NCBI RefSeq assembly: GCF_012926505.1
Contig: NZ_JABBNT010000001.1
Coordinates: 62,001 to 126,000 of the forward strand
Length of the DNA: 64,000 nt
Direction of reading: 5' to 3'
Origin: Pacificispira spongiicola
GTDB lineage: Bacteria > Pseudomonadota > Alphaproteobacteria > UBA8366 > Aestuariispiraceae
Position 1 is the first letter of the stretch; each line of letters starts with the position of its first letter. The position numbers and the translations under genes were made by a program. A model generated the notes under the pieces. The model had not been told where the DNA came from, did not search any database, and saw only the letters and a program-made list of their open reading frames with translations. This document shows positions 1-64,000 of the stretch, one piece after another.

Positions 1-95
1 GCCGAAACGCCCGGCACCGACGCCAAAGCCTTTTCGACCCGCGACGCACATCCGGCGCAAGTCATGCCGTCGATTTCGAGTTCTACCGTACTCAT
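1..95 (-). CDS. copA: Copper-translocating P-type ATPase, N-terminal fragment (cut by window edge)
   Basis: Only the first 31 codons lie inside the window; the gene reads leftward off the edge. The peptide begins [20 protein letters not shown], an N-terminal heavy-metal-associated domain with the metal-binding MTCAGCAS loop. It starts divergently from the CueR-type regulator at 239, with a MerR-family promoter between them, the usual layout for a Cu(I)-exporting inner-membrane P1B ATPase. A free-standing CopZ-type chaperone would show the same motif and cannot be excluded, because the rest of the gene is not visible. Confidence 0.75.
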
Positions 96-137
96 TGGAA
101 AGGGACCCTTTCGACATTTCGAATTTCAGTCCCATAT

Positions 138-168
138 CAGATAGGGTTTCCAGTCACTGGAAGGTCAA
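138..168 (-). promoter_or_regulatory. CueR-type promoter and operator for copA
   Basis: On the minus strand a -35 box TTGACC (163-168) and a -10 box TATCTG (138-143) are separated by 19 bp. That overlong spacer is the hallmark of MerR/CueR-activated promoters. The spacer begins with the operator half-site, and the whole dyad reads ACCTTCCAGT...ACTGGAAA, close to the known CueR operator form. Confidence 0.8.
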
Positions 169-183
169 GGGGTATTTCTGCAC

Positions 184-216
184 TTGACCTTCCAGTGGGA
201 GGAAGCTGCAAACACT
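184..216 (+). promoter_or_regulatory. Second CueR-like operator with -35 box facing cueR
   Basis: The sequence TTGACC (184-189) is followed directly by the dyad CTTCC-N7-GGAAG (189-205). It copies the copA operator in the opposite orientation, as if cueR and the following cytochrome gene were also copper-inducible. The -10 element is weak: CAAACA at 209 or AACACT at 211. Operator similarity is clear; promoter strength is uncertain. Confidence 0.5.
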
Positions 217-238
217 GCTGCGTTAAGGAGCCACCGGC

Positions 239-634
239 ATGAACATTTCCGAAGCGTCGAAACGCACGGGCCTACCCGCGAAAACCATCCGTTACTATGA
301 AGACATCAATCTTGTCGTGCCCGACCGGCATGACAACGGGTACCGGGACTTCAGCACCGACGATGTCGGGATGCTGCATTTCCTGAAGCGGTCGCGGGAC
401 CTCGGCTTTTCCATCGACGATTGTCGTTTGCTGCTGAGCCTCTATACCGACGAACACCGAACCAGCGCGGAGGTAAAGTCGATCGCCGCCAAACATCTGG
501 ACGAAATCCGCGCGAAGATTGCGGAACTGGAAAGCATGCATCGCACGCTGTCGCATCTCGTCCACTGTTGCGACGGCGATTCCCGCCCCTCCTGCCCGAT
601 CTTGGACAGCCTAGCCGGAGATAAAATCGCGTGA
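239..634 (+). CDS. cueR: MerR-family copper-responsive regulator CueR
   Basis: This 131-residue protein has the MerR winged helix-turn-helix at the N-terminus (ISEASKRTGLPAKTIRYYED), a dimerisation helix at about residues 75-110, and a C-terminal metal loop HCCDGDSRPSCPIL. Cys111 and Cys119 match the two Cu(I)-binding cysteines of CueR; an extra Cys110 is adjacent. The length fits the family. It sits between divergent CueR-type operators and copA, so it probably activates copper export. The AAGGAG ribosome-binding site lies 9 bp upstream. The stop overlaps the GTG start of the cytochrome gene, suggesting translational coupling. Silver or gold could also act as effectors. Confidence 0.9.
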   Translation: MNISEASKRTGLPAKTIRYYEDINLVVPDRHDNGYRDFSTDDVGMLHFLKRSRDLGFSIDDCRLLLSLYTDEHRTSAEVKSIAAKHLDEIRAKIAELESMHRTLSHLVHCCDGDSRPSCPILDSLAGDKIA

Positions 635-1059
635 AATACGCCCTTCCCCTACTTCTTCTTGCCTTAGCCGGACCTATCCAAGCCAGCGCGGAAGGCCTGC
701 TGGCCCCAATGGACGAAACCTTCGTCGCCATGGGGAAGGTGATTTACGATTCCGAATGCGCGGCCTGCCACGGGGCGCAATTGGAGGGACAGGCAAATTG
801 GCGCGAGCGACTGCCGGACGGAAAGCTGCCCGCACCGCCGCATGACGAAACGGGCCATACTTGGCATCACCCGGATCGGCAGCTTTTCAATATCACGAAA
901 TTGGGCCTCGCCCCCTTCGCCGGTCCAGACTATCCGACGGACATGCCTGCTTTCGGCTCTCGCCTGACAGATGCCGAAATCATCGCCGTGCTGTCCTATA
1001 TCAAGAGCACTTGGCCCGAAAACATCCAAAAACAACACGACCTTAGGAACGGTTCCTAA
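631..1059 (+). CDS. Periplasmic class I cytochrome c
   Basis: This 142-residue protein has an N-terminal signal peptide (about residues 1-20), one CAACH haem-binding motif at residues 43-47, and a probable Met axial ligand near residue 105 (TDMPAFG). One haem and small size place it among mono-haem electron carriers of the periplasm. The GTG start overlaps the cueR stop by 4 bp, so it is probably co-transcribed with cueR. Small cytochromes next to copper regulators are common and may support cuprous-ion oxidation or respiratory repair. That role is inferred, and no redox partner is encoded nearby. Confidence 0.85.
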   Translation: MKYALPLLLLALAGPIQASAEGLLAPMDETFVAMGKVIYDSECAACHGAQLEGQANWRERLPDGKLPAPPHDETGHTWHHPDRQLFNITKLGLAPFAGPDYPTDMPAFGSRLTDAEIIAVLSYIKSTWPENIQKQHDLRNGS

Positions 1060-1162
1060 TTTCTTAACTGTTTAGTCACCCCTTGCATTTACTACCCAAA
1101 GGGATGGAAACTGCCGACACCGCCGTCGCAGGAGCCTTTGAGGACAAGGGAGTTTCGGCTGG

Positions 1163-2560
1163 ATGGGAGAAATTGTCGTAACGGCACCGTATGACGGGGC
1201 CGAAATCGGGACCGTGCCGACGACCGACCAGGCGGGCATAGAGGCCGCGCTGGACGCTGCCTATGGCATATATCGAAACCGCGCGTCCTGGATCCCAAAG
1301 GCACGGCGGATCACGATCCTGCGCCGCACGGCGGAACTGATCCGCGAACGGCGTCAGGCGCTTGCCGTCGCCGCCGCACGGGAGGGTGGAAAGCCCCTCC
1401 GGGACTCGCTGGTCGAAATCGACCGCGCCGCCGACGGCGTGGATACCTGCATCGAACAACTGCGCAACGAGGCCGGATCGGTCATCCCGATGCGGGTCAA
1501 TCCGGCGTCTTCCGGACGGATCGCCTTCACGCAATACGAACCGATCGGCGTCGTTGTCGCGGTCAGCGCCTTCAACCACCCATTCAACCTGATCGTCCAT
1601 CAGGTGGCCCCGGCCATCGCCACGGGCTGCCCCGTCATCGTGAAGCCCGCGGCGACAACGCCGCTGAGCTGCCGCGCCTTTCTGGATATCCTGTATGAGG
1701 CTGGATTGCCGGAATCCTATGCCCGGATGGTGATGCCCGAAACACATGAGCAGGCGACCGCGATGGTCGCCGATCCGCGGGTCGGATTCTTCAGCTTCAT
1801 CGGGTCCAGCCGCGTCGGTTGGATGTTGCGGTCCAAACTGGCGCCCGGCGCACGCTGCGCCCTGGAACATGGCGGGGTCGCCCCGGTAATCGTGGCAAGC
1901 GATGCGGATTTGGATTCCGCCCTGCCCCGTTTGGCCAAGGGCGGCTTCTATCATGCGGGTCAGGTTTGCGTTTCGGTGCAACGCATCTTCTGCGAACGCA
2001 GCATCGCGCAGTCGGTCGCCGAAGGATTGGTGCAACAGGCCCGGATCATGACGGTCGGCGACCCGACGGAATCCGATACGGATATCGGTCCGTTGATTAC
2101 GCATGCCGAATGCGACCGTATCGATTCCTGGGTTGAAGAGGCCCGTGCCTCGGGGGCGAGCATCCTGTCGGGCGGCGGTAAACTGTCATCCAGTTGCTAC
2201 AAGCCGACGATCATCTACGATCCGGAGCCCGGCGCGACAGTATCCACCCAGGAAGTCTTCGGGCCGGTGATCTGCGTCTACCCGGTCGACAACCTGGACG
2301 AAGGTATCGAGCGGGCGAACAGCCTGCCGGTCAGTTTCCAGGCATCGGTCTTCACCCGCGACCTGGATACGGCAATGCGTTGCTATCGCCATCTGGACGG
2401 TACGGCCGTCATGGTGAACGACCATACGGCCTTCCGGGTCGACTGGATGCCGTTTGCGGGCGCACGCACCTCTGGTCACGGGGTCGGCGGGATACCATAT
2501 ACCATGCACGAAATGCAGACCGAAAAGATGATGGTCTGGCGTTCCGATGTCCTGAACTAG
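1163..2560 (+). CDS. NAD(P)-dependent aldehyde dehydrogenase family protein
   Basis: This 465-residue protein has the full aldehyde dehydrogenase fold. Visible active-site elements are Asn138 in SAFNHP, the cofactor segment KPAATTPLS around 161-169, general base Glu235 in ALEHGG, and nucleophile Cys269 in GQVCVSV. Its substrate is not readable from sequence. It lies 38 bp upstream of an acetolactate-synthase-like gene on the same strand, so the two probably form an operon, perhaps handling a short-chain aldehyde linked to pyruvate chemistry. The family includes semialdehyde, lactaldehyde and sulfo- or phosphono-acetaldehyde enzymes. The start has GGGAG 10 bp upstream. Confidence 0.9.
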   Translation: MGEIVVTAPYDGAEIGTVPTTDQAGIEAALDAAYGIYRNRASWIPKARRITILRRTAELIRERRQALAVAAAREGGKPLRDSLVEIDRAADGVDTCIEQLRNEAGSVIPMRVNPASSGRIAFTQYEPIGVVVAVSAFNHPFNLIVHQVAPAIATGCPVIVKPAATTPLSCRAFLDILYEAGLPESYARMVMPETHEQATAMVADPRVGFFSFIGSSRVGWMLRSKLAPGARCALEHGGVAPVIVASDADLDSALPRLAKGGFYHAGQVCVSVQRIFCERSIAQSVAEGLVQQARIMTVGDPTESDTDIGPLITHAECDRIDSWVEEARASGASILSGGGKLSSSCYKPTIIYDPEPGATVSTQEVFGPVICVYPVDNLDEGIERANSLPVSFQASVFTRDLDTAMRCYRHLDGTAVMVNDHTAFRVDWMPFAGARTSGHGVGGIPYTMHEMQTEKMMVWRSDVLN

Positions 2561-2598
2561 GTATTCACCCAGCCCGTTATCCCTGTAGGAGTTAGATT

Positions 2599-4263
2599 AT
2601 GAAAGCGTCCGATCTCTTCGTGAAATGCCTCGAAGAGGAGGGGGTCGAACGTATTTTCGGCGTTCCCGGCGAGGAAAACGCCGATCTGATGATCTCCCTG
2701 ATGGACTCCAAGATCGATTTCGTTCTATGCCGCCACGAACAGGCCGCCGCCTTCGCCGCCGATGCCTATGGCCGGTTGACCGGTAAGGCGGGCGTTTGTC
2801 TGGCAACGCTGGGCCCCGGCGCGACGAACCTCGTCACCGGACTGGCCGATGCGAATATGGACCGCGCGCCGCTGGTCGCGATTATCGGTCAGGGATCGCT
2901 GAAGCGCCTGCACAAGGAAAGCCACCAGAACATGGATTCCGTGGCGATGATGCGGCCGATTTCCAAATGGGCGCAATCCATCGTCTCCGCCGGAAACATT
3001 ACCGAGGTGGTCCGCAAGGCCTTCAAGGTCGCGGAAACCGAAAAGCCCGGCGTGGCGGTCATCGAACTGCCGGAAGACGTCGCGAAACAAGACGTCGACG
3101 ACAAACCGATGCGCGCCATCAAGGTTCGCCGGCCCGCCGCCGACCACAAGGCGATCGCGGAAGCCGCGCGCCTGATCGGCACGGCGAAGAAGCCGATCAT
3201 CCTGGCCGGGAACGGCGCGATCCGAAAACGTGCGGCCAAACAATTGCAGCGCCTTGCCCAGAAAACCGGGATCGGGGTCGTGAACACCTTCATGGGCAAA
3301 GGCGCGGTGCCGATGGACGATCCGCATTGCCTTTTCACCATGGGGCTGGGATCCGGCGACTATAACAACCTTGCCTTTGACGACGCGGATCTGGTGATTT
3401 CCTGCGGCTACGATCTGGTCGAGTACGCGCCCGCCGCCTGGAACCGGCACAACAAGGACAGCAAGACCATCATCCACCTGGATTTCTGGCCGGCGGAAGT
3501 CGACCGCGACTATCAGGCGGATGTCGAAATCGTCGGCGATCTGGCCGATGCTCTGTGGCAGTTGAACGAGGCGGTGAACGACATGTACGGCGACCGCCTG
3601 CCGCTGTTCGACATCAACGATCGGGCGAAGCTGCGCGGCATCATGGCCGGGGAATTCGCGGCGGAAAAGGACGACACCGCCGTTCCGGTCAAACCGCAGA
3701 AAATCCTGTGGGACGTCCGCGAATTCATGGGGCCGGAAGACATCCTGCTGTCCGATGTCGGGGCTCATAAGATGTGGATCGCCCGGCACTATCAGTGCGT
3801 GGAACCGAATACCTGCCTGATTTCCAACGGGTTCTGCACGATGGGGTTCGCCATGCCCGGTTCCATCGGCGCGAAAATGGCCAACCCGGACAAGAGGGTT
3901 CTGTCGATTTCCGGCGACGCCGGTTTCATGATGAACGTGCAGGAGTTGGAAACCGCCGTCCGGCGAAAGCTGAACATCGTTGCCATGGTCTGGTGCGACG
4001 GCGAATACGGCCTGATCAAATGGAAGCAGCAGAACGGTTTCCAGGGCCGCCATTCCGACTTGGCCTTCGGCAACCCGGATTTCGTCAAACTGGCGGAAAG
4101 TTTCGGCATGTGGGGCCGCGAAATCACCGCGACCGACCAGATCATTCCGACGCTGGAAGAAGCTTTCCGCCAGGAAGGCCCAGCCCTGATCGCCATCCCG
4201 GTCGATTACGGCGAGAATATCAAACTGTCCCAGCGCCTGGGCAATGTAAGCGTCGCCTTGTAG
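2599..4263 (+). CDS. alsS: Acetolactate synthase, catabolic (AlsS-like) large subunit
   Basis: This 554-residue thiamine-diphosphate enzyme condenses pyruvate to acetolactate. The N-terminal pyrimidine-binding domain carries the catalytic glutamate in FGVPGEEN, and the C-terminal domain carries the Mg-ThDP motif starting SGDAGFMMN and ending WCDGEYG. The segment HQNMDSVAMMRPISKWA resembles AlsS rather than biosynthetic IlvB, and no ilvN-type regulatory subunit follows. An aspartate sits at the second metal-ligand position, also as in AlsS. GTAGGAG lies upstream of the ATG. No acetolactate decarboxylase is seen nearby, so acetoin formation is not implied. Another ThDP-dependent decarboxylase or ligase of the same fold is possible. 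Confidence 0.85.
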   Translation: MKASDLFVKCLEEEGVERIFGVPGEENADLMISLMDSKIDFVLCRHEQAAAFAADAYGRLTGKAGVCLATLGPGATNLVTGLADANMDRAPLVAIIGQGSLKRLHKESHQNMDSVAMMRPISKWAQSIVSAGNITEVVRKAFKVAETEKPGVAVIELPEDVAKQDVDDKPMRAIKVRRPAADHKAIAEAARLIGTAKKPIILAGNGAIRKRAAKQLQRLAQKTGIGVVNTFMGKGAVPMDDPHCLFTMGLGSGDYNNLAFDDADLVISCGYDLVEYAPAAWNRHNKDSKTIIHLDFWPAEVDRDYQADVEIVGDLADALWQLNEAVNDMYGDRLPLFDINDRAKLRGIMAGEFAAEKDDTAVPVKPQKILWDVREFMGPEDILLSDVGAHKMWIARHYQCVEPNTCLISNGFCTMGFAMPGSIGAKMANPDKRVLSISGDAGFMMNVQELETAVRRKLNIVAMVWCDGEYGLIKWKQQNGFQGRHSDLAFGNPDFVKLAESFGMWGREITATDQIIPTLEEAFRQEGPALIAIPVDYGENIKLSQRLGNVSVAL

Positions 4264-4359
4264 AAAGGCGGTAGGGTTAAGCCCGAAAGCCCTCGATATT
4301 CGTCCAGACCGGATGCCGCAATTGACAGCGGCTTCTCCCGCCCATTACAAACGCACCGT

Positions 4360-4389
4360 CGGTGTCGGCTTTGGGGAAAGCCGACACCG
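4360..4389 (+). terminator. Perfect 13-bp hairpin after alsS
   Basis: The arms CGGTGTCGGCTTT and AAAGCCGACACCG pair without mismatch around a GGGG loop. It lies about 100 bp after the alsS stop. There is no downstream T-run on the plus strand, so it may be a Rho-related boundary, an RNA stabiliser or a protein site rather than a classical terminator. Confidence 0.5.
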
Positions 4390-4415
4390 CGATTAGGCCG
4401 TTATGGGCCTAATCG
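4390..4415 (+). promoter_or_regulatory. Second hairpin immediately upstream of rfbF
   Basis: CGATTAGGCC pairs with GGCCTAATCG (10 bp, 6-nt loop), directly abutting the previous hairpin and ending 15 bp before the GGGGGA ribosome-binding site of rfbF. Its position suits a leader element controlling the sugar operon, but no function is established. Confidence 0.4.
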
Positions 4416-4438
4416 GCCGTTGGGCCTTGGGGGACAAT

Positions 4439-5209
4439 ATGAAAGTCGTAATACTGGCGGGCGGCTTCGGCACGCGAATCAGCGAAGAAACGGACAACAA
4501 GCCGAAACCGATGATTCCAATCGGAAATTGGCCGATCCTCGTCCATATCATGATGATCTACAGCCATTTCGGCCATAAAGATTTCCTGGTCGCCTGCGGC
4601 TACAAAGGCGAATACATCAAGGAATATTTTTCCAACTTCCGCCATCACAACAGCGACCTTTTCGTCGATCTGGAGAGCGGACATCTGGAACATACGAATA
4701 TCCGGGTTCCGAAATGGAAGATCGGGTGTATCGACACCGGTCAGAATACGATGACCGGTGGACGTGTACGCCGCCTGCGCGACCATATCGGCAATGAACG
4801 GTTTATGGTTACCTACGGTGACGGCGTCGGCGATATCGATATCGCGAAGCTGGTTGCCTTCCATGAGTCGCACGGCAAACTAGCGACGGTCACGGCGGTT
4901 CGCCCCCCTGCCCGTTTCGGCGCCTTGAAGTTGGACGACGACCGGGTATTGAGCTTCAACGAAAAATCCAATGCGGATGTGGGTTGGATCAACGGCGGGT
5001 TTTTCGTTTTCGAGCCGGATTTCCTGGATTTGATCGACGGAGACGGAACCCATCTCGAAACGGACCCGATGACACGCCTTGTCGAAGCGGACGAATTGCG
5101 CGCGTTCCAGCATGACGGCTTCTGGCAACCGATGGATACCCTGCGCGAACATCGCAACTTGGTTCAGATGTGGGAAACGGGTACCGCCCCGTGGAAACTC
5201 TGGGACTGA
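4439..5209 (+). CDS. rfbF: Glucose-1-phosphate cytidylyltransferase
   Basis: This 256-residue nucleotidyltransferase makes CDP-glucose from CTP and glucose-1-phosphate. The N-terminus MKVVILAGGFGTRISEETDN is the sugar-nucleotidyltransferase signature in its RfbF form, and YGDGVGDID near residue 125 is the metal-binding region. The start at 4439 fits the family and has GGGGGA about 5 bp upstream; a longer reading frame from 4403 runs through the hairpin and was rejected. The stop overlaps the rfbG start as TGATG. It opens a five-gene surface-polysaccharide operon. Confidence 0.93.
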   Translation: MKVVILAGGFGTRISEETDNKPKPMIPIGNWPILVHIMMIYSHFGHKDFLVACGYKGEYIKEYFSNFRHHNSDLFVDLESGHLEHTNIRVPKWKIGCIDTGQNTMTGGRVRRLRDHIGNERFMVTYGDGVGDIDIAKLVAFHESHGKLATVTAVRPPARFGALKLDDDRVLSFNEKSNADVGWINGGFFVFEPDFLDLIDGDGTHLETDPMTRLVEADELRAFQHDGFWQPMDTLREHRNLVQMWETGTAPWKLWD

Positions 5210-6288
5210 TGACCGGCGCATTTTCCATCTACGACGGCTTGCCGGTCGCGGTCACCGGCCACACTGGGTTCAAGGGCGGGTGGTTGACCCTGATGCTTCG
5301 GCATTTCGGTGCTCGGATATCCGGCTTTTCCTTACCCTGCGGCAGCAAGGACGCATTGTACGAACGGGCCGGTATTCGGGATTCCGTCGCGGCGGAAACG
5401 CTAGCGGATATCAACGAACCGGGGCGGGTGGCGGATTGGCTGACGGAAACCCAGCCCGCCATCCTATTCCATCTGGCCGCGCAGCCGTTGGTGCGCGCAT
5501 CGTACAACGACCCTGCGGAAACTTACGAAACCAACGTAATGGGCCTCGTCCGTTTGCTTGAGGCTGCCCGCCGCGTGGAAAGCCTTCGCGCCATTGTGGT
5601 CGTTACGACAGACAAGTGTTACCGCAACACGGAACAGATCTGGGGCTATCGGGAAGACGACCCGCTGGGCGGCGACGACCCGTATAGCGCATCCAAGGCC
5701 TGCGCGGAAATCGTCTCCCAGAGTTACGCCAAAAGCTTTTTTCATCGTGACGCGTCCTGCTTGTTGGCGACCGCACGGGCCGGAAACGTCATCGGCGGCG
5801 GGGATTGGTCGGTCGATCGCCTTGTGCCAGATGCGATCCGCGCCTTGTTGAACGGGGAGCCGCTGGTCTTGCGTAATCCGGGCGCCATTCGCCCATGGCA
5901 GCATGTTCTGGAACCGTTGACCGGGTATCTTGAAGTCGGACGCCGTTTGCTGAACGGCGACAGCGCTGCCGCAACGGCCTGGAATTTCGGTCCCTACGCC
6001 GACGATCAGGTCCCGGTAAGCGACCTCGCGCGCGGAATCGTCGATTGCTGGGGCAGCGGCCGGATCGAAACGGCGGTGGATCCGAAGGCGGTCAAGGAAG
6101 CGGCGCTGCTGAAACTGGATATCGCGAAGGCGTCGTCGTATCTGGACTTCAAACCACGATACAGAGTGGACCGGGCCATCGCCGAAACCATCGAATGGTA
6201 TCGCGGCGTTTTCGTAGAGAAAAAAAATGCGCATACGCTTACGATGGAGCAAATAGAGCGATATCTGGCCGCCGCGCCCAGCCCATAA
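5209..6288 (+). CDS. rfbG: CDP-glucose 4,6-dehydratase
   Basis: This 359-residue extended short-chain dehydrogenase converts CDP-glucose to CDP-4-keto-6-deoxyglucose. It has the NAD-binding TGHTGFKGGW motif (residues 17-25), a catalytic TTDK segment near 134, and the YSASK catalytic pair Tyr159/Lys163. Start was set at 5209, where ATG overlaps the rfbF stop; this gives the usual RfbG length. No RfbH dehydrase or CDP-abequose/paratose synthase follows, so the keto-sugar must be processed by other enzymes, possibly the adjacent methyltransferase or genes elsewhere. Confidence 0.93.
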   Translation: MTGAFSIYDGLPVAVTGHTGFKGGWLTLMLRHFGARISGFSLPCGSKDALYERAGIRDSVAAETLADINEPGRVADWLTETQPAILFHLAAQPLVRASYNDPAETYETNVMGLVRLLEAARRVESLRAIVVVTTDKCYRNTEQIWGYREDDPLGGDDPYSASKACAEIVSQSYAKSFFHRDASCLLATARAGNVIGGGDWSVDRLVPDAIRALLNGEPLVLRNPGAIRPWQHVLEPLTGYLEVGRRLLNGDSAAATAWNFGPYADDQVPVSDLARGIVDCWGSGRIETAVDPKAVKEAALLKLDIAKASSYLDFKPRYRVDRAIAETIEWYRGVFVEKKNAHTLTMEQIERYLAAAPSP

Positions 6289-6302
6289 TCCGAAAGTCTT
6301 CA

Positions 6303-6965
6303 ATGGACCAGGAATTCGACAAATACGCCGCCGACTATGACGAGCATATGCAAGAGCTGCTCGGCGATCACAAATACTATACCTATCAGAAAGTATCGAC
6401 GCTGCGGCAGAACGGATTGCTGAAATCCGGCATGCGGATATTGGACTACGGTTGTGGAACGGGCACCCTGGCGTCCGAAATCGTGCGCAGCGGTCTCGGT
6501 GCTACCGTCGACGGATTCGATCCATCGGAAGACAGCCTGAAACGCGTGGCCGACGATGTCCGCGCACAAGGCGCCTTCACGACGGACGGGACGCAGTTAG
6601 GCCGCGATTACGACCTCGTCGTATTTTCCAATGTCATGCATCACGTGGAGCCGACCGAACGGGACGCCGTTCTCGCGGATGCCCGATCCCGACTGGCGCC
6701 AACCGGCCATATCGCCATCATCGAACATAATCCGCTGAATCCGATGACCCGAAAAATCGTCCGGGATTGTCCATTCGACGAAAACGCGATCCTCCTGCCC
6801 AGCGGCGAAGCGAAAGACCGATTGTCCCGTCTGTTCGGGGGGCCTGCGAATGTGCGTTTCACTCTGTTCTTCCCGGCGTCCCTCAAATCACTGATGGGAC
6901 TGGAGAAGTTTTTGGGCTGGTGCCCCTTGGGTGCGCAATATTTGGCCTTCGCCGGACAGCGATAA
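6303..6965 (+). CDS. SAM-dependent class I methyltransferase
   Basis: This 220-residue protein begins MDQEFDKYAADYDEHM, a typical start for methyltransferases of sugar and lipid clusters. Motif I DYGCGTGTLA (about residues 47-56) binds S-adenosylmethionine, and SNVMHHVE marks the post-II region. It follows rfbG by 14 bp. In this operon it may methylate a CDP-linked keto-deoxy sugar or a polyprenyl-linked glycan, which is inference from position only. It lacks the zinc-binding N-terminus of NovU/TylC3-type sugar C-methyltransferases, so O-methylation is at least as likely. Confidence 0.8.
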   Translation: MDQEFDKYAADYDEHMQELLGDHKYYTYQKVSTLRQNGLLKSGMRILDYGCGTGTLASEIVRSGLGATVDGFDPSEDSLKRVADDVRAQGAFTTDGTQLGRDYDLVVFSNVMHHVEPTERDAVLADARSRLAPTGHIAIIEHNPLNPMTRKIVRDCPFDENAILLPSGEAKDRLSRLFGGPANVRFTLFFPASLKSLMGLEKFLGWCPLGAQYLAFAGQR

Positions 6966-6986
6966 TTTTTTCGGGAGCGAAACGCC

Positions 6987-7952
6987 ATGGCGGCATCGCC
7001 GAAAACCAAGAAGACGATCACCATCCTCGTTCCGACCTTCAACGAAGAAGACAATGTGGAGCGATGTTATCGCCGCGTTTCGGATGTGATCGCCCCGTTT
7101 GAAGCATCCTATGAGTTCGAACTCCTGTTCGTCGACAACCACAGCACAGACGGTACGTTCGAGATACTGAAAGGCTTCGCCGCCCAGGATAAGCGATTGC
7201 GGGCCATTCGCTATTCGAAGAACTTTGGGTTCCAGCGCTCCGTCTTCACCGGCTACACCATGGCACGGGGCGATGCCCTGATTCAAATCGACGCCGATCT
7301 CCAGGATCCACCGGAAATTATCGCAGAATTCATCAAAAAATGGGAAGCGGGCTACAAGGTCGTCTACGGTATTCGGCGCAATCGCAAGGAAGGGAAAGTC
7401 ATTAATTTCCTTCGCGCGGCCTTCTATTTCATCATCGACGCCTTGGCGGAATGCGACTTACCCCACCATGCCGGGGATTTCCGGCTGGTCGATCGCGTCC
7501 TGATCGATCAGATCGCCGCGAAAGGCGATTGCCACCCCTATATCCGCGGCATGCTGGCGGAAATGGGATATACGCAGATCGGCGTTCCGTTCGACCGCCA
7601 GGCCCGCGAATTCGGCGAAAGCAAGTTCAAGATTCGTCAGTATTTTTCCTTCGCCTTCGACGGCATCCTGTTCCATTCGGTCCTGCCGCTTCGCGCGGCG
7701 ACATATTTCGGTCTTCTTATTGCCGGCGGGACCGTCGTGTTGATTTTATTCTATCTTCTGAATCACTTTCTTTCGGACGACACCCAACCCGCCGGTTTCG
7801 CGACGACAACGGTTTTGATCCTGTTCGGCATATCGCTGAACGCCATCTTCCTGGGCATTATCGGGGAATATCTGGCGCGGATATATCAACAGCTCAAGAA
7901 GACGCCGCAGGCCTTGATCGAAGAGACCGTCAATGACGATCCTCGGAAATAG
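6987..7952 (+). CDS. Membrane-anchored family 2 glycosyltransferase (DPM1/ArnC-like)
   Basis: This 321-residue enzyme has a cytoplasmic GT-A domain (ILVPTFNEEDNVE near residue 13, DADLQDPPE near 100, and a late QxRxxGxSK-like QAREFGESKFKI around 210). Two C-terminal membrane helices follow, about 233-255 and 265-290. That layout matches enzymes that load a sugar onto undecaprenyl phosphate for use on the periplasmic face. It overlaps the next gene by 20 bp, and the large membrane protein downstream would be a natural acceptor enzyme. Donor specificity is unknown. Confidence 0.88.
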   Translation: MAASPKTKKTITILVPTFNEEDNVERCYRRVSDVIAPFEASYEFELLFVDNHSTDGTFEILKGFAAQDKRLRAIRYSKNFGFQRSVFTGYTMARGDALIQIDADLQDPPEIIAEFIKKWEAGYKVVYGIRRNRKEGKVINFLRAAFYFIIDALAECDLPHHAGDFRLVDRVLIDQIAAKGDCHPYIRGMLAEMGYTQIGVPFDRQAREFGESKFKIRQYFSFAFDGILFHSVLPLRAATYFGLLIAGGTVVLILFYLLNHFLSDDTQPAGFATTTVLILFGISLNAIFLGIIGEYLARIYQQLKKTPQALIEETVNDDPRK

Positions 7953-10083
7953 GTTGCGAACCGTCATTGCGCGGGACCGGTCGCTGACGGCGCTCATTGT
8001 CGGCACGCTGTTCGTACAAGTGGAGTTCTTGGCGCTCGGCCCGTTTTCCTTTTATCAGGAACACGACAACGGCGACGCAATTTATCCGACCGTTGCGCCG
8101 TTGGTTTCCGAATTCCCGTTACCGGGCCTGTTCTATCCCTATGGCATGGCGGGCACTGACAGGTTGGCGACTGGCCATCATGGCGGCATGGAGCTGTTCT
8201 TATATTGGCTGTTGCCGGATTGGCTGGGTCTCACCCTGTTGACCGTCGCGCTTACAGCCTTCGCCGCCTTCTACACGTTTCGGCTATCCAGAGATCTATT
8301 CGGCGCGCCGGGTCCATGGGCTGCCATTACCGGTATCTTCGCAGGATTCCTGTGCAGCCAGGGACAATTGTTCAACACGACCATGGCGCTGGTGCCGCCG
8401 ACGCTCTGGTACTTGACGGAAATCCGACGCGATCCCGGAACGTTCCGGCGCAGCGTCGCCTGCCTTCTGGGATTGTCAGTATTTCACGGCCTGACGGGAC
8501 ATATCCATTTCATGTCCGTCGCCTTCGCACCGATCCTGATTCTATGGCTGGCGGTCGTCTTTCCCACCCGAAAAATTGCAGTAATCGGACCGGCCGTGAT
8601 GGCGGTTCTTTTACCCCTTGCTATGCGCTGGCAAGATTTCGCGGCAGCCGCTTTGAACGGTCCCCTGTCCCACCGCAACGAGCAACCGCGGGACCTTCCG
8701 TTGGAATCGTTGGACGCGGTCGTAGACATGGCGCTGCTGCGGTCTCATGCCATCGCCACGGTGTCGTTTCTGGTGACGGTCGCCGCCGTGGCCGCAGCGC
8801 TGATGTTTCGTCGAAAAGCCATGGTCATGGCTAGCCCGGCAATTCGATTACTTCTATCCTGCCTTTTCCTACAGTCCATGGTCATTATCGTGCCGCTGGT
8901 TAAGCCGCATCTGGTTGCCATTCTTCCGTTGCTCAACGGGTTCGCCCTTTCGCGTGGTGCCATTGCGGTGCCCATCTTCTGGGCGATCAATATCGGCGCG
9001 GCCGCATCGCTATTCGCATCGCATACATCAGGGACGGGGCGCTGGCCGGTGCTTGGCCCGAAAAGTGGACAGGCCGTTTTCGTCGCGGTGGCTTGTTTTC
9101 TGATCTATTCGATCGCGACGCAGAAAATCGATAACCTTGAAGCCTATATTCGGACCGGCAGCTTCGTGTTCGCTTTCCAGAGCGACACGCTATCGGACCT
9201 CGCGACGACCGTGGAAGAGACCGACCAAGGCCCGTGGCGAGCGGAACCGATACGCGTGGAAGCGACGCGGCTACAGGCCTATGGAATCGAAACACTGGGC
9301 GGTTATTTCACTCTCTATCCCAAACGGTTCCACAATTACTGGCTGGCGCTGATCGATCCGCTCAAGACAACCAGCCCGGATGCCTATGAATCCATGCGGC
9401 GCTTGGGAAGCGAAAGCTTCCTGTTTTCCACCGATCACGATGCAAGCCCGGCACTGGCCGAATTTGCGGATATCGATTTGCTGTCCCTCGGCAATGTACG
9501 GTTTATACTTTCGAAGAACCCTCTTTCCGAAAATTGGCTGATCCCCCGCAGAACCGCCGCCATGGCTTGGGACGAAAGGTCAACGACGGAAAAGGCGACG
9601 GAAAACCTGAAAGCGAATTTCACCGGATTTTCTGAATTTTACATCTATGAAAATCCCAGAGCCGCCCGTCGCTTTTTCCGCCCTATGGCTTTGGAAGTCA
9701 TGCCGAACGACGGGGCGGTTCTCTCGGCATTGCAAACCCGTTCCCTGGAGGAACTGCTGGCAGCGGCGCCAATCGAGGATGACGAAGCGCCCGGATGGTC
9801 GGTATCGGGCGGGCGCGCCGACGAAGCGTCGGATAGTATCGGAAAAATCGAACGGCTATCGGATCGCTACCGCATCCAGGTCGATTACAAAACCCCCGGT
9901 CTTTTGGCCGGGTCGGTCAGCTACAGTCCCTTCTGGAAAGCACAATTCATCCCGGATGATGGGGAGACGGTTCCGTTGGAAACCGCCCCCCTTTATCATG
10001 CATTCATCGGGACCTTGGTACCGGCTGGTAAAGGGGTCGTGGAATTCTTCTACCGCCCGCCTTACCGTGTCCTGGAGCCGTAA
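7933..10083 (+). CDS. Large polytopic membrane protein, possible GT-C-type glycosyltransferase
   Basis: This 716-residue protein has about ten hydrophobic segments in its first 400 residues and a long soluble C-terminal region that would face the periplasm. After the first helix comes a loop with FYQEHDNGDAIYP, where the acidic cluster suits the catalytic Asp/Glu of GT-C transferases that use polyprenyl-phosphate sugars. It overlaps the DPM1-like gene by 20 bp, which supports a pair: one loads the lipid carrier, the other transfers the sugar. No named family was recognised, so the enzymatic role is inference. Confidence 0.6.
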   Translation: MTILGNRLRTVIARDRSLTALIVGTLFVQVEFLALGPFSFYQEHDNGDAIYPTVAPLVSEFPLPGLFYPYGMAGTDRLATGHHGGMELFLYWLLPDWLGLTLLTVALTAFAAFYTFRLSRDLFGAPGPWAAITGIFAGFLCSQGQLFNTTMALVPPTLWYLTEIRRDPGTFRRSVACLLGLSVFHGLTGHIHFMSVAFAPILILWLAVVFPTRKIAVIGPAVMAVLLPLAMRWQDFAAAALNGPLSHRNEQPRDLPLESLDAVVDMALLRSHAIATVSFLVTVAAVAAALMFRRKAMVMASPAIRLLLSCLFLQSMVIIVPLVKPHLVAILPLLNGFALSRGAIAVPIFWAINIGAAASLFASHTSGTGRWPVLGPKSGQAVFVAVACFLIYSIATQKIDNLEAYIRTGSFVFAFQSDTLSDLATTVEETDQGPWRAEPIRVEATRLQAYGIETLGGYFTLYPKRFHNYWLALIDPLKTTSPDAYESMRRLGSESFLFSTDHDASPALAEFADIDLLSLGNVRFILSKNPLSENWLIPRRTAAMAWDERSTTEKATENLKANFTGFSEFYIYENPRAARRFFRPMALEVMPNDGAVLSALQTRSLEELLAAAPIEDDEAPGWSVSGGRADEASDSIGKIERLSDRYRIQVDYKTPGLLAGSVSYSPFWKAQFIPDDGETVPLETAPLYHAFIGTLVPAGKGVVEFFYRPPYRVLEP

Positions 10084-10109
10084 CCGCACCGGACTTTCCC
10101 AGCCAGTGG

Positions 10110-10685
10110 TCAGGCGACATCACCCGGTTCCGGGGCCTTTTTGCGGCCGTTGACCATGGCGCGCACCAGGCTTTCGCCGTGTTTCAGGCTGGCCCAGACA
10201 ACCCCCAGAACATGCACGCCGACGAGCGCCAGCAGCAGGTTGGCGAAAGTCTCATGGACTTCTTCCACCCATTCGACGCCCCAGAAGGCATCCAGGGTGC
10301 CCATCCATCCGGTCGCGACCAGCACCGCCATGCAGGCGAGCAGGGCCAGGACCATCGCCCCACCGGCGGGGTTGTGGCCGATATAGCGGGCCTCGCGGCC
10401 TTTCAGCATATCGCCCAGATATCCAATGACCGTGGCCGGACGGCGCACGAATTGCCAAAACCGGGCGTACCGTGTCCCGATCAGGCCCCAGACCAGTCGG
10501 ACGGCGATCAGACCGCCCGCGACATACCCCGCCGTTTCATGCAGGTCGTTCCATTCCTCCGCACTGATCCAGGCGATCGCGAAACTGGCGACCAATCCCC
10601 AGTGGAACAGGCGCACGACCGGGTCCCAGACCCGGATCGTCGCCCGGGAAGACATTCCTGTCCCGGTCATGCCCGTGTCAGTCAT
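10110..10685 (-). CDS. Cytochrome b561-type membrane protein
   Basis: The 191-residue protein has four hydrophobic helices and histidines spaced for two b-type haems: VRLFHW near residue 26, LHETAGY near 49, VEEVHE and GVHVLG near 140-155. That is the bacterial Ni/Fe-hydrogenase cytochrome b / b561 layout, carrying electrons in the inner membrane. Start at 10685 has AAGGA 8 bp upstream and overlaps the preceding PepSY-like gene by 8 bp; an internal start at MSSRATIRVWDP is also possible. With the PepSY gene it forms an operon divergent from a two-component system, a common regulated pair. Confidence 0.85.
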   Translation of the reverse strand: MTDTGMTGTGMSSRATIRVWDPVVRLFHWGLVASFAIAWISAEEWNDLHETAGYVAGGLIAVRLVWGLIGTRYARFWQFVRRPATVIGYLGDMLKGREARYIGHNPAGGAMVLALLACMAVLVATGWMGTLDAFWGVEWVEEVHETFANLLLALVGVHVLGVVWASLKHGESLVRAMVNGRKKAPEPGDVA

Positions 10686-10959
10686 CCTCGCCGTCCTTGA
10701 CGAGTTCGAAGGTCTTCGGGTTGAAATAGGCTTCGCGGCGGCGGCCTTTTTCATCCATGGCATAGACTTCGTAACAGCCGTCGTCCTGCTTGATGCGGCG
10801 GACTTCCCAGCCCTTTTGCGTCAGCATCTGTTCCAGCGCCTCGGTCGGTTGCCATTCGGACATCGGCACCTTGCAATAATCGCCGCCAGCCTGGGCGGCT
10901 GCCATTCCGGTGAAGGCAACGACGGCAACCGTGGCGAAACGAAGGATGGATTTATTCAT
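10678..10959 (-). CDS. PepSY-domain periplasmic protein
   Basis: This 93-residue protein has a signal peptide (MNKSILRFATVAVVAFTGMAAAQA) and a short mature domain of the PepSY type found beside cytochrome b561 and QseBC-like systems: GWEVRRIKQDDGCYEVYAMDEKGRR...YFNPKTFELV. Two cysteines in the mature part could form a disulfide. AGGAGA sits about 9 bp upstream of the chosen ATG; a longer frame to 10992 was rejected because it would push the signal peptide inward. It is likely a target of the divergent regulator at 11122. Confidence 0.85.
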   Translation of the reverse strand: MNKSILRFATVAVVAFTGMAAAQAGGDYCKVPMSEWQPTEALEQMLTQKGWEVRRIKQDDGCYEVYAMDEKGRRREAYFNPKTFELVKDGEDD

Positions 10960-11121
10960 AGTGTACGTCTCCTGAAGGTATGGCCGAACCATGTCGGCGC
11001 GCTTTCTATGAGATCACCATGACCCGGCGTCCTGACACGAACCTGACGGCATATAAGTTTTTTCTTCAGCTTTCCGTAAGCTACGCTGCCTAGATATTTC
11101 CCCGGCCTTGTGGAGACGGGT

Positions 11122-11799
11122 ATGAGAGTTCTGTTGGTTGAAGACGACGCCGCCCTCGGAAACGCCGTTTCCGAACAGGTCGCGGATCAGGGGCATGCCG
11201 TGGATTGGGCGCAGACCGTGTCCGATGCGAACGCCTGTTTGGATGCCGCCGCGTATGAATTGATCCTGTTGGATTTGATGTTGCCGGACGGTAGCGGTCT
11301 GTCTTTCCTGCGCGCCCTGCGCCGGGGCGGCGCCACTGTACCGGTTATCATCCTGACGGCCCGCGACCGTATTTCCGAAAGGATCGAGGGATTGAATGCC
11401 GGGGCCGACGACTATCTGGTCAAACCGTTCGACCTGTCCGAACTGTCGGCCCGCATCGCCGCCGTCGCCAGACGCTATGCCGGAAATCCGAACCCCATCG
11501 TCACCGTCGGTCCGCTGGAGGTCGATCTTGCCGCCCACGTGCTGCGGCGGGATGGGAAGACCATCACCCTCACCGCGCGCGAATGGCACCTGTTGGAAGC
11601 CTTGATGCGCCGGCCCGGCACGATCCTGTCCAAGACGCAGCTTGAAGAAAGCCTATATAATTTCGACAGCGAGTTCGAAAGCAACACGATCGAAGTCCAT
11701 ATCAGCCGCCTGCGCAAGAAACTGGGCAAAGACGCGATCGAAACCGCCCGCGGCCTCGGCTATCGCCTGAACAGCATGGCATCGGGAACCGCGTCGTGA
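11122..11799 (+). CDS. OmpR-family response regulator (QseB/PmrA-like)
   Basis: This 225-residue regulator has a receiver domain (acidic pair EDD at 7-9, phospho-acceptor Asp51 in LLDLMLPDG, switch Thr in LTARD, Lys in LVKPF) and a C-terminal winged helix ending in SRLRKKLG...ARGLGYRL. Start at 11122 follows GGAGACGGGT. The kinase gene overlaps it by 4 bp. The 160-bp gap to the divergent PepSY/cytochrome operon contains TTCTTCAGCTTTCCGTAAG (11067-11085), which could hold regulator half-sites; this is weak. The signal is not readable. Confidence 0.92.
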   Translation: MRVLLVEDDAALGNAVSEQVADQGHAVDWAQTVSDANACLDAAAYELILLDLMLPDGSGLSFLRALRRGGATVPVIILTARDRISERIEGLNAGADDYLVKPFDLSELSARIAAVARRYAGNPNPIVTVGPLEVDLAAHVLRRDGKTITLTAREWHLLEALMRRPGTILSKTQLEESLYNFDSEFESNTIEVHISRLRKKLGKDAIETARGLGYRLNSMASGTAS

Positions 11800-13133
11800 A
11801 AACCGGCTACAGCCTGCGGCGGCGCCTCGTCATCGGTCTGTCGGTCAGTGTGACCGCGCTTTGGTTGATCGGCACGGCGGTGTCCGCCTTTGTCGTCCGC
11901 CACGAATTGGACGAGGCCTTCGACAGCGCTTTGCAGGAAACCGCCCAACGTATCTTGCCGCTGGCGGTCATCGACGTTTTGGAACTGGGCGAAACCGATA
12001 CCGCCCGCCGCATTTCCCCCCTGTCTCATCAGGAAGAATACCTGATCTATATCCTGCGCCGCGCGGACGGCACGGTGCTGCTGCATTCCCACAATGCCGA
12101 TCCGGCCGTCTTTCCCGACCGACCCTCGACCGGATTCCGGAACAGCGGCGACCATCGAATCTATGGCGAAAGCGCGGTCAGCGGCAGTTACATCCTGGAA
12201 GTCGCCGAACCGCTGGCCCATCGCCGGGAAGCGACGATGGAATCCTCCGTGGCGCTGCTCTATCCCCTATTGGTCCTGCTGCCGATCGGCCTGTTCGGCC
12301 TGTTCTGGCTGACCCGCCGTGGACTGGCGCCCGTCTTGACCCTGTGCGGTGAGATCGGACAACGCGGGTCCAAGGACCTGTCCCCCATCGCCGGCGGCGG
12401 CTTGCCGGAGGAGGTGCTGCCGATCGTCACCTCCGTCAACGAATTGCTGGGTCAACTGTCCAAGAGCCTGGCAGCGGAACGTGCCTTCGCGGCGAACAGC
12501 GCCCATGAGCTGCGCACCCCGATCGCAGGCGCCCTTGCCCAGACGCAGCGATTGCGGGATCAGTTGGACACGGACGACTTGCGCCACCGCGCCGACGCGC
12601 TGGAGGCCAGCCTGAAGCGTATCCAGCGGATTTCGGAAAAGCTGATGCAGCTCGCCCGCGCCGAAGGGGCCGGCGTTTTGGCCGCCCATGAGTCTGATTT
12701 GCGCCCGATCCTCGATCACCTGGTCGAGTCCTATCGCCGCGATCACGATCAAGCGGCGCGGATCGAGTATCACGCGGCCCAGCCGCATCTGATGTCCCGG
12801 CTGGACCCGGATTCCTTCGGCATCCTGATCGGGAACCTGATCGAAAATGCGCTGAAGCACAGCAATCCCGGCAGCACGATAAAGATTACCGTGAATGCGC
12901 CCGGTACAATCCAGATCGATAACGACGCGCCCCCCATCGGGCCGAACGACCTTTCGCGCCTGAAGGATCCGTTCGCGCGCGGCGGCAGCACGGCGGAAGG
13001 CAGCGGCCTCGGTCTCGCCATCGCCCATACGATCGCGGAAGCCGCGGGCGCCGATCTGACGCTCCGATCGCCCAGCCCGGGCCGGGACAGCGGCTTTACT
13101 GCCCGATTGACCCTGGTGAACGAACCCTCTTGA
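11796..13133 (+). CDS. Sensor histidine kinase (QseC-like)
   Basis: This 445-residue inner-membrane kinase has two transmembrane helices (about 10-33 and 152-172) enclosing a periplasmic sensor of about 120 residues. A dimerisation domain follows with phospho-acceptor His237 in NSAHELRTP, then an ATPase domain with N-box NLIENALKHS and G-box GSGLGLAI. The GTG start overlaps the regulator stop by 4 bp, so the two are translated together. A QseC-type sensor domain with a divergent PepSY/b561 operon suggests a response to cell-envelope or redox stress; this is inferred. Confidence 0.92.
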   Translation: MKTGYSLRRRLVIGLSVSVTALWLIGTAVSAFVVRHELDEAFDSALQETAQRILPLAVIDVLELGETDTARRISPLSHQEEYLIYILRRADGTVLLHSHNADPAVFPDRPSTGFRNSGDHRIYGESAVSGSYILEVAEPLAHRREATMESSVALLYPLLVLLPIGLFGLFWLTRRGLAPVLTLCGEIGQRGSKDLSPIAGGGLPEEVLPIVTSVNELLGQLSKSLAAERAFAANSAHELRTPIAGALAQTQRLRDQLDTDDLRHRADALEASLKRIQRISEKLMQLARAEGAGVLAAHESDLRPILDHLVESYRRDHDQAARIEYHAAQPHLMSRLDPDSFGILIGNLIENALKHSNPGSTIKITVNAPGTIQIDNDAPPIGPNDLSRLKDPFARGGSTAEGSGLGLAIAHTIAEAAGADLTLRSPSPGRDSGFTARLTLVNEPS

Positions 13134-13164
13134 CCGTTTCCCTATTCGGGATATTTTCCCATTT

Positions 13165-13737
13165 ATGGAAACTTCTCTGAGTATTGAAACCTCGATCGAT
13201 ACCCGCCTCGCGGAACGGCTGCGCCTGTTGCGGATGGATCGTGGATGGACGCTGGACGACCTTGCCAAGCGCAGCGGGGTCAGTCGCGCCACGCTATCCC
13301 GGCTGGAAAACGGCGAGGTCAGCCCGACCACCACGGTGCTGGGCCGCCTATGTGCCGCCCATGGCATGACATTGTCGCGCCTGATGATCCTGGTGGAAGG
13401 CGACACTGCCCCGCTGATCCCGCAGGCGGCGCAAACCGTCTGGACCGATCCCGAAACGGGCTATGTCCGCCGCGTCCTTTCCCCGCCCGGCGGCGATCTG
13501 TCCGGAGAGGTGATCGAGGCGACCCTGCCGCCCGCCTGCCGCATCGACTATGACGCCCCGCCACGGCCGGGATTGGAGCACCATCTTGTGCTGCTGGACG
13601 GCATGTTGACCGTCACCCTGGACGGGACGGCGCACCGGGTCGCCCCTGGCGATTGTCTGCGGTATCGCCTGTTCGGAACCAGCCGTTTCGAAACACCGGC
13701 GAATATCGGTGCCCGCTATCACCTCTTCCTAGTGTGA
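13165..13737 (+). CDS. XRE-family regulator with C-terminal cupin domain
   Basis: This 190-residue protein has an N-terminal helix-turn-helix (LDDLAKRSGVSRATLSRLENGEVSPTTTVLGRL) and a C-terminal cupin barrel (about 120-190, with PRPGLEHHLVLLDGMLTV and VAPGDCLRYR). The arrangement is that of small-molecule-responsive repressors controlling transport or catabolic genes. It ends 8 bp before a GNAT acetyltransferase gene on the same strand, probably an operon, so it may control that gene. Ligand unknown. Confidence 0.88.
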   Translation: METSLSIETSIDTRLAERLRLLRMDRGWTLDDLAKRSGVSRATLSRLENGEVSPTTTVLGRLCAAHGMTLSRLMILVEGDTAPLIPQAAQTVWTDPETGYVRRVLSPPGGDLSGEVIEATLPPACRIDYDAPPRPGLEHHLVLLDGMLTVTLDGTAHRVAPGDCLRYRLFGTSRFETPANIGARYHLFLV

Positions 13738-13745
13738 GGTACGGC

Positions 13746-14282
13746 ATGACCGCCCCCATCCTCAGGGAACTCTCCGCAACCGATCTCGACGCCGCCCTGC
13801 CCGGTTTGCGCGACTTACTGCATGCCTGCGTCGCGGCGGGGGCGAGCATCAGTTTTATCAAACCCTTCCGTCCCGAAGACGCATCGATGTTTTGGAAAGA
13901 CAGCGTCTTCCCCGGCGTCCAGGCCGGAACCTGCCTGCTGTTCGACGCCGAAATTGATGGCCGGGTCGTCGGATCCGTTCAATTCGACATGAACACACCG
14001 CCGAACCAGCACCATAGGGGCGAAGTGCGAAAACTGCTGGTCCATCCCGACTGCCGTCGCAACGGGATCGCCAAGTTACTGATGAATCGCCTTGAAGTTG
14101 CGGCACTCGCCAACCATCGAACCCTGATCACCCTCGATACGCGGACAGGCGATGCGGCGGAACCCCTCTATGCATCGTTAGATTACGAACGAGCAGGCAC
14201 GATTCCAGGTTTTGCGCGCGACGTAGCGTCAGATCGGCTGGATGCCACGACAATCTTTTATAAACATTTAACACGGGAATAG
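13746..14282 (+). CDS. GNAT-family N-acetyltransferase
   Basis: This 178-residue protein has the acetyl-CoA pyrophosphate loop in KLLVHPDCRRNGIAKLLM (about 98-115) and the downstream LYASLDYERAGT segment of GNAT enzymes. Start at 13746 is the ATG after the regulator stop; the longer frame from 13653 overlaps the regulator in another frame and was rejected. Co-transcription with the XRE-cupin gene suggests an acetylated small molecule sensed by that regulator. Substrate not determinable. Confidence 0.88.
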   Translation: MTAPILRELSATDLDAALPGLRDLLHACVAAGASISFIKPFRPEDASMFWKDSVFPGVQAGTCLLFDAEIDGRVVGSVQFDMNTPPNQHHRGEVRKLLVHPDCRRNGIAKLLMNRLEVAALANHRTLITLDTRTGDAAEPLYASLDYERAGTIPGFARDVASDRLDATTIFYKHLTRE

Positions 14283-14365
14283 CCGTTCGCGTTAACCAAC
14301 CGTTAACGTATCCCCCCCTAGCCTGATCACGGGTGGGGAAACTAGAAACGGGAAGAATTCCACGT

Positions 14366-14959
14366 ATGGTTTCGTCCATTATATCCCATGTGGACGGTTT
14401 TGGACTGCAGGCGTCAGAAGACTCCGCACTGAAACCGGAACATGACGGCCATATTTGGCTCGGCAATTTCTTGAAGTCCAAGATGGTCGACGGATACGTC
14501 GACCGCGCGGCCATTCAACCGGAAGACATTCAACCGGCCCTTCTACCGTGCTTGATCGTCCTGGACCGGCTGCCTGCGGATGGTGAGGTCAGGGCCGATT
14601 TCGTCTATCGTCTGATGGGCGGCACATTGGTCGACTATGCCGGGGTCAATATGACGGGAAAGCTGCTGTCCACCTTTCCGCATCCGGATATCCGGGCCAG
14701 TATGGAAACCTACTCCCATGCCGTCTGCGACCATATAAAACCTTTGTTTTCCGCCACGCATGCCACCTTCGGCAACAGCGACACCGTCTTCACGGAACGC
14801 AGCCTCTATCCGACGATCAAGGGCGAAACAACGGGCATCATCGCCCTGATCACGGTCAACGCCCCGCCCGCTCCTTACGACTCGGTCAAGGAAAGCCCGA
14901 ACTACCGCCACGTCCGCGAACACTACCGTTTGCTCAATGATGTGGGGTGCTGGGGCTGA
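14366..14959 (+). CDS. PAS_5-type PAS domain protein
   Basis: This 197-residue protein has one PAS-like domain: FVYRLMGGTLVDYAGVNMTGKLLSTF is the core, and TERSLYPTIKGETTGIIALIT is the last strand pair. A second, divergent member lies at 60078. Such single-domain proteins are frequent in Rhodospirillales; partners and ligands are unknown. The chosen ATG has GGGAAG about 10 bp upstream; a GTG at 14333 is an alternative. It marks the left edge of the AT-rich island. Confidence 0.75.
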   Translation: MVSSIISHVDGFGLQASEDSALKPEHDGHIWLGNFLKSKMVDGYVDRAAIQPEDIQPALLPCLIVLDRLPADGEVRADFVYRLMGGTLVDYAGVNMTGKLLSTFPHPDIRASMETYSHAVCDHIKPLFSATHATFGNSDTVFTERSLYPTIKGETTGIIALITVNAPPAPYDSVKESPNYRHVREHYRLLNDVGCWG

Positions 14960-15249
14960 TCGATCCACAAAGAAAGTCCAATTTCCCGCGCGAAAGGATT
15001 CTTCAACACAAAAACACGCATGCATTTCACACAAACAAAAAAATTAACTATATAATATTAATATTTTCTTTACTTTATTTTTTCTTTCTATTCCGAAAAT
15101 TATACAAAACTACCCTGTGTTCTTAAACACACTTAATCACGTATAGGAACGTTATGCTCCAGCTTAAATCTACTAAAACCACACATTGACAGAGAAACAC
15201 TCTCCACCCAAAATCGTAAAACTTTCAATATTATCGAAAAAGCAAAAAA
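14960..15249. other. AT-rich leader of the genomic island, no gene seen
   Basis: These 290 bp hold no supported gene. Base composition drops sharply: the line 15061-15120 has 14 G/C in 60. A TATAAT box occurs at 15051-15056 and other AT-rich promoter-like stretches lie between 15040 and 15100. An 11-codon ATG frame starts at 15154 and is not claimed as a gene. Confidence 0.6.
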
Positions 15250-16278
15250 ATGGCGATCACAGCAATCCATAGCTTCCTAGTACATCCCCTAAAAGGTGCT
15301 AAGAATCCATTTAAAGTTGGCGGCACAGAAGTCACTTTTTCCGGCAAACTTTATGACTTACTTGATGAGGTCTACACTAGAAGCGAAAGTGAATGCAGCA
15401 TTCCAATTGCATTTAGGATGAGCGAAGATGGAACTCAAACCAATAGATGCAGAACAATTATCCAGGACCATCTCAAGCATGAAAATTTAACAACCGGGTC
15501 CGCCATCGCTAAAAGGCTATCTGAAAATACGACAAAACGTTCGAGCCTAGGACTGCTATTTCTAATATGCGGCAACGAAGTTGGTGCATCACCGTACAAA
15601 AAACTTGTTATTTCACGTTTCCCAGTCAACAGCGCTATTCTAGCGGAGGAAAATTCTGAAAAGCTGAGTATTGAATTCTTGGAACGTGTATTTATGAGAA
15701 GCGCTCACGCTTATAAATCTGTTCTATATAAGGATTCATCTATTGATCATGGATTCTGGAAGGGACATGCGGTAGATCGCCAAGTAAATAGCGGCGATAT
15801 TGAAACATCTGCTTATTGGATAAATGATTTTCTGGACTCGGAATACGCGACCACGCCAAAGCAGGGGACGATGAGATTAGCTTCAGCTTTCCGAAAGGCA
15901 ACGCAGGTCACAGATGATTTGGATATCAAACAAGAGTTAACAGCAGCATCAATTCTATTTAAGAATTTTGATGGACAAACTTTAAGTGCCGAATCTGCCC
16001 TTTCTTCTCTTGGGCTATCTGAAAAATCTAGAAACCTGATATTATCTCAATTCAAAAATCCTTCTTTAGCAAAGGAGCGATTTACTTTTAATGCGACTCT
16101 TTTTTCCACTGAGACACCATATCGGTCCATCCAATTGGACACAGGCGCAACTCTGATGGCTCAAACGGAAAAATTTGACGATTTATTCAAACGCACTGAA
16201 TCAGACAATGAAGACCAGCTTGTTACTTACAGCACTAGCGGTCGTATAACATCCGAACGCATCGAGAAACGCAGATGA
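15250..16278 (+). CDS. Unrecognised 342-residue protein, partner of the RelA/SpoT-type gene
   Basis: No family is claimed with confidence. The protein is soluble, with no signal or membrane segment. An N-terminal part resembles the start of 37-kDa nucleoid-associated proteins only vaguely; central landmarks are HGFWKGHAVDRQV (about 175-187) and SAYWINDFLDSEY (about 195-207), and the C-terminus has YRSIQLDTGATL and GRITSERIEKRR. Codon use is AT-rich, unlike all neighbours. The stop overlaps the next start (ATGA at 16275), so the two are translationally coupled. A two-gene layout with a stand-alone synthetase downstream suggests antitoxin, sensor or effector partner; that is inference. The ribosome-binding site is poor. 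Confidence 0.7.
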   Translation: MAITAIHSFLVHPLKGAKNPFKVGGTEVTFSGKLYDLLDEVYTRSESECSIPIAFRMSEDGTQTNRCRTIIQDHLKHENLTTGSAIAKRLSENTTKRSSLGLLFLICGNEVGASPYKKLVISRFPVNSAILAEENSEKLSIEFLERVFMRSAHAYKSVLYKDSSIDHGFWKGHAVDRQVNSGDIETSAYWINDFLDSEYATTPKQGTMRLASAFRKATQVTDDLDIKQELTAASILFKNFDGQTLSAESALSSLGLSEKSRNLILSQFKNPSLAKERFTFNATLFSTETPYRSIQLDTGATLMAQTEKFDDLFKRTESDNEDQLVTYSTSGRITSERIEKRR

Positions 16279-16907
16279 ACGATTTAGAAAAAGTTTATAC
16301 TGAGAGATACAACAAACATTTATTCGGAATCTGTAAAGAGCTCGAAGACTACATTCGACTTTGCTTACGCGATGTAAGTCGAATTGATAGAATCACGACA
16401 AGACCAAAATCAATCAAAAGCTTTATCGAGAAATCAAAATCTACCGATAACGCAGGAGACAAGAAATACCTAGATCCGATAAACCAAATACAAGACCAAA
16501 TAGGAGCACGTATTATAACATTTTACACCAGAGATGTTGAGCGAATTTACGAATTATTACTTGAATCACTTAAACCAATAGAGCAAAAAAACAGAATCCC
16601 AGATTCTGAATGGGAGTTCGGATATTTTGGAAACCACTCTATCTTTCTGTTACCTACTGAAGTTTACGAATCGGACTTTGAGCCGGGAGTTGTTCCTCAA
16701 TTTTTTGAGTTGCAGATAAAAACGATGTTCCAACATGCTTGGTCCGAGGCAAACCATGACCTCGGGTATAAGAACATAGAAGCAAGCATGTCGCCCAATG
16801 ACAAAAGACTGTTAGCATTTACGTCTGCGCAGGCTTGGGGGGCGGATTTCACGTTTAACGACCTATCGGCCAAACACCTATCGGATTATCCAGAAACAAA
16901 GCACTAA
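16275..16907 (+). CDS. Stand-alone RelA/SpoT-type nucleotide pyrophosphokinase domain protein
   Basis: This 210-residue protein is a synthetase-only domain without the HD hydrolase, TGS or ACT parts of long RSH proteins. Key elements are present: RPKSIKSFIEK (about 43-53), Mg-binding Asp74 in DQIGARI, the G-loop equivalent FGYFGNHS (115-122, tyrosine and histidine kept), and catalytic Glu145 in ELQIKTMFQHAWSE. The catalytic residues look intact, so it could make (p)ppGpp-like alarmones or pyrophosphorylate tRNA as toxic SAS enzymes do. It overlaps the upstream gene by 4 bp and lies in an AT-rich island. No hydrolase is nearby; the partner may neutralise it. Confidence 0.85.
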   Translation: MNDLEKVYTERYNKHLFGICKELEDYIRLCLRDVSRIDRITTRPKSIKSFIEKSKSTDNAGDKKYLDPINQIQDQIGARIITFYTRDVERIYELLLESLKPIEQKNRIPDSEWEFGYFGNHSIFLLPTEVYESDFEPGVVPQFFELQIKTMFQHAWSEANHDLGYKNIEASMSPNDKRLLAFTSAQAWGADFTFNDLSAKHLSDYPETKH

Positions 16908-16930
16908 ATCGATATCCATCGAAAAAGAAT

Positions 16931-16958
16931 AATGGCTCCGCAATAAAGCGGAGCCATT
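16931..16958 (-). terminator. Terminator of clpA, possibly bidirectional
   Basis: AATGGCTCCGC and GCGGAGCCATT pair perfectly (11 bp, 6-nt loop). On the minus strand the hairpin is followed by ATTCTTTTTC, which suits clpA termination. The plus side lacks a T-run but may still slow transcription from the island. Confidence 0.8.
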
Positions 16959-16983
16959 AAGCTCTAAACTATAGTCATGCACC

Positions 16984-19305
16984 TCAGGCCTTCTCGCCCT
17001 TCTTCGTGCCTTTTTTGGACTTCGACTTTTTCGCCGGTGTATCCGGGAAGGCGAAGCGGAGTTTGTTTTCCGCCTTGTCGACGTCGACCAGGACCGACCC
17101 GCCATTGGACAGCTTGCCGAACAGCAGTTCTTCGGCCAGCGGGCGTTTGATGTGTTCCTGGATGACGCGGGCGAGCGGGCGGGCGCCGTAGCGGTCGCTG
17201 TAGCCCTTGTCGCCGAGCCAGACGCGGGCCTCGTCCGTCAGGTCGATGGTCACGTCGCGTTCGGCAAGCTGGGTTTCCAACTGGATGACGAACTTGTCGA
17301 CAACGCGGCCGATAACGTCCTTGGACAGGGACGCGAACGGGATGATGGCATCCAGACGGTTGCGGAATTCCGGCGTGAACAGGCGTTCGATCGCTTCCGT
17401 ATCCTCGCCTTCCCGCTTTTCCCGGCCGAAGCCTATGGCGGGCTTTGCCATATCCGTCGCCCCGGCATTCGTCGTCATGATCAGAACGACGTTTCGGAAG
17501 TCGACCGACTTGCCGTTATTGTCCGTCAGCTTGCCGTGATCCATGACCTGCAACAGGACGTTGAACAGGTCCGGATGGGCCTTTTCGATTTCGTCCAGCA
17601 GCAGCACGCAATGCGGCGTCTGATCGATGGCGTCGGTCAACAGACCGCCCTGGTCGAAGCCGACATAGCCCGGGGGCGCGCCGATCAGACGGGACACGGT
17701 GTGCCGTTCCATATATTCTGACATGTCGAAGCGCTTGAGCTCGACGCCCATGGTGCGGGCCAGTTGCTTCGCCACTTCCGTCTTGCCGACGCCGGTCGGG
17801 CCGGAGAACAGGTAGGACCCGATCGGCTTTTCCGGTTCACGCAGGCCCGCACGGGCCAGCTTGATCGCGGAGGTGAGCGCGTCGATCGCCTGATCCTGGC
17901 CATAGACCATGGTCTTGAGGTCGGATTCGAGGTTGGACAGCGCGTCGCGGTCGTCGCGGCTGACCTGTTTCGGGGGGATGCGCGCAATCTTCGCGACCAC
18001 GGCTTCCACATCCTTGGTGCCGATCTGTTTCTTCCGCTTGCTTTCGGCCAGCAGCATCTGGGCCGCGCCGACCTCGTCGATCACGTCGATCGCCTTGTCC
18101 GGCAGCTTGCGGTCGTTGATGTAGCGCGAGGACAGTTCCACCGCCGTCTTGATCGCATCCTGGGTATATTTCACCCCGTGATGCTCCTCGTAATAGGGTT
18201 TCAGGCCCATAAGGATCTTGATCGAATCCTCGACCGACGGTTCGGTCACGTCGATCTTCTGGAAACGGCGGGCCAGCGCCCGATCCTTTTCGAAGTGACC
18301 GCGATATTCCTTATAGGTCGTGGACCCGATGCAGCGCAGGGAACCGTTCTGCAAGGCGGGTTTCAGAAGGTTGGACGCGTCCATCGCGCCGCCCGTGGTC
18401 GCCCCGGCGCCGATCACCGTGTGAATTTCGTCGATGAACAGGATCGCGCCGTCGGTCTGTTCCAGTTCCTTCATCACGGCCTTCAGCCGTTCTTCGAAGT
18501 CGCCGCGATATCGCGTCCCGGCCAGCAACGAGCCCATGTCGAGCGAGAAGATGGTGCAGGTCGCCAGCACGTCCGGCACGTCCAGTTCGACAATGCGCTT
18601 CGCCAGCCCTTCGGCGATGGCGGTCTTGCCAACGCCCGGATCGCCGACCAGCAGCGGGTTGTTCTTGGTCCGGCGGCACAGGACCTGAATGACGCGTTCC
18701 ACTTCCTGCGTTCGTCCGATCAGCGGATCGATCTTCCCCTCGCCCGCCTTCTTGTTCAGATCGACGCAATAGGCGTCCAGCGCCTCATGCCCCGACTTGT
18801 TCACATCTTCGGCCTTCGCGTCTTCTTCCGTCCCGGACGGGGCGGCCTGGGTCGGGTTCGGTTCCTGACCCGGCACCTTCGCAATGCCGTGGGAGATGTA
18901 GTTCACCGCGTCGAACCGCGTCATATCCTGAAGCTGCAGGAAATAGACTGCGTGGCTTTCGCGTTCGGAGAAGATGGCGACCAGGACATTCGCGCCCGTC
19001 ACTTCTTCCCGGCCAGAGGATTGCACATGGATCGCCGCGCGTTGCAGCACCCGCTGGAACCCGGCGGTCGGCTTGGGATCCTCGCTCAACAACGTGACCA
19101 GATTGCTGAGGTCGTTGTCGATATAATCCGCCAGGTTGCCCGTCAGCTTTTCCATATCGATGCCGCAGGCCCGCATGACGGCAATCGCGTCCTGATCCTC
19201 GGTAAGGGCCAGCAGGAGATGTTCCAGCGTGGCGTATTCGTGATTACGCTCCCCGGCCAGCGTGAGGGCCCGGTGCAGCGTCTGTTCGAGAACCTTGGAC
19301 AGCAT
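16984..19305 (-). CDS. clpA: ATP-dependent Clp protease ATPase subunit ClpA
   Basis: The 773-residue AAA+ unfoldase feeds substrates to ClpP. It has the N-terminal double Clp repeat (residues 1-140) that binds ClpS, D1 Walker [14 protein letters not shown], Walker [14 protein letters not shown]2 Walker [14 protein letters not shown] and Walker [13 protein letters not shown] lysine-rich tail ends the protein. It follows clpS by 146 bp in the same direction, the usual pairing for N-end-rule degradation. Length and motif order are normal. Confidence 0.97.
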
Positions 19306-19451
19306 ATACCCGTCTCCTTACGTTTCCGGAGCGGTCTGCCGGACGGGGATGCCCGGCTTCGGCCGATCCGGTACCTTGCAAAGGCCCGCCCGCGCCGTTC
19401 CGATTTGAAACGTCCCGACGGGGACGCGGGAAACACGGGCCTTTGGAACCT

Positions 19452-19826
19452 CTATTCCTTCTCCAGCGTACACTGAAGCGGATGTCCTTCCTTGCGGGCC
19501 ATGTCCATGACCTGGGTCGCCTTCGTTTCGGCCACCTCATAGGTATAGACGCCGCAGATACCGACACCGCGGTTATGCACGTGAAGCATGATCTGGGTCG
19601 CTTCTTCGCGAGTCTTACCGAAGAACCTTTCTAGGACGTAAACGACGAACTCCATCGGTGTGTAGTCGTCGTTCAGCATCAAAACCTTGTACATGGACGG
19701 TTTCTGGGTTTTGGGACGCGTTTTGGTTACGACGCCCGTACCCGGCGCACCGTTTCCGCCACCGTCCTGATCGTCCCCGCCGTCCGGACCGGAGGCGAAA
19801 ACCCGTATGTCCCAATCGATCGTCAT
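19452..19826 (-). CDS. clpS: ClpA adaptor protein ClpS
   Basis: The core (about residues 35-124) has the N-degron-binding motif [22 protein letters not shown] and the later [22 protein letters not shown], both diagnostic. ClpS recruits N-end-rule substrates to ClpA. The start is uncertain: 19826 (MTIDWD, 124 residues) was chosen over a GTG at 19880, which would add 18 residues; neither has a good ribosome-binding site. The N-terminal stretch before the core is Gly/Asp-rich and probably disordered. Confidence 0.93.
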
Positions 19827-20078
19827 TGTCGCTTCGACCGTTACTTTCTTAACTGCCGGAATCCGGCTGATTACCGTCACGGGATAGGACGATGCGCCAA
19901 TTGTGCACCGCCGTCCCCACAGAAGATTATATTGTGCGATTCATCGCCATTCAAAGGGGCGATTTTCAAGAGAATCGTGACAAGGGACGTTTCATGGTGA
20001 TCCTGTTCTGTCGTATCAAGGGATACGGTAGCATAGGATACTCGCAAGCGTGTAACCGACTAATGGGGGACGGCACGG

Positions 20079-20462
20079 ATGGATTTCGTAAAACGGGACC
20101 CGCCCCGGCGGTTTACGGTCGGCGCAGCGGGGCAAATCGAACTGTCCGATTGCGGGACTGTCCGTCTGGACGCGGATGAACAGGTCACCTTCCATAGCGT
20201 ATCGGGTGGTACGGAAACCGCCTTCGACGTGACGCGAAAAAGTTTCGGATACTATGCGTCGAATTCGTTGAACGGCACCCTGCCCCGGCAAGGACTGCGA
20301 CCCGCTTTATGCCGGAACGAGGCCCACGGATTGCTCTACATGCTGTTCGTCGAAAAGGGGAAGGAGGCTGACTACGCCGCCTATCTGGACGCCGAGGGCA
20401 TGGTGCATCTGGGCTGGTTGGACGCCATAAACGCAATGCGCTTCCCGGCCCAGAAACCCTGA
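20079..20462 (+). CDS. Conserved hypothetical protein, 127 residues
   Basis: No family name can be assigned. The protein is soluble, with an N-terminal region that looks beta-rich and a central segment FDVTRKSFGYYASNSLNGTLPRQGLRPALCRNEAHGLLYMLFVEKG. The ordered, non-repetitive composition and normal codon use support a real gene, as do its position between a divergent clpS and a convergent small gene, and an in-frame ATG after a 198-bp leader. There is no signal peptide. Function unknown. Confidence 0.75.
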   Translation: MDFVKRDPPRRFTVGAAGQIELSDCGTVRLDADEQVTFHSVSGGTETAFDVTRKSFGYYASNSLNGTLPRQGLRPALCRNEAHGLLYMLFVEKGKEADYAAYLDAEGMVHLGWLDAINAMRFPAQKP

Positions 20463-20484
20463 CCGGAAAAGCGCCTCTCAACCG

Positions 20485-20760
20485 TTATTCAGTACCGATC
20501 CGCGGCGGGCCGCCCTTCGCCGCCTGGCTGGGACCGAAAGCCTTGTCCAGAACACGGGTCGAATCCTCGCCCAGCGCGATAGCTTCCGACAGCAGTCCCA
20601 GGATCTTAACGTTGTTCGCCAGAACGTGTTGGGCTTCCGGACGCGTATCGTCGGTGATCTTGGTGCAACGGATCAGCACATCCTTGCGGACGATGCGCAA
20701 TACCTCTTCCAGCTTGTGGCCATCCGGGCGTTCCTCCGAAACCAGGAAATGCGTCATCAT
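20485..20760 (-). CDS. Small conserved hypothetical protein, 91 residues
   Basis: The open frame is longer, but GAGAGGAGCC sits 6 bp upstream of the ATG at 20760, giving MMTHFLVSEERPDGHKLEEVLRIVR and so on. The sequence looks helical and includes DVLIRCTKITDDTRPEAQHVLANNVKIL. No signal peptide or membrane segment is visible. It is convergent with the gene at 20079. Function unknown. Confidence 0.65.
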   Translation of the reverse strand: MMTHFLVSEERPDGHKLEEVLRIVRKDVLIRCTKITDDTRPEAQHVLANNVKILGLLSEAIALGEDSTRVLDKAFGPSQAAKGGPPRIGTE

Positions 20761-20958
20761 GCAGGCTCCTCTCACTATGGCCTCGTTTTTCAAAGGAATA
20801 GCCCATTCGCATCGCCGCGTCGAATGGAACCGGCGACAAAGCGGTTGCATCCGGGGAAACACCCTAGTAAAAGCCGCCTCTGATACGGAATTCGCGCCAT
20901 GCCGATCAGGCTCTTTCCCAAGTGTCGGGCCGACGGACATCGCGCATAAAATGGAGCT

Positions 20959-21189
20959 ATGAGTTCGATGAAAAGCGAGATCCACCCGGAATACCATTGG
21001 ATCACCGTCACCATGACCGACGGGACCTCCTATAAGACCCGTTCGACCTGGGGCAAGGAAGGCGACGAGTTGAAGCTGGACATCGATCCGACCGGCCACC
21101 CGGCCTGGACCGGCGGCACGGGCAAGCTGATGGCGTCCGGCCAGCTGGACCGCTTCAACAAGCGTTTCGCCGGTTTCGGTCTGAAGTAA
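20959..21189 (+). CDS. rpmE: 50S ribosomal protein L31
   Basis: This 76-residue protein reads [30 protein letters not shown] followed by [13 protein letters not shown] and [11 protein letters not shown], a clear L31 match. It has no cysteine, so it is the zinc-free (C-) form. The start could be 20959 or the ATG at 20968, which matches most L31 N-termini (MKxxIHP). An intrinsic terminator follows at 21215. Confidence 0.95.
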
Positions 21190-21214
21190 GTTTCGGCACC
21201 ATGCCGGATGCTAG

Positions 21215-21238
21215 GGGCGGCCTTTCGGCCGCCCTTTT
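21215..21238 (+). terminator. Intrinsic terminator of rpmE
   Basis: GGGCGGCC pairs with GGCCGCCC around a TTTC loop and is followed by TTTT, 25 bp after the rpmE stop. Confidence 0.9.
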
Positions 21239-21248
21239 CGTTTGCCCT

Positions 21249-21278
21249 CTTGAATCCTGAAAACGCGTTTCCCAAATT
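21249..21278 (+). promoter_or_regulatory. Sigma-32 (RpoH)-like promoter for the small heat-shock gene
   Basis: CTTGAA (21249-21254) and CCCAAATT (21271-21278) are separated by 16 bp, close to the RpoH consensus CTTGAA / CCCATnT. It lies between the rpmE terminator and the hsp20 leader, leaving a 5-prime UTR of about 120 nt. Confidence 0.6.
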
Positions 21279-21289
21279 TGATGTGTCGA

Positions 21290-21405
21290 AAGGCGAAACC
21301 GGGAATGCCCGAACGGGGTTTCCGCGCCCAAGACGCAAGTTGGACCGTCGCCGAATGAACGGGACGGTCCGGGAACAGGTATCGCTCGATCTAAGGAGGA
21401 TCACC
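21290..21405 (+). promoter_or_regulatory. Possible ROSE-type RNA thermometer in the hsp20 leader
   Basis: The leader of about 120 nt ends in TCGCT (21382-21386), 6 nt before the Shine-Dalgarno AAGGAGG (21393-21399). The pattern U(U/C)GCU facing the Shine-Dalgarno is the ROSE hallmark. An upstream hairpin GGACCGTC / GACGGTCC also fits a multi-stem leader. Only the pattern is seen; folding was not computed. Confidence 0.5.
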
Positions 21406-21870
21406 ATGCGTGGATTCGATATGTCACCCCTTTTGCGCACCACCGTCGGCTTCGACCGTCTGGCCCGCACCCTGGACAGCCTTGCTACCGAACAAGTGCC
21501 GTCCTATCCGCCCTACAATATCGAAAAGCTGAATGACGACGATTACGTCATCACCATGGCCGTCGCCGGCTTTTCGCAGGACGAACTCGACATCGTCGTG
21601 AAGGAAAACACGCTGACGGTACGCGGCAAGACCACCGCCGACGACAATGCGGAGGAACGCCAGTTCCTGCACCGTGGCATCGCGGCGCGGGCCTTCGAAC
21701 GTCATTTCAGCCTCGCCGACCATATCAAGGTCGCGGACGCCCGTCTGGAAAACGGCCTTCTGCACGTATCGCTGAAACGCGAAGTGCCGGAAGAAGCCAA
21801 GCCGCGGTCGATCCCGATTGCGACCAACGCAATCGGCAAGCAAAAGACCATCGAGCAGAAGGCCGCGTAA
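21406..21870 (+). CDS. Small heat-shock protein (Hsp20/IbpA class)
   Basis: This 154-residue ATP-independent holdase has the alpha-crystallin domain from about residue 35 (YPPYNIEKLNDDDYVITMAVAGF) to about 130 (ARLENGLLHVSLKREVPEE), with the C-terminal anchor RSIPI that docks into neighbouring subunits. The short N-terminal arm MRGFDMSPLLRTTVGFDRL is the bacterial class A form. An upstream frame to 21208 runs through the leader and was rejected in favour of the ATG 6 bp after AAGGAGG. Heat control is likely at both promoter and leader level. A strong terminator follows. Confidence 0.93.
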   Translation: MRGFDMSPLLRTTVGFDRLARTLDSLATEQVPSYPPYNIEKLNDDDYVITMAVAGFSQDELDIVVKENTLTVRGKTTADDNAEERQFLHRGIAARAFERHFSLADHIKVADARLENGLLHVSLKREVPEEAKPRSIPIATNAIGKQKTIEQKAA

Positions 21871-21896
21871 CGCGCCTTCCCAATCAAGAGACGATA

Positions 21897-21928
21897 CAGG
21901 CGCCGGGAACGATCCCGGCGCCTGTTTT
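21897..21928 (+). terminator. Intrinsic terminator of hsp20
   Basis: CAGGCGCCGGG pairs perfectly with CCCGGCGCCTG (11 bp, 6-nt loop) followed by TTTT. It separates hsp20 from the convergent gbcB and may serve both. Confidence 0.88.
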
Positions 21929-21933
21929 CCTAT

Positions 21934-23019
21934 TTAGACTTCGACTTCGACGGCGCCGATCGGCTGGGAGCAGCAGGCGAGCACGAAACCGTCGGCGATT
22001 TCGTCATCCGTGATGCCGCCGTTATGGACCATATGCACCTCGCCCTTGGTCTTCTTGACCTTGCAGGTGCCGCAGACCCCGAACTGGCAGGCGGACGGAA
22101 TATTCAGCCCCGCTTCGCGTGCCACGGTCAGGATCGAATCCGTTTCCCGGCAATCCGCCTCCACCCCCGACAGGGCGAAGGTCAGGTGGGCAGTCGCTTC
22201 CTCGCTGGGGACGACATCGTCGTATTCCGGGACCTGTTCTTCGGTCCGGATCGGCGCGTGGAAGCTTTCCTCGTGATAGTGATCCATATCGAATCCGGCG
22301 ACGTTCAAAACGTCCCGGACGGCGCGCATGAACGGTTCAGGACCGCAGCAGAAGATTTCCCGTTCCATATAGTCCGGCGCCATCAATTCCAGCATCAGTT
22401 GGTTCAGGCGTCCGCGATACCCGGCCCAGGCGGCATAGGGGTCGTCTTCTTCCACCACGAAATGCAGCTTGATATCGGGAACGCGCTGCGACATGCGGCG
22501 CATTTCATTGGCGAACAGCAGTTCCGACGGACGCCGGGCGCAGTTGATCAGCGCGATATCCGTATGCTCCCCATTGTCGAACAGGTACCGGGTCATGGAC
22601 ATCATGGGGGTGATGCCCGAACCGGCACCGATGAACAGGTATTTGTCCGCCGAATACTTGGTGAAGGTGAAAATCCCGCCCGGCCCATAGGCGCGCAGGC
22701 GGTCCCCGACCTTCAGATTGTCGATCATCCAGCGCGTACCGATGCTGTCCGCCTGCGCCTTCACCGTCACGGAAATCGAAATCGGCCGCGACGGCGAGGA
22801 AGACAGGGTATAGGTCCGCAGGATCGGCTGCGGACCGACGGGTAGTTCAAGAGAAATGAACTGCCCCGGCTGATACAGGAACCAGCTGTCATCCGCCGTC
22901 TTGAAGCAGAACGTGACCGTATCCGGCGCTTCCGGGATGATCATCACGCAGACGAGTTCCTGCGAGTCCTTCCAATAAGCCCGCTCGTTCAGCGGCAGGT
23001 AGGTTCCTAGCTTCATCAT
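21934..23019 (-). CDS. gbcB: Glycine betaine monooxygenase reductase subunit
   Basis: This 361-residue flavoprotein passes electrons from NAD(P)H to the Rieske oxygenase GbcA. FAD binding is shown by RTYTLSSSPS (about 68-77), the nucleotide site by IGAGSGITPMMSM (about 129-141), and the C-terminal plant-type 2Fe-2S cluster by CQFGVCGTCKVKK plus a distal cysteine in LACCSQP. That domain order, with a short N-terminal extension, is typical of GbcB. It lies 4 bp after gbcA on the same strand. Related hybrid-cluster or stachydrine demethylase reductases are the main alternatives. Confidence 0.85.
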   Translation of the reverse strand: MMKLGTYLPLNERAYWKDSQELVCVMIIPEAPDTVTFCFKTADDSWFLYQPGQFISLELPVGPQPILRTYTLSSSPSRPISISVTVKAQADSIGTRWMIDNLKVGDRLRAYGPGGIFTFTKYSADKYLFIGAGSGITPMMSMTRYLFDNGEHTDIALINCARRPSELLFANEMRRMSQRVPDIKLHFVVEEDDPYAAWAGYRGRLNQLMLELMAPDYMEREIFCCGPEPFMRAVRDVLNVAGFDMDHYHEESFHAPIRTEEQVPEYDDVVPSEEATAHLTFALSGVEADCRETDSILTVAREAGLNIPSACQFGVCGTCKVKKTKGEVHMVHNGGITDDEIADGFVLACCSQPIGAVEVEV

Positions 23020-23023
23020 CGGA

Positions 23024-24262
23024 TTATTCCGCCGCGGCCAGGAAAGAAGCCGCGTTAAGCTGCTTGCCGAACGCTTCGCAATACCAATCGACGAATTGGA
23101 TCACGCCGTCCTCATAGACCGGAGAATACGGCCCCGGTTCATAGGCCGGGGAATCGATGCCCATCTGGTTCTGCTCGACAAGGCGGCGGTCCTGGTCGTT
23201 GGTCGCGGTCCAGACTTCCGTCAGGGTCTTCAGATCGTAATCGACGCCTTCCACCGCATCCTTGTGAACCAGCCACTTGGTCGTCACCAGGGTTTCCTTC
23301 GGCCCGATCGGCGTGACCTGGAAGGTCACCGTGTGATCGCGCAACAGGTGGTTCCAGGTCGTCGGATAATGGAACAGAAGCATTGACCCGATCCGTTGTT
23401 CCCCGATCCCGCCCAAAGGCTTCGACACGGCGGGCTTGCCGGACATGGTGAAGCTTTCGGTGTCGCGGTTCAGGGGAACGCGCATGACGCGGTATTGGTT
23501 GTTGTCCGCGATTTGGAAGGTGCTGGGCAGGCCCGCCGCCTCACACCGGTCCCAGTGATTCTTCAACGTATCGTCGCCGTCCTGTCCGACGACGCCGGTG
23601 AAGGTCGGCGCATCGGAATAGGTGCGGCACAGTTCCGGGTGGGACCCGGAGCAATGATAGCATTCACGGTTATTTTCCCAGACCAGCTTCCAATTGCCTG
23701 CCTCGACGATGCTGCTGGAATGGGCCAGTTTCGCATCCTTCAACCCATGCGGCAGCATGTAGGGTTCGGCAACGGCGCGGAAGGCCTCAAAATCCGGGGC
23801 GTCCTCGGCGAAGCAGATGAAGATGTATCCGGCAAAGCTGCGACACTGAACCGGCTTCAGCGCATGCGCGGTCGGGTCGAAACTGGGGCCCATTTCGCGC
23901 GCGAACAGCAGCTTGCCTTCGGTATCGTAGGTCCACTGGTGATAAGGACAAACCAGACGCGGCGCGGACCCGCGATGGGACTGACACAAGCGGCTGCCGC
24001 GATGACGGCAGGAATTATGGAAGGCGCGGATTTCGCCGTCGGCGCTGCGGATGATGATCGCTTCCGCGCTGCCAACCTTATAGGTCACATAATCGCCGAC
24101 CTTCGGGATTTCGCAATCGTGTCCGGCGAACAGCCAATCGCGCTGGAACAGCATGTCCATTTCCAGATCGAAAATCGCCTGATCGGAATAAAGCCCCTGC
24201 GGCAGGGAATAGCCGGGCCGCCGCGATTCCAGCAATGCCTTGGCGTGAATAAGTGCGTCCAT
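23024..24262 (-). CDS. gbcA: Glycine betaine monooxygenase oxygenase subunit (Rieske)
   Basis: This 412-residue Rieske non-haem iron oxygenase demethylates glycine betaine to dimethylglycine and formaldehyde. The Rieske cluster ligands are Cys85/His87 (CRHRG) and Cys105/His108 (CPYHQW). The mononuclear iron site is seen as ENNRECYHCSGSHPE with His203 and His208. The N-terminal SLPQGLYSDQAIFDLEMDMLFQRDWLFAGHDCEIP part closely follows known GbcA. GAGGAG sits 8 bp before the ATG. A cobalamin riboswitch lies 160 bp upstream on the same strand. Stachydrine or another quaternary amine is an alternative substrate. Confidence 0.85.
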   Translation of the reverse strand: MDALIHAKALLESRRPGYSLPQGLYSDQAIFDLEMDMLFQRDWLFAGHDCEIPKVGDYVTYKVGSAEAIIIRSADGEIRAFHNSCRHRGSRLCQSHRGSAPRLVCPYHQWTYDTEGKLLFAREMGPSFDPTAHALKPVQCRSFAGYIFICFAEDAPDFEAFRAVAEPYMLPHGLKDAKLAHSSSIVEAGNWKLVWENNRECYHCSGSHPELCRTYSDAPTFTGVVGQDGDDTLKNHWDRCEAAGLPSTFQIADNNQYRVMRVPLNRDTESFTMSGKPAVSKPLGGIGEQRIGSMLLFHYPTTWNHLLRDHTVTFQVTPIGPKETLVTTKWLVHKDAVEGVDYDLKTLTEVWTATNDQDRRLVEQNQMGIDSPAYEPGPYSPVYEDGVIQFVDWYCEAFGKQLNAASFLAAAE

Positions 24263-24270
24263 ACCGAACT

Positions 24271-24341
24271 CTCCTCATTTGTCGGTCCGAACCGGTTTCC
24301 CCGGTCGGGTGTGGTATGGTCGCTGGTGAAGTCAGGAGGAG
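24271..24341 (-). promoter_or_regulatory. Possible Shine-Dalgarno sequestration upstream of gbcA
   Basis: The gbcA Shine-Dalgarno GAGGAG (24271-24276) is complementary to CTCCTC within 24334-24341 on the same RNA. Between the aptamer and this element is a 7-bp hairpin CGCCCGA/TCGGGCG without a U-run. This suggests translational rather than terminator control, but folding was not computed. Confidence 0.4.
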
Positions 24342-24421
24342 CCGTAACGTGTCCTCGCCCGACAATCGGGCGCACGTCCGTACCGCCTCAAGATCGCCAC
24401 CCGCGATCCAAGCGATGTCTG

Positions 24422-24623
24422 CTCAAGGCTGGTTTCCGGGCTAAGGAAGGGGCCATAGCCGGTTGCGGCGCCTTCTCAGGACATGCGCATGTCCCAATGG
24501 CTTTTGTGCCGCAATTATCCTCCCAATACCGTTGCGGGGGCAGCACCGGATTTTCACCGGTTTCCCACTTTTTATGACTTCCTGAAACGTCCGTCGGACG
24601 CCCTGGCCGCCAAGCACCTTAAG
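24422..24623 (-). promoter_or_regulatory. Cobalamin (adenosylcobalamin) riboswitch
   Basis: The minus-strand RNA carries the conserved core in order: GGGAAACCGGTG, AATCCGGTGCTG, CCCCGCAACGGTA, the B12 box GCCATTGGG (consensus GCCACTG), and the closing AGCCCGGAAACCAGCC. The ends CTTAAGG (24617-24623) and CCTTGAG (24422-24428) form a 7-bp P1 helix with one G-U pair. The core matches the class closely. It faces gbcA, which starts 160 bp downstream with no other supported gene between. Confidence 0.92.
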
Positions 24624-24839
24624 CCCGCACAACATGCCGCCGAATGAGGGGATCGAACTGACCGATTTGCGGCAATTTAAAATTCAACAGCGACGACGGA
24701 TTGTCGTCGGTGCGATTTTTCCCGCCGGATGTCCGAAACGATGGTTTCGATTCTCTAAGCCACCCGCGCAGGAAATCTCGGTTGCGCGTCCCCTGCCATT
24801 TGGCAAGATCGCGGGCGTCCCATTCCCACGGAGAAAAGA

Positions 24840-25472
24840 ATGTCCGACCTGACTTTGTATGACTGTCTGGAAAGCGGTAACGGCCACAAGGTACGACTGT
24901 TCTTGAGCCTACTGAACCGCGATTTCGACCTGGTCCTGGTCGATATTCACAAGGGCGAAACCCACACGCCGGAATTCCTGGCGATCAATCCGAACGGCAA
25001 GATTCCGGCGCTGAAACTGGGCGACGGACGGACGTTGAGCGAATCCAACGCGATCCTGTTCTATCTGGCGGAAGGCACCGACTATTTTCCGTCCGATCCG
25101 TTCAAGCGCGCCCAGGTGATGAGCTGGATGTTCTGGGAACAATATCAGCACGAACCGACCCTGGCGGTCGCGCGGTTCTGGTGTCATCACATGGAAATGA
25201 CACCGGAACGCAAGGCCCTGCTGGCCGAAAAGCGGGCGAAAGGCAACGACGCCCTGGCGCTGATGGAAAAGAATTTCATCCATGCCGACTGGTGCGTCGG
25301 CGACGACCCGACCATCGCAGATATCAGCCTTTATTCCTATACCAGCGTCTGCGAGGAAGGCGGCTTCGACCTGAAAGCCTATCCCGCCGTTCGGCGTTGG
25401 CTGGACCGTGTCGCCGCCCTGCCCGGCTTCATCCCGATGGAACCCTGGCCCATGGAACCCGGGACCGGCTGA
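24840..25472 (+). CDS. Glutathione S-transferase family protein
   Basis: This 210-residue protein has the N-terminal thioredoxin-like domain (LYDCLESGNGHKVRLFLSLLN; NGKIPALKLGDGRTLSESNAI with the cis-Pro and glutathione-binding Glu-Ser) and the C-terminal all-helical domain with ADISLYSYTS. A serine near residue 12 may activate glutathione. It has the length of bacterial GSTs. The next gene starts at the overlapping TGATG, so the two probably form an operon. Substrate unknown. Confidence 0.9.
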   Translation: MSDLTLYDCLESGNGHKVRLFLSLLNRDFDLVLVDIHKGETHTPEFLAINPNGKIPALKLGDGRTLSESNAILFYLAEGTDYFPSDPFKRAQVMSWMFWEQYQHEPTLAVARFWCHHMEMTPERKALLAEKRAKGNDALALMEKNFIHADWCVGDDPTIADISLYSYTSVCEEGGFDLKAYPAVRRWLDRVAALPGFIPMEPWPMEPGTG

Positions 25473-26254
25473 TGCAACAGGCAGAGGATTTTCGACAAGA
25501 AAGCGTAGTCCTTTACGAACTGTTGGCCGGCATCCCGACTGGCCGGTGGAATGAGGCGACCTTGTTCAAGGGATGGACCGCCGACGATATCCTGCAACAT
25601 CTGCATTTCTGGAACGGGATGGCGGCATTGCAGGTCACCGATCCCGATCGCTTGATCGGCCTGATCGACCGGGCCCTGTCGGATCCACGCGGCATGCATG
25701 CCTTTGAGACCTCCCATCTGAACGGCCTATCCGGGACGGCTCTGCTGGACGCCTGGATCGACGGCGCGAACACCCTTGCGGACCGGTTCTCTACACTCGA
25801 TCCGAAGGCGCGTTTGAAATGGGCCGGGCCGGATATGAGCGCCCGGTCGTCAATCACCGCGCGCCTGATGGAAACCTGGGCCCATGGTCAGGCGCTGTTC
25901 GACCTGCACAAAACCAACCGCCCGGCGACGGACCGCCTGAAAAACATCGCCGTGTTGGGGGTGAACACCTATGGCTGGAGTTTCGCCAACCGTGGGGAGC
26001 CCGCCCCCGCGCCCATGCCGTATATCCGGCTGACGGCGCCATCCGGGGATATCTGGGAATTCGGAGAGGTCTCAGACGCGGAGCGCATCACGGGACCGGC
26101 GGAGGCGTTCTGTCAGGTCGTGACGCAAACCCGCAATGTCGCCGATACCGGCCTGACCGTGACCGGGCCGAATGCGCGGGCCTGGATGGCGCGGGCACAA
26201 TGCTTCGCGGGACCGCCGCACGATCCCCCCGCGCCGGGCGTCAGAACCGCCTAG
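25472..26254 (+). CDS. DinB-like (TIGR03084-type) metal-binding protein
   Basis: This 260-residue protein has an N-terminal four-helix DinB/maleylpyruvate-isomerase-like fold: FKGWTADDILQHLHFWN around residues 29-45, with a later histidine in LMETWAHGQALFDL. Together these give the three-histidine metal site of the superfamily. The C-terminal region (ITGPAEAFCQVVTQTRN) fits the TIGR03084 group. In actinobacteria such proteins use mycothiol; beside a GST in a proteobacterium, a glutathione-dependent role is a reasonable guess. The start overlaps the GST stop. It ends sharing a CTAG with the convergent peroxidase gene. Confidence 0.8.
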   Translation: MQQAEDFRQESVVLYELLAGIPTGRWNEATLFKGWTADDILQHLHFWNGMAALQVTDPDRLIGLIDRALSDPRGMHAFETSHLNGLSGTALLDAWIDGANTLADRFSTLDPKARLKWAGPDMSARSSITARLMETWAHGQALFDLHKTNRPATDRLKNIAVLGVNTYGWSFANRGEPAPAPMPYIRLTAPSGDIWEFGEVSDAERITGPAEAFCQVVTQTRNVADTGLTVTGPNARAWMARAQCFAGPPHDPPAPGVRTA

Positions 26255-27420
26255 TTTTCCAACAGTCCTTCGTAGCGCCGGTCGGTCAATGTCTTCAGGA
26301 AGGCAACCAAGGCATCGATCCGCTTGTCGTCCAGCGCGGGACCGTGGGTCAGTTCCTTGGTCGACAGCGTATTCGGGACCTCCGGCGCCGCCCAGGGCTT
26401 GCCGGTTTCGGGGTTGATCTGCCGGGCCTCCGACTTGCTGTTATACTTGTCGTAGAACAGGATGACGGTGCGCAGGTCCTTGAAGACACCGTTATGCATA
26501 TAGGGGCCGGTCACCGCGACATTGCGCAGGGTCGGCACCTTGAACTTGCCGTCTTCCGCCGGATTGTCGACCGCAGGGTTTTCCAGAAGCCCATGATCGA
26601 CATGATCCGGCCCCAGTCCATTCGCCGCGCGAACCGCCGCGTTCACCGGCACACCGATATTGTGATACTGATAGTTGGAGAAGGTTTCTTTCGGCGTACC
26701 GCCGAAATCGTGCAGTTGATGGCACAGGTTGCAGTTCGTGAACTGCTCCGAAAAGAACAGCAGACGCCCCAGTTCTTCCTGATCCGTCAGCGTCGCTTCC
26801 CCGCGCAGGAACCGGTCGTATTTCGAATCGAAGGGCGCGAATTCCGGCGTCATTTCGAAGGCGGTGATGCTGTCCGCCATCGCCGCATAGGCGGCGTCCG
26901 GTTGCTGGAAAACACCGTCGCCATAAAGCCGCGTAAAGGCGTCGATATAATCCGGATTTTCCTGCAACCGCGCGACGACGGCCGCCTTGTCCGGCATGCC
27001 CATTTCGATGGGGTTGAGCGGCGGCCCGCCCGCCTGCCCCGGCAGGTCAGCTTCGCGACCGTCCAGGAACTGGCCGCCTTTATAGATCAATCCGGCAACA
27101 TGCTGAAATTTCGGTGAGAACCGGGCATAAGCGGCGGTCGGCGTATTCCGGTCCCCCAGAGACGTTCCGTCATCCCCCAGGGACACGGCGCGGCCAACCT
27201 CCGTCTCGCGCGGATCGGTAAAGGCCAGGGCCGGATCGTGACAGGTCGCGCAAGCCATGGTCCGGTTCTTCGACAGGTTGGTATCGAAGAACAAGGCCTC
27301 CCCCAATGCTTCCTTCGTCGGATAGATGGCATCTGCCGCCAATGAGGATCGGATGCCGATAAGGCCGCCAGCGACCAAACCTAGAGTTAGGGTTACTGAG
27401 AGGATCGACCGGACCACCAT
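26251..27420 (-). CDS. Di-haem cytochrome c peroxidase / MauG-family protein
   Basis: The 389-residue secreted protein has an N-terminal signal sequence (VVRSILSVTLTLGLVAGGLIGIRSSLA) and two haem motifs, CATCH near residue 58 and CNLCH near 247. These are typical of bacterial di-haem peroxidases that reduce hydrogen peroxide in the periplasm using small cytochromes. The distal part KVPTLRNVAVTGPYMHNGVFKDL is characteristic of the family. Start at 27420 follows GGGAGA at 6 bp; upstream in-frame ATGs exist at 27450 and 27513. Peroxidase versus MauG-like oxidase activity cannot be separated by eye. Confidence 0.9.
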   Translation of the reverse strand: MVVRSILSVTLTLGLVAGGLIGIRSSLAADAIYPTKEALGEALFFDTNLSKNRTMACATCHDPALAFTDPRETEVGRAVSLGDDGTSLGDRNTPTAAYARFSPKFQHVAGLIYKGGQFLDGREADLPGQAGGPPLNPIEMGMPDKAAVVARLQENPDYIDAFTRLYGDGVFQQPDAAYAAMADSITAFEMTPEFAPFDSKYDRFLRGEATLTDQEELGRLLFFSEQFTNCNLCHQLHDFGGTPKETFSNYQYHNIGVPVNAAVRAANGLGPDHVDHGLLENPAVDNPAEDGKFKVPTLRNVAVTGPYMHNGVFKDLRTVILFYDKYNSKSEARQINPETGKPWAAPEVPNTLSTKELTHGPALDDKRIDALVAFLKTLTDRRYEGLLEN

Positions 27421-27631
27421 TTGCTTCTCCCGACGCGTTTCGCGTCCCATGCTTACGCCTGTCGAATTAGCATTGCAAACGCGTCTGATTACCAAATTGA
27501 CGCATCCTGGCATCCGAAAACCATCGCGAAATGTCTCGAATGGGCTGCTTTGCGTCCGCTACAACCTTCCTACACGACCGAATTGGCGTAAGGTGATCGA
27601 AACAACGCGTTTGCAACCAGCACTTTTGACC

Positions 27632-28939
27632 ATGTCACCCATCCTTGCCGTCGGCGCCATCATCAACGGAATCGTTCTGCTTCAACTCGGGATGGGATTG
27701 TTGAGTGCGCTGTTGCCGCTGCGCATGGCGGATGCCGGTTTCGCCTCTTCCGAAATCGGGATTCTCGCCGCCGGGTTTTCCGGGGGATTTCTGGTCGGCT
27801 GCATCTACGCCCCGCGCCTCGTCCGACGGATCGGTCATATTCGGGCTTTCTCGACCTTCGCCACGATCCTGTCAGCCCTGACCCTGGCGCTCGCAATCGA
27901 CACGGACCTGTTCCTGTGGACCGCCGCACGCCTCTTGTCCGGATTTTGCTTTGCCGGGTTGCTGACGATTTCCGATAGCTGGATTTCCAGCGAAACCGAC
28001 CGATCCGTGCGTGGCCGGGTGATGAGCGTCTATATGATCCTCTACAAACTCGCGCAGGCGGCGGGGCCGCTGATCCTGACCGTCGCCGCCATTCACGGAA
28101 ACTGGCATTTCATGCTGGTCAGTGCGTTGTTCTCGCTCTGCCTCGTCCCGGTGGCACTGCGGCATGGCGGCAACCCGACGCCACCGTCGAATGCCCGCAT
28201 GGGACTTGTGGAAGTCTATCGAACAACGCCGCTGGCCGTTGTCGGCTGCCTGTGCGTGGCGACGTCGAACAGCGCCTTGGCAAACCTGATCCCGCTGTAT
28301 GGCGTATCCACGGGCTTGGGGGTTGCCGGCGCGGCGATCCTGAGTTCGGCGCTGCAATTGGGCGCCTTGTTCCTGCAATGGCCGATGGGGTGGGCATCGG
28401 ACAAGACGGACCGCCGGGTGGTGATGATTTTCGGAATCGCCGCCATGGCCGCGGTCAGCGCGACCATTGCCTTACTGCCGCCCATGCCGCTGCCGGTCTA
28501 TATCATCCTGATCGGGATTACCGGCGGCTTCGGCTTTTCGATCTATCCGATCATCGTCGCCCATGCCGGTGATTTCGTCGAACCGGCGGAAATGGTGCCG
28601 CTGTGCGCGACCTTGATGCTGGCCTTTTCCTTCGGCATGACGATCGGGCCGCTGACGGGCAGTTTTGCCATGGACCTACTGGGACCGAAGGGATTGTTCC
28701 TGCATGCCATCGTTTTCAGCACGATCTTCGTCATCTTCGCGCTGTATCGGATGAGCCGCCGCGCCGCGCCGGTCACGCTGGACAGGTCGGCCTATGTCAA
28801 CGTCCCGGCCAGTTCGACCGCGATCTCGCAACTCGACCCGCGTTCTCCGGGACCGGAAATCGATGAAACCCTGGAAGAAGCCTTCGGCAGCGAACGGGAC
28901 GAGGACGAGCGCCCCCATTACCGACACTCCGAAAAGTAG
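27632..28939 (+). CDS. MFS transporter, YcaD-like
   Basis: The 435-residue protein has about 12 hydrophobic helices, the motif-A-like loop WASDKTDRRVVM between helices 8 and 9, and a long polar C-terminal tail rich in Glu/Asp. The pattern IGILAAGFSGGFLVGCIYAPRLVRRIGHIRAF fits the YcaD-type subfamily of unknown substrate. The ATG at 27632 was chosen over an in-frame extension to 27326 because it starts directly at the first membrane helix. The 3-prime end abuts the antisense alcohol-dehydrogenase remnant. Confidence 0.85.
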   Translation: MSPILAVGAIINGIVLLQLGMGLLSALLPLRMADAGFASSEIGILAAGFSGGFLVGCIYAPRLVRRIGHIRAFSTFATILSALTLALAIDTDLFLWTAARLLSGFCFAGLLTISDSWISSETDRSVRGRVMSVYMILYKLAQAAGPLILTVAAIHGNWHFMLVSALFSLCLVPVALRHGGNPTPPSNARMGLVEVYRTTPLAVVGCLCVATSNSALANLIPLYGVSTGLGVAGAAILSSALQLGALFLQWPMGWASDKTDRRVVMIFGIAAMAAVSATIALLPPMPLPVYIILIGITGGFGFSIYPIIVAHAGDFVEPAEMVPLCATLMLAFSFGMTIGPLTGSFAMDLLGPKGLFLHAIVFSTIFVIFALYRMSRRAAPVTLDRSAYVNVPASSTAISQLDPRSPGPEIDETLEEAFGSERDEDERPHYRHSEK

Positions 28940-28949
28940 CCCCTTCGTC

Positions 28950-29134
28950 GAAGACGATAACATTCCGCAAGACGGCTCCGGACCGGACCTCATCGATCGC
29001 CTCGTTGATCCGGTCCAGCGGACAACGACCACGGGCTCGCCGATCGTCAAGCCGCGCACATTCTCACCAAGCGCCTCGACCACACCGGCGGCCTCATGAC
29101 CGAAGACGGCGGGAAGCATGCCGCCCTTGCCGCT
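28950..29134 (-). pseudogene. Decayed zinc alcohol dehydrogenase (both ends of the middle missing)
   Basis: On the minus strand, 29134-29027 encodes SGKGGMLPAVFGHEAAGVVE and EALGENVRGLTIGEPVVVV, the N-terminal zinc-site region of class III-type alcohol dehydrogenases. It is preceded by an in-frame TAA. After a one-base frame shift, about 29020-28950 encodes LDRINEAIDEVRSGAVLRNV followed by IVF, the C-terminal end of the same family. Roughly 250 central residues are missing, as is the start. This is an internal deletion remnant next to the MFS gene. Confidence 0.85.
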
Positions 29135-29248
29135 TTACGGGAGATTGCGAATAGACGGAAGCCCGAAAAATGCATCCGATGAATTCATTCTTGTCCGCGA
29201 GAAACCGCCCTGATTTTCAAGAACACGTTACATGCCCGACAGGAAAAA

Positions 29249-29289
29249 TTGACCCAGATCAAGGAACAACTCACGAAATTCTGTATTAT
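29249..29289 (+). promoter_or_regulatory. FNR/Anr-type class II promoter for ompW
   Basis: TTGAC-CCAG-ATCAA (29249-29262) matches the FNR box TTGAT-N4-ATCAA with one change. A -10 box TATTAT lies at 29284-29289. Taking +1 near 29297 puts the box centre at about -41, the classical FNR activation distance. FNR control of ompW is known in enterobacteria. Confidence 0.7.
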
Positions 29290-29442
29290 AAAAAAATCAA
29301 AATACTTCCTTTGTATTTATCTTAATAATATTTAATTATTCTAAATATTATCCATTTGAATTCTTGATTTTTAAGTTGATTATCTCCTTTATTACTGGAA
29401 TCTCTTCTTTCATTGAGATCGATATGATAGAGGGGATCCTCC

Positions 29443-30081
29443 ATGAGAAAACTGCAAACGCTCACCGGAATTTGTCTCGCACTGGCCTTGGGTGTGGCCG
29501 ATGGCGGCGTCGCCATGGCCAAGGGCGAAGGCGACTTCATCATGCGCGCCCGCGGGATTGCGTTCCTCACCGATACCGACGGCACGACGGACGCTTTGGG
29601 CGGGTCGGCGGAAACTTCCGACGACTATGTCCCGGAATTGGATTTTTCCTACTTCTTCACCGACAACATCGCCGCGGAGTTGATCCTTGCGACGACGAAA
29701 CACAAGGTGAAGGTCGAAAATTCCAGCGCGGGCGACGTCGACCTGGGTACCGTCTGGGCGCTGCCGCCGGTTCTGACCCTGCAATACCACTTCATGCCGA
29801 AGGATACGTTCAGCCCCTATCTGGGCGCCGGTTTGAACTACACGATCATGTACAACGCGGATAAATCGGCCGGAATCAACGATATCGATTATTCGGACGG
29901 GGTCGGGTACGCACTCCAAGCCGGGTTCGATTACCAATTGGACGACCATTGGATGATCAACGCCGACATCAAAAAAGTCTTCGTCGATACCGATATCAAG
30001 GTGAACGGCGGGACGATCAATGCGAACGATACGGCATTGGACCCGCTGATCGTCGGCATCGGGATCGGCTACAACTTCTAA
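29443..30081 (+). CDS. ompW: Outer-membrane beta-barrel protein of the OmpW family
   Basis: This 212-residue protein has a signal peptide (MRKLQTLTGICLALALGVADGGVAMA), amphipathic beta strands, the OmpW landmark WALPPVLTLQYHF near residues 105-118, and a C-terminal GIGIGYNF ending in phenylalanine, the assembly signal for the BAM complex. OmpW forms an eight-stranded channel for small hydrophobic compounds. The gene has an FNR-like promoter and a 146-nt AT-rich 5-prime UTR, and a terminator 24 bp after the stop. It is monocistronic. Confidence 0.93.
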   Translation: MRKLQTLTGICLALALGVADGGVAMAKGEGDFIMRARGIAFLTDTDGTTDALGGSAETSDDYVPELDFSYFFTDNIAAELILATTKHKVKVENSSAGDVDLGTVWALPPVLTLQYHFMPKDTFSPYLGAGLNYTIMYNADKSAGINDIDYSDGVGYALQAGFDYQLDDHWMINADIKKVFVDTDIKVNGGTINANDTALDPLIVGIGIGYNF

Positions 30082-30104
30082 CCCTACACGAAATCAATCC
30101 CGGT

Positions 30105-30138
30105 AAACCCTGCTGCCAACCACCGGCGGCAGGGTTTT
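30105..30138 (+). terminator. Intrinsic terminator of ompW
   Basis: AAACCCTGCTGCC pairs with GGCGGCAGGGTTT (13 bp, one G-U, 7-nt loop). The T-run ending the right arm and a later TTTT complete it. Confidence 0.88.
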
Positions 30139-30220
30139 GCCGTTTTATTTCCGTCGACCTACTGGAATCGCCCCGGCCTAACCCTTAAAACAAGGGCAGC
30201 AACAAAGGTGGGGATAGAAG

Positions 30221-30892
30221 ATGAAGGTTTCCGACGCGCTCGACTCGCGGATCAGCTGCCGAAAATTCCTGTCGACGCCGGTTCCGAAGGAAACCGTTGA
30301 GGCCATCCTGAAAGGGGCGGCCCGCGCGCCGTCTAACGGAAATCTGCAACCCTGGCACGTCTTCGCGCTGACCGGCGATCCGTTGAAGGCCGTGCTCGAC
30401 GACATCGCCTCGCAAATGGCGGAAACGCCGCGCGGAGAAAAGCCGGAAGTCCCGTTCTACCCCGATCCCCTCGATGAACCGTATCAGTCCCGCCGCTTCA
30501 AATGCGGGGAGGATATGTATGCGACGATCGGCATCGCGCGGGACAACAAGATCGGGCGCATCCGCCAGTTCCAGCGCAACTTCCGGCTGTTCGACGCCCC
30601 GGTCGGCCTGTACCTCTATATTGATGAAACGATGAACCCGCGCCAATGGGGCGATGTCGGTATGTTTGCGCAATCCGTTATGCTGCTGGCCCGCGAACAT
30701 GGACTTCACACCTGTGCCCAAGGCGCTTGGGGTCAGTTCCACAGCATCTTGCGGCGTCATCTGTCCCCGAAGGACGGTTGGATTCTGTTCTGCGGAATCG
30801 CCCTTGGCTATATGGACGAGGATGACCCGATCAATTCCCTGCGCACCGATCGCGCGACGTTGGACGACTTCGCGCAGTTCAGCGGATTTTAG
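30221..30892 (+). CDS. Nitroreductase family FMN enzyme
   Basis: The 223-residue protein has the FMN-phosphate site RISCRKF (residues 10-16), the APSNGNLQPWHVF segment (35-47) and the C-terminal CGIALGYMDEDDPIN motif. These are the standard marks of dimeric NAD(P)H nitroreductases. Natural substrates of the family include quinones and nitro-aromatics; none can be assigned. The start follows AAGGTGGGGATAGAAG. The 3-prime end overlaps the convergent lipoprotein gene by 14 bp. Confidence 0.9.
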   Translation: MKVSDALDSRISCRKFLSTPVPKETVEAILKGAARAPSNGNLQPWHVFALTGDPLKAVLDDIASQMAETPRGEKPEVPFYPDPLDEPYQSRRFKCGEDMYATIGIARDNKIGRIRQFQRNFRLFDAPVGLYLYIDETMNPRQWGDVGMFAQSVMLLAREHGLHTCAQGAWGQFHSILRRHLSPKDGWILFCGIALGYMDEDDPINSLRTDRATLDDFAQFSGF

Positions 30893-31652
30893 CGCAGTCG
30901 AATCGAAGGTTTTCCGACAGACCTGCGCAGGTCGTCGCCGCGAATAGATCGTCATAGTAAACGACCTGTGCCGGTTCCTCTCCGCCCCGGCGAGAGACAA
31001 AGGACCGGTACAGTCCGTACTTGTAATAGACCTTCTTCCCGGTGGATTTCGTTTGTCCGGTATAGGCGTATCGCGGTTCCGTCTCGCCATTCACATAGAC
31101 GTAGAAATACCCGTCCTCGCCGTCGCTCCAATTCACGTGCACAAGGATATCGTTCCAGACGCCCCGCATATCGGCATCCGTCAGGATCATCTTGAAATCC
31201 TTGGTATAGCCGGGGACCTGATTGTCCACCCAATAGCCGCCGTTGTTGTTCTGGAACATCCAGACGACGTGCCCGCGGTGCTGATGAAATTGGCCCAAAG
31301 CCACCTTCACTGGGTAAATGTTGGGATAATCCGCAGGCAGATAGATCGACCAATGATACCAGCGTTCACCGCCCAACCAGTCGGTCACCGATTTCAGCTC
31401 GTGCCGTTCCCGGTCGTTGTCGCAATCGCTCCAATCGTCGGAATAGCTGCAATCCCCGGCGCGCACCTCGAAGCGCTGCGATGTTTTTCCGGATCGAACA
31501 GGATACCCGTCCGCCGCGGCGACGGTTTGAACCCCATAGCCCTTGAAATTCGCCGGCAGGCTTTTCGTGAAGGACCAGCCATGGGTGTCCTCCCCGGAGA
31601 GGCATCCGGCCAACCCCAACATGGCCGCCACCGCGATTGTTACCTTGTACAT
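30879..31652 (-). CDS. Polysaccharide-lyase-like lipoprotein (heparin-lyase-I type fold)
   Basis: This 257-residue protein has a lipoprotein signal ending LAGC near residue 17 and then a concanavalin-like beta-sandwich. The patterns RHELKSVTDW, GERWYHWSIYLPADYP, QFHQHRG and WNDILVHVNWSDGEDGYFYVYVNGE are shared with polysaccharide lyases of the heparin-lyase-I superfamily. It could degrade an acidic glycan at the cell surface; the substrate is a guess. ATG at 31652 has GGGGTGGGG directly upstream; a GTG at 31658 is an alternative. Confidence 0.75.
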   Translation of the reverse strand: MYKVTIAVAAMLGLAGCLSGEDTHGWSFTKSLPANFKGYGVQTVAAADGYPVRSGKTSQRFEVRAGDCSYSDDWSDCDNDRERHELKSVTDWLGGERWYHWSIYLPADYPNIYPVKVALGQFHQHRGHVVWMFQNNNGGYWVDNQVPGYTKDFKMILTDADMRGVWNDILVHVNWSDGEDGYFYVYVNGETEPRYAYTGQTKSTGKKVYYKYGLYRSFVSRRGGEEPAQVVYYDDLFAATTCAGLSENLRFDCAKIR

Positions 31653-31664
31653 CCCCACCCCAAT

Positions 31665-32129
31665 TCAGTTGCCGACAAGAGCCGCCGCCGCACGATACGC
31701 CGCCGCGTGATCGATGCGCGCCAGAAGCCGCTGCGCGCGCGCCACCGGATCATAGCCGTACTGATCCGGCCCCAACATCTTTCGGGCATTCAGTGCCGCC
31801 GTATCCAGAAGCGGAAAGTCGACGTCTTCCACCGCCCCTGTCCAACTCGGGTAGCGTTTGGACCAGCCCCGCCAATGCTGAGCCAGCAATCTGTCGCGGA
31901 TGGAATATCCGTGAAAATCGAAGGCAATGGCGCCGTCGGTCAGGAAGATATGGTTCCCGGCGTATCCGTCGTCCGGCACGATGCGCTGCGCGCGAAATCC
32001 CGGTAGCGGCGGGGCGTCCAGATACACACCGGCCAGGATGTGGCAGGCGCCCCGACCGAAGAATATCCGATCCGGCAACCGCCAGCGTTTTTCCAGGTCT
32101 TTCTTGATGCCGGGCTTCAACCAATACAT
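31665..32129 (-). CDS. Hypothetical protein, 154 residues
   Basis: No family recognised. The protein is soluble with a basic N-terminus (MYWLKPGIKKDLEKRWRLPD) and the segment FGRGACHILAGVYLD, then FRAQRIVPDDGYAGNHIFLTDG and FDFHGYS. Composition and codon use are those of a normal gene. It ends 12 bp before the lipoprotein gene on the same strand, so the two may be co-transcribed after the rpsD terminator. Function unknown. Confidence 0.65.
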   Translation of the reverse strand: MYWLKPGIKKDLEKRWRLPDRIFFGRGACHILAGVYLDAPPLPGFRAQRIVPDDGYAGNHIFLTDGAIAFDFHGYSIRDRLLAQHWRGWSKRYPSWTGAVEDVDFPLLDTAALNARKMLGPDQYGYDPVARAQRLLARIDHAAAYRAAAALVGN

Positions 32130-32181
32130 GGGTGAAGAGTGGCGGCGGGACGATGCATCGGCAACGAAAAAGGACCAAAGA

Positions 32182-32211
32182 AAAAGGCCTCGTCCGAAGA
32201 CGAGGCCTTTT
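32182..32211 (-). terminator. Intrinsic terminator of rpsD
   Basis: On the minus strand a 12-13 bp stem AAAGGCCTCGTC/GACGAGGCCTTT closes a TTCG tetraloop and is followed by TTTCTTT. It lies 23 bp after the rpsD stop. Confidence 0.93.
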
Positions 32212-32233
32212 CGTATTCCGTAAGAAAACCGAA

Positions 32234-32848
32234 TTAGCGCGAGTAGAACTCGACGACCAGGTTCGGTTCCATCTGCGCCGGATACGGGATGTCTTCCAGC
32301 TTCGGCGTGCGGATGATCGACACGCTGAGCTTGTTGTGGTCGACGTCCAGATATTCCGGAATATCACGTTCGGCGCTCTGGATCGCTTCCAGGACCAGCG
32401 GCATTTCGCGGGACTTCTGACGAACCTCGATCACGTCGCCGACGCGGACAGTGTAGGAGGCGACGGTCATGCGGCGGCCGTTCACCAGGACGTGGCCATG
32501 GTTCACGAACTGACGCGCGGCAAAGACGGTCGGGACGAATTTGGCACGATAGACGATGGCGTCCAGGCGGTGTTCCAGCAGGCCGACCAGGTTTTCACCC
32601 GTATCGCCGCGCAGCCGCGAGGCTTCCTCGTAATACTTCCGGAAGCGCTTCTCGCCGATATTGCCGTAGTAGCCTTTCAGCTTCTGCTTCGCCATCAGCT
32701 GGATGCCGAAGTCGGACGGCTTCCGCCGACGGGCACCGTGCTGACCCGGAGGGGTTTCGCGCTTGTTGAACGGGCTTTTCGGACGGCCCCAGAGGTTGAC
32801 GCCGAGACGGCGGTCAATCTTATGCTTTGCGTTGATACGCTTCGACAT
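32234..32848 (-). CDS. rpsD: 30S ribosomal protein S4
   Basis: This 204-residue primary 16S rRNA-binding protein reads [21 protein letters not shown], then [14 protein letters not shown] and an S4 RNA-binding domain [34 protein letters not shown]. Length and order are normal. It has its own sigma-70-like promoter and strong terminator, so it is monocistronic here. A 165-nt leader might carry autogenous control by S4, as in other bacteria; no structure was verified. Confidence 0.97.
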
Positions 32849-33021
32849 TTACTATATCTCCCGTTGTATACGGTGTTGTTCCAACTTGTCCCGGTAGTCC
32901 GACCCCGTCCTCAAATCTGCGGAAATCCGCAAATCCTTGGAGGGCGGCGGGAAAGCCGGGCAACTCGATGAATAAAAATCACCACGCGCGTCGGCTATCC
33001 GCATTCCCGGAAAGCAGGGGC

Positions 33022-33049
33022 GTTATAGGGAATTCCGCGCCTTTGTCAA
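33022..33049 (-). promoter_or_regulatory. Sigma-70 promoter of rpsD
   Basis: Minus-strand TTGACA (33044-33049) and TATAAC (33022-33027) with a 16-bp spacer, a near-consensus promoter 174 bp upstream of the rpsD start. Confidence 0.8.
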
Positions 33050-33095
33050 ATGCAGATGACGGCGACGGGACCGGTGACAAGCGGGAGTGACCTTA

Positions 33096-34031
33096 ATGCC
33101 CCTTCAGGATTCCGTTCGCGAACACCGGACGGGCTTCGTCATGACTTTGTTCGGCGTCCTTCTGATTTCGCCCGATTCCCTGATCGTTCGGATCATCGAT
33201 GCCGATTCCTGGACCATGGTTTTCTGGCGCGGCGTGTTGATCGGCGTCACCTTCCTGGGTTTCATCGCGTTCCGTTACGGCGCTTCCGCGATCCGCAACA
33301 GTTTGCGGCTCGGCGGGCGCAGCGGGGTCGGTGTCGCACTGTGTTACACATCGACGGCCATCGGTTTCATGAGCGCCCTGCACCTTACCAGTGTCGCCAA
33401 CACGCTCGTCATTCTGGCTGCCTCCCCCTTCTTTTCCGCCATTCTGTCGCGCGTGATTTTGCGGGAAGCGGTTGCTTGGCAAACTTGGCTGGCCATTATC
33501 GCCGGGTTCTGTGGCATCGGTGTGGTCATGTTGGAAGGCTTGCTGAACACTCATGTCGCGGCCAGTTGGCAAGGCGACCTGTGTGCACTCGCCGCCTCCC
33601 TCTCCCTGGCCGGCAGTTTCGTCTTCATCCGTCAGCGCCGCAGCGTCAACATGATCCCCGCCATGGCCATCGGTGGGCTGCTTAGTGCCGTGATCGCCGT
33701 GCCTTTCGCCGCGCCATTGGCGCTTGAAGGGGCGCAGATCGGTTGGACCGCCCTGCTGTGCATCGTCGTGCTGCCCTTGAGCTTCGGTCTCATCGCGCTC
33801 GGTCCGCGCCGCATTCCCGCGCCTGAGGTTTCCCTGCTGATGCTGCTGGAAACGATCCTGGGGCCGATTTGGGTTTGGTTCTTTTTGGGTGAGGAACCCG
33901 GCTTATATGCGCTGATCGGCGCAGCGATCGTGCTGACGTCTTTGGCCGTGCATTCGGCATGGCGACTGACGCGTGGATCCGGCAAGACCGCCGTACCCAC
34001 CGAAGCGGAAATAGAGGCGGCCGCCGACTAA
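33096..34031 (+). CDS. EamA/DMT-family permease
   Basis: The roughly 311-residue protein has ten predicted helices in two EamA repeats (about 10-140 and 150-285). The late helix SLLMLLETILGPIWVWFFLGEEP is typical of the drug/metabolite superfamily. GGGAG sits 8 bp before the chosen ATG at 33096; a GTG at 33087 is an alternative. A second, divergent family member lies at 56177. Cargo unknown. Confidence 0.88.
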   Translation: MPLQDSVREHRTGFVMTLFGVLLISPDSLIVRIIDADSWTMVFWRGVLIGVTFLGFIAFRYGASAIRNSLRLGGRSGVGVALCYTSTAIGFMSALHLTSVANTLVILAASPFFSAILSRVILREAVAWQTWLAIIAGFCGIGVVMLEGLLNTHVAASWQGDLCALAASLSLAGSFVFIRQRRSVNMIPAMAIGGLLSAVIAVPFAAPLALEGAQIGWTALLCIVVLPLSFGLIALGPRRIPAPEVSLLMLLETILGPIWVWFFLGEEPGLYALIGAAIVLTSLAVHSAWRLTRGSGKTAVPTEAEIEAAAD

Positions 34032-34061
34032 GGACGCACTGCCCCCTACCTTGGCAGGACG

Positions 34062-35399
34062 TCAGGCGACGCTTTCCACGGCGCGGGCGATATCGGCGAT
34101 GACTTGGTCGATCAGCGACGGGTCGTCGGCCTCCGCCATGATGCGGATCAACGGTTCCGTGCCGGACGGACGGATGACCAGACGGCCGCTGCCGTTCAAC
34201 ACCGCTTCGGCCTTTTCGATCGCGGCCAAGACCGGCGCTTCCTCCAGCGGACGACCGCCGGAAAACCGCACATTGTGCAGCTTCTGCGGCACCGGGACGA
34301 AAACACGGCTCAAGCGGCTCATCGCCGTCCGTTTGCGCGCACGCACGGCGAGGACCTGCAAGGCGGCGATCAAACCGTCGCCGGTCGTGGCGAAATCGCT
34401 CAACACGATATGGCCGGATTGCTCCCCACCCAGATTGCTGCCGCTGGACCGCATTTCGTCGACGACATAGCGGTCGCCGACCTTCGTGCGCGTCAGACCG
34501 ATGCCGATTTCGGACAGGTAGCGTTCCAACCCCAGATTGGACATGACCGTCGCCACGACAGCGCCGTTCAGCGCGCCAGCGGACGCCCAGGATTCCGCGA
34601 CCAGAGCCATGATCTGATCCCCGTCCACGATATGCCCCAATTCATCGCAGACAATCAGGCGGTCGGCGTCGCCATCCAAGGCCAGACCGATATCCGCGCC
34701 ATGGGCCAGCACCGCCTCGCGCATCGCGGTCGGCGCGGTCGCGCCGCATTGTTCGTTGATGTTCTTGCCGTTCGGCGCGACGGCCAGCGGAATGACCGTC
34801 GCCCCCAATTCGCGCAACACGACAGGCGCCACCTTATAAGCCGCACCGTTGGCGCAATCGACGACGACTTTCAGGCCTTCCAGACTGATATCTTCCGGGA
34901 AGGTGCGCTTCACCGCCTCGATATACCGCCCCGGCGCATCGTCGATCCGCGTCGCCCGGCCGATCTTTTCCGGGGCCGCGCGTTCCGCGACACCGTTATC
35001 CATCAGGCGTTCGATTTCCAGTTCGGTATCGTCGGACAGTTTGAACCCGTCCGGCCCGAACAGCTTGATCCCGTTATCCAGATACGGATTGTGCGAGGCG
35101 GAGATCATCACCCCGACATCGGCCCGCATGGACCGGGTCAGCATGGCGACCGCCGGGGTCGGCAACGGCCCGAACAGCATGACATCCATGCCCATGGCGC
35201 TGAACCCCGCCGTCAGGGCGCTTTCCAGCATATAGCCGGACAGGCGGGTGTCCTTGCCGATGGCCACACGATGGCGATGGCCGCCGCGCTGAAAATGCGC
35301 GCCCGCCGCAAGGGCGAGACGAAGAACCGTATCCACCTCAATCGGGGCACGGTTCGCGGTGCCGCGAACGCCGTCGGTTCCGAAATAACGCCTGGACAT
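34062..35399 (-). CDS. glmM: Phosphoglucosamine mutase
   Basis: This 445-residue enzyme interconverts glucosamine-6-phosphate and glucosamine-1-phosphate for peptidoglycan and LPS precursors. It begins [16 protein letters not shown]; the phosphoserine loop is [20 protein letters not shown] near residue 100, the metal loop is LDGDADRL near 242, and the phosphate-binding end is [10 protein letters not shown]. The ATG at 35399 matches family N-termini; an extension to 35459 was rejected. It lies downstream of ftsH, as in many proteobacteria, but separated by the DUF3095 gene. Confidence 0.96.
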
Positions 35400-35490
35400 C
35401 GTACCTCTACTCCAACGAAAAGCCGTATTATCTATGCGACCGCATCGCCGAAGAGGCAAGCTTTCGGCCCATTCGGAAGACCGAAACCGA

Positions 35491-36696
35491 TCAGGTTTCC
35501 TTCAATTGTCGTTTGAATTCGACGGCGGCGAGGGTAAATCCGCCCATCCCGCCATCGACGAAGTGAATGTGCTCCCCCTGCTCCAGATTGAACAGCAGAC
35601 AGGTCATCAGCGCATGATCCGCCGCGTGCAGACCGTAGGCAACGGCCCGAGTTTTCCGGAGTTCCTTCAAGTGCGTCTCAATCGCCGATGCCTGATCCTT
35701 CCGGCAATCGAGAACCAGCCGCAACACATCGTCGTATCGCCGAAAGTCGGAATTCGCCTGCAGTTCCGCCCGGTAGGACGGTGCGTCATATCCCCCGGCG
35801 CTGAGGTCGAAGCGCTCCAATAGATACTGGACGAAGCTTTGATACAGAAGGTAGAGCCAGCGTCGCCAAAACGGCTGACCGGCGCGGGTCAGGCGCGCTT
35901 CCATGCGCAGTCCCTTCGGAATCCATTTAAAGATCATGGCGCCGGGGCTGACGGGGCTGGCCTTTCGGACATCTCCCCCTAAAATCGCGGATATCTCACG
36001 CAAAAGGTCGCCAAAGACCTTCTGTCGGGCATCCACCTCCGATGCCAGGGCCTGCACGATGACACAGAAGGTCACGCCGTTTTGCGCCTTCAACGGCTCC
36101 CAGCGGCAGGACAGCCCCGTCAGATCGGCGGGCGGCGCGTCATCAGGCACCGGGATACAATACCCGTCTTCCAACGCGGTCGGGGATTTGATCAATCCAT
36201 CGGCCAGTTTTGCGCCACCGCCACCGATCATCGCGATATCGTTGCCGGGACTCAGGCGCAGTTTCGCCACCGCGACGTCTGCCCCTTTCTCCCGCAACGC
36301 CGTAACCGGCACCGCCCCGATACGCAGATCGAACCCGAATTCGGCGCGGGTCAGAACAGCCACCCCAATCAGGGCGTCCCGTACTGACGGAAAGACGGAT
36401 CCGGGACACAGAATCGTCGCCCCGTCCCCACCGAAAACAAAAGGCAGAAAGCTGGCCGCGATATCGCCCTTTCCGACCAACGGGGAAACCGCGTTCAACG
36501 CCGCGGTGATACAGGACGCCCCGACCAGATTGACTTCCTTATACCGCCCGTCGGAAATCGCCCCGGTGGAATTGCGGATATCGGTAATGACGACGACCCA
36601 GTCAGCCGGCACGGAAGAAAACCGACCCGGCTCCGCAATCAGGTCGAAATTCTCAAAGGCCGAAAGATCGGCGTAAAAGCGGTCAATCGCCATCAT
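35491..36696 (-). CDS. DUF3095-like protein with a nucleotidyl-cyclase-like N-terminus
   Basis: The 401-residue protein resembles DUF3095 members. The N-terminal half has [10 protein letters not shown] (Asp39) and [10 protein letters not shown] (Asp91), which look like the two metal-binding aspartate loops of class III nucleotidyl cyclases. The C-terminal half is novel, ending in [12 protein letters not shown]. The start codon lies only 12 bp after the ftsH terminator hairpin and has no Shine-Dalgarno, which is odd; expression probably needs read-through or an internal promoter. It sits between ftsH and glmM. Catalysis is untested. Confidence 0.75.
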
Positions 36697-36699
36697 GGC

Positions 36700-36736
36700 A
36701 AAGAAAAAGGGCGGTTCCGAAGTACCGGAACCGCCC
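36700..36736 (-). terminator. Intrinsic terminator of ftsH
   Basis: On the minus strand GGGCGGTTCCG pairs with CGGAACCGCCC (6-nt loop), followed by TTTTTCTTT. The T-run ends just before the start of the DUF3095-like gene. Confidence 0.9.
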
Positions 36737-36749
36737 CCCTTGGTTCATG

Positions 36750-38672
<1,923 letters not shown>

Positions 38673-38835
38673 GGTCGCTATCGCCCTTCCAAGGAACCCG
38701 CCCCGGTCACCGCCTATTCTGCGGCCGAGGGGTCCATCGTCTCGCGCCGGGCGGCTGGTGACGCCACGCCCATACGCGTATCTAACCATTAAAGCGGTCT
38801 TCCGGGCATTCGTCCAGATTTCCGCTCGTCGGTAG

Positions 38836-40257
38836 TTACATAAGAGGCCGAACCCCATTTGAAAAGGCCAGTGCGCCCCGGAAATCCTCTCCCCATGCCG
38901 AAGAAACGGGTCGAAAAGCAATTTCTCCGGTCAGGTCGGCCCCGTCGGCTGTGTAGTTCAGATGTGGGACGCAGACGATCCCCCCCCGGTCCCGCAGGGT
39001 CGGAAGACTGGCCCGCACGGGCCCCGGCAGCGTCTCGACCTGCCCGACCCCGGCCTTGCGCAGGGCGGTGACGCCATCCGTCCCCAAGGCACCGATTTCC
39101 AGATCGGCAGCGATTGCGCGGCTCACGCGGATATCGAACCGGCCGTCCCAACTCATGATTTCGTCCCTATCGGTCTTGTGGAGCGCGGCCGCCCCGGCGA
39201 CGGTCCCCGCCTCCCGGCAGATTAAAATGTTTCCGCGCCACATTCGGACACCGGCTCCGGCGAGCGTCCGCCCGCCTTTCAGTTTGTCGTCCAGGATCGC
39301 CGCATGCGCTGCGGCAATTTGCGCTTCCCGCGCCGGGTAGCTGCGCCCCCCCAGCACCCGCACCGCCTCCGACAAAACGCGCAGCGCGATTTCCTCTGTC
39401 AGGGCTGCATAAGGTTCCACCGGGAAGGTCAGGAATCCCTCCCGCCGTGCCGTCGCGTGGCGGGTCAGGAAATCGTCGCGGGCGGCATTCAGGCTGTCGC
39501 GGGCGCGTGCCATCCGGGCCGCCGTGTCGGCAAGACGGGCCGGGGTCAGGCCTTCCGCCGCCAACACATCCTGCAAGCCCCGCATGCGGACACGGGCAAA
39601 ATCGGTATTCCGGTTCGACGGATCATCCACGGTCGCAACACCGTGCGACTGTACCGTCGCCGCCAGTCGCGCCTTCGGGAAGGACAAGAGAGGCCTGTAG
39701 AGGGTCATGGCGTCGCGCGTACTCAGCGGCGACATGGCGGACAGCCCATCAACGCCGCTGCCCCGCGCCAGTCGCAGCAGCAAAGTTTCCGCCTGATCTT
39801 CCTGATGGTGGGCAAGCAATAACCGGGAAGGCGCCTCCCTCCCCTGCGGTGCCAGCCCCTGCCGTGCCAGCCCCTGCCGTGCCAACCCCTGCCGTGCCAA
39901 CCCCTGCCTGGCAAGCCATGAGCCGATCAGGCGATACCGGATTTCGCGGGCCGCCGCCTGAATATCGCGGGTCGGTTTAGCGCCGTCATAGTGCAGGACA
40001 ATCGCGGCCAATCCCAAATCGCGCAGACGAGCCCCGACGGTTTCGGCTTCCGCCGACGCCTCCGGCCGCAAACCGTGATCGACGACGACGGCGACGGCAC
40101 GCCGTCCCCTGCGCTGCGCCCAATCCCGCGCCAGGATGGCCAGCGCCATGCTGTCCGGTCCACCGGAACAGGCGACGTGGATGTCCGCGTCTTCCGGAAA
40201 CGCCAGGGCGCAGAGCGCCGCTTCGAATTCGTCTTCGGTGATCGGGCCGTCCGTCAT
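38836..40257 (-). CDS. tilS: tRNA(Ile)-lysidine synthase with an internal pentapeptide repeat
   Basis: This 473-residue enzyme converts C34 of the AUA-reading isoleucine tRNA to lysidine. The N-type ATP-pyrophosphatase loop is [11 protein letters not shown] near residue 30, followed by [30 protein letters not shown]. Between them lies a tandem repeat encoding ARQGL units (see 39841), not a family feature. ATG at 40257 was chosen; another in-frame ATG lies 18 bp upstream. It follows cpoB and precedes ftsH, as in other alphaproteobacteria. The C-terminal domain is less conserved. Confidence 0.95.
39841..39914. repeat. 15-bp coding tandem repeat within tilS
   Basis: Four consecutive copies of a 15-bp unit (plus strand GCCAGCCCCTGCCGT, last copies GCCAACCCCTGCCGT) occupy 39851-39910 after a partial copy. 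Each unit encodes ARQGL in tilS. Near-identical units suggest recent slippage. Confidence 0.93.
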
Positions 40258-40279
40258 GGATCGGCCACCCCCCATTTCG

Positions 40280-41494
40280 TTAGCAGCCGTATTCCGCCGC
40301 CCGTTCTTCCGCCAGTTTCAGCACGGCGCGACGCGCATCCGGGTAATCCGCCTTCAAGGTCTGGAAGGCCGAACAGGCCTCCGCCTTATTGCCGAGCGCG
40401 TGCAGGGACATGCCCAGCTTCAACAGGCTGTCCGGCGCCTTCGAATTCTTCGGATACTTCGAATAGACGTCGATGAAGGAGAAGGCTGCGTCCCGGTAGT
40501 TATTCCGGACATAATAGGTTTCACCCAACCAATAGAGCGCGGCCCCCGTCAGGTCGCTGTTGGAATGCTGATCCAGGAAGACCCGCAGCGCGTTTTCCGC
40601 GCCCGGATAATCACCCTGCCGCATGAGGCCGAGGCTGTAATCGTATAAGGCCTGCGGTTCCGTCGGCAGCGATGCCGTCGAGGCCTGACCGGCCTGCGCC
40701 AGATCCGCGCCTTCCACCGGGCCGGAACTGGCGATCGTATTGGGCGCCGGGGGCGGCGTCGCGGGACTGCCCGCCTGGGGGGCGGGGCCGGAGCCCTGGG
40801 TGGCGGATACAGACGCTTGCCCGCCCACGACATTGCCCTGCGCATCGAGAATGAGACTGCCCAGCGTCCCGCCTGACGGCGCGTTCTGAGCACTGGCCGG
40901 CGTTTCGGTCCCGGCGGAGGAAATCACCGTGGTGCCGATGGACGGCGATGCCGGTTGTTGCCCCGGCACCGGAATAATCTGCTGGCCGCTCGCGCCTGAA
41001 GCCGTTCCCTGAGCCTGCGCCGTCGGTTGCCCGCCAGTCGACGACACTTGTCCGGGCGGGACCGGGTTGCCGCCTTCAAGACGGGACAGACGGTATTCCA
41101 TATCGGCCAGCGCCGTATCCAAACGTTGCGTCAATTGCCGCAGCTTGAAATCAGCCTCTTCCACCCGTCCGTTCAGGTTACGGATATTGTGTTCAATTTC
41201 CTGGATCTTCACCTGAAGATGCGCGGCAACGTCGCCGGATACTTCCGTCGAACCGCCCGTCTGACCGAGCGATTGCGGAGGCGTGCCGGACTGACCGTTG
41301 TAGATATAGCGCTGCAGATCGGCGAGATCGCGTTTCAGCGTCTGGATCTCGCGCGATAAATCCTGGGCCTGCACGGCGGGCGAGGCAACGGCCAGGAACG
41401 CGGCGGCGGAACATCCGATGGTGAAGCTGCGGAGAACGGACCGATAAAACACGGGATATGCCTTACATCTTGTTAGGGATAATCGCTCAAGCAT
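40280..41494 (-). CDS. cpoB: Cell division coordinator CpoB (YbgF), Tol-Pal associated
   Basis: The 404-residue periplasmic protein has a signal sequence (mature part probably from QDLSREIQTLKRDLADLQRY), an N-terminal coiled coil (about 45-125), a long Gln/Ser/Pro-rich linker (about 130-270), and C-terminal TPR repeats (QALYDYSLGLMRQGDYPGAENALRVF onward). It links septal peptidoglycan synthesis with outer-membrane constriction by TolA. The terminator at 41556 separates it from pal, so it may be weakly coupled. A GTG near 41452 is an alternative start giving a shorter signal. Confidence 0.93.
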   Translation of the reverse strand: MLERLSLTRCKAYPVFYRSVLRSFTIGCSAAAFLAVASPAVQAQDLSREIQTLKRDLADLQRYIYNGQSGTPPQSLGQTGGSTEVSGDVAAHLQVKIQEIEHNIRNLNGRVEEADFKLRQLTQRLDTALADMEYRLSRLEGGNPVPPGQVSSTGGQPTAQAQGTASGASGQQIIPVPGQQPASPSIGTTVISSAGTETPASAQNAPSGGTLGSLILDAQGNVVGGQASVSATQGSGPAPQAGSPATPPPAPNTIASSGPVEGADLAQAGQASTASLPTEPQALYDYSLGLMRQGDYPGAENALRVFLDQHSNSDLTGAALYWLGETYYVRNNYRDAAFSFIDVYSKYPKNSKAPDSLLKLGMSLHALGNKAEACSAFQTLKADYPDARRAVLKLAEERAAEYGC

Positions 41495-41555
41495 TATTCT
41501 GCCGCGTCAGGATGGCAAGAAAAAGGCAGCCTGCTGGCGGAAATGCGAGACAAAA

Positions 41556-41586
41556 AAACGGCCGCCGGATGAACCAGCGGCCGTTT
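41556..41586 (-). terminator. Intrinsic terminator of pal
   Basis: Minus-strand AAACGGCCGC and GCGGCCGTTT form a 10-bp stem followed by a T-run (TTTTTTTG), 26 bp after the pal stop. Confidence 0.88.
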
Positions 41587-41611
41587 CTTTAAGCGGTAAG
41601 CGCTGAACGGA

Positions 41612-42127
41612 TCAGCTGCCGAGACCACCCGTCAGCACGGTGACCGCGCGACGGTTCTGGGCCCAGGCGGCTTCGTTCGAGCCGATCGCGGCCGGGCGGC
41701 TTTCGCCATAGGCCAGCGTTTCGATACGACCGGCGGCAACGCCTTTCGCGATCAGATAATCGCGGGCAGCGGCGGCACGACGGGCGCTGAGCGCCAAGTT
41801 GTAGTCATCCGTGCCACGTTCGTCGGCATGGCCTTCGATCGTGACGGTCACGGCCGGGAAGCTGCCCAACCAAGCGGCCTGCGCGTCGAGCGTGCTTTGC
41901 GCCTGATCAGACAGGTCCGAACGGTCGAACGCGAAGAAGACGCGATCGCCGGCGACCTGAATGAAGTGTTCGCGCGATCCGGCGACCGGACCCGACGGGG
42001 CGGGCGGCGGCGGCGCAGCGGTGGTTTGAGTGCCGGTGTTTTCCGTCGTCGCGGCTTCTTCACCGGACGAGGAGCAGGCGGCGACCAAGCTAACAGCCGC
42101 CAGCATCGCAATAACTTTCAAGCGCAT
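41612..42127 (-). CDS. pal: Peptidoglycan-associated lipoprotein Pal
   Basis: The 171-residue outer-membrane lipoprotein has a lipobox ending LVAAC (residue 19), a short Ala/Pro-rich linker, and an OmpA-C domain with VTIEGHADERGTDDYNLALSARRA, which binds diaminopimelate in peptidoglycan. Start at 42127 was set by the signal peptide; the frame runs open to 42241. It has its own promoter and terminator. Tol partners lie just upstream. Confidence 0.97.
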   Translation of the reverse strand: MRLKVIAMLAAVSLVAACSSSGEEAATTENTGTQTTAAPPPPAPSGPVAGSREHFIQVAGDRVFFAFDRSDLSDQAQSTLDAQAAWLGSFPAVTVTIEGHADERGTDDYNLALSARRAAAARDYLIAKGVAAGRIETLAYGESRPAAIGSNEAAWAQNRRAVTVLTGGLGS

Positions 42128-42230
42128 TGAGGTACCCCCTACGCGATCGCCGAAAAATCGGCGAGTAAACATCTCGTTTTCATCCGACACGTGATGGAAA
42201 TGCGGACCACCTCCACCCTTCGGCGGTGCA

Positions 42231-42260
42231 ATAATAAGCATGTCGGCATTTCATTTTCAA
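42231..42260 (-). promoter_or_regulatory. Sigma-70-like promoter of pal
   Basis: Minus-strand TTGAAA (42255-42260) and TATTAT (42231-42236), 18-bp spacer, about 100 bp upstream of pal in the 226-bp tolB-pal gap. Confidence 0.65.
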
Positions 42261-42353
42261 TAGTAACCGGCGGAAATGCAGACAAATTTCGGAAACATTT
42301 ACAAAATCTTCCCGTCCTGTTGCAGCAATGCGACGTGCATTTTTGCCGAGTGA

Positions 42354-43691
42354 CTACCGATTGAGGGGCGACCACGCCGGGTCGGCGGCATAGCCCGGTG
42401 TCGCAATAAGCCGTTCGTTATATCCGGTAAGGTCGATGGAATAGAGATAGGATTCGCCCTTTTCCCCACGCGTTTCCCGGTAATACATCAGGACACGGCC
42501 GTTCGGGGACCAGGTCGGACCCTCGTTGTGATAGCCGCCGACAAGCAGCCGTTCGCCGGTTCCGTCCGGGCGCATGACGCCGATAAAGAACTCCCCGCGC
42601 AGGATTTTCGTAAACGCGATCAAATCCCCGCGAGGCGACCAGACCGGCGTGCCGTATACCCCTTCACCGAAGCTGATCCTATGCTGATCCGTGCCGTCGG
42701 CATTCATGACGTAGATTTGCTGCGACCCGCCGCGATCCGATTCGAAGGTTACGCGATTTCCGTCCGGCGCGAAGCTGGGCGACGTGTCGATCGCCGGGTC
42801 TTTGGTAAGCCGCGTAGACTGACGCGTGCGCAGGTCCATGACATAGATTTCGGAATTGCCGTTTTCTTCGAACGTCATGACCACGCGGTTGCCATCCGGC
42901 GAAAACCGCGGCGAGAACGTCATGCCGTTATACGGTCCCAAAACCTCGCGCCGACCGGTTTCGAGATTGAACAGATAGACGCGCGGCGTGTTGTTGTAGA
43001 AGTCCAGATAAACGATTTCCTTGCGCGCCGGGGAGAACCGCGGCTTCACGACAAGGCTGCTGCCGTCCGTGAGGTAACGATGGTTGGCGCCGTCCTGGTC
43101 CATGATCGCCAGTTTGTGGATGCGTTTGTCCTTCGGGCCGCTTTTCGCGACATAGACGATCTGACTGTCGAAATAGCCTTCTTCCCCGGTGATCCGCTTG
43201 TAGATCGCGTCGGATACGACATGGGCAATTCGGCGCCAACTGGCCGCGTCGGCGGAATAGCGGCGGCCCAGCATATGTTCGGCGGCGAACACGTCCCACA
43301 GCCGGAATTCGACGGTGATACGGCCGTCCGCTTCCGTGGATATCTTGCCGCTGACCAGGGCCTGCGCGTCGATCTTACGCCAGGATTCGAAGCGCGGGCG
43401 CACCGCGAGGCTCTGCGAGTCCTGGTTGAAGGCGGCGCGGTCGATGGCGCGGAACAGACCGGAATTCACCAGATTGTTCTGGATGACATCGGCGATGTTT
43501 TTGCCCAGTTCTGTCTCCGGCGCGCTCAACCCGAAGAATTCGGAAATCGCGATCGGCATGGGTTCCACATTGCCGCGCGTAATGTCGATCCGGACCTCCG
43601 CCCGGGCCGGACCCGACAGTGCCGTTCCCAGAATCACAACCGCCAGCGCCAGGGTCGCCGTAAAAGCCTGTTTCATCACCGTCACCATCAT
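42354..43691 (-). CDS. tolB: Tol-Pal system periplasmic protein TolB
   Basis: The 445-residue protein has a signal peptide ending near SGPARA, an N-terminal alpha/beta domain, and a six-bladed propeller of repeats such as [47 protein letters not shown] and [14 protein letters not shown]. It contacts Pal and TolA during cell division. The start was set at 43691 (GGAAACG just upstream); the frame continues to 43745, which would overlap tolA. Confidence 0.96.
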
Positions 43692-43728
43692 CGTTTCCGT
43701 AGGGCCGTTATTGAAGATTACCCGGAAC

Positions 43729-44688
43729 CTAGAACACCATATCACGCGGTGTGAAGGTCAGGATAATCCGGTTCCATTCCGAATACTTGCCGTCCGGAAG
43801 TTTCAGCGGCGAACACTTATTTACCGCTCGGACGACACTTTCCCCAAACTGCTGAGTCGCGGAGGCAGAGAGTTCCGTCACCTCCGCCCGTGCGACCGAT
43901 TTATCGCGGTTCATATCGATTTCTACCACCGCCAACATGTCCTTTGCATTAGCCGCCCCGACAGGCGGGTTCCAACAGCGCACGATCTGATCCCGCACCA
44001 CGGCCAGTTCCGAATCCGTCAGACCGGGCGAGGTTATCCGCGTCGCGGGGGTTGCGTTCGTCCGATTGCCCAACGCGGCGGCAACGGCGTCGTTCAACGT
44101 CGTGACCTCTTTGGGCTTTTCTTCCGGATTCGGTTTCGGGCGCGGGGCCTCGTCAACCTTCGCCAGCGTATTCAGGACCGAGGACGCAAAGTCCGGTTTC
44201 GGCGGCTCCGGCGGCTTCGGTTTCGCCGGCGGCTGGAATGCGGGCGGCGTCGCGGCGGCTTGCTGCGGCTTCGGTTCCGGCTTGGGTTCCGGTTCCGGCA
44301 CCGGCTCAGGGTCCGGCGTGGGCAGCGGTTCAGGCTCCGGCTCCGGCACGGGTTCCGGCTCGGGTTCAGGCTCCGGCACCGGTTCCGGCGGGGTCGGTTC
44401 CGGCGGTGGCGGCGGTGGCGGCGGTGGGGGCGGCGGCGGTGTCGGCTCCGGCGGCGGAGGGGGCGGCGGCGGTTCGTCCGGCTTGGTTTCCTGCGGTTCG
44501 GGGTCTTTCGGTTCCTCCGGCGCGGGGTCCGGCGTCGGCATGGCGGCAAGCTCTTCCTCGCTCACCACCTCGAACGACTGTTCACCGCCCAGTTCCAAAA
44601 GCTCCCGGTCGCTGCTGGGCCAGGAAATGAAGGCCGCGGCAACGATTGCGATATGCATCAGGATCGATGTGATCAGGGGACCGCGCAT
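43729..44688 (-). CDS. tolA: TolA-like protein with proline-rich domain II
   Basis: The 319-residue protein has one N-terminal membrane helix (about 5-22), a long domain of Pro/Glu and Pro-only stretches (about 50-165), and a C-terminal TonB/TolA-C domain (about 235-319, [20 protein letters not shown]). In enterobacteria domain II is a long alanine-rich helix; here it is a polyproline-type rod. It transmits force from TolQ-TolR to the outer membrane. It is placed between tolR and tolB in the operon. Confidence 0.93.
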
Positions 44689-44706
44689 CGTCGGATCAAT
44701 CGCCGC

Positions 44707-45150
44707 CTAGTTCGCCTGCTCAGGCAATTTCGCCAGCAGCGCCACCTTCTTGAACCCGGCGGCGCTGATCTTGCCCATGACTTCCATAACCCGGCCATAG
44801 GCGATGTTTTCGTCGCCGCGCACGAAGATCCGGATATCCGGATTGGCACCATGCGTGGCAACCAGGGTTGCGACCAGCCGCGCAAGATCCGTCGGTTCCT
44901 CGTCCAGATAGACCTCGCCGTCGCGATTGACGGTCACGACCAGCGGTTCGTCGCTGTCGTTCAGGGTCGCGGCCTCGGTCTTCGGCAGGTCGACGGGCAC
45001 ACCGACACTCAACAGCGGCGCCGTCACCATGAAGACGATCAGCAGCACCAGCATGACGTCCACGAAGGGCGTCACATTGATTTCCGACATCGGCCGGTAT
45101 TTGCCGCGTCCCGAAGCGCCCGGACGCCCTGGACCGAGTTGCACGCCCAT
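44707..45150 (-). CDS. tolR: Tol-Pal system protein TolR
   Basis: The 147-residue protein is of the ExbD/TolR family, with a single membrane helix ([20 protein letters not shown]) containing the functional Asp, and a periplasmic domain ending [27 protein letters not shown] is the signature start of the helix region. Start at 45150 has [10 protein letters not shown], a normal Gly/Arg-rich cytosolic tail. Confidence 0.97.
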
Positions 45151-45153
45151 GGG

Positions 45154-45906
45154 TCAGCTCCGCTCGTCGAGTTGGCGGGAGATGATGGCGGCGAATTCCC
45201 CGGCGAAGCTTTCCAGACGACCGGCATAACGTCCCAGATCGGCGGACAGCTTGTTATAGGCCAGGGTCGCCGGAATGGCCGCGACGAGACCCAGCGCGGT
45301 GGCGAACAGCGCCTCCGCGATGCCCGGCGCAACGACGGCAAGGCTAGTCTGGTTGCTGGCGGCGATGGAGGAGAAGGAGTTCATGATCCCCCAGACCGTT
45401 CCAAACAGACCGACAAAGGGCGCCGCCGACCCGACGGAGGCCAGAAACGGCAAATAGCGTTCCAGCTTGTCGATTTCGCGGTTCATCGTCAGTTGCATGA
45501 CGCGTTCGATGCGCTGCTGCAGGAAAGCGGCGGAACCGGACGTCACGCGCGCGGCGGAACGTTCCCATTCACGCATCGCGGCGGAGAAGATAGAGGACAT
45601 CGGATCGGCGGGATATTGCCCGATCCGGCCATAGAGGTCTTCCAGCGAACCGCCGGACCAGAAAGCGTCTTCGAAACGGGATGCCAATGTCCGCATCCGG
45701 CGGAAGCGCATCAGCTTTTCGAAGATGATCGCCCAAGACCAGATCGACGCGAGGGCAAGCAGGATCATCACGATCTTGACGATCATGTCCGCTTCGAGAA
45801 ACAGGGACATGACCGACAGATCACCCGCGTGATCCATCATCGCCTGCCCGGTAATCACGGTGTCGACGATGCCTCCCCCGGCATCGACTCCCGGCTGCTG
45901 TTCCAT
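45154..45906 (-). CDS. tolQ: Tol-Pal system protein TolQ
   Basis: This 250-residue inner-membrane protein of the MotA/TolQ/ExbB family has three helices (about 35-57, 160-185, 195-220). Characteristic parts are [46 protein letters not shown] and [26 protein letters not shown]. Together with TolR it uses the proton motive force to energise TolA. It lies 3 bp upstream of tolR. Confidence 0.97.
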
Positions 45907-45939
45907 GGTCTACCCTTTTCCTTCCACTTCGGTCGCCGG

Positions 45940-46377
45940 TCAGTTGTCCTCGGTCGACCCAGACTCCATCACCTCGGTCAGGCTGGCACGCACAGGGTCG
46001 GGAAAACGCCTGGGGCGTCCCGTCCCGTCCACCAAACCGAGAGTGACAGCCAATTCGCACAAGATCGTGTCATTAATAAGGACACGTTGGGCCATTTCGG
46101 CACTCGCACCCGCCAATTTCACCAGCGACGTTTCGACCGTCAGCAGGTCGTCCAGCCGCGCCGGTTTCCGGTAATCCGCGCAGCATCGCCGCACGACAAA
46201 ACCCAAACCGTACTCATCCGCCATTGTCCGATGATCGAACCCGATCGACCGCAATAACTCCGTCCGTCCGCGTTCCGCGAATTTCAGATAGTTCGCATAG
46301 TAGACGATTCCGCCGGAGTCCGTGTCTTCGTAATAAACCCTAATGGGCGTCCGATGGGCGGGTTTACGCATCCTCAT
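45940..46377 (-). CDS. ybgC: Tol-Pal-associated acyl-CoA thioesterase YbgC
   Basis: The 145-residue hotdog-fold thioesterase has [31 protein letters not shown], including the catalytic Asp of the YbgC motif. It occupies the standard place upstream of tolQ. The start overlaps the ruvB end by 14 bp; ATG at 46371 is an alternative. Substrates in other bacteria are short- or medium-chain acyl-CoA or acyl-ACP. Confidence 0.95.
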
Positions 46378-47428
46378 CCCCCGTGGGCGCGGCCTTCTGC
46401 AGCAGATCGAGTTGCGCGGCCATCGGCGCGGGCATTTCCAGCCCGATATAGGACCACCCCTGCCGCGTCAGCATGCGCCCGCGCGGCGTGCGCTGCACCA
46501 GCCCCTGCTGGATCAGGAAGGGTTCCACAACCTCCTCCAGCACATCCCGTTCGTTGCCCAGCGCGGCGGCAAGCGTTTCCGCCCCGACCGGTCCGCCGCC
46601 GTAGTTTTCAGCGATACAGCCCAGATACCGGCGGTCCATCGCATCCAGCCCGCGCTTATCGACATCCAGACGCAGCAAGGCGGAATCCGCGGCCGCCGCA
46701 TCGATCGGGCCGGACCCGAAAATGGACGCGAAGTCCCGCACCCGGCGCAGCAATCGGTTGGCGACGCGCGGCGTCCCCCGACTGCGGCGGGCAACTTCCC
46801 GCGCGCCGTCTTCCGTCATATCCATGGACAGGACACGCGCCGCGCGTTCGACGATGAATGTCAGTTCGTCTTCCGTATAGAAATTCATGTGCAGGGGAAT
46901 GCCGAAGCGTTCGCGTAGCGGCGTCGTAATCAACCCGGCGCGCGTCGTCGCGGCGACCAGGGTGAACGGCGGCAGATCAATCCGCACGGACCGCGCGGCA
47001 GGCCCCTCCCCGATGATCAGGTCGAGCTGAAAATCCTCCATCGCCGGATAGAGAATTTCCTCCACCGCCGGCGACAGGCGGTGAATTTCATCAATGAACA
47101 GAACGTCGCGCGGCTGCAGGTTGGTCAGCAACGCCGCCAGATCCCCCGCCTTCGCAATCACGGGGCCGGAGGTCGCGCGGAACCCCACGCCCAATTCGCG
47201 GCTGACGATCTGCGCCAGGGTCGTCTTGCCCAGCCCTGGCGGCCCGTAGAACAGAACATGGTCCATGGCTTCCGCCCGCTGACGGGCAGCATCGACAAAG
47301 ACCTTCAGGTTTTCCTTAACCGCGCCCTGACCGACGAATTCCGACAGGGTCAGCGGCCGAACGGTGCTGTCCCGTTGGTCTTCGGCATCGGCCTCAGGGC
47401 TGACCATCCGATTGTCGGGATCGCTCAT
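46364..47428 (-). CDS. ruvB: Holliday junction branch migration ATPase RuvB
   Basis: The 354-residue AAA+ motor shows [18 protein letters not shown], Walker [12 protein letters not shown], Walker [11 protein letters not shown], the sensor segment [11 protein letters not shown] and a C-terminal winged helix. It drives branch migration with RuvA and RuvC encoded directly upstream. It overlaps ruvA by 4 bp and ybgC by 14 bp, so it is strongly coupled. Confidence 0.98.
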
Positions 47429-48039
47429 CGGCCAAGCTCCCGCAGGGCCAGACGGATCAGGCTGGAGACATCCGATCCTTCACCCGACCGCGCGGCTTTC
47501 GCCACGGCGGTAAACGCATCGCTGCGGCCATAACCCAGATTGACGAGGGCGGACACCGCGTCTTCCGTCGCCCCGGCATCTGCCGGCGCCGCCTGACCCG
47601 ACGCCGGTTTCGCCGACGCGACCGGTCCCAGCGCCATGCCGCCAACCTTGTCCTTGAGTTCGGAGACGATCCGCTGCGCCAGTTTCGGTCCGACGCCATT
47701 GGCGCGGGCCACCGCCGCCTTGTCCTGCGCGGCAACCGCCTGGGTCAGCGCATCCGGGGCCAGGACGGACAGAATGGCCAGCCCGACCCGCGCCCCGACG
47801 CCCTGCACCGTGGTCAACAGGCGGAACCAATCGCGCTCGCTCTTATCCAGGAATCCGTACAAATGGATGTGATCTTCCCGGACATGGGTTTCGATTTCCA
47901 GACGAACCGCCTCCCCTATGCCCGGCAACGCGCCCAGCGTCCGGCTGGAACAATAGACGAGATAGCCGACGCCGCCGACATCGACGATCACGGTATCCTC
48001 GCCGACCTCGTCCAGCAGACCTTTGAGCCTCGCGAACAT
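47425..48039 (-). CDS. ruvA: Holliday junction DNA-binding protein RuvA
   Basis: The 204-residue protein has the N-terminal OB fold ([31 protein letters not shown]), two helix-hairpin-helix elements ([17 protein letters not shown] and [19 protein letters not shown]), and a C-terminal three-helix domain that contacts RuvB. Alanine-rich linker 140-160. Overlaps ruvB by 4 bp. Confidence 0.97.
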
Positions 48040-48063
48040 GCCCCGCCTCTCCTCCCGCCTCTG

Positions 48064-48564
48064 CTATTGCCGGGTTCCGGCCGCCCAGCGGCGGTCGGTA
48101 TCGGCGCGGTGCCCATGGCAAATGGCCACGGCCAACGCATCCGATGCATCAGCCGTCTGGGGATTCGAGCCCGGGAGCAAGGTCCGGACCATAATTTCGA
48201 TCTGATCCTTCGACGCGCCGCCGGTCCCGACGACGGCTTGTTTCACGCTTTTGGCCGAATATTCCGCAACCGGCAGGTCGAACAAGGCAGGCACCAGCAG
48301 AACGACGCCCCGGGCATGCCCCAGCTTCAGCGTCGTGCCCGGATTCTTGTTCAGGAAGGTTTCCTCGACCGCGGCCTCGTCCGGCTTCCATTCGCGGATC
48401 ACCTCCGCGATGCCGTCGTGCAGGGCCTTCAGCCGCGCCGCCATTTCGACATCCGCTGGCGGGTGCACGGCACCGCAGGCGACGAAGCGCAGACGGCCGC
48501 TCTGGCAGTCGACGACCCCCCACCCGGTGTGCCGCAGCCCCGGATCGAGACCGAGAATACGCAT
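48064..48564 (-). CDS. ruvC: Holliday junction resolvase RuvC
   Basis: The 166-residue resolvase has MRILGLDPGLRHTGWGVV with the first catalytic aspartate (Asp7), Glu near residue 67 in AAVEETFLNKNPGTTLKLG, and Asp pair near 141 in TADASDALAVAICH. This gene order yebC-ruvC-ruvA-ruvB is classical. The 24-bp gap to ruvA indicates one operon. Confidence 0.97.
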   Translation of the reverse strand: MRILGLDPGLRHTGWGVVDCQSGRLRFVACGAVHPPADVEMAARLKALHDGIAEVIREWKPDEAAVEETFLNKNPGTTLKLGHARGVVLLVPALFDLPVAEYSAKSVKQAVVGTGGASKDQIEIMVRTLLPGSNPQTADASDALAVAICHGHRADTDRRWAAGTRQ

Positions 48565-48616
48565 GCGATACGGACTCCCGATTGACGCTTCGGCGCGGAC
48601 CGGCCGGCTGCCGGAC

Positions 48617-49369
48617 CTAACCGTTCGCGAGCGATTCCATCACGTCGTCGGCGATGTCGTAATTGGCATAGACGTTCTGAACGTCGTCATTGTCGTCCAG
48701 ATTGTCCAACAGCTTCAACAGGGACACCGCCGTGTCGCCTTCCACCGCCGTCAGCGTCCGCGGCTTCCAGATCAGCTTGGATTCCTCGGCATCGCCGAAT
48801 TTCGCCTCCAGGGCCGTCGACACGTCGTTCAGGTCGTCCGACGCACAGATGATTTCATGACTGTCTTCGGAACTGGTGACGTCTTCGGCGCCGGCTTCCA
48901 GCGCCGCCTCGAACACCGTATCGGCGTCCCCGACGCCGGCTTTCAGCACGATCTGGCCGACGCGGTCGAACATGAAGGAGACGGATCCCGTTTCCCCCAT
49001 ATTGCCGCCGCTTTTGTTGAAGATGGAGCGGACTTCCGCCGCCGAGCGATTGCGGTTGTCGGTCAGGACGTCGACGATAACCGCGATGCCGCCCGGACCG
49101 TAGCCTTCGTAGCGGATTTCTTCGTAATCGGTGCCGTCACCGCCGCCCGCTCCCTTTTGAATGGCGCGTTCGATATTGTCCTTCGGCATCGACTGCGCAC
49201 GGGCCGTCTGGATGGCCAGACGCAGGCGCGAATTCGAATCAGGATCGCCGCCGCCCATCTTGGCCGCGACCATGATTTCCTTACCGAGCTTCGCAAAGAG
49301 TTGCGCCCGTTTCCGGTCCTGCGCCCCCTTGCGGTACATGATGTTCTTAAACTTTGAATGGCCGGCCAT
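48617..49369 (-). CDS. yebC: YebC/PmpR-family transcription or translation factor
   Basis: The 250-residue protein begins [20 protein letters not shown], the family hallmark, followed by [25 protein letters not shown] and [20 protein letters not shown]. Proteins of this family bind DNA or help ribosomes at proline-rich stalls; the latter would be relevant next to TolA-like polyproline proteins. It begins the ruv-tol transcription unit. The upstream 517 bp contain no gene. Confidence 0.96.
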
Positions 49370-49886
49370 ACTCTCACCATCGATGTTGCGATCCCGGGAC
49401 TTGGGACCGATGACGTCTGTCCCGCCGAGCGGTTCGGAAACCCTCTAGAGGGAATTTCCAGAGGCGTTATTCTCGGCTCCGGCGACCGGTGCCGTCCGCC
49501 TTCGGCAGGGCAACCCAGATCGCGCATAACTTCGGGAGCGTCCAATAGGCCGACTCAGCGGAATTTGCAACTACAGCCCTTGAAACGCGACGGCGCCACG
49601 TTCACCCAAAAATAGTAATAAAGACCCTAGTAACGACAATATTCTCTTAATGAGTGTTTTGCGAATTCTATCGCCCGCGACGCGGTTATTACGCTGCACA
49701 GGATTTTAGTATAATATTGGATTGTCTTTCGGGTTTCAAAGCCAGTTGAAGACTATATTATTGCCGTGGGCAGGTACGGGGTTGTAAGGCATGCAGCCTT
49801 CTCCCGTAGAACAGTGCATTCGGAGCGGATATCCGATCTTGGACGCGTGTTCGACGCGGCATCCGGGACCGTAAAGGGTGGCTTGA
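49370..49886. other. Intergenic region with promoters for the Hpt-like gene, no gene seen
   Basis: This gap between divergent yebC and the Hpt-like gene holds no supported gene. A good -10 TATAAT lies at 49710-49715, with TTATTA (49687-49692) 17 bp before it as a poor -35 box, pointing right. The stretch 49610-49730 is AT-rich. An extra short open frame at 49766 is not supported. Confidence 0.55.
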
Positions 49887-50405
49887 ATGGGCAAGAACGC
49901 AAAAGATCCATCCGAAGACACGGCTCCGTCGGAAAGCGTCGACGACGATATTGCATCTTTTTCGCCTATTCCGTCTTTTGTCGGTCGCCCTGAGAAATCC
50001 GAACGTGTTGCCAGTGCAGAAGCCGCCATTCGGAAGATGACGGAAGATTTCCCGGTTTGGGCGCTGGAAGATATCGGCAAACTCGACGCCCATTTACGCG
50101 AGGCGACACCTACATCCGGAAACGGCAAGGCCGCCCTGTCGGAAGCGTTCAAGATCGTGCACGACATGCGCGGCCAAGGGGGCAGCTTCGGCTATCCGCT
50201 GATCACGCGGATATCGGGTTCGTTCTGCCGGTTTCTGGAAGCGGTGGAGGATGTTACCCCGCAGGTTCTGGCCATCAGCAACGCCCACGCCAAAGCACTG
50301 CGCACCATTCTCGAAAACCGCATCAGCGGGAATGGCGGGGACATGGGCGACAAGATCGCGTCCGGCTTGGAAAACGCCACCGCGAAATACTTGGCCAATC
50401 AGTAG
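49887..50405 (+). CDS. Hpt-like phosphotransfer domain protein
   Basis: This 172-residue protein has an acidic, probably disordered N-terminus (1-45) and a helical domain with VHDMRGQGGSFGYP, in which His92 lies in an H-x-x-R-G setting like histidine-phosphotransfer domains. The ATG lies about 170 bp after a sigma-70-like -10 box. No kinase or receiver gene is adjacent. The family appears in Rhodospirillales, but partners are unknown; the histidine assignment is by motif only. Confidence 0.7.
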   Translation: MGKNAKDPSEDTAPSESVDDDIASFSPIPSFVGRPEKSERVASAEAAIRKMTEDFPVWALEDIGKLDAHLREATPTSGNGKAALSEAFKIVHDMRGQGGSFGYPLITRISGSFCRFLEAVEDVTPQVLAISNAHAKALRTILENRISGNGGDMGDKIASGLENATAKYLANQ

Positions 50406-50416
50406 ATTTTCGGAGA

Positions 50417-51235
50417 TCAGGCCGACGGCCAGGCCCGCGCCAGTTTCCCGCCAATTCGCAACGGCTGCACGGACACCGCCAGTCCGGTCTTCGGGTCCGT
50501 TTCAACGACCGTACCACAAACGGTCGCCTCCCCTTCCGCCGGGCTCAGGCGCGGTTTCGGCAAATGTCCCAGGAACCGGCTTAGCGCGGCATCCTTGTCC
50601 ATGCCGATAATGCTGTCGTAATCGCCGCACATCCCGGCATCTGTCTGATAGGCCGTGCCGTTTTCGAGGATGTGGGCGTCCCCGGTCGGCACATGGGTAT
50701 GCGTGCCGACGACCAGACTGGCGCGACCGTCGCTGAAATGACCGATACCGTATTTTTCCGACGTGGCCTCGCCATGCATGTCGACCAGGACGAAATCCAT
50801 CCCCGCATCGAAGGGCACGCCCTCCGGCAACGCCCGGTCCAGGGCCTCGAACGGATTGTCCAGACTTTCCATGAACAGGCGGCACATGACGTTGATCACC
50901 AGGACGCGATGGCCGCCCCGACTTTCATAGACCCCGGTCCCCTTCCCCGGCGTTCCCGGTGGGAAATTCGCCGGACGCAGCAGGCGCGGTTCCTCGTCGA
51001 TGTAAGTCAGGATTTCCGCCCGGTCCCAGCTGTGATTGCCGCCGGTGATGACATCCACGCCGACCTCGAACAGTTCGTCACAGATTTTGGGGGAAATACC
51101 GAAACCGTGGGCCGCGTTTTCGCCGTTCACCACAACGAAATCCAGGCCCAGTTGGTCGCGTAGACGCGGCAATTCGGCAACAACGGCATCCCGGCCCGCG
51201 CGCCCGACGATATCGCCCAGAAACAGAACCTTCAT
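50417..51235 (-). CDS. YmdB-family metallophosphoesterase
   Basis: The 272-residue protein has the calcineurin-like metal motifs FLGDIVGRAGRDAV, NGENAAHGFG, ITGGNHSWDRA, DMHGEATSEK and VGTHTHVPTGDAH in correct order. That is the TIGR00282/YmdB family, which hydrolyses 2-prime,3-prime cyclic nucleotides in Bacillus. ATG at 51235 follows the cyclo-ligase stop with a 4-bp overlap; an extension to 51301 was rejected. It is last in the cyclo-ligase transcription unit. Confidence 0.9.
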   Translation of the reverse strand: MKVLFLGDIVGRAGRDAVVAELPRLRDQLGLDFVVVNGENAAHGFGISPKICDELFEVGVDVITGGNHSWDRAEILTYIDEEPRLLRPANFPPGTPGKGTGVYESRGGHRVLVINVMCRLFMESLDNPFEALDRALPEGVPFDAGMDFVLVDMHGEATSEKYGIGHFSDGRASLVVGTHTHVPTGDAHILENGTAYQTDAGMCGDYDSIIGMDKDAALSRFLGHLPKPRLSPAEGEATVCGTVVETDPKTGLAVSVQPLRIGGKLARAWPSA

Positions 51236-51888
51236 CGTACCGTTCCCGGCATCTGATCCGCTCTTGTTAGCCGGATCGCTTCCTTTTCCGTCACGATCCA
51301 ATCCAATGGCTGGTCCAGGGAGTCATGCGGCACGGCATCGACCTCCTGCCCGGCAAAGGCGACACCGACCGCGACAACACGCTTCATCCCACGCAAGCGA
51401 TCGAGACTGCGGTCATAGAACCCGCCGCCATAGCCCAATCGGTATCCCTGCCGGTCGAAGGCCAGCATCGGCACAAGCAGTAAATCGGGTTCCACCACCG
51501 CTGCCGTGTCGGCGGGCGCACGGGTGCCGAAGCTTTCCTCAATCAAGAGGTCACCCGGCGTCCAGGCTCGGAAGACCAGCGGCGCATCCTTTTGCACCAC
51601 GCAGGGAAGGCAGACCGTACAGCCCATTTCCCGGAACCGGTCCAGCGCCTTCAATGTATTGATTTCACTGCCGATGGGCAGAAAGCCGGACACGACGGAT
51701 CCGGCCCGAATCAGCCCTTCCGCGCGCGCGGGTCCGTCGAGGACACGATCCGCCAACACGTGCGCGGCATCCTTTCCCGCGGCGTCTTTCGCGGCCTTGC
51801 GGGACGCGGTGGCGAGCCGTCGCGCGGCCTTTTTAAGGTCCGCCACTCCGCCATCCGGCGCGGGCGCATTTGTGGGACTGGATGCCAT
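51232..51888 (-). CDS. 5-formyltetrahydrofolate cyclo-ligase
   Basis: The 218-residue enzyme converts 5-formyl-THF to 5,10-methenyl-THF using ATP. Key parts are the basic N-terminal helix region (LKKAARRLATASRKAAKD), VSGFLPIGSEINT, and the ATP loop LLLVPMLAFDRQGYRLGYGGGFYDRSL. The ATG at 51888 was taken because the region upstream is the 6S-like RNA; the open frame to 52083 is a chance extension. The order zapA, 6S RNA, cyclo-ligase is typical of proteobacteria. Confidence 0.92.
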   Translation of the reverse strand: MASSPTNAPAPDGGVADLKKAARRLATASRKAAKDAAGKDAAHVLADRVLDGPARAEGLIRAGSVVSGFLPIGSEINTLKALDRFREMGCTVCLPCVVQKDAPLVFRAWTPGDLLIEESFGTRAPADTAAVVEPDLLLVPMLAFDRQGYRLGYGGGFYDRSLDRLRGMKRVVAVGVAFAGQEVDAVPHDSLDQPLDWIVTEKEAIRLTRADQMPGTVR

Positions 51889-51894
51889 AAGCTG

Positions 51895-52037
51895 AAAAAT
51901 ATCCGAACCGATAGATAACAATGCGGGCGTGGCCGCCTCCGCCGTGGCCTCTTCTCTGGTCCTCTGGAGCCTACAGTTGTAGGTGGGCACCGCGGTACCG
52001 GGACCGGAATCCCGGCAGAGGCAGCTCCCAAGAGGAG
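51895..52037 (-). ncRNA. ssrS: 6S RNA (SsrS) candidate
   Basis: The 211-bp gap between zapA and the cyclo-ligase gene is the usual site of 6S RNA. On the minus strand a TATACT box (52038-52043) precedes a structured region: CCTCTT (52030-52035) pairs with AAGAGG (51948-51953), an inner CCTCT pairs with AGAGG across an open bubble, and CCTAC-AACT-GTAGG makes a late hairpin. Paired arms flanking a bubble fit the 6S form that mimics an open promoter. Boundaries are approximate. Confidence 0.65.
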
Positions 52038-52099
52038 AGTATAGCCCCCGGGACAAGTTTGGCTTCACGCAACGGCGCAGCACACGCCCAGCGGATTAC

Positions 52100-52477
52100 T
52101 TAGTCTCCTTGTAACCCCGCCGCAAGGGCGTCGATCCGCTGCGTCGCCTCCGCCAGTTGCGCCTGAAGGGTCGCGGCCTGTTCCTCCGCCGCCTGCGCGC
52201 GGGCCTCCAAGGCTGCGATTTCCTGGGAATTATCCGGCGCGGCCGGGGCTTCAACCGGCTCCGCCAGGGCAACGGCGGGTGCCGATTCCAACCGGTCTAT
52301 CAGAGACAGGCCGGAAATCACCAGAAGGCGGGAATCGCCGATTTGACCGACGGCGCGCGCCAATCCCGCGACTTCTCGATCCAGGGCATCCGCCAATTCC
52401 TGAAGACGCGGTTCCTGCCCGTCTTCACAAGCGACGGTGTAGGGACGATTGTTGATCGTGATCGTAACCTGGGCCAT
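52100..52477 (-). CDS. zapA: Cell division protein ZapA
   Basis: The 125-residue protein begins [33 protein letters not shown], the ZapA globular domain, and ends in a coiled coil (about 80-122, rich in Ala, Glu, Gln). ZapA bundles FtsZ filaments at the division site. Six bp separate it from the upstream coiled-coil gene, so both are probably in one transcript. Confidence 0.93.
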
Positions 52478-52482
52478 GACGA

Positions 52483-52806
52483 TTACCGAACCTCCGGCTG
52501 GGCCAGGAACAAATCGACCTGACCGACGGCGGCGTCCAGCTTCGCCAAGGCGTCGGCACGGCGTTTTTCCGCCACGGCCAGCGCCCGGGTCAATCTCTGC
52601 ACTTCGGCCTCCGACGCTTCCAGACGGCGGCGCAGGTCTTCCGCCACGCCCGGCGCGTCGTCGGATACGCCGCCAACGGCGGTGTCCTGTCGGGCGACAG
52701 ACTGTTCGGCGGCAGCCTTTGTCGCTTGGGCGGCCGCGTCCATCCGTTTGGCGACCGCCTGTTCCAGTCTGGTCAGCGCCAATTCGAGTGGGTCGGGAAG
52801 TGTCAT
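52483..52806 (-). CDS. DUF4164-type small coiled-coil protein
   Basis: The 107-residue protein is mostly predicted coiled coil ([22 protein letters not shown]...[21 protein letters not shown]...). Location directly upstream of zapA and divergent from tkt fits the DUF4164 family of alphaproteobacteria. A cell-division role is likely from context but unproven. ATG at 52806 was preferred over an extension to 52848. Confidence 0.8.
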
Positions 52807-53000
52807 GCGGAAGTCTCTCCGAACGCGCGGTTTACGGGTGGGGATCACAATACGGGTGTGCGCCCGGCAGCGTCAACCGACCCGGTTCAAAGGAAATGAC
52901 GCGGAAACAGCGACAATTTCATCGAGAATCGGTTGACCCGGCGGGCCGCTCTCGGCATGTTGCCGCCGCCTTTCCAGCCAGATCAGGATCCGCGAGACCG

Positions 53001-54992
53001 ATGCCGACAGCTTTCCCCGCCAAAGCCGACCTTACCCGCATGGCGAACGCCATCCGCGCCCTCGCCATGGACAGCGTCGAAAGGGCGAAGTCCGGACATC
53101 CCGGCATGCCGATGGGCATGGCAGACGTCGCGACGGTGCTGTTTTCGAAGTTCCTGAAATTCGACCCGAAGGCGCCGAACTGGCCGGATCGCGACCGGTT
53201 CATCCTGTCCGCAGGACACGGGTCGATGCTGATTTACTCGCTTCTGCACCTTACCGGCTACGAAGACATGTCGATGGAAGATCTCAAGAACTTCCGTCAG
53301 CTCGGCTCCAAAACGGCAGGGCATCCGGAATTCGGCCATGCCAGCGGCATTGAAACCACCACCGGGCCGCTGGGCCAGGGAATCGCCAACGCCGTCGGCT
53401 TCGCGCTGGCGGAACGCCTGACAGCCGCACGGTACGGCGACGATCTAATCGACCACCATACCTATGTCATCGCCGGTGACGGCTGCCTGATGGAAGGGAT
53501 CAGCCACGAAGCCATTTCTCTGGCCGGGCATCTGAAACTGGGCAAGCTGATCGTCCTGTGGGATGACAACGGCATTTCCATCGACGGCCCGACCTCCCTG
53601 TCCGTGTCCGACGACCAATTGAAGCGGTTCGAAGCCTCCGGCTGGGACGTTCGTGCGGTCGACGGGCATGACATGGACGCCATCGAGGCCGCGATCGCCG
53701 CCGCCAAAGCGACCGACACACCGTCGCTGATCGCGTGCAAGACGACCATCGGCTTCGGTGCACCGAAAAAGGCGGGAACCAGCGGCAGTCACGGTGCGCC
53801 GTTGGGTGCCGAAGAAATCGAAGGCGCCCGCAAGGCCCTCGACTGGCCCTATGCTCCTTACGAAATTCCCGCCGATGTTCGGGAAAACTGGACGGCGGTT
53901 GGCGCACAAGGCGCTGCCCTGCGGGCGGCATGGGAAGCGAAGCTGGCGGCATCCGGCAAAGCGGACGACTTCACCCGCGCCATGTCCGGCGGCTTGCCCG
54001 GCGGCTGGCAGGCGGCCCTGGACGGCCATATCGAAAAGCTGCTGAGTGAAAAGCCGTCCCTGGCGACCCGCGTCGCGTCGCAAAAGGCGCTAGAGGTCCT
54101 GACCGAGGCGATCCCGGAATTGATCGGCGGGTCCGCCGACCTGACCGGATCGAACAACACAAAGACGCCCGCGACCGCTCCGATTTCGGCGGACGATTTC
54201 TCGGGTCGGTACGTTTACTACGGCGTGCGCGAACACGGCATGGCCGCCGCGATGAACGGCATGGCTCTTCACGGCGGCGTCGTTCCCTATGGCGGTACCT
54301 TCCTGGTCTTCACGGATTATTGCCGCCCGTCGATCCGGCTGTCCGCCCTGATGGGCCAGCGCGTCGTCTATGTCATGACGCATGACTCTATCGGTCTGGG
54401 CGAAGACGGCCCGACGCACCAGCCGGTCGAACATATGGCCGCGCTGCGCGCCATTCCGAATCTGCTGGTCTTCCGTCCCTGCGATGCCGTGGAAACGGCG
54501 GAATGCTGGGCGGCTGCATTGGCAAGCGAAGATGCCCCGTCCGTCCTGGCGTTGACCCGTCAGAACCTGCCGGTCCTGCGCACCGGCGCCGAAGGCAAGA
54601 TGGCCAGCGCGAAAGGCGGATATGTCCTGCGAGAGGCGGAAGCCGGTCCGCGCGCCGTAACGCTGATCGCCACCGGATCGGAGGTTGAAATCGCTGTCGC
54701 GGCCCGCGAAACGCTGGAAGCCGGCGGTGTCGGGACGGCGGTCGTATCCATGCCATGCTTCGAATTGTTCGCGCGGCAGAGTGCCGAATATCGGGACGCG
54801 GTCCTTGGTCGCGATACCGTCCGCATCGGCGTGGAAGCCGCGATCCGCCAAGGCTGGGACAGCGTTCTTGGCTGCAATGGCGATTTTGTCGGCATGACTG
54901 GTTTCGGCGCGTCCGGGCCCTACAAGGATTTGTACGAACATTTCGGTATCACCGCTTCGGCGGTCGTGGACGCCGCCAAGGCGCGGCTATAA
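53001..54992 (+). CDS. tkt: Transketolase
   Basis: This 663-residue ThDP enzyme moves two-carbon units in the pentose phosphate pathway. It has [26 protein letters not shown], the GDG-type motif [14 protein letters not shown] near residue 155, the transition [10 protein letters not shown], and the pyrimidine domain [17 protein letters not shown]. The frame stays open upstream to 52449, but [16 protein letters not shown] at 53001 matches family starts. It leads a tkt-gap pair of central carbon genes. Confidence 0.95.
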
Positions 54993-55034
54993 CGCCCCAA
55001 TCGGTGCGGCGTAAATAAGGAAGGAGACAGTCCT

Positions 55035-56042
55035 ATGGCAGTTCGGGTTGCGATTAACGGTTTCGGTCGGATCGGCCGTCTGGTCCTGCGTGCGGCGATG
55101 GAAGCCGGTCGGAAGGATATCGAGTTCGTTGCGATCAACGACCTCGGCTCCGTCGCGGACAACGCGCATCTGCTGAAATACGACACGGTCCATGGCCGTT
55201 TCCCGCATGACGTCACCACCGGCGACGACTGGATGGATGCCGGTGCGGGTAAGATCAAGGTCACCGCGATCCGCAACCCGGCCGAACTGCCCTGGGGCGA
55301 ACTGGGCATCGATATCGCCTTGGAATGCACCGGCATCTTCGCTTCCAAGGACAAGGCGTCGGCTCACCTGACGGCCGGTGCGAAACGCGTCCTGGTCTCC
55401 GCCCCCTGCACGGAAGCCGACAACACGATCGTCTATGGCGTGAACCACAACACGCTGACCGCCGATCAATTGGTCGTGTCCAACGCGTCCTGCACGACGA
55501 ACTGCCTGGCCCCGGTCGCGGCGGTTCTGCACAAGACGGTCGGCATCGAACGCGGCTACATGTCCACCATCCACGCCTATACCGGCGACCAGCAGACGGT
55601 GGATACCCTGCACAAGGACCTGCGTCGCGCCCGCGCCGCCGCCCAGAACATCATCCCGACCTCGACCGGCGCGGCGAAGGCCGTCGGCCTGGTTCTGCCG
55701 GAACTGAAGGGCAAGCTGGACGGCACCGCCATCCGCGTGCCGACCGCCAACGTTTCGCTGATCGATCTTAAATTCGACGCCTCGAAGGCGACGACGGTCG
55801 AAGAGGTCAACAATGCCATCATCGCCGCCGCGAATGGCGAGTTGAAGGGCGTCCTGGCCACGAATGACGAGCCGCTGGTGTCCAGCGATTTCAACCACGC
55901 GCCGGCCAGTTCGACCTTCGATCTGACCCAGACCACGGTCATCGACGGCACCCTGGTGCGCGTGATGAGCTGGTACGACAACGAATGGGGCTTCTCCAAC
56001 CGTATGTCGGACACGGCGGTCGCCATGGGCAAACTGATCTAA
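55035..56042 (+). CDS. gap: Type I glyceraldehyde-3-phosphate dehydrogenase
   Basis: The 335-residue glycolytic enzyme shows [17 protein letters not shown] (NAD site), catalytic cysteine in [14 protein letters not shown] near residue 154, and STGAAKAVG and [12 protein letters not shown] near the end. AAGGAGA lies 9 bp before the ATG. It lies 42 bp after tkt, so co-transcription is likely. A strong terminator ends the unit. Confidence 0.97.
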
Positions 56043-56067
56043 CGGATCGGTCGACAAACGAAGAGGA

Positions 56068-56097
56068 AGCCCCCGATCGCCGGATCGGGGGCTTTTT
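56068..56097 (+). terminator. Intrinsic terminator of tkt-gap
   Basis: AGCCCCCGATC pairs with GATCGGGGGCT (11 bp, GCCG loop) followed by TTTT. Confidence 0.93.
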
Positions 56098-56176
56098 CGT
56101 TCTTAACGCAAGTTTCGGGTGTTCCGTAAAATGCGGCGTCGGCTAAATGGCCGCCGAATATGTTCAGGAGGAAACA

Positions 56177-57088
56177 ATGCGTATGTCGGCGCTCGATTGG
56201 GGGATGTTGGTCACCCTGTCGATACTTTGGGGCGGTTCCTTTTTCTTCAATCAGGTGGCTCTTGAGGACTTACCACCCTTCACGGTCGTGTTCGGTCGCA
56301 TCTTCCTGGCGGCGCTGATCCTGTGGGGCGTCATCCTGCTGCGCGGACTTGCAGTACCACGCATCCCGGTCATCTGGCTGTCCTTTCTTGGGATGGCCAT
56401 CCTGAACAATGCCATCCCCTTTTCTCTGCTGGCCTGGGGGCAAACGCATATCTCGTCCTCCCTCGCCGCCATTCTGAACGCGACCACCCCGCTGTTCGGC
56501 GTCGTGGTGGCGCATGTGCTGACCAGCGACGAACGGGCGACCCCGGCAAAGGTATTCGGGGTTCTGGCCGGGTTCGGCGGTGTCGCGATCATGATCGGCG
56601 TCGATGCCCTGGCGGATATCGGCATCGACATCCTGGCCCAATTGGCCTGTCTGGGCGCGGCGACAAGCTACGCCTTTTCCAGCATCTTCGGACGGCGGTT
56701 CAAACGGCTGGGCCTGACGCCCATGGTTACCGCCGCGGGTCAGGTGACTGTCTCAAGCATGATCCTCCTACCGCTCGTCCTTATCGTCGACCGGCCTTGG
56801 ACACTGCCGATGCCTGGATCGGACACCATTCTGTCCATCCTGGGGATCGCGACCCTATCCACCGCGCTCGCCTACATCCTGTTCTTCCGCATTCTGTCCA
56901 GCGCCGGCGCGACGAATCTGATGCTGGTAACCTTCCTGATTCCTGTCAGCGCAATCCTTTTGGGCGTATTGTTCCTAGGCGAGGCGTTGGCCGCGCGCCA
57001 CGTCATCGGCATGGCCGGGATCGGAATCGGCCTCGCGGCGATCGACGGCCGCTTGCTGGACAGGTTGCGAAAACCCAAATTTTCGTGA
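56177..57088 (+). CDS. EamA/DMT-family permease (second copy)
   Basis: The 303-residue protein has ten helices in two EamA repeats; ILWGGSFFFNQVALEDLPPFTVVFGR starts the first and LMLVTFLIPVSAILLGVLFLGEAL is the typical late pair. AGGAGG is 5 bp before the ATG at 56177; the ORF extends to 56147 without support. It lies between the gap terminator and an unknown gene and is probably monocistronic. Substrate unknown. Confidence 0.88.
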   Translation: MRMSALDWGMLVTLSILWGGSFFFNQVALEDLPPFTVVFGRIFLAALILWGVILLRGLAVPRIPVIWLSFLGMAILNNAIPFSLLAWGQTHISSSLAAILNATTPLFGVVVAHVLTSDERATPAKVFGVLAGFGGVAIMIGVDALADIGIDILAQLACLGAATSYAFSSIFGRRFKRLGLTPMVTAAGQVTVSSMILLPLVLIVDRPWTLPMPGSDTILSILGIATLSTALAYILFFRILSSAGATNLMLVTFLIPVSAILLGVLFLGEALAARHVIGMAGIGIGLAAIDGRLLDRLRKPKFS

Positions 57089-57223
57089 CTCTCGCGCAAC
57101 GGCATGATATTTGTATACCGTTCAGCGATGTATTTGGGACGGCAGAAGCTCGTTCTTTGCGAACGATAGTGACCTTGGAAAACGAGGCCTGCGTTCGGTA
57201 CCGACAGAAGAAAGGTTCAGAAA

Positions 57224-58324
57224 GTGTCGCTGTTTACGACGTTGATGTCTAGCGTGACCGGCTCCTTCACGAACAACAGTGGATCGGGCGCGCTTACGAT
57301 TCTGAAGGGCGCCTCGGCCAGCCGGTCCAGTGGTGTCGCCAACGTCCAATCCGTCCTCGACAACGCGAAATACGATGCCGGCCGCCAGCAGATCATGGCA
57401 AATGTGCAGTTGCGCATCGAAGCGATCGTCAATGAAGAGGTCGTGCCGAAGGACACCTGGGAGAAAGTTGCCGGTTTTCTCGCGCTGACCGGGCAACCTT
57501 TTACCTATAAGGTTTCCAACGCCGGGGAGATCGAGGTCAACGAGCAAAACGTGGACAATCTGTCGTCCCTGCCCGTTGCCAACCAATCAAAAATGCGTGC
57601 GGCCCTTGAACGCCTGGATGAGGTTCGGTCCCAAGTCGATGAAACCGTGACCAAGGCCAATCTGCGTGTTCGCCTGATCGATGCGGTGAACCGCGTCGCC
57701 CAAATGGAATTGCATTCCCCGCCCTCGGCCCTTTGGGAAACCGAATTTCAGACGATCAAGTCGACCGGCCGTCCCGTCATGATCGGCCTGAATGCCGATG
57801 GCGAAGTGCGCGCGATCAATCAGTTGGAATCCAATTTCGATTATGTCGAAGACCCGGACAAACGCCTGATCCTTCAGGAAGCGGGGCGCAAGCTGACCAA
57901 CATTCTGAACGGCACCGCCACCGCGACTGAAAACTGGCAATACGCGGCCCTGGGCAACCAGATCGAGGGTGACGACTATTTCCTCGACGTCGATGACAGC
58001 AACGAGATCGTGATTCGCCGGAATACGGAAAAGCGCCGGTCCGCGACGAACTTCTTCGCCCAGTTCCATGCGAATGCCGGGACCGATTATCACGTCATTC
58101 CGGAATTCCTGAAAACCGAGAATACCAATATCTTCAAGGCAAGCTGGGAAGAACAGGCCGCCGCGTTCATTCAGTCGAAGACGCCGTTTTTCCTAGACCT
58201 TCAGGGCGATACGATCGTCGCACGCCAGACGAATTTCGTGAATATGCGGCGGCTCGACCTACTGGACGTGGCCGGCACCTATCGCCAACAAACCGCGCAA
58301 GCCCTGGTCAACCTCATCACCTGA
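57224..58324 (+). CDS. Hypothetical protein, 366 residues, GTG start
   Basis: No family recognised. The protein is soluble and acidic, with helical parts such as IMANVQLRIEAIVNEEVVPKDT and KMRAALERLDEVRSQVDETV. A later beta-rich region contains DYFLDVDDSNEIVIRRNTEKR. There is no signal peptide or membrane segment. The frame is read from GTG with weak GAAAG upstream; codon use is normal. It lies alone between a permease and fba. Function unknown. Confidence 0.65.
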   Translation: MSLFTTLMSSVTGSFTNNSGSGALTILKGASASRSSGVANVQSVLDNAKYDAGRQQIMANVQLRIEAIVNEEVVPKDTWEKVAGFLALTGQPFTYKVSNAGEIEVNEQNVDNLSSLPVANQSKMRAALERLDEVRSQVDETVTKANLRVRLIDAVNRVAQMELHSPPSALWETEFQTIKSTGRPVMIGLNADGEVRAINQLESNFDYVEDPDKRLILQEAGRKLTNILNGTATATENWQYAALGNQIEGDDYFLDVDDSNEIVIRRNTEKRRSATNFFAQFHANAGTDYHVIPEFLKTENTNIFKASWEEQAAAFIQSKTPFFLDLQGDTIVARQTNFVNMRRLDLLDVAGTYRQQTAQALVNLIT

Positions 58325-58494
58325 CACGTCGCGCGCAACGACACCCGCCCGGCATTGCAAAACCGCGCCCTTGCGTGTAATCCACTTGCCCGAACAACAT
58401 CTTCCGTCGGCCGTTTTGCGGGACGTCCGTCGGCATTCCCTGGATCGCCGTTTCCCTGTGCGGTCCGTCTGCTAACGTCAAAGGGTTCGGCGCA

Positions 58495-59415
58495 ATGAAA
58501 GTCACACAAAAAGTCAAAAAAATCCTGTCGTATTACGAAAGCGACTCTCCGGGAACGAAACGCAACATCGCCTCCATTCTGATGCACGGCAAACTGGCCG
58601 GCACGGGCAAGATGGTCATTCTGCCGGTCGACCAGGGTTTCGAACATGGCCCGGCCCGTTCCTTCGCCCCGAACCCGGCCGCCTACGACCCGCATTATCA
58701 CTATCAACTGGCCGTGGATGCGGGCCTGAACGCCTATGCCGCGCCGCTGGGTCAGCTTGAACTCGGCGCCGATACCTTCGCCGGTCAGATCCCGACGATC
58801 CTGAAGGTCAACAGCTCCAACAGCTGGGCCGTCACGAAGGACCAGGCAATCACCGCCTCCGTCGGCGATGCGTTGAAACTGGGCTGCGCCGCCATCGGCT
58901 TCACCATCTATCCGGGGTCGGAATACGCCATCGACCTGATGGAAGAAATCCGTGAAATGTCGGAAGAGGCGAAGTCGGTCGGTCTCGCCACCGTCATCTG
59001 GTCCTATCCGCGCGGCGGCGACCTGACGAAGGACGGCGAAACCGCCGTCGACGTCTGCGCCTATGCGGCGCATCTGGCCGCCCAGCTCGGCGCGCATATT
59101 ATCAAGGTGAAGCCGCCGACGGCCCATTTGGAGCAGCCGGAAGCGAAGAAGGTCTACGAAGCGCAGAAGATCGACATTTCCACCCTCGCCAAGCGGGTCG
59201 AGCACGTCATGCAGTCGTCCTTCAACGGCAAGCGCATCGTCGTCTTCTCCGGCGGCGCGGCGAAAGGCCTGGACGGTCTGTACGAAGAAATCCGCGGCCT
59301 GCGCGACGGCGGTGCCAACGGTTCCATCATCGGGCGCAACACCTTCCAGCGCCCGCGCGACGAAGCGCTGGCGATGCTGGACCAGATCATCAAGATCTAC
59401 CAGGGCAAGGCCTGA
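58495..59415 (+). CDS. Class I fructose-bisphosphate aldolase (FbaB/DhnA type)
   Basis: The 306-residue Schiff-base aldolase reads MVILPVDQGFEHGPARSF, GCAAIGFTIYPGS, VIWSYPRGGDLTKD and AHIIKVKPPTAHLE; the Lys in IIKVKPP is the Schiff-base lysine candidate. It resembles the archaeal/DhnA type rather than class II zinc enzymes. With gap and tkt nearby it completes a central carbon neighbourhood. thiE starts 8 bp after it. Confidence 0.93.
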   Translation: MKVTQKVKKILSYYESDSPGTKRNIASILMHGKLAGTGKMVILPVDQGFEHGPARSFAPNPAAYDPHYHYQLAVDAGLNAYAAPLGQLELGADTFAGQIPTILKVNSSNSWAVTKDQAITASVGDALKLGCAAIGFTIYPGSEYAIDLMEEIREMSEEAKSVGLATVIWSYPRGGDLTKDGETAVDVCAYAAHLAAQLGAHIIKVKPPTAHLEQPEAKKVYEAQKIDISTLAKRVEHVMQSSFNGKRIVVFSGGAAKGLDGLYEEIRGLRDGGANGSIIGRNTFQRPRDEALAMLDQIIKIYQGKA

Positions 59416-59423
59416 TCCCGCGA

Positions 59424-60068
59424 ATGGGCGATCGGGTAGAATCGCAGCTTTATTTGGTGAGCCCGCCGCGCTTCGAGCCGGCGGGCTTCACCGATTCTTT
59501 GCGCCAGGCGTTGGACGGCGGTCCCGTCGCCTGTTTCCAACTGTGGATGCCCGATGCGGATGAAGACACGATCCGCCAAGTCGCAAGCACCCTGCGCCCG
59601 ATCATCCTGGAATACGATACGGCCTTCCTGTTGAACGGCCATACGAAGCTGGCGAGTTTCGTCGGCTGCGACGGCGTTCATCTGGACGATACCGACGCGA
59701 AGACCATCAAGGCCGCGCGCAAGACCCTGGGCGACGACGCCGTGGTCGGGGTCAGTTGCGGGTCGTCCCGCCATACCAGCATGGAAGCGGCGGAAGCCGG
59801 TGCCGACTATGTTTCTTTCGGGCCTGTTTACGCCACCTCCACCAAGGGCTTGGACGCGGACGAGGACGCCCTGGACACCCTGTCCTGGTGGGCCGAAATG
59901 ATGGAGGTTCCCTGTGTCGCCGTCGGGGGCATCACGCCCGACAATCTGGATCCCGTCCTGGAAACGCGCTGTGAATTCATTTGCGCGGTCAGCGCGATCT
60001 GGAACCACCCCAAGGGCCCGAAACAGGCGGTGGCGGATTTTCACGCCAAGATACGCGAAGCCGAGTAA
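59424..60068 (+). CDS. thiE: Thiamine phosphate synthase-like protein
   Basis: The 214-residue TIM-barrel protein has the late ThiE/TenI motifs: CDGVHLDDTD, VVGVSCGSSRHTSMEAAEAGADYVSFGPVYATSTKG and VPCVAVGGITPDNL. The usual QLRxK of the first pyrophosphate loop is replaced by FQLWMPD, so activity may differ. TenI is the alternative. Thiamine diphosphate is used by tkt and alsS in this window, but no other thi genes are here. It follows fba closely. Confidence 0.8.
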   Translation: MGDRVESQLYLVSPPRFEPAGFTDSLRQALDGGPVACFQLWMPDADEDTIRQVASTLRPIILEYDTAFLLNGHTKLASFVGCDGVHLDDTDAKTIKAARKTLGDDAVVGVSCGSSRHTSMEAAEAGADYVSFGPVYATSTKGLDADEDALDTLSWWAEMMEVPCVAVGGITPDNLDPVLETRCEFICAVSAIWNHPKGPKQAVADFHAKIREAE

Positions 60069-60077
60069 TCAAAAAGA

Positions 60078-60671
60078 ATGATAATCGCCGATACCGGATG
60101 GCGTATAGCGGTCGAAACCGCGCTGTCCCATCTTACCTTCCCGGAAACCCGGGACGTCCTGACCTATTGGGCAAAGCTTCGCGACGCTGCCGGATCGGAT
60201 TTGCCGGATCGTACAGACATCGACCCGATCGAGATTCGCCATACCTTGCCCCATGTCTATCTGATGGAACTGGAGCCGGAAACGGGCCGGTTGCTCTATC
60301 GTCTGGCGGGTGACGAGATCAACAGCCGGTACAAACAATCCATCAACGGCAAGTATCTGGACGAAATAACCGCGCCGACAGCCATCGAACGGGTTCAGGG
60401 ATATTTCAAACGCTGCATGCACGACCCGGCAATCATTCAGATCGCCGGCATTCTATACGCCGAACATGACGCTCCAGGCTTCGGCGAACGCTTGATCCTC
60501 CCGTTGCGAGTCTCGCGGCGCGGCACTTTGGGGATTTTGGGCATGACCTATCAGGTCCGTCAGTTCCCGAATGCCACGGCCGCAGAGGAAGGATACCGGC
60601 AGTTGCGGCGCACGATCTCGCTGGAAACCGGCGCGATGGAAATCACCGATACGACCCCGTCCCGGTCCTGA
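60078..60671 (+). CDS. PAS_5-type PAS domain protein (second copy)
   Basis: This 197-residue protein resembles the one at 14366: RLLYRLAGDEINSRYKQSINGKYLDEI is its PAS core and RLILPLRVSRRGTLGILGMTY the last strands. It starts 9 bp after thiE and its end overlaps the convergent epmA by 29 bp. Ligand and partner unknown. Two members in one 64-kb window imply expansion of the family in this genome. Confidence 0.75.
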   Translation: MIIADTGWRIAVETALSHLTFPETRDVLTYWAKLRDAAGSDLPDRTDIDPIEIRHTLPHVYLMELEPETGRLLYRLAGDEINSRYKQSINGKYLDEITAPTAIERVQGYFKRCMHDPAIIQIAGILYAEHDAPGFGERLILPLRVSRRGTLGILGMTYQVRQFPNATAAEEGYRQLRRTISLETGAMEITDTTPSRS

Positions 60672-61722
60672 CCGGCGCCCAAAGAACATCTTCAATATCC
60701 GCCGCCCCGGTCAGTAGCATGACCAGCCGGTCGAAACCCAGCGCCATGCCTGCCGCGTCCGGCATCATGGAAACGGCATCGATGAAATCCTGATCGATCG
60801 GATAGCGGTGACCGTATAGGCGTTCCTTCGTATCCATGTCCGATTCGAACCGCCGCCGCTGTTCGGCCCCGTCGGTCAGTTCCCCGAATCCATTCGCCAG
60901 TTCGACACCGCAGACATAAAGCTCCACCCGCTCCGCCCACAGAACCGGCCCGTCTTCCCGTTTCGGCCGGGCGAGCGCCGCCATGCTGATCGGATAATCG
61001 TATAGAAGGCATGGCGCGCCGTCGCCCAGCAGCGGTTCGATCCGATCGTCCATCAGCCGGAAGAAGATATCGTCGAACGTGTCGGCCTCACCGCATCGAA
61101 CCCCAAGGCCTTCCGCGCAGTCACGCAACGGCGCGGCTGGCGGCGCCATCGGATTGGCCGCGACCGTCGCCGTCAGATCGTGACCGCAATAGACATCGAA
61201 CGCCTCCGCCACGGTCAACCGGCGAAACGGGGCCGATGGGTCTGCGCTACGGTCGCCCCGGCGCAGTTGATCGACACTGCAGGCGGCCGCGATATGGGCG
61301 ATCATCGCCTCGCAATCATCCATCAGCGCGCCATACTCTGCCCCCGCGCGGTACCATTCCAACATACGGAATTCCGGGCTGTGCGTGGGGGAGCCTTCGG
61401 CATTTCGATACACGGCGCAGAGCTGCCAGATCTTTTCCATCCCGCCTGCCAGCAGCTTCTTCATCGCGAATTCCGGGCTGGTATGCAGGAACAGGCGCTC
61501 CCCCGCCGTCGTCGATCCGTAGTGCCCGGCATGCAGCAATTCCGTGGCGAATCCGGCCAGATGCGGTTCCATCCCAGGCGAGACTTGGAGGGCCGGGGTT
61601 TCGACTTCGACAAAACCGTCGCCATCGAACCAATCAGCCATCGCGCGCTTCGCCTTCCCCCGCAGGGACAGGTTGCCCAGACGCGCCGAAAGCCTGTCTT
61701 CGCGCCACCAGGATTCAGCCAT
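60643..61722 (-). CDS. epmA: Elongation factor P lysine(34) lysyltransferase
   Basis: The 359-residue class II aminoacyl-tRNA-synthetase-like enzyme (EpmA/GenX/PoxA) attaches beta-lysine to EF-P. It lacks the anticodon domain, and shows WFDGDGFVEVETPALQVSPGMEPHL, FLHTSPEFAMKKLLAGGMEKIWQLC and the C-terminal GMALGFDRLVMLLTGA. It lies divergent from efp across 166 bp. The partner epmB (lysine 2,3-aminomutase) is not in this window. Its 3-prime end overlaps the PAS_5 gene. Confidence 0.94.
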   Translation of the reverse strand: MAESWWREDRLSARLGNLSLRGKAKRAMADWFDGDGFVEVETPALQVSPGMEPHLAGFATELLHAGHYGSTTAGERLFLHTSPEFAMKKLLAGGMEKIWQLCAVYRNAEGSPTHSPEFRMLEWYRAGAEYGALMDDCEAMIAHIAAACSVDQLRRGDRSADPSAPFRRLTVAEAFDVYCGHDLTATVAANPMAPPAAPLRDCAEGLGVRCGEADTFDDIFFRLMDDRIEPLLGDGAPCLLYDYPISMAALARPKREDGPVLWAERVELYVCGVELANGFGELTDGAEQRRRFESDMDTKERLYGHRYPIDQDFIDAVSMMPDAAGMALGFDRLVMLLTGAADIEDVLWAPVRTGTGSYR

Positions 61723-61888
61723 TGCCGTGCGACGTCATTCGCCGTTCCTTCACAGGTTGCCGTTCCGCGTCCGTGGTGATAGACAGGCGCGCGATTCGGT
61801 ACCGGGTCTTCCCGCTTTCAGGCGGACACCCGCCGCGGCTCATCCGTCAGGGGATGCCCGGATGTACCCCGGATAAAGGACGGAAACC

Positions 61889-62455
61889 ATGAAAGTCAAC
61901 GCAATCTCCCTGCGCGCCGGTAGCGCCTTCCTGCTGGACGGCAAACTGCTGGTCGTTACCAAGAACGAAATCAACCAGCCGGGCAAAGGCGCCGCTGTCG
62001 CCCAGATCGAAGCCCGCGATGCCCGCACCGGCGTCAAGACCAACCTGCGCTTCCGCACCCAGGAAGCCCTGGAAGCCGCGGAACTATTCGAAACGGACTA
62101 TTCCTTCCTGTATGACGACGGCGAAAAGCTGCACTTCATGAACCAGGACACCTACGACCAGATCGAGGTCGAATACGATGTTCTGGGCGATCTGCGCCCG
62201 TTCCTGCAGGAAAACATGATCGTTCAGATCAAGACCTACGAAGCATCGCCGATTTCCATCACGCTGCCGCAGAAGGTCACGCTGGAAGTCGTCGAGGCCG
62301 ATCCGGTCGTGAAGGGCCAGACGCAGTCTTCCTCCTACAAACCGGCGAAGCTGGAAAACGGGGTCAGCGTCCTGGTTCCGCCGCATATCGAAGCGGGCAC
62401 GCGCATCGTCGTGAACACGACCGACGCGTCCTATGTCGAACGCGCAAAAGACTGA
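61889..62455 (+). CDS. efp: Elongation factor P
   Basis: The 188-residue factor relieves ribosome stalling at polyproline. It has three beta-barrel domains and the modified-lysine loop INQPGKGAAV with Lys33. It is divergent from its modifying enzyme epmA. The window contains strong polyproline clients (TolA with long proline runs and the OmpA-like Pro/Ala protein), which makes EF-P functionally relevant. AAAGGACGG lies 7 bp upstream. Confidence 0.97.
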   Translation: MKVNAISLRAGSAFLLDGKLLVVTKNEINQPGKGAAVAQIEARDARTGVKTNLRFRTQEALEAAELFETDYSFLYDDGEKLHFMNQDTYDQIEVEYDVLGDLRPFLQENMIVQIKTYEASPISITLPQKVTLEVVEADPVVKGQTQSSSYKPAKLENGVSVLVPPHIEAGTRIVVNTTDASYVERAKD

Positions 62456-62468
62456 GGGCACCTGAACG

Positions 62469-63290
62469 ATGATGATCCGCTCCGCCATCCTGAACGTGAT
62501 GACCAAGGCCGCGCAAAAGGCGGGCCGCTCGCTGGTGCGCGACTTCGGTGAGGTCGAACAGCTGCAGGTCTCCCGCAAGGGTCCCGGCGACTTCGTTTCC
62601 ACCGCCGATAAAAAGGCGGAACGGATCGTTATCGAAGAACTGGAACGCGCCCGCCCGGAAGCCAGTATCCTGGCAGAGGAAAGCGGCACGAAGGAAGGCG
62701 ACGACCCGACGAAGCGGTTCATCGTCGATCCGTTGGACGGGACGACCAACTTCCTGCACGGCCTGCCGCATTGGGCGATTTCCATCGCCTATGAAGAACG
62801 CGGCGACCTGATCGCCGGGGTCGTCTTCGACCCGATCAAGGACGAGCTGTTCTGGGCGGAACGCGGCCAGGGCGCTTTCTTGAACGACCGCCGCATCCGC
62901 GTGTCGGCGCGCCAGAACCTGGCCGACGCCGTCGTCGGAACCGGCATCCCGCATATTGGGCGCGACACCAAGGGTCATATCCTGTTCCAACGCCGCCTAG
63001 CCGCCGTCATGGGCAATACGGCCGGTGTCCGCCGCTGGGGCACGGCATCCCTGGACCTGTGCTATGTCGCCGCGGGTCGGTTCGATGCGTTCTGGGAACG
63101 CGCGCTCAGCCCGTGGGATGTGGCGGCCGGTGCCGTGATCTTAAAAGAGGCCGGCGGCTTCATCACCGATGCCTCCGGACGTGCCTATAAAGTTGATTCC
63201 GTCGACACGGTTGCAGCAAACGATTCGCTGCATCCGGCCTTCCTGAAGCTTCTGAAAGACGCTTCAAAGGAAGAAAAGGCAGCGGAATAA
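62469..63290 (+). CDS. suhB: Inositol monophosphatase family protein SuhB
   Basis: The 273-residue enzyme has VSTADKKAERIVIEELERA, ILAEESGTKEG, IVDPLDGTTNFLHGLPHWAISI and RWGTASLDLCYVAAGRFDAFWERALSPWDVAAG, all metal- and substrate-binding motifs in order. SuhB dephosphorylates inositol-1-phosphate and related compounds and also affects rRNA transcription in E. coli. It starts 13 bp after efp, probably one operon. Confidence 0.95.
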   Translation: MMIRSAILNVMTKAAQKAGRSLVRDFGEVEQLQVSRKGPGDFVSTADKKAERIVIEELERARPEASILAEESGTKEGDDPTKRFIVDPLDGTTNFLHGLPHWAISIAYEERGDLIAGVVFDPIKDELFWAERGQGAFLNDRRIRVSARQNLADAVVGTGIPHIGRDTKGHILFQRRLAAVMGNTAGVRRWGTASLDLCYVAAGRFDAFWERALSPWDVAAGAVILKEAGGFITDASGRAYKVDSVDTVAANDSLHPAFLKLLKDASKEEKAAE

Positions 63291-63427
63291 GCGGTTTTTC
63301 GCGGGATTTCATCGTTAGGGGCGGAACGCGGTTGTTCCAAGCCCCCGGCTCACGGTATGGTCGTTCGCCCATGTAACGCAATGCGTTCGGGATGAGCGAC
63401 CGCGAAACACCGATTAAGAGCGAAGCG

Positions 63428-64000
63428 ATGTCCCTGTCGAAGACCGCCGACCGCCTTTCCAAGAAAACCTTCCGCCGCCCTGTGCGCCTCGTCGGCGCGG
63501 CCCTGCTTCTCTGTGCGACCGGCCTCTCGTCCGCACAAGCGCAGCAAGCCTATTACCGGGGCGAGGCGGAACAGGACGACTCCGTCGTCGTCAATCTGTC
63601 GGTCATCGACAAGCTGACGAATGGCGGCCGCGCCACGGCGCCGACACTGCCGTCATTCGCCGCGCCTGCTTACGGCAATGCGCCCAGCAGCGGCACGCCC
63701 TTGGCACTTTTCCCGCCTTCGACAACCGCCGCACCGTCCGGTGAAGGTAGCGGACTTGCGGCGCCGCCATCGGCCATGCCGCAATCGACCTTGATGACGC
63801 CCGGCGCATCCGCCGCCCCGACCCCGGCATCGCCCGCGCCGAAACCGGCGACGCTGCCGAAACCCTCGGCGCCCGCATCAGTAACCCCGGCACCGATGCC
63901 GAGCGCCCCGCCACCCAAACCGTCGGTCGCGGCGGCACCGACCCCGGCAGACGCTCCCACGCCCGCACCGATGCCGAAACCGACCCCCACCGCCGTCCCG
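63428..64000 (+). CDS. OmpA-family-like secreted protein, N-terminal part (cut by window edge)
   Basis: The frame is open from 63392 to the window end; ATG at 63428 gives a clean signal peptide ending SAQA (about residue 39). The mature protein begins QQAYYRGEAEQDDSVVVNLSVIDKL, an N-terminus I associate with OmpA-like proteins of Rhodospirillales, then a long Ala/Pro-rich linker (from about 75) such as APTPASPAPKPATLPKP. The peptidoglycan-binding C-terminus would lie outside the window. Identity as OmpA-like is therefore inferred. Confidence 0.6.
   Translation, partial: MSLSKTADRLSKKTFRRPVRLVGAALLLCATGLSSAQAQQAYYRGEAEQDDSVVVNLSVIDKLTNGGRATAPTLPSFAAPAYGNAPSSGTPLALFPPSTTAAPSGEGSGLAAPPSAMPQSTLMTPGASAAPTPASPAPKPATLPKPSAPASVTPAPMPSAPPPKPSVAAAPTPADAPTPAPMPKPTPTAVP

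Follow-up and report, generated by a model that had tools for sequence, protein, structure and literature searches.

Stand-alone synthetase domains coupled to a partner gene are found in the toxSAS modules (FaRel2/ATfaRel2, PhRel, PhRel2, CapRel, FaRel/AT2faRel, and Tas1/Tis1), some of which are phage-borne or phage-defensive. The antitoxin domains described for them include pZFD (with PAD1), Tis1, and PanA (PMC11782079), and tRNA-targeting toxSAS enzymes are reported to rely on a basic groove (PMC11559606). Stand-alone synthetases are also represented by RelQ (SAS1/YjbM) and RelP (SAS2/YwaC), the housekeeping makers of (p)ppGpp.

The nucleoid-associated proteins of the YejK/NdpA family (NA37, PF04245) have, to our knowledge, long been without a clear role. 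A YejK domain is reported among the newly validated E. coli defence domains of DefensePredictor, and the main text of that report holds no occurrence of alarmone, ppGpp, or SpoT (PMC13092281). The YejK homologue NdpA2, together with TprA, boosts the transfer of PAPI-1 and changes MvaT binding (PMC8565334). Among the open PMC papers searched, we found no published account of the gene pair described below, in which a divergent YejK-like protein is coupled to a small alarmone synthetase.

Locus organization and insertion

The window analysed here, a 64-kb stretch of the Pacificispira spongiicola genome, carries a gene for a 342-residue protein (hereafter the partner) followed by a stand-alone RelA/SpoT-type synthetase gene (Table 1). 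The original prediction had been made from the sequence letters, and what it observed there is accurate: the two low-G/C stretches are exact (19 of 60 at 16261-16320 and 14 of 60 at 15061-15120), the genes overlap by ATGA, and the synthetase has Asp74, Glu145, and a GYxxxH loop (G-Y-F-G-N-H) with no hydrolase domain, RelA_SpoT being its sole Pfam domain (E 3.1e-13).

Table 1. Coordinates of the features in and beside the two-gene unit (positions in the window)
Feature	Position	Strand	Basis or remark
PAS-like gene, left flank	14333..14959	+	PAS_5 0.0005, just under the Pfam cut-off; context, outside the module
AT-rich leader, GC 0.31	14960..15249	+	
Promoter-like TTGACA-17-CAAAAT	15186-15214	+	35 bp 5' of the partner gene; assigned by consensus match alone
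Partner gene, 342 aa, divergent YejK/NdpA (NA37)-like	15250..16278	+	ORF, AF2 model, Foldseek, hhalign
ATGA stop/start overlap of partner and synthetase genes	16275..16278	+	
Predicted small alarmone synthetase gene, 210 aa, RelA_SpoT domain only	16275..16907	+	Pfam, AF2 model, fold
Catalytic Asp74 codon, in QIQDQIGAR	16494..16496	+	Present in 66/66 intact family members
G-loop, Tyr117 to His121 (YFGNH of GYFGNH)	16623..16637	+	Both residues in 66/66
Catalytic Glu145 codon, in FELQIKT	16707..16709	+	Present in 66/66
12-bp perfect hairpin	16930..16959		Scored as a minus-strand terminator (for clpA), z -6.5
clpA, right flank	16984..19305	-	Context; named by eye

The segment 14960-16983 has a GC content of 0.392; among 5,793 segments of equal length from the rest of the 64 kb, none falls below 0.542 (module 0.39 versus 0.60). 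The same drop is seen at third codon positions, with GC3 values of 0.36 and 0.39 for the partner and synthetase genes and 0.68 and 0.82 for the flanking PAS-like and clpA genes. A genome of the same genus (G002) has 75 bp at this site as compared to 2,024 bp here and thus presents the empty site, which bears out the earlier proposal of an inserted unit; the clpA DNA is conserved in all six same-genus genomes. The partner occurs in one of 385 genomes of the class, namely its own. Promoter-like sites found by consensus match in the region number 6, with 4.3 expected, and the hairpin between the synthetase gene and clpA may also end the synthetase-partner transcript.

The partner is a divergent YejK/NdpA protein by model and profile

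The AF2 model of the partner (pLDDT 88.7) matches E. coli YejK (PDB 9be2) with a Foldseek E of 9.8e-6 and a probability of 1.00, and YejK is the sole significant solved structure among the matches listed. Superposition gives Z 13.7 over 294 aligned residues at 12% identity and an rmsd of 13.9 Å, and on account of the last two values parts of the modelled partner are placed differently from those of YejK. By hhalign, the partner family matches 20 NA37 proteins at P 6.7e-5 (score 42.2); of 20 shuffled controls, the 5 with listed scores lie at 14.5-17.0, and all 20 have a probability of at most 0.9%. The match is stronger with six synthetase-linked NA37 proteins (P 2.8e-13, score 101.4; 20 shuffles at most 21.1), which themselves match the NA37 set at P 4.5e-22. 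The partner of the window also matches phrog_1974 over residues 6-324 (2.9e-4), as do 22 of 58 partners at E up to 1 and, at 5e-43, an NA37 protein (L110). Taken together, fold and profile comparisons indicate that the partner is a very divergent NA37/YejK protein.

The original prediction that the partner matches no family therefore stands for single-sequence library searches and fails for family profile and fold. Against Pfam NA37, the window partner falls short of the curated cut-off and has no match at E up to 1, and 2 of its 58 relatives match weakly (best 0.0033). Single-sequence searches gave a chance match as the best Pfam result (Cep192_D5, 0.01) and none in NCBIfam, PADLOC, or PDB, and the best match of a six-sequence profile in PDB was MarR (0.015). 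pZFD, Tis1, and PanA appeared neither in Pfam nor among the PDB fold matches listed, and a fold match to KwaB (Z 4.2) was set aside as lying within noise. The partner has a net charge of -1 (median 0 across 58 members), so that it is not basic overall and DNA binding is not evident from charge; with the promoter chosen for the assay, the one NdpA2 tested did not shift DNA (PMC8565334). NA37 itself was found in none of 190 genomes of the class.

The synthetase resembles RelQ and RelP

The synthetase (AF2 model pLDDT 90.3) is closest in fold to RelQ/SAS1 (Z 18.3) and RelP (17.6), followed by CapRel (12.1), Tas1 (10.4), and FaRel2 (7.4), and profile comparison gives the same order (YjbM 8.8e-14, RelP 6.5e-11, CapRel 0.016). 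K45, D74, R79, Y117, H121, E145, and Q147 show no variation among the 66 intact synthetases; loss of catalytic residues in this subgroup, which would have spoken against the original prediction, was thus not seen. By fold, profile, and this complete active site, the enzyme resembles the (p)ppGpp-making RelQ/RelP type. Its identity to RelQ and RelP is about 22%, and it differs from them in Phe115, invariant in the family just before the GY loop, and in the motif ELQ[IV]KT, where Lys149 (65 of 66 synthetases) replaces the usual Arg (17 of 17 other RSH/SAS compared). Its gene, unlike theirs, shares an operon with a YejK-like gene and often lies on mobile elements. With a net charge of -7 the synthetase is acidic, and 59 of 66 family members likewise carry a negative charge, as compared to +18 for CapRel; charge is weak evidence, since several other compared synthetases are acidic too.

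The two genes are coupled across loci

Using the synthetase alone as query, we collected 75 loci from species genomes that are thereby unselected for the partner. In 72 of them the synthetase is immediately preceded, in the same orientation, by partner sequence, whole or disrupted, and the -4 spacing of the window pair recurs in 51 of 70 scored pairs; in the viral collection, three of four matching loci have the pair. The rare co-occurrence that would have counted against the original prediction was thus not found. The evolutionary distances of partner and synthetase correlate as well (r 0.80, 57 pairs), with none of 2000 permutations as high (maximum 0.20). Alignments comprised 58 partner rows and 66 synthetase rows, including the window and the viral loci L011 and L012 and leaving out plasmid copies; 20 and 12 of the 75 genome loci, respectively, are absent from them as redundant (L027, L034, L042, L067) or as short, broken, or at a contig end. 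Some loci are not independent: L041 and L042 belong to one genome, and L066-L068, L027/L028, and L011/L034 are near-identical.

All four loci in which no credible partner was found have a broken synthetase, as expected if it is unable to persist alone: L015 has a stop at codon 32, L076 is broken by an IS3-like insertion (transposase named by eye), L087 is a remnant, and in the phage-borne L148 the C-terminal frame is broken. The last had been considered as a counter-example, a synthetase without partner, and was dropped when the broken frame was recognized. Single tblastn matches to the partner in L015 and L076 (0.006-0.007 among 65 queries) were judged to be chance. However, five further synthetases are broken while partner sequence remains (L074, L081, L083, L085, L086), so the pair may be subject to decay generally, and few cases underlie the four-of-four rule. 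Two isolates (L022 and L030) have an intact synthetase frame and a partner lacking about its first 127 or 223 residues, which implies that the full partner is not strictly required, that its C-terminal part is enough, or that the synthetase is unexpressed; in three MAGs (L050, L063, L073) the partner frame is interrupted and the synthetase intact. Coupling of the two genes is near-obligatory. A fixed attachment site, considered for three synthetases starting at residue 77-80, was rejected, as these are explained by insertions in L085 (IS256-like, transposase named by eye) and L076 and by the remnant in L087.

Mobility and neighbourhoods of relatives

The pair is a horizontally acquired, mobile two-gene unit. 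In 52 of 64 loci the GC content of the module is more than 2 points lower than that of its flanks. Plasmid-borne copies occur in six records that are all predicted to be conjugative, and integrase and recombinase domains are among the neighbours. Relatives of the pair lie inside phage contigs and beside DarT-like, TIR, AbiJ, and AAA+UvrD genes, a type III R-M system (L012, by eye), and matches to R-M, MADS, and DISARM methylase models; this comparison counts model families, not proteins, uses one core region as control, and leaves out L034, L042, and L067. Mobile-element or defence surroundings are found for many relatives and not for the window copy, a single insertion between the PAS-like gene and clpA; for the 54 genes of the window PADLOC has little else to show, with 8 model matches.

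Searches of phage records gave no partner, three distant synthetases, and, with the Klebsiella NA37 protein in tblastn, nothing. The viral-contig scan likewise gave nothing with the Ochrobactrum NA37 protein, and with the partner it missed relatives that are present there.

Bona fide NA37 genes form a second pairing

In E. coli, Klebsiella, Neisseria, Ochrobactrum, and Streptomyces, RelA/SpoT genes are found that directly follow a recognizable NA37 gene. This second, deeper pairing is present in all five plasmid-collection records matching the Ochrobactrum NA37 protein (itself included) and in all three matching E. coli genomes among 5,426 searched. In a phylum survey, one of 25 NA37 loci was so paired and 24 had no synthetase within about 1.5 kb, unlike the window partner, which shares fold and profile with this family. 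These operons resemble the window pair in their two protein families, gene order, 4-nt overlap or near-contact, and, for several, adjacent mobile-element genes. They differ in that the partner is recognizably NA37 (Pfam 1.5e-11 in Ochrobactrum) and the synthetase is about 330 aa long with a C-terminal extension. In Klebsiella and E. coli, a SLATT/DUF4231 gene, absent from the window pair, directly precedes the two genes; its product weakly matches PADLOC 2TM effector models (best 4e-6), and SLATT proteins have been predicted to form pores that respond to nucleotides (PMC7159879).

Discussion

That the two genes travel together in bacteria of many groups and in some phages points to a little-known switch that stops growth and probably counters phage. 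On a slight balance of probability, we favour a mobile two-gene phage-defence module of toxin-antitoxin-like design, with the YejK-like protein holding back, and perhaps also setting off, the predicted alarmone synthetase. The YejK/NdpA-like protein would be made first, together with the RelQ-type enzyme via translational coupling, would keep it silent in a complex, and would serve as the sensor of DNA or phage; the large upstream antitoxin or sensor of the original prediction is still a reasonable inference. Perturbation of the nucleoid by a phage or other element, or contact of such an element with the YejK-like protein, would release the synthetase. Its product, made in excess, would be an alarmone, (p)ppGpp or (p)ppApp, and not modified tRNA, and growth would presumably arrest before the phage is complete, with protection as the outcome. 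Against this stand the nearness of the enzyme to housekeeping RelQ/RelP, the unremarkable setting of the window copy with few other PADLOC matches, and the correlated distances, which could partly mirror shared vertical history.

The original prediction had instead found the pair to fit a new ToxSAS/CapRel subtype, and a tRNA-targeting toxin-antitoxin of the toxSAS type would share its bicistronic, antitoxin-then-toxin order with overlap, its synthetase without hydrolase domain, a weak PADLOC match to PDC-S33 (4.8e-8), and CapRel among the fold matches. The stand-alone domain and tight gene order indeed hold, but kinship with known toxSAS does not, because the synthetase resembles RelQ/RelP (profile 9e-14 versus 0.016, and fold), is acidic, and has a YejK-fold partner; we regard membership as unsupported and this reading as unlikely. 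About equally doubtful is nucleotide signalling, with the YejK-like protein as a sensor of phage DNA that turns the synthetase on and the alarmone as the second messenger for an effector, the two-helix SLATT membrane protein of the first operon gene in enterobacteria, the host itself in the two-gene version. The SLATT gene before the NA37-RelA/SpoT pair and the RelQ-like catalytic fold are consistent with it, although the window pair adjoins no such gene and alarmones are also normal growth regulators.

Mobility leads to two further readings. Predicted conjugation of the plasmid copies and the broken synthetases of partnerless loci are what post-segregational killing that maintains plasmids and islands, with defence secondary, would give; yet the window copy is a single insertion adjoining clpA, the partner is large and predicted to be well folded, unlike labile antitoxins, and its truncation is tolerated in L022 and L030, which makes addiction quite improbable. 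Slighter still is the chance of a regulatory cassette without any defence role, whose YejK-like protein alters host silencing while the synthetase tunes growth for transfer or lysogeny. NdpA2 on PAPI-1 is a precedent, and conjugative plasmids, recombinase neighbours, and phage contigs suit it, but the accessible part of that account mentions no synthetase (PMC8565334), the predicted active enzyme is left unexplained, and the window copy does not have such a setting.

At least two separate families join the YejK fold to a predicted alarmone synthetase, and such pairs occur in many phyla as well as in phage contigs; this gives YejK-like proteins a concrete candidate role as regulator or sensor of an alarmone-making enzyme. 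Toxin-antitoxin-like alarmone systems would gain a further partner fold, and a RelQ-type, not tRNA-modifying, synthetase would join the likely defence effectors. More speculatively, and with little confidence, both pairings may belong to a new class of nucleotide immunity, in which a YejK-like nucleoid protein, as sensor of invading or damaged DNA, gates a RelQ-type synthetase, the alarmone is the infection signal, and enterobacteria added a SLATT pore effector to an ancestral NA37 and synthetase; if so, chromosome structure would be linked to the stringent response in defence. We know of no name for the NA37 and RelA/SpoT (and SLATT/DUF4231) operons. The synthetase tree is poorly resolved (supports down to 0.03) and leaves the sisterhood of the two NA37-linked clades undecided; within it, four of the five NA37-linked synthetases treed form their own clade (support 1.00), and the Streptomyces one lies elsewhere.

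A coupled partner–synthetase module

The best-supported reading of the pair is a growth-stopping, probably anti-phage, switch in which a restrainer or sensor is translationally coupled to an alarmone synthetase. Translational coupling would have the two proteins made together, the partner would restrain the synthetase until a trigger is sensed, and the alarmone product would then stop growth and probably protect against phage. The analysis shows the linkage and order of the genes, their predicted folds, the active site, the mobility and the co-divergence; restraint, trigger, product and protection are inferred.

We scanned one genome per species (84,980 species) with a synthetase profile and found 75 loci, assigned by record title to Alpha-, Beta- and Gammaproteobacteria, Desulfo- genera, Planctomycetes, Eremiobacterota, Chloroflexi, Acidobacteria, Gemmatimonadetes, Chitinophagales, a Treponema and others. 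The partner, intact or broken, lies directly upstream of the synthetase in 72 of them, which bears out the coupling proposed in the original prediction; none was found upstream in L015, L076 and L087. Spacing is exactly -4 in 51 of the 70 loci with both genes scored, the other values including alternative starts and interrupted genes. Six plasmid records (five Rhizobium, one Agrobacterium; tblastn of the partner), all predicted conjugative, carry the partner, with the synthetase directly 3' in five; in the sixth (NZ_CP016290) the partner reaches the record end and the synthetase stands at the record start, an IS481 transposase gene separating the two. Pairwise distances of the two proteins are correlated (r 0.80, 57 pairs; 0 of 2000 permutations reach it), which indicates that the two genes pass on together as one unit, though shared vertical history may contribute to the correlation.

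None of the four loci that lack a credible partner (L015, L076, L087 and the viral L148) has an unbroken synthetase, but five that retain partner sequence (L074, L081, L083, L085, L086) have a broken one too; the partner of L085 is intact and an IS256-like element lies within the synthetase. L022 and L030 keep an intact synthetase beside a partner reduced to about residues 128-338 and 224-338, respectively, and the partner frame is interrupted in three MAGs (L050, L063, L073). These cases speak against strict dependence of the synthetase on the partner. The IS256-like element and, in the unrelated genome L076, an IS3-like element (both identified by eye) cut the synthetase near the catalytic D74/R79 segment. 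On the phage contig L148, the partnerless synthetase lies 3 bp downstream of a terminase-like gene (by eye), and its C-terminal frame is broken.

The window copy is an insertion

Both local G/C counts behind the predicted AT-rich island came out identical on recount. The low composition (GC 0.392 over 2,024 bp, against a minimum of 0.542 in 5,793 windows of equal length elsewhere in the 64 kb), the ATGA overlap of the two plus-strand genes and the lack of a hydrolase domain were likewise confirmed, RelA_SpoT being the sole Pfam match of the synthetase above cut-off. The genome encodes one further RelA_SpoT protein, a long one. Among the six same-genus genomes, own genome counted, all keep the clpA 3' end, and a DNA search matched the PAS-like gene in two, the own genome and G002. 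The PAS-like gene of G002 is followed after 75 bp by clpA; compared with that genome, therefore, the window carries the pair as an insertion. A different long ORF adjoins clpA in the remaining four. Searches of 59 relatives and of 385 genomes of the class each found the partner once, in the own genome. Placed as a clpA terminator would be, a strong hairpin of 12 bp in the window has a tail that is T-rich on the minus strand; G002 has another, GC-rich inverted repeat there.

The partner resembles YejK/NA37 proteins

The claim that the partner matches no family held for library searches with the single sequence, which gave no useful match, but failed with an alignment-based model and profiles, which point to YejK/NA37. 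The predicted structure is confident (pLDDT 88.7, 58-row alignment), and its single Foldseek match in the PDB with E <= 0.001 is E. coli YejK (9be2; E 9.8e-6, probability 1.00). VIA-align gave Z 13.7 over 294 residues at 12% identity (next row, Z 6.0), with an rmsd of 13.9 A, the parts not being superposable as one body. Residues 6-324 match phrog_1974 (E 2.9e-4), as do 22 of 58 family members at E up to 1, the best of them at 1.5e-7; the NA37 protein of L110 matches it at 5e-43. In profile–profile comparison, the partner family matched 20 NA37 proteins with P 6.7e-5 (score 42.2; shuffles 14.5-17.0 in the 5 of 20 printed, probability <=0.9% in all 20) and six synthetase-linked NA37 proteins with P 2.8e-13 (score 101.4; shuffles <=21.1). 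The latter six matched the NA37 set with P 4.5e-22.

Recognisable NA37 proteins also accompany synthetases. An Ochrobactrum quorumnocens plasmid, reached via one plasmid match of the synthetase, encodes a 362-aa ‘nucleoid-associated protein’ (Pfam NA37 1.5e-11) that overlaps a 332-aa RelA/SpoT protein by 4 nt. Five plasmid-collection records match this NA37 protein (self and two near-identical gonococci counted), all with a synthetase homologue next to it; in the Neisseria copies this homologue is split over two frames. A DNA search with the Klebsiella NA37–synthetase pair matched 3 of 5,426 E. coli genomes, each with NA37, ‘GTP pyrophosphokinase’ and DUF4231/SLATT genes; of the two loci inspected directly (the third is known from its annotation), one has a neighbouring integrase located at a tRNA gene, the other neighbouring mobilisation genes. 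Among 25 NA37 loci in 150 genomes of the phylum, one (L110, low-scoring) has an adjacent synthetase. The pairing of an NA37-type protein with an alarmone synthetase thus recurs.

A YejK domain is among those newly validated in defence by DefensePredictor (PMC13092281), which makes a defence switch more likely. The main text of that paper makes no mention of an alarmone synthetase; should its YejK operon be the SLATT–NA37–synthetase operon, the novelty could shrink (PMC13092281). The latter operon, which occurs in E. coli and also on a conjugative plasmid of Klebsiella, looks like a defence operon that works by nucleotide signalling and is so far uncharacterised; SLATT is described as a predicted nucleotide-responsive pore former (PMC7159879). 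The YejK homologue NdpA2 is reported to boost PAPI-1 transfer together with TprA (PMC8565334).

The synthetase is closer to RelQ/RelP than to CapRel

The predicted catalytic Asp74 and Glu145 are conserved in 66 of 66 aligned synthetases, as are K45, R79, Y117, H121 and Q147, and Arg43 in 65. Phe115 is invariant in the family, whose signature ELQ[IV]KT has Lys149 in 65 of 66 members; at that position Arg stands in 17 of 17 other proteins in the comparison. The proposed ToxSAS/CapRel assignment found no support in comparison with solved proteins: by profile, YjbM/RelQ (9e-14) and RelP (6.5e-11) are nearer than CapRel (0.016), and so they are by fold (Z 18.3 and 17.6 against 12.1; Tas1 10.4, FaRel2 7.4). 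tRNA-targeting toxSAS are described as recognising tRNA through a basic groove (PMC11559606), and the known antitoxin domains of toxSAS in general include pZFD (with PAD1), Tis1 and PanA (PMC11782079). CapRel has a charge of +18, whereas the window synthetase is acidic (net -7; negative in 59 of 66 members). Profile, predicted fold and charge make a tRNA-modifying toxSAS less likely than an alarmone maker.

Another synthetase–sensor combination occurs on a Klebsiella plasmid (L135): directly after a 704-aa NACHT protein that contains an inactive-REase domain comes a 288-aa RelA/SpoT protein, in which the alignment shows other residues in place of the G-loop Tyr and His.

Genomic surroundings

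In 52 of 64 loci, a set that takes in plasmid and viral ones, the module lies more than 2 GC points under the flanking sequence. It is found between the portal and major head genes of a tailed phage (L147), 3' of a phage repressor in an apparent Mu-like prophage (L011, prophage by eye), and beside an apparent type III R-M system between serine recombinases (L012, by eye). On Rhizobium/Agrobacterium plasmids, DarT-like, TIR, AbiJ, AAA, UvrD-helicase and ImmA genes lie within a few kb. At 1e-10, 251 PADLOC models matched the 128 genes closest to the pair (69 of 72 loci represented) versus 8 for 54 other window genes, a contrast that counts models, not proteins, and is indicative only.

A conserved 160-aa protein without a Pfam match adjoins the pair in 10 rhizobial/agrobacterial loci, on the opposite strand in 8, where the window has clpA. 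Two of the 128 neighbours match the adenylosuccinate-synthetase family, probably those of L027 and L028, which fit by size and place; L005 has such a gene just upstream of the pair, divergent. Four sphingomonad loci have a gene of about 3 kb after the pair, and UvrA domains (Pfam) occur in three neighbours of the set, loci not specified; the pair may thus have a recurrent insertion site next to uvrA.

Coordinates of the pair, its relatives and neighbouring features
Locus	Coordinates	Strand	Feature
Window	14333-14959	+	PAS-like gene
Window	14960-16983		Low-GC segment
Window	15250-16278	+	Partner, 342 aa
Window	16275-16907	+	Synthetase, 210 aa
Window	16930-16959		Hairpin
Window	16984-19305	-	clpA
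L003	9699-10307		160-aa conserved neighbour protein
L004	9695-10300		160-aa conserved neighbour protein
L005	9697-10251		160-aa conserved neighbour protein
L083	8312-8971		160-aa conserved neighbour protein
L005	5985-7598		Adenylosuccinate-synthetase-like gene, 537 aa, Pfam 6e-56
L027	4965-6590		Probable adenylosuccinate-synthetase-family gene
L028	5019-6644		Probable adenylosuccinate-synthetase-family gene
L051	8683-11724		Gene after pair, sphingomonad
L054	8929-12021		Gene after pair, sphingomonad
L057	8623-11724		Gene after pair, sphingomonad
L071	8627-11539		Gene after pair, sphingomonad
L076	6825-8402		IS3-like element
L085	6438-8381		IS256-like element
L135	237-3220		NACHT and RelA/SpoT genes
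L140	4518-7081		SLATT/DUF4231, NA37 ‘nucleoid-associated protein’, 330-aa RelA/SpoT
L143	5528-8078		Same three-gene operon
L144	4145-6719		Same three-gene operon
L148	990-3095		Terminase-like gene and synthetase
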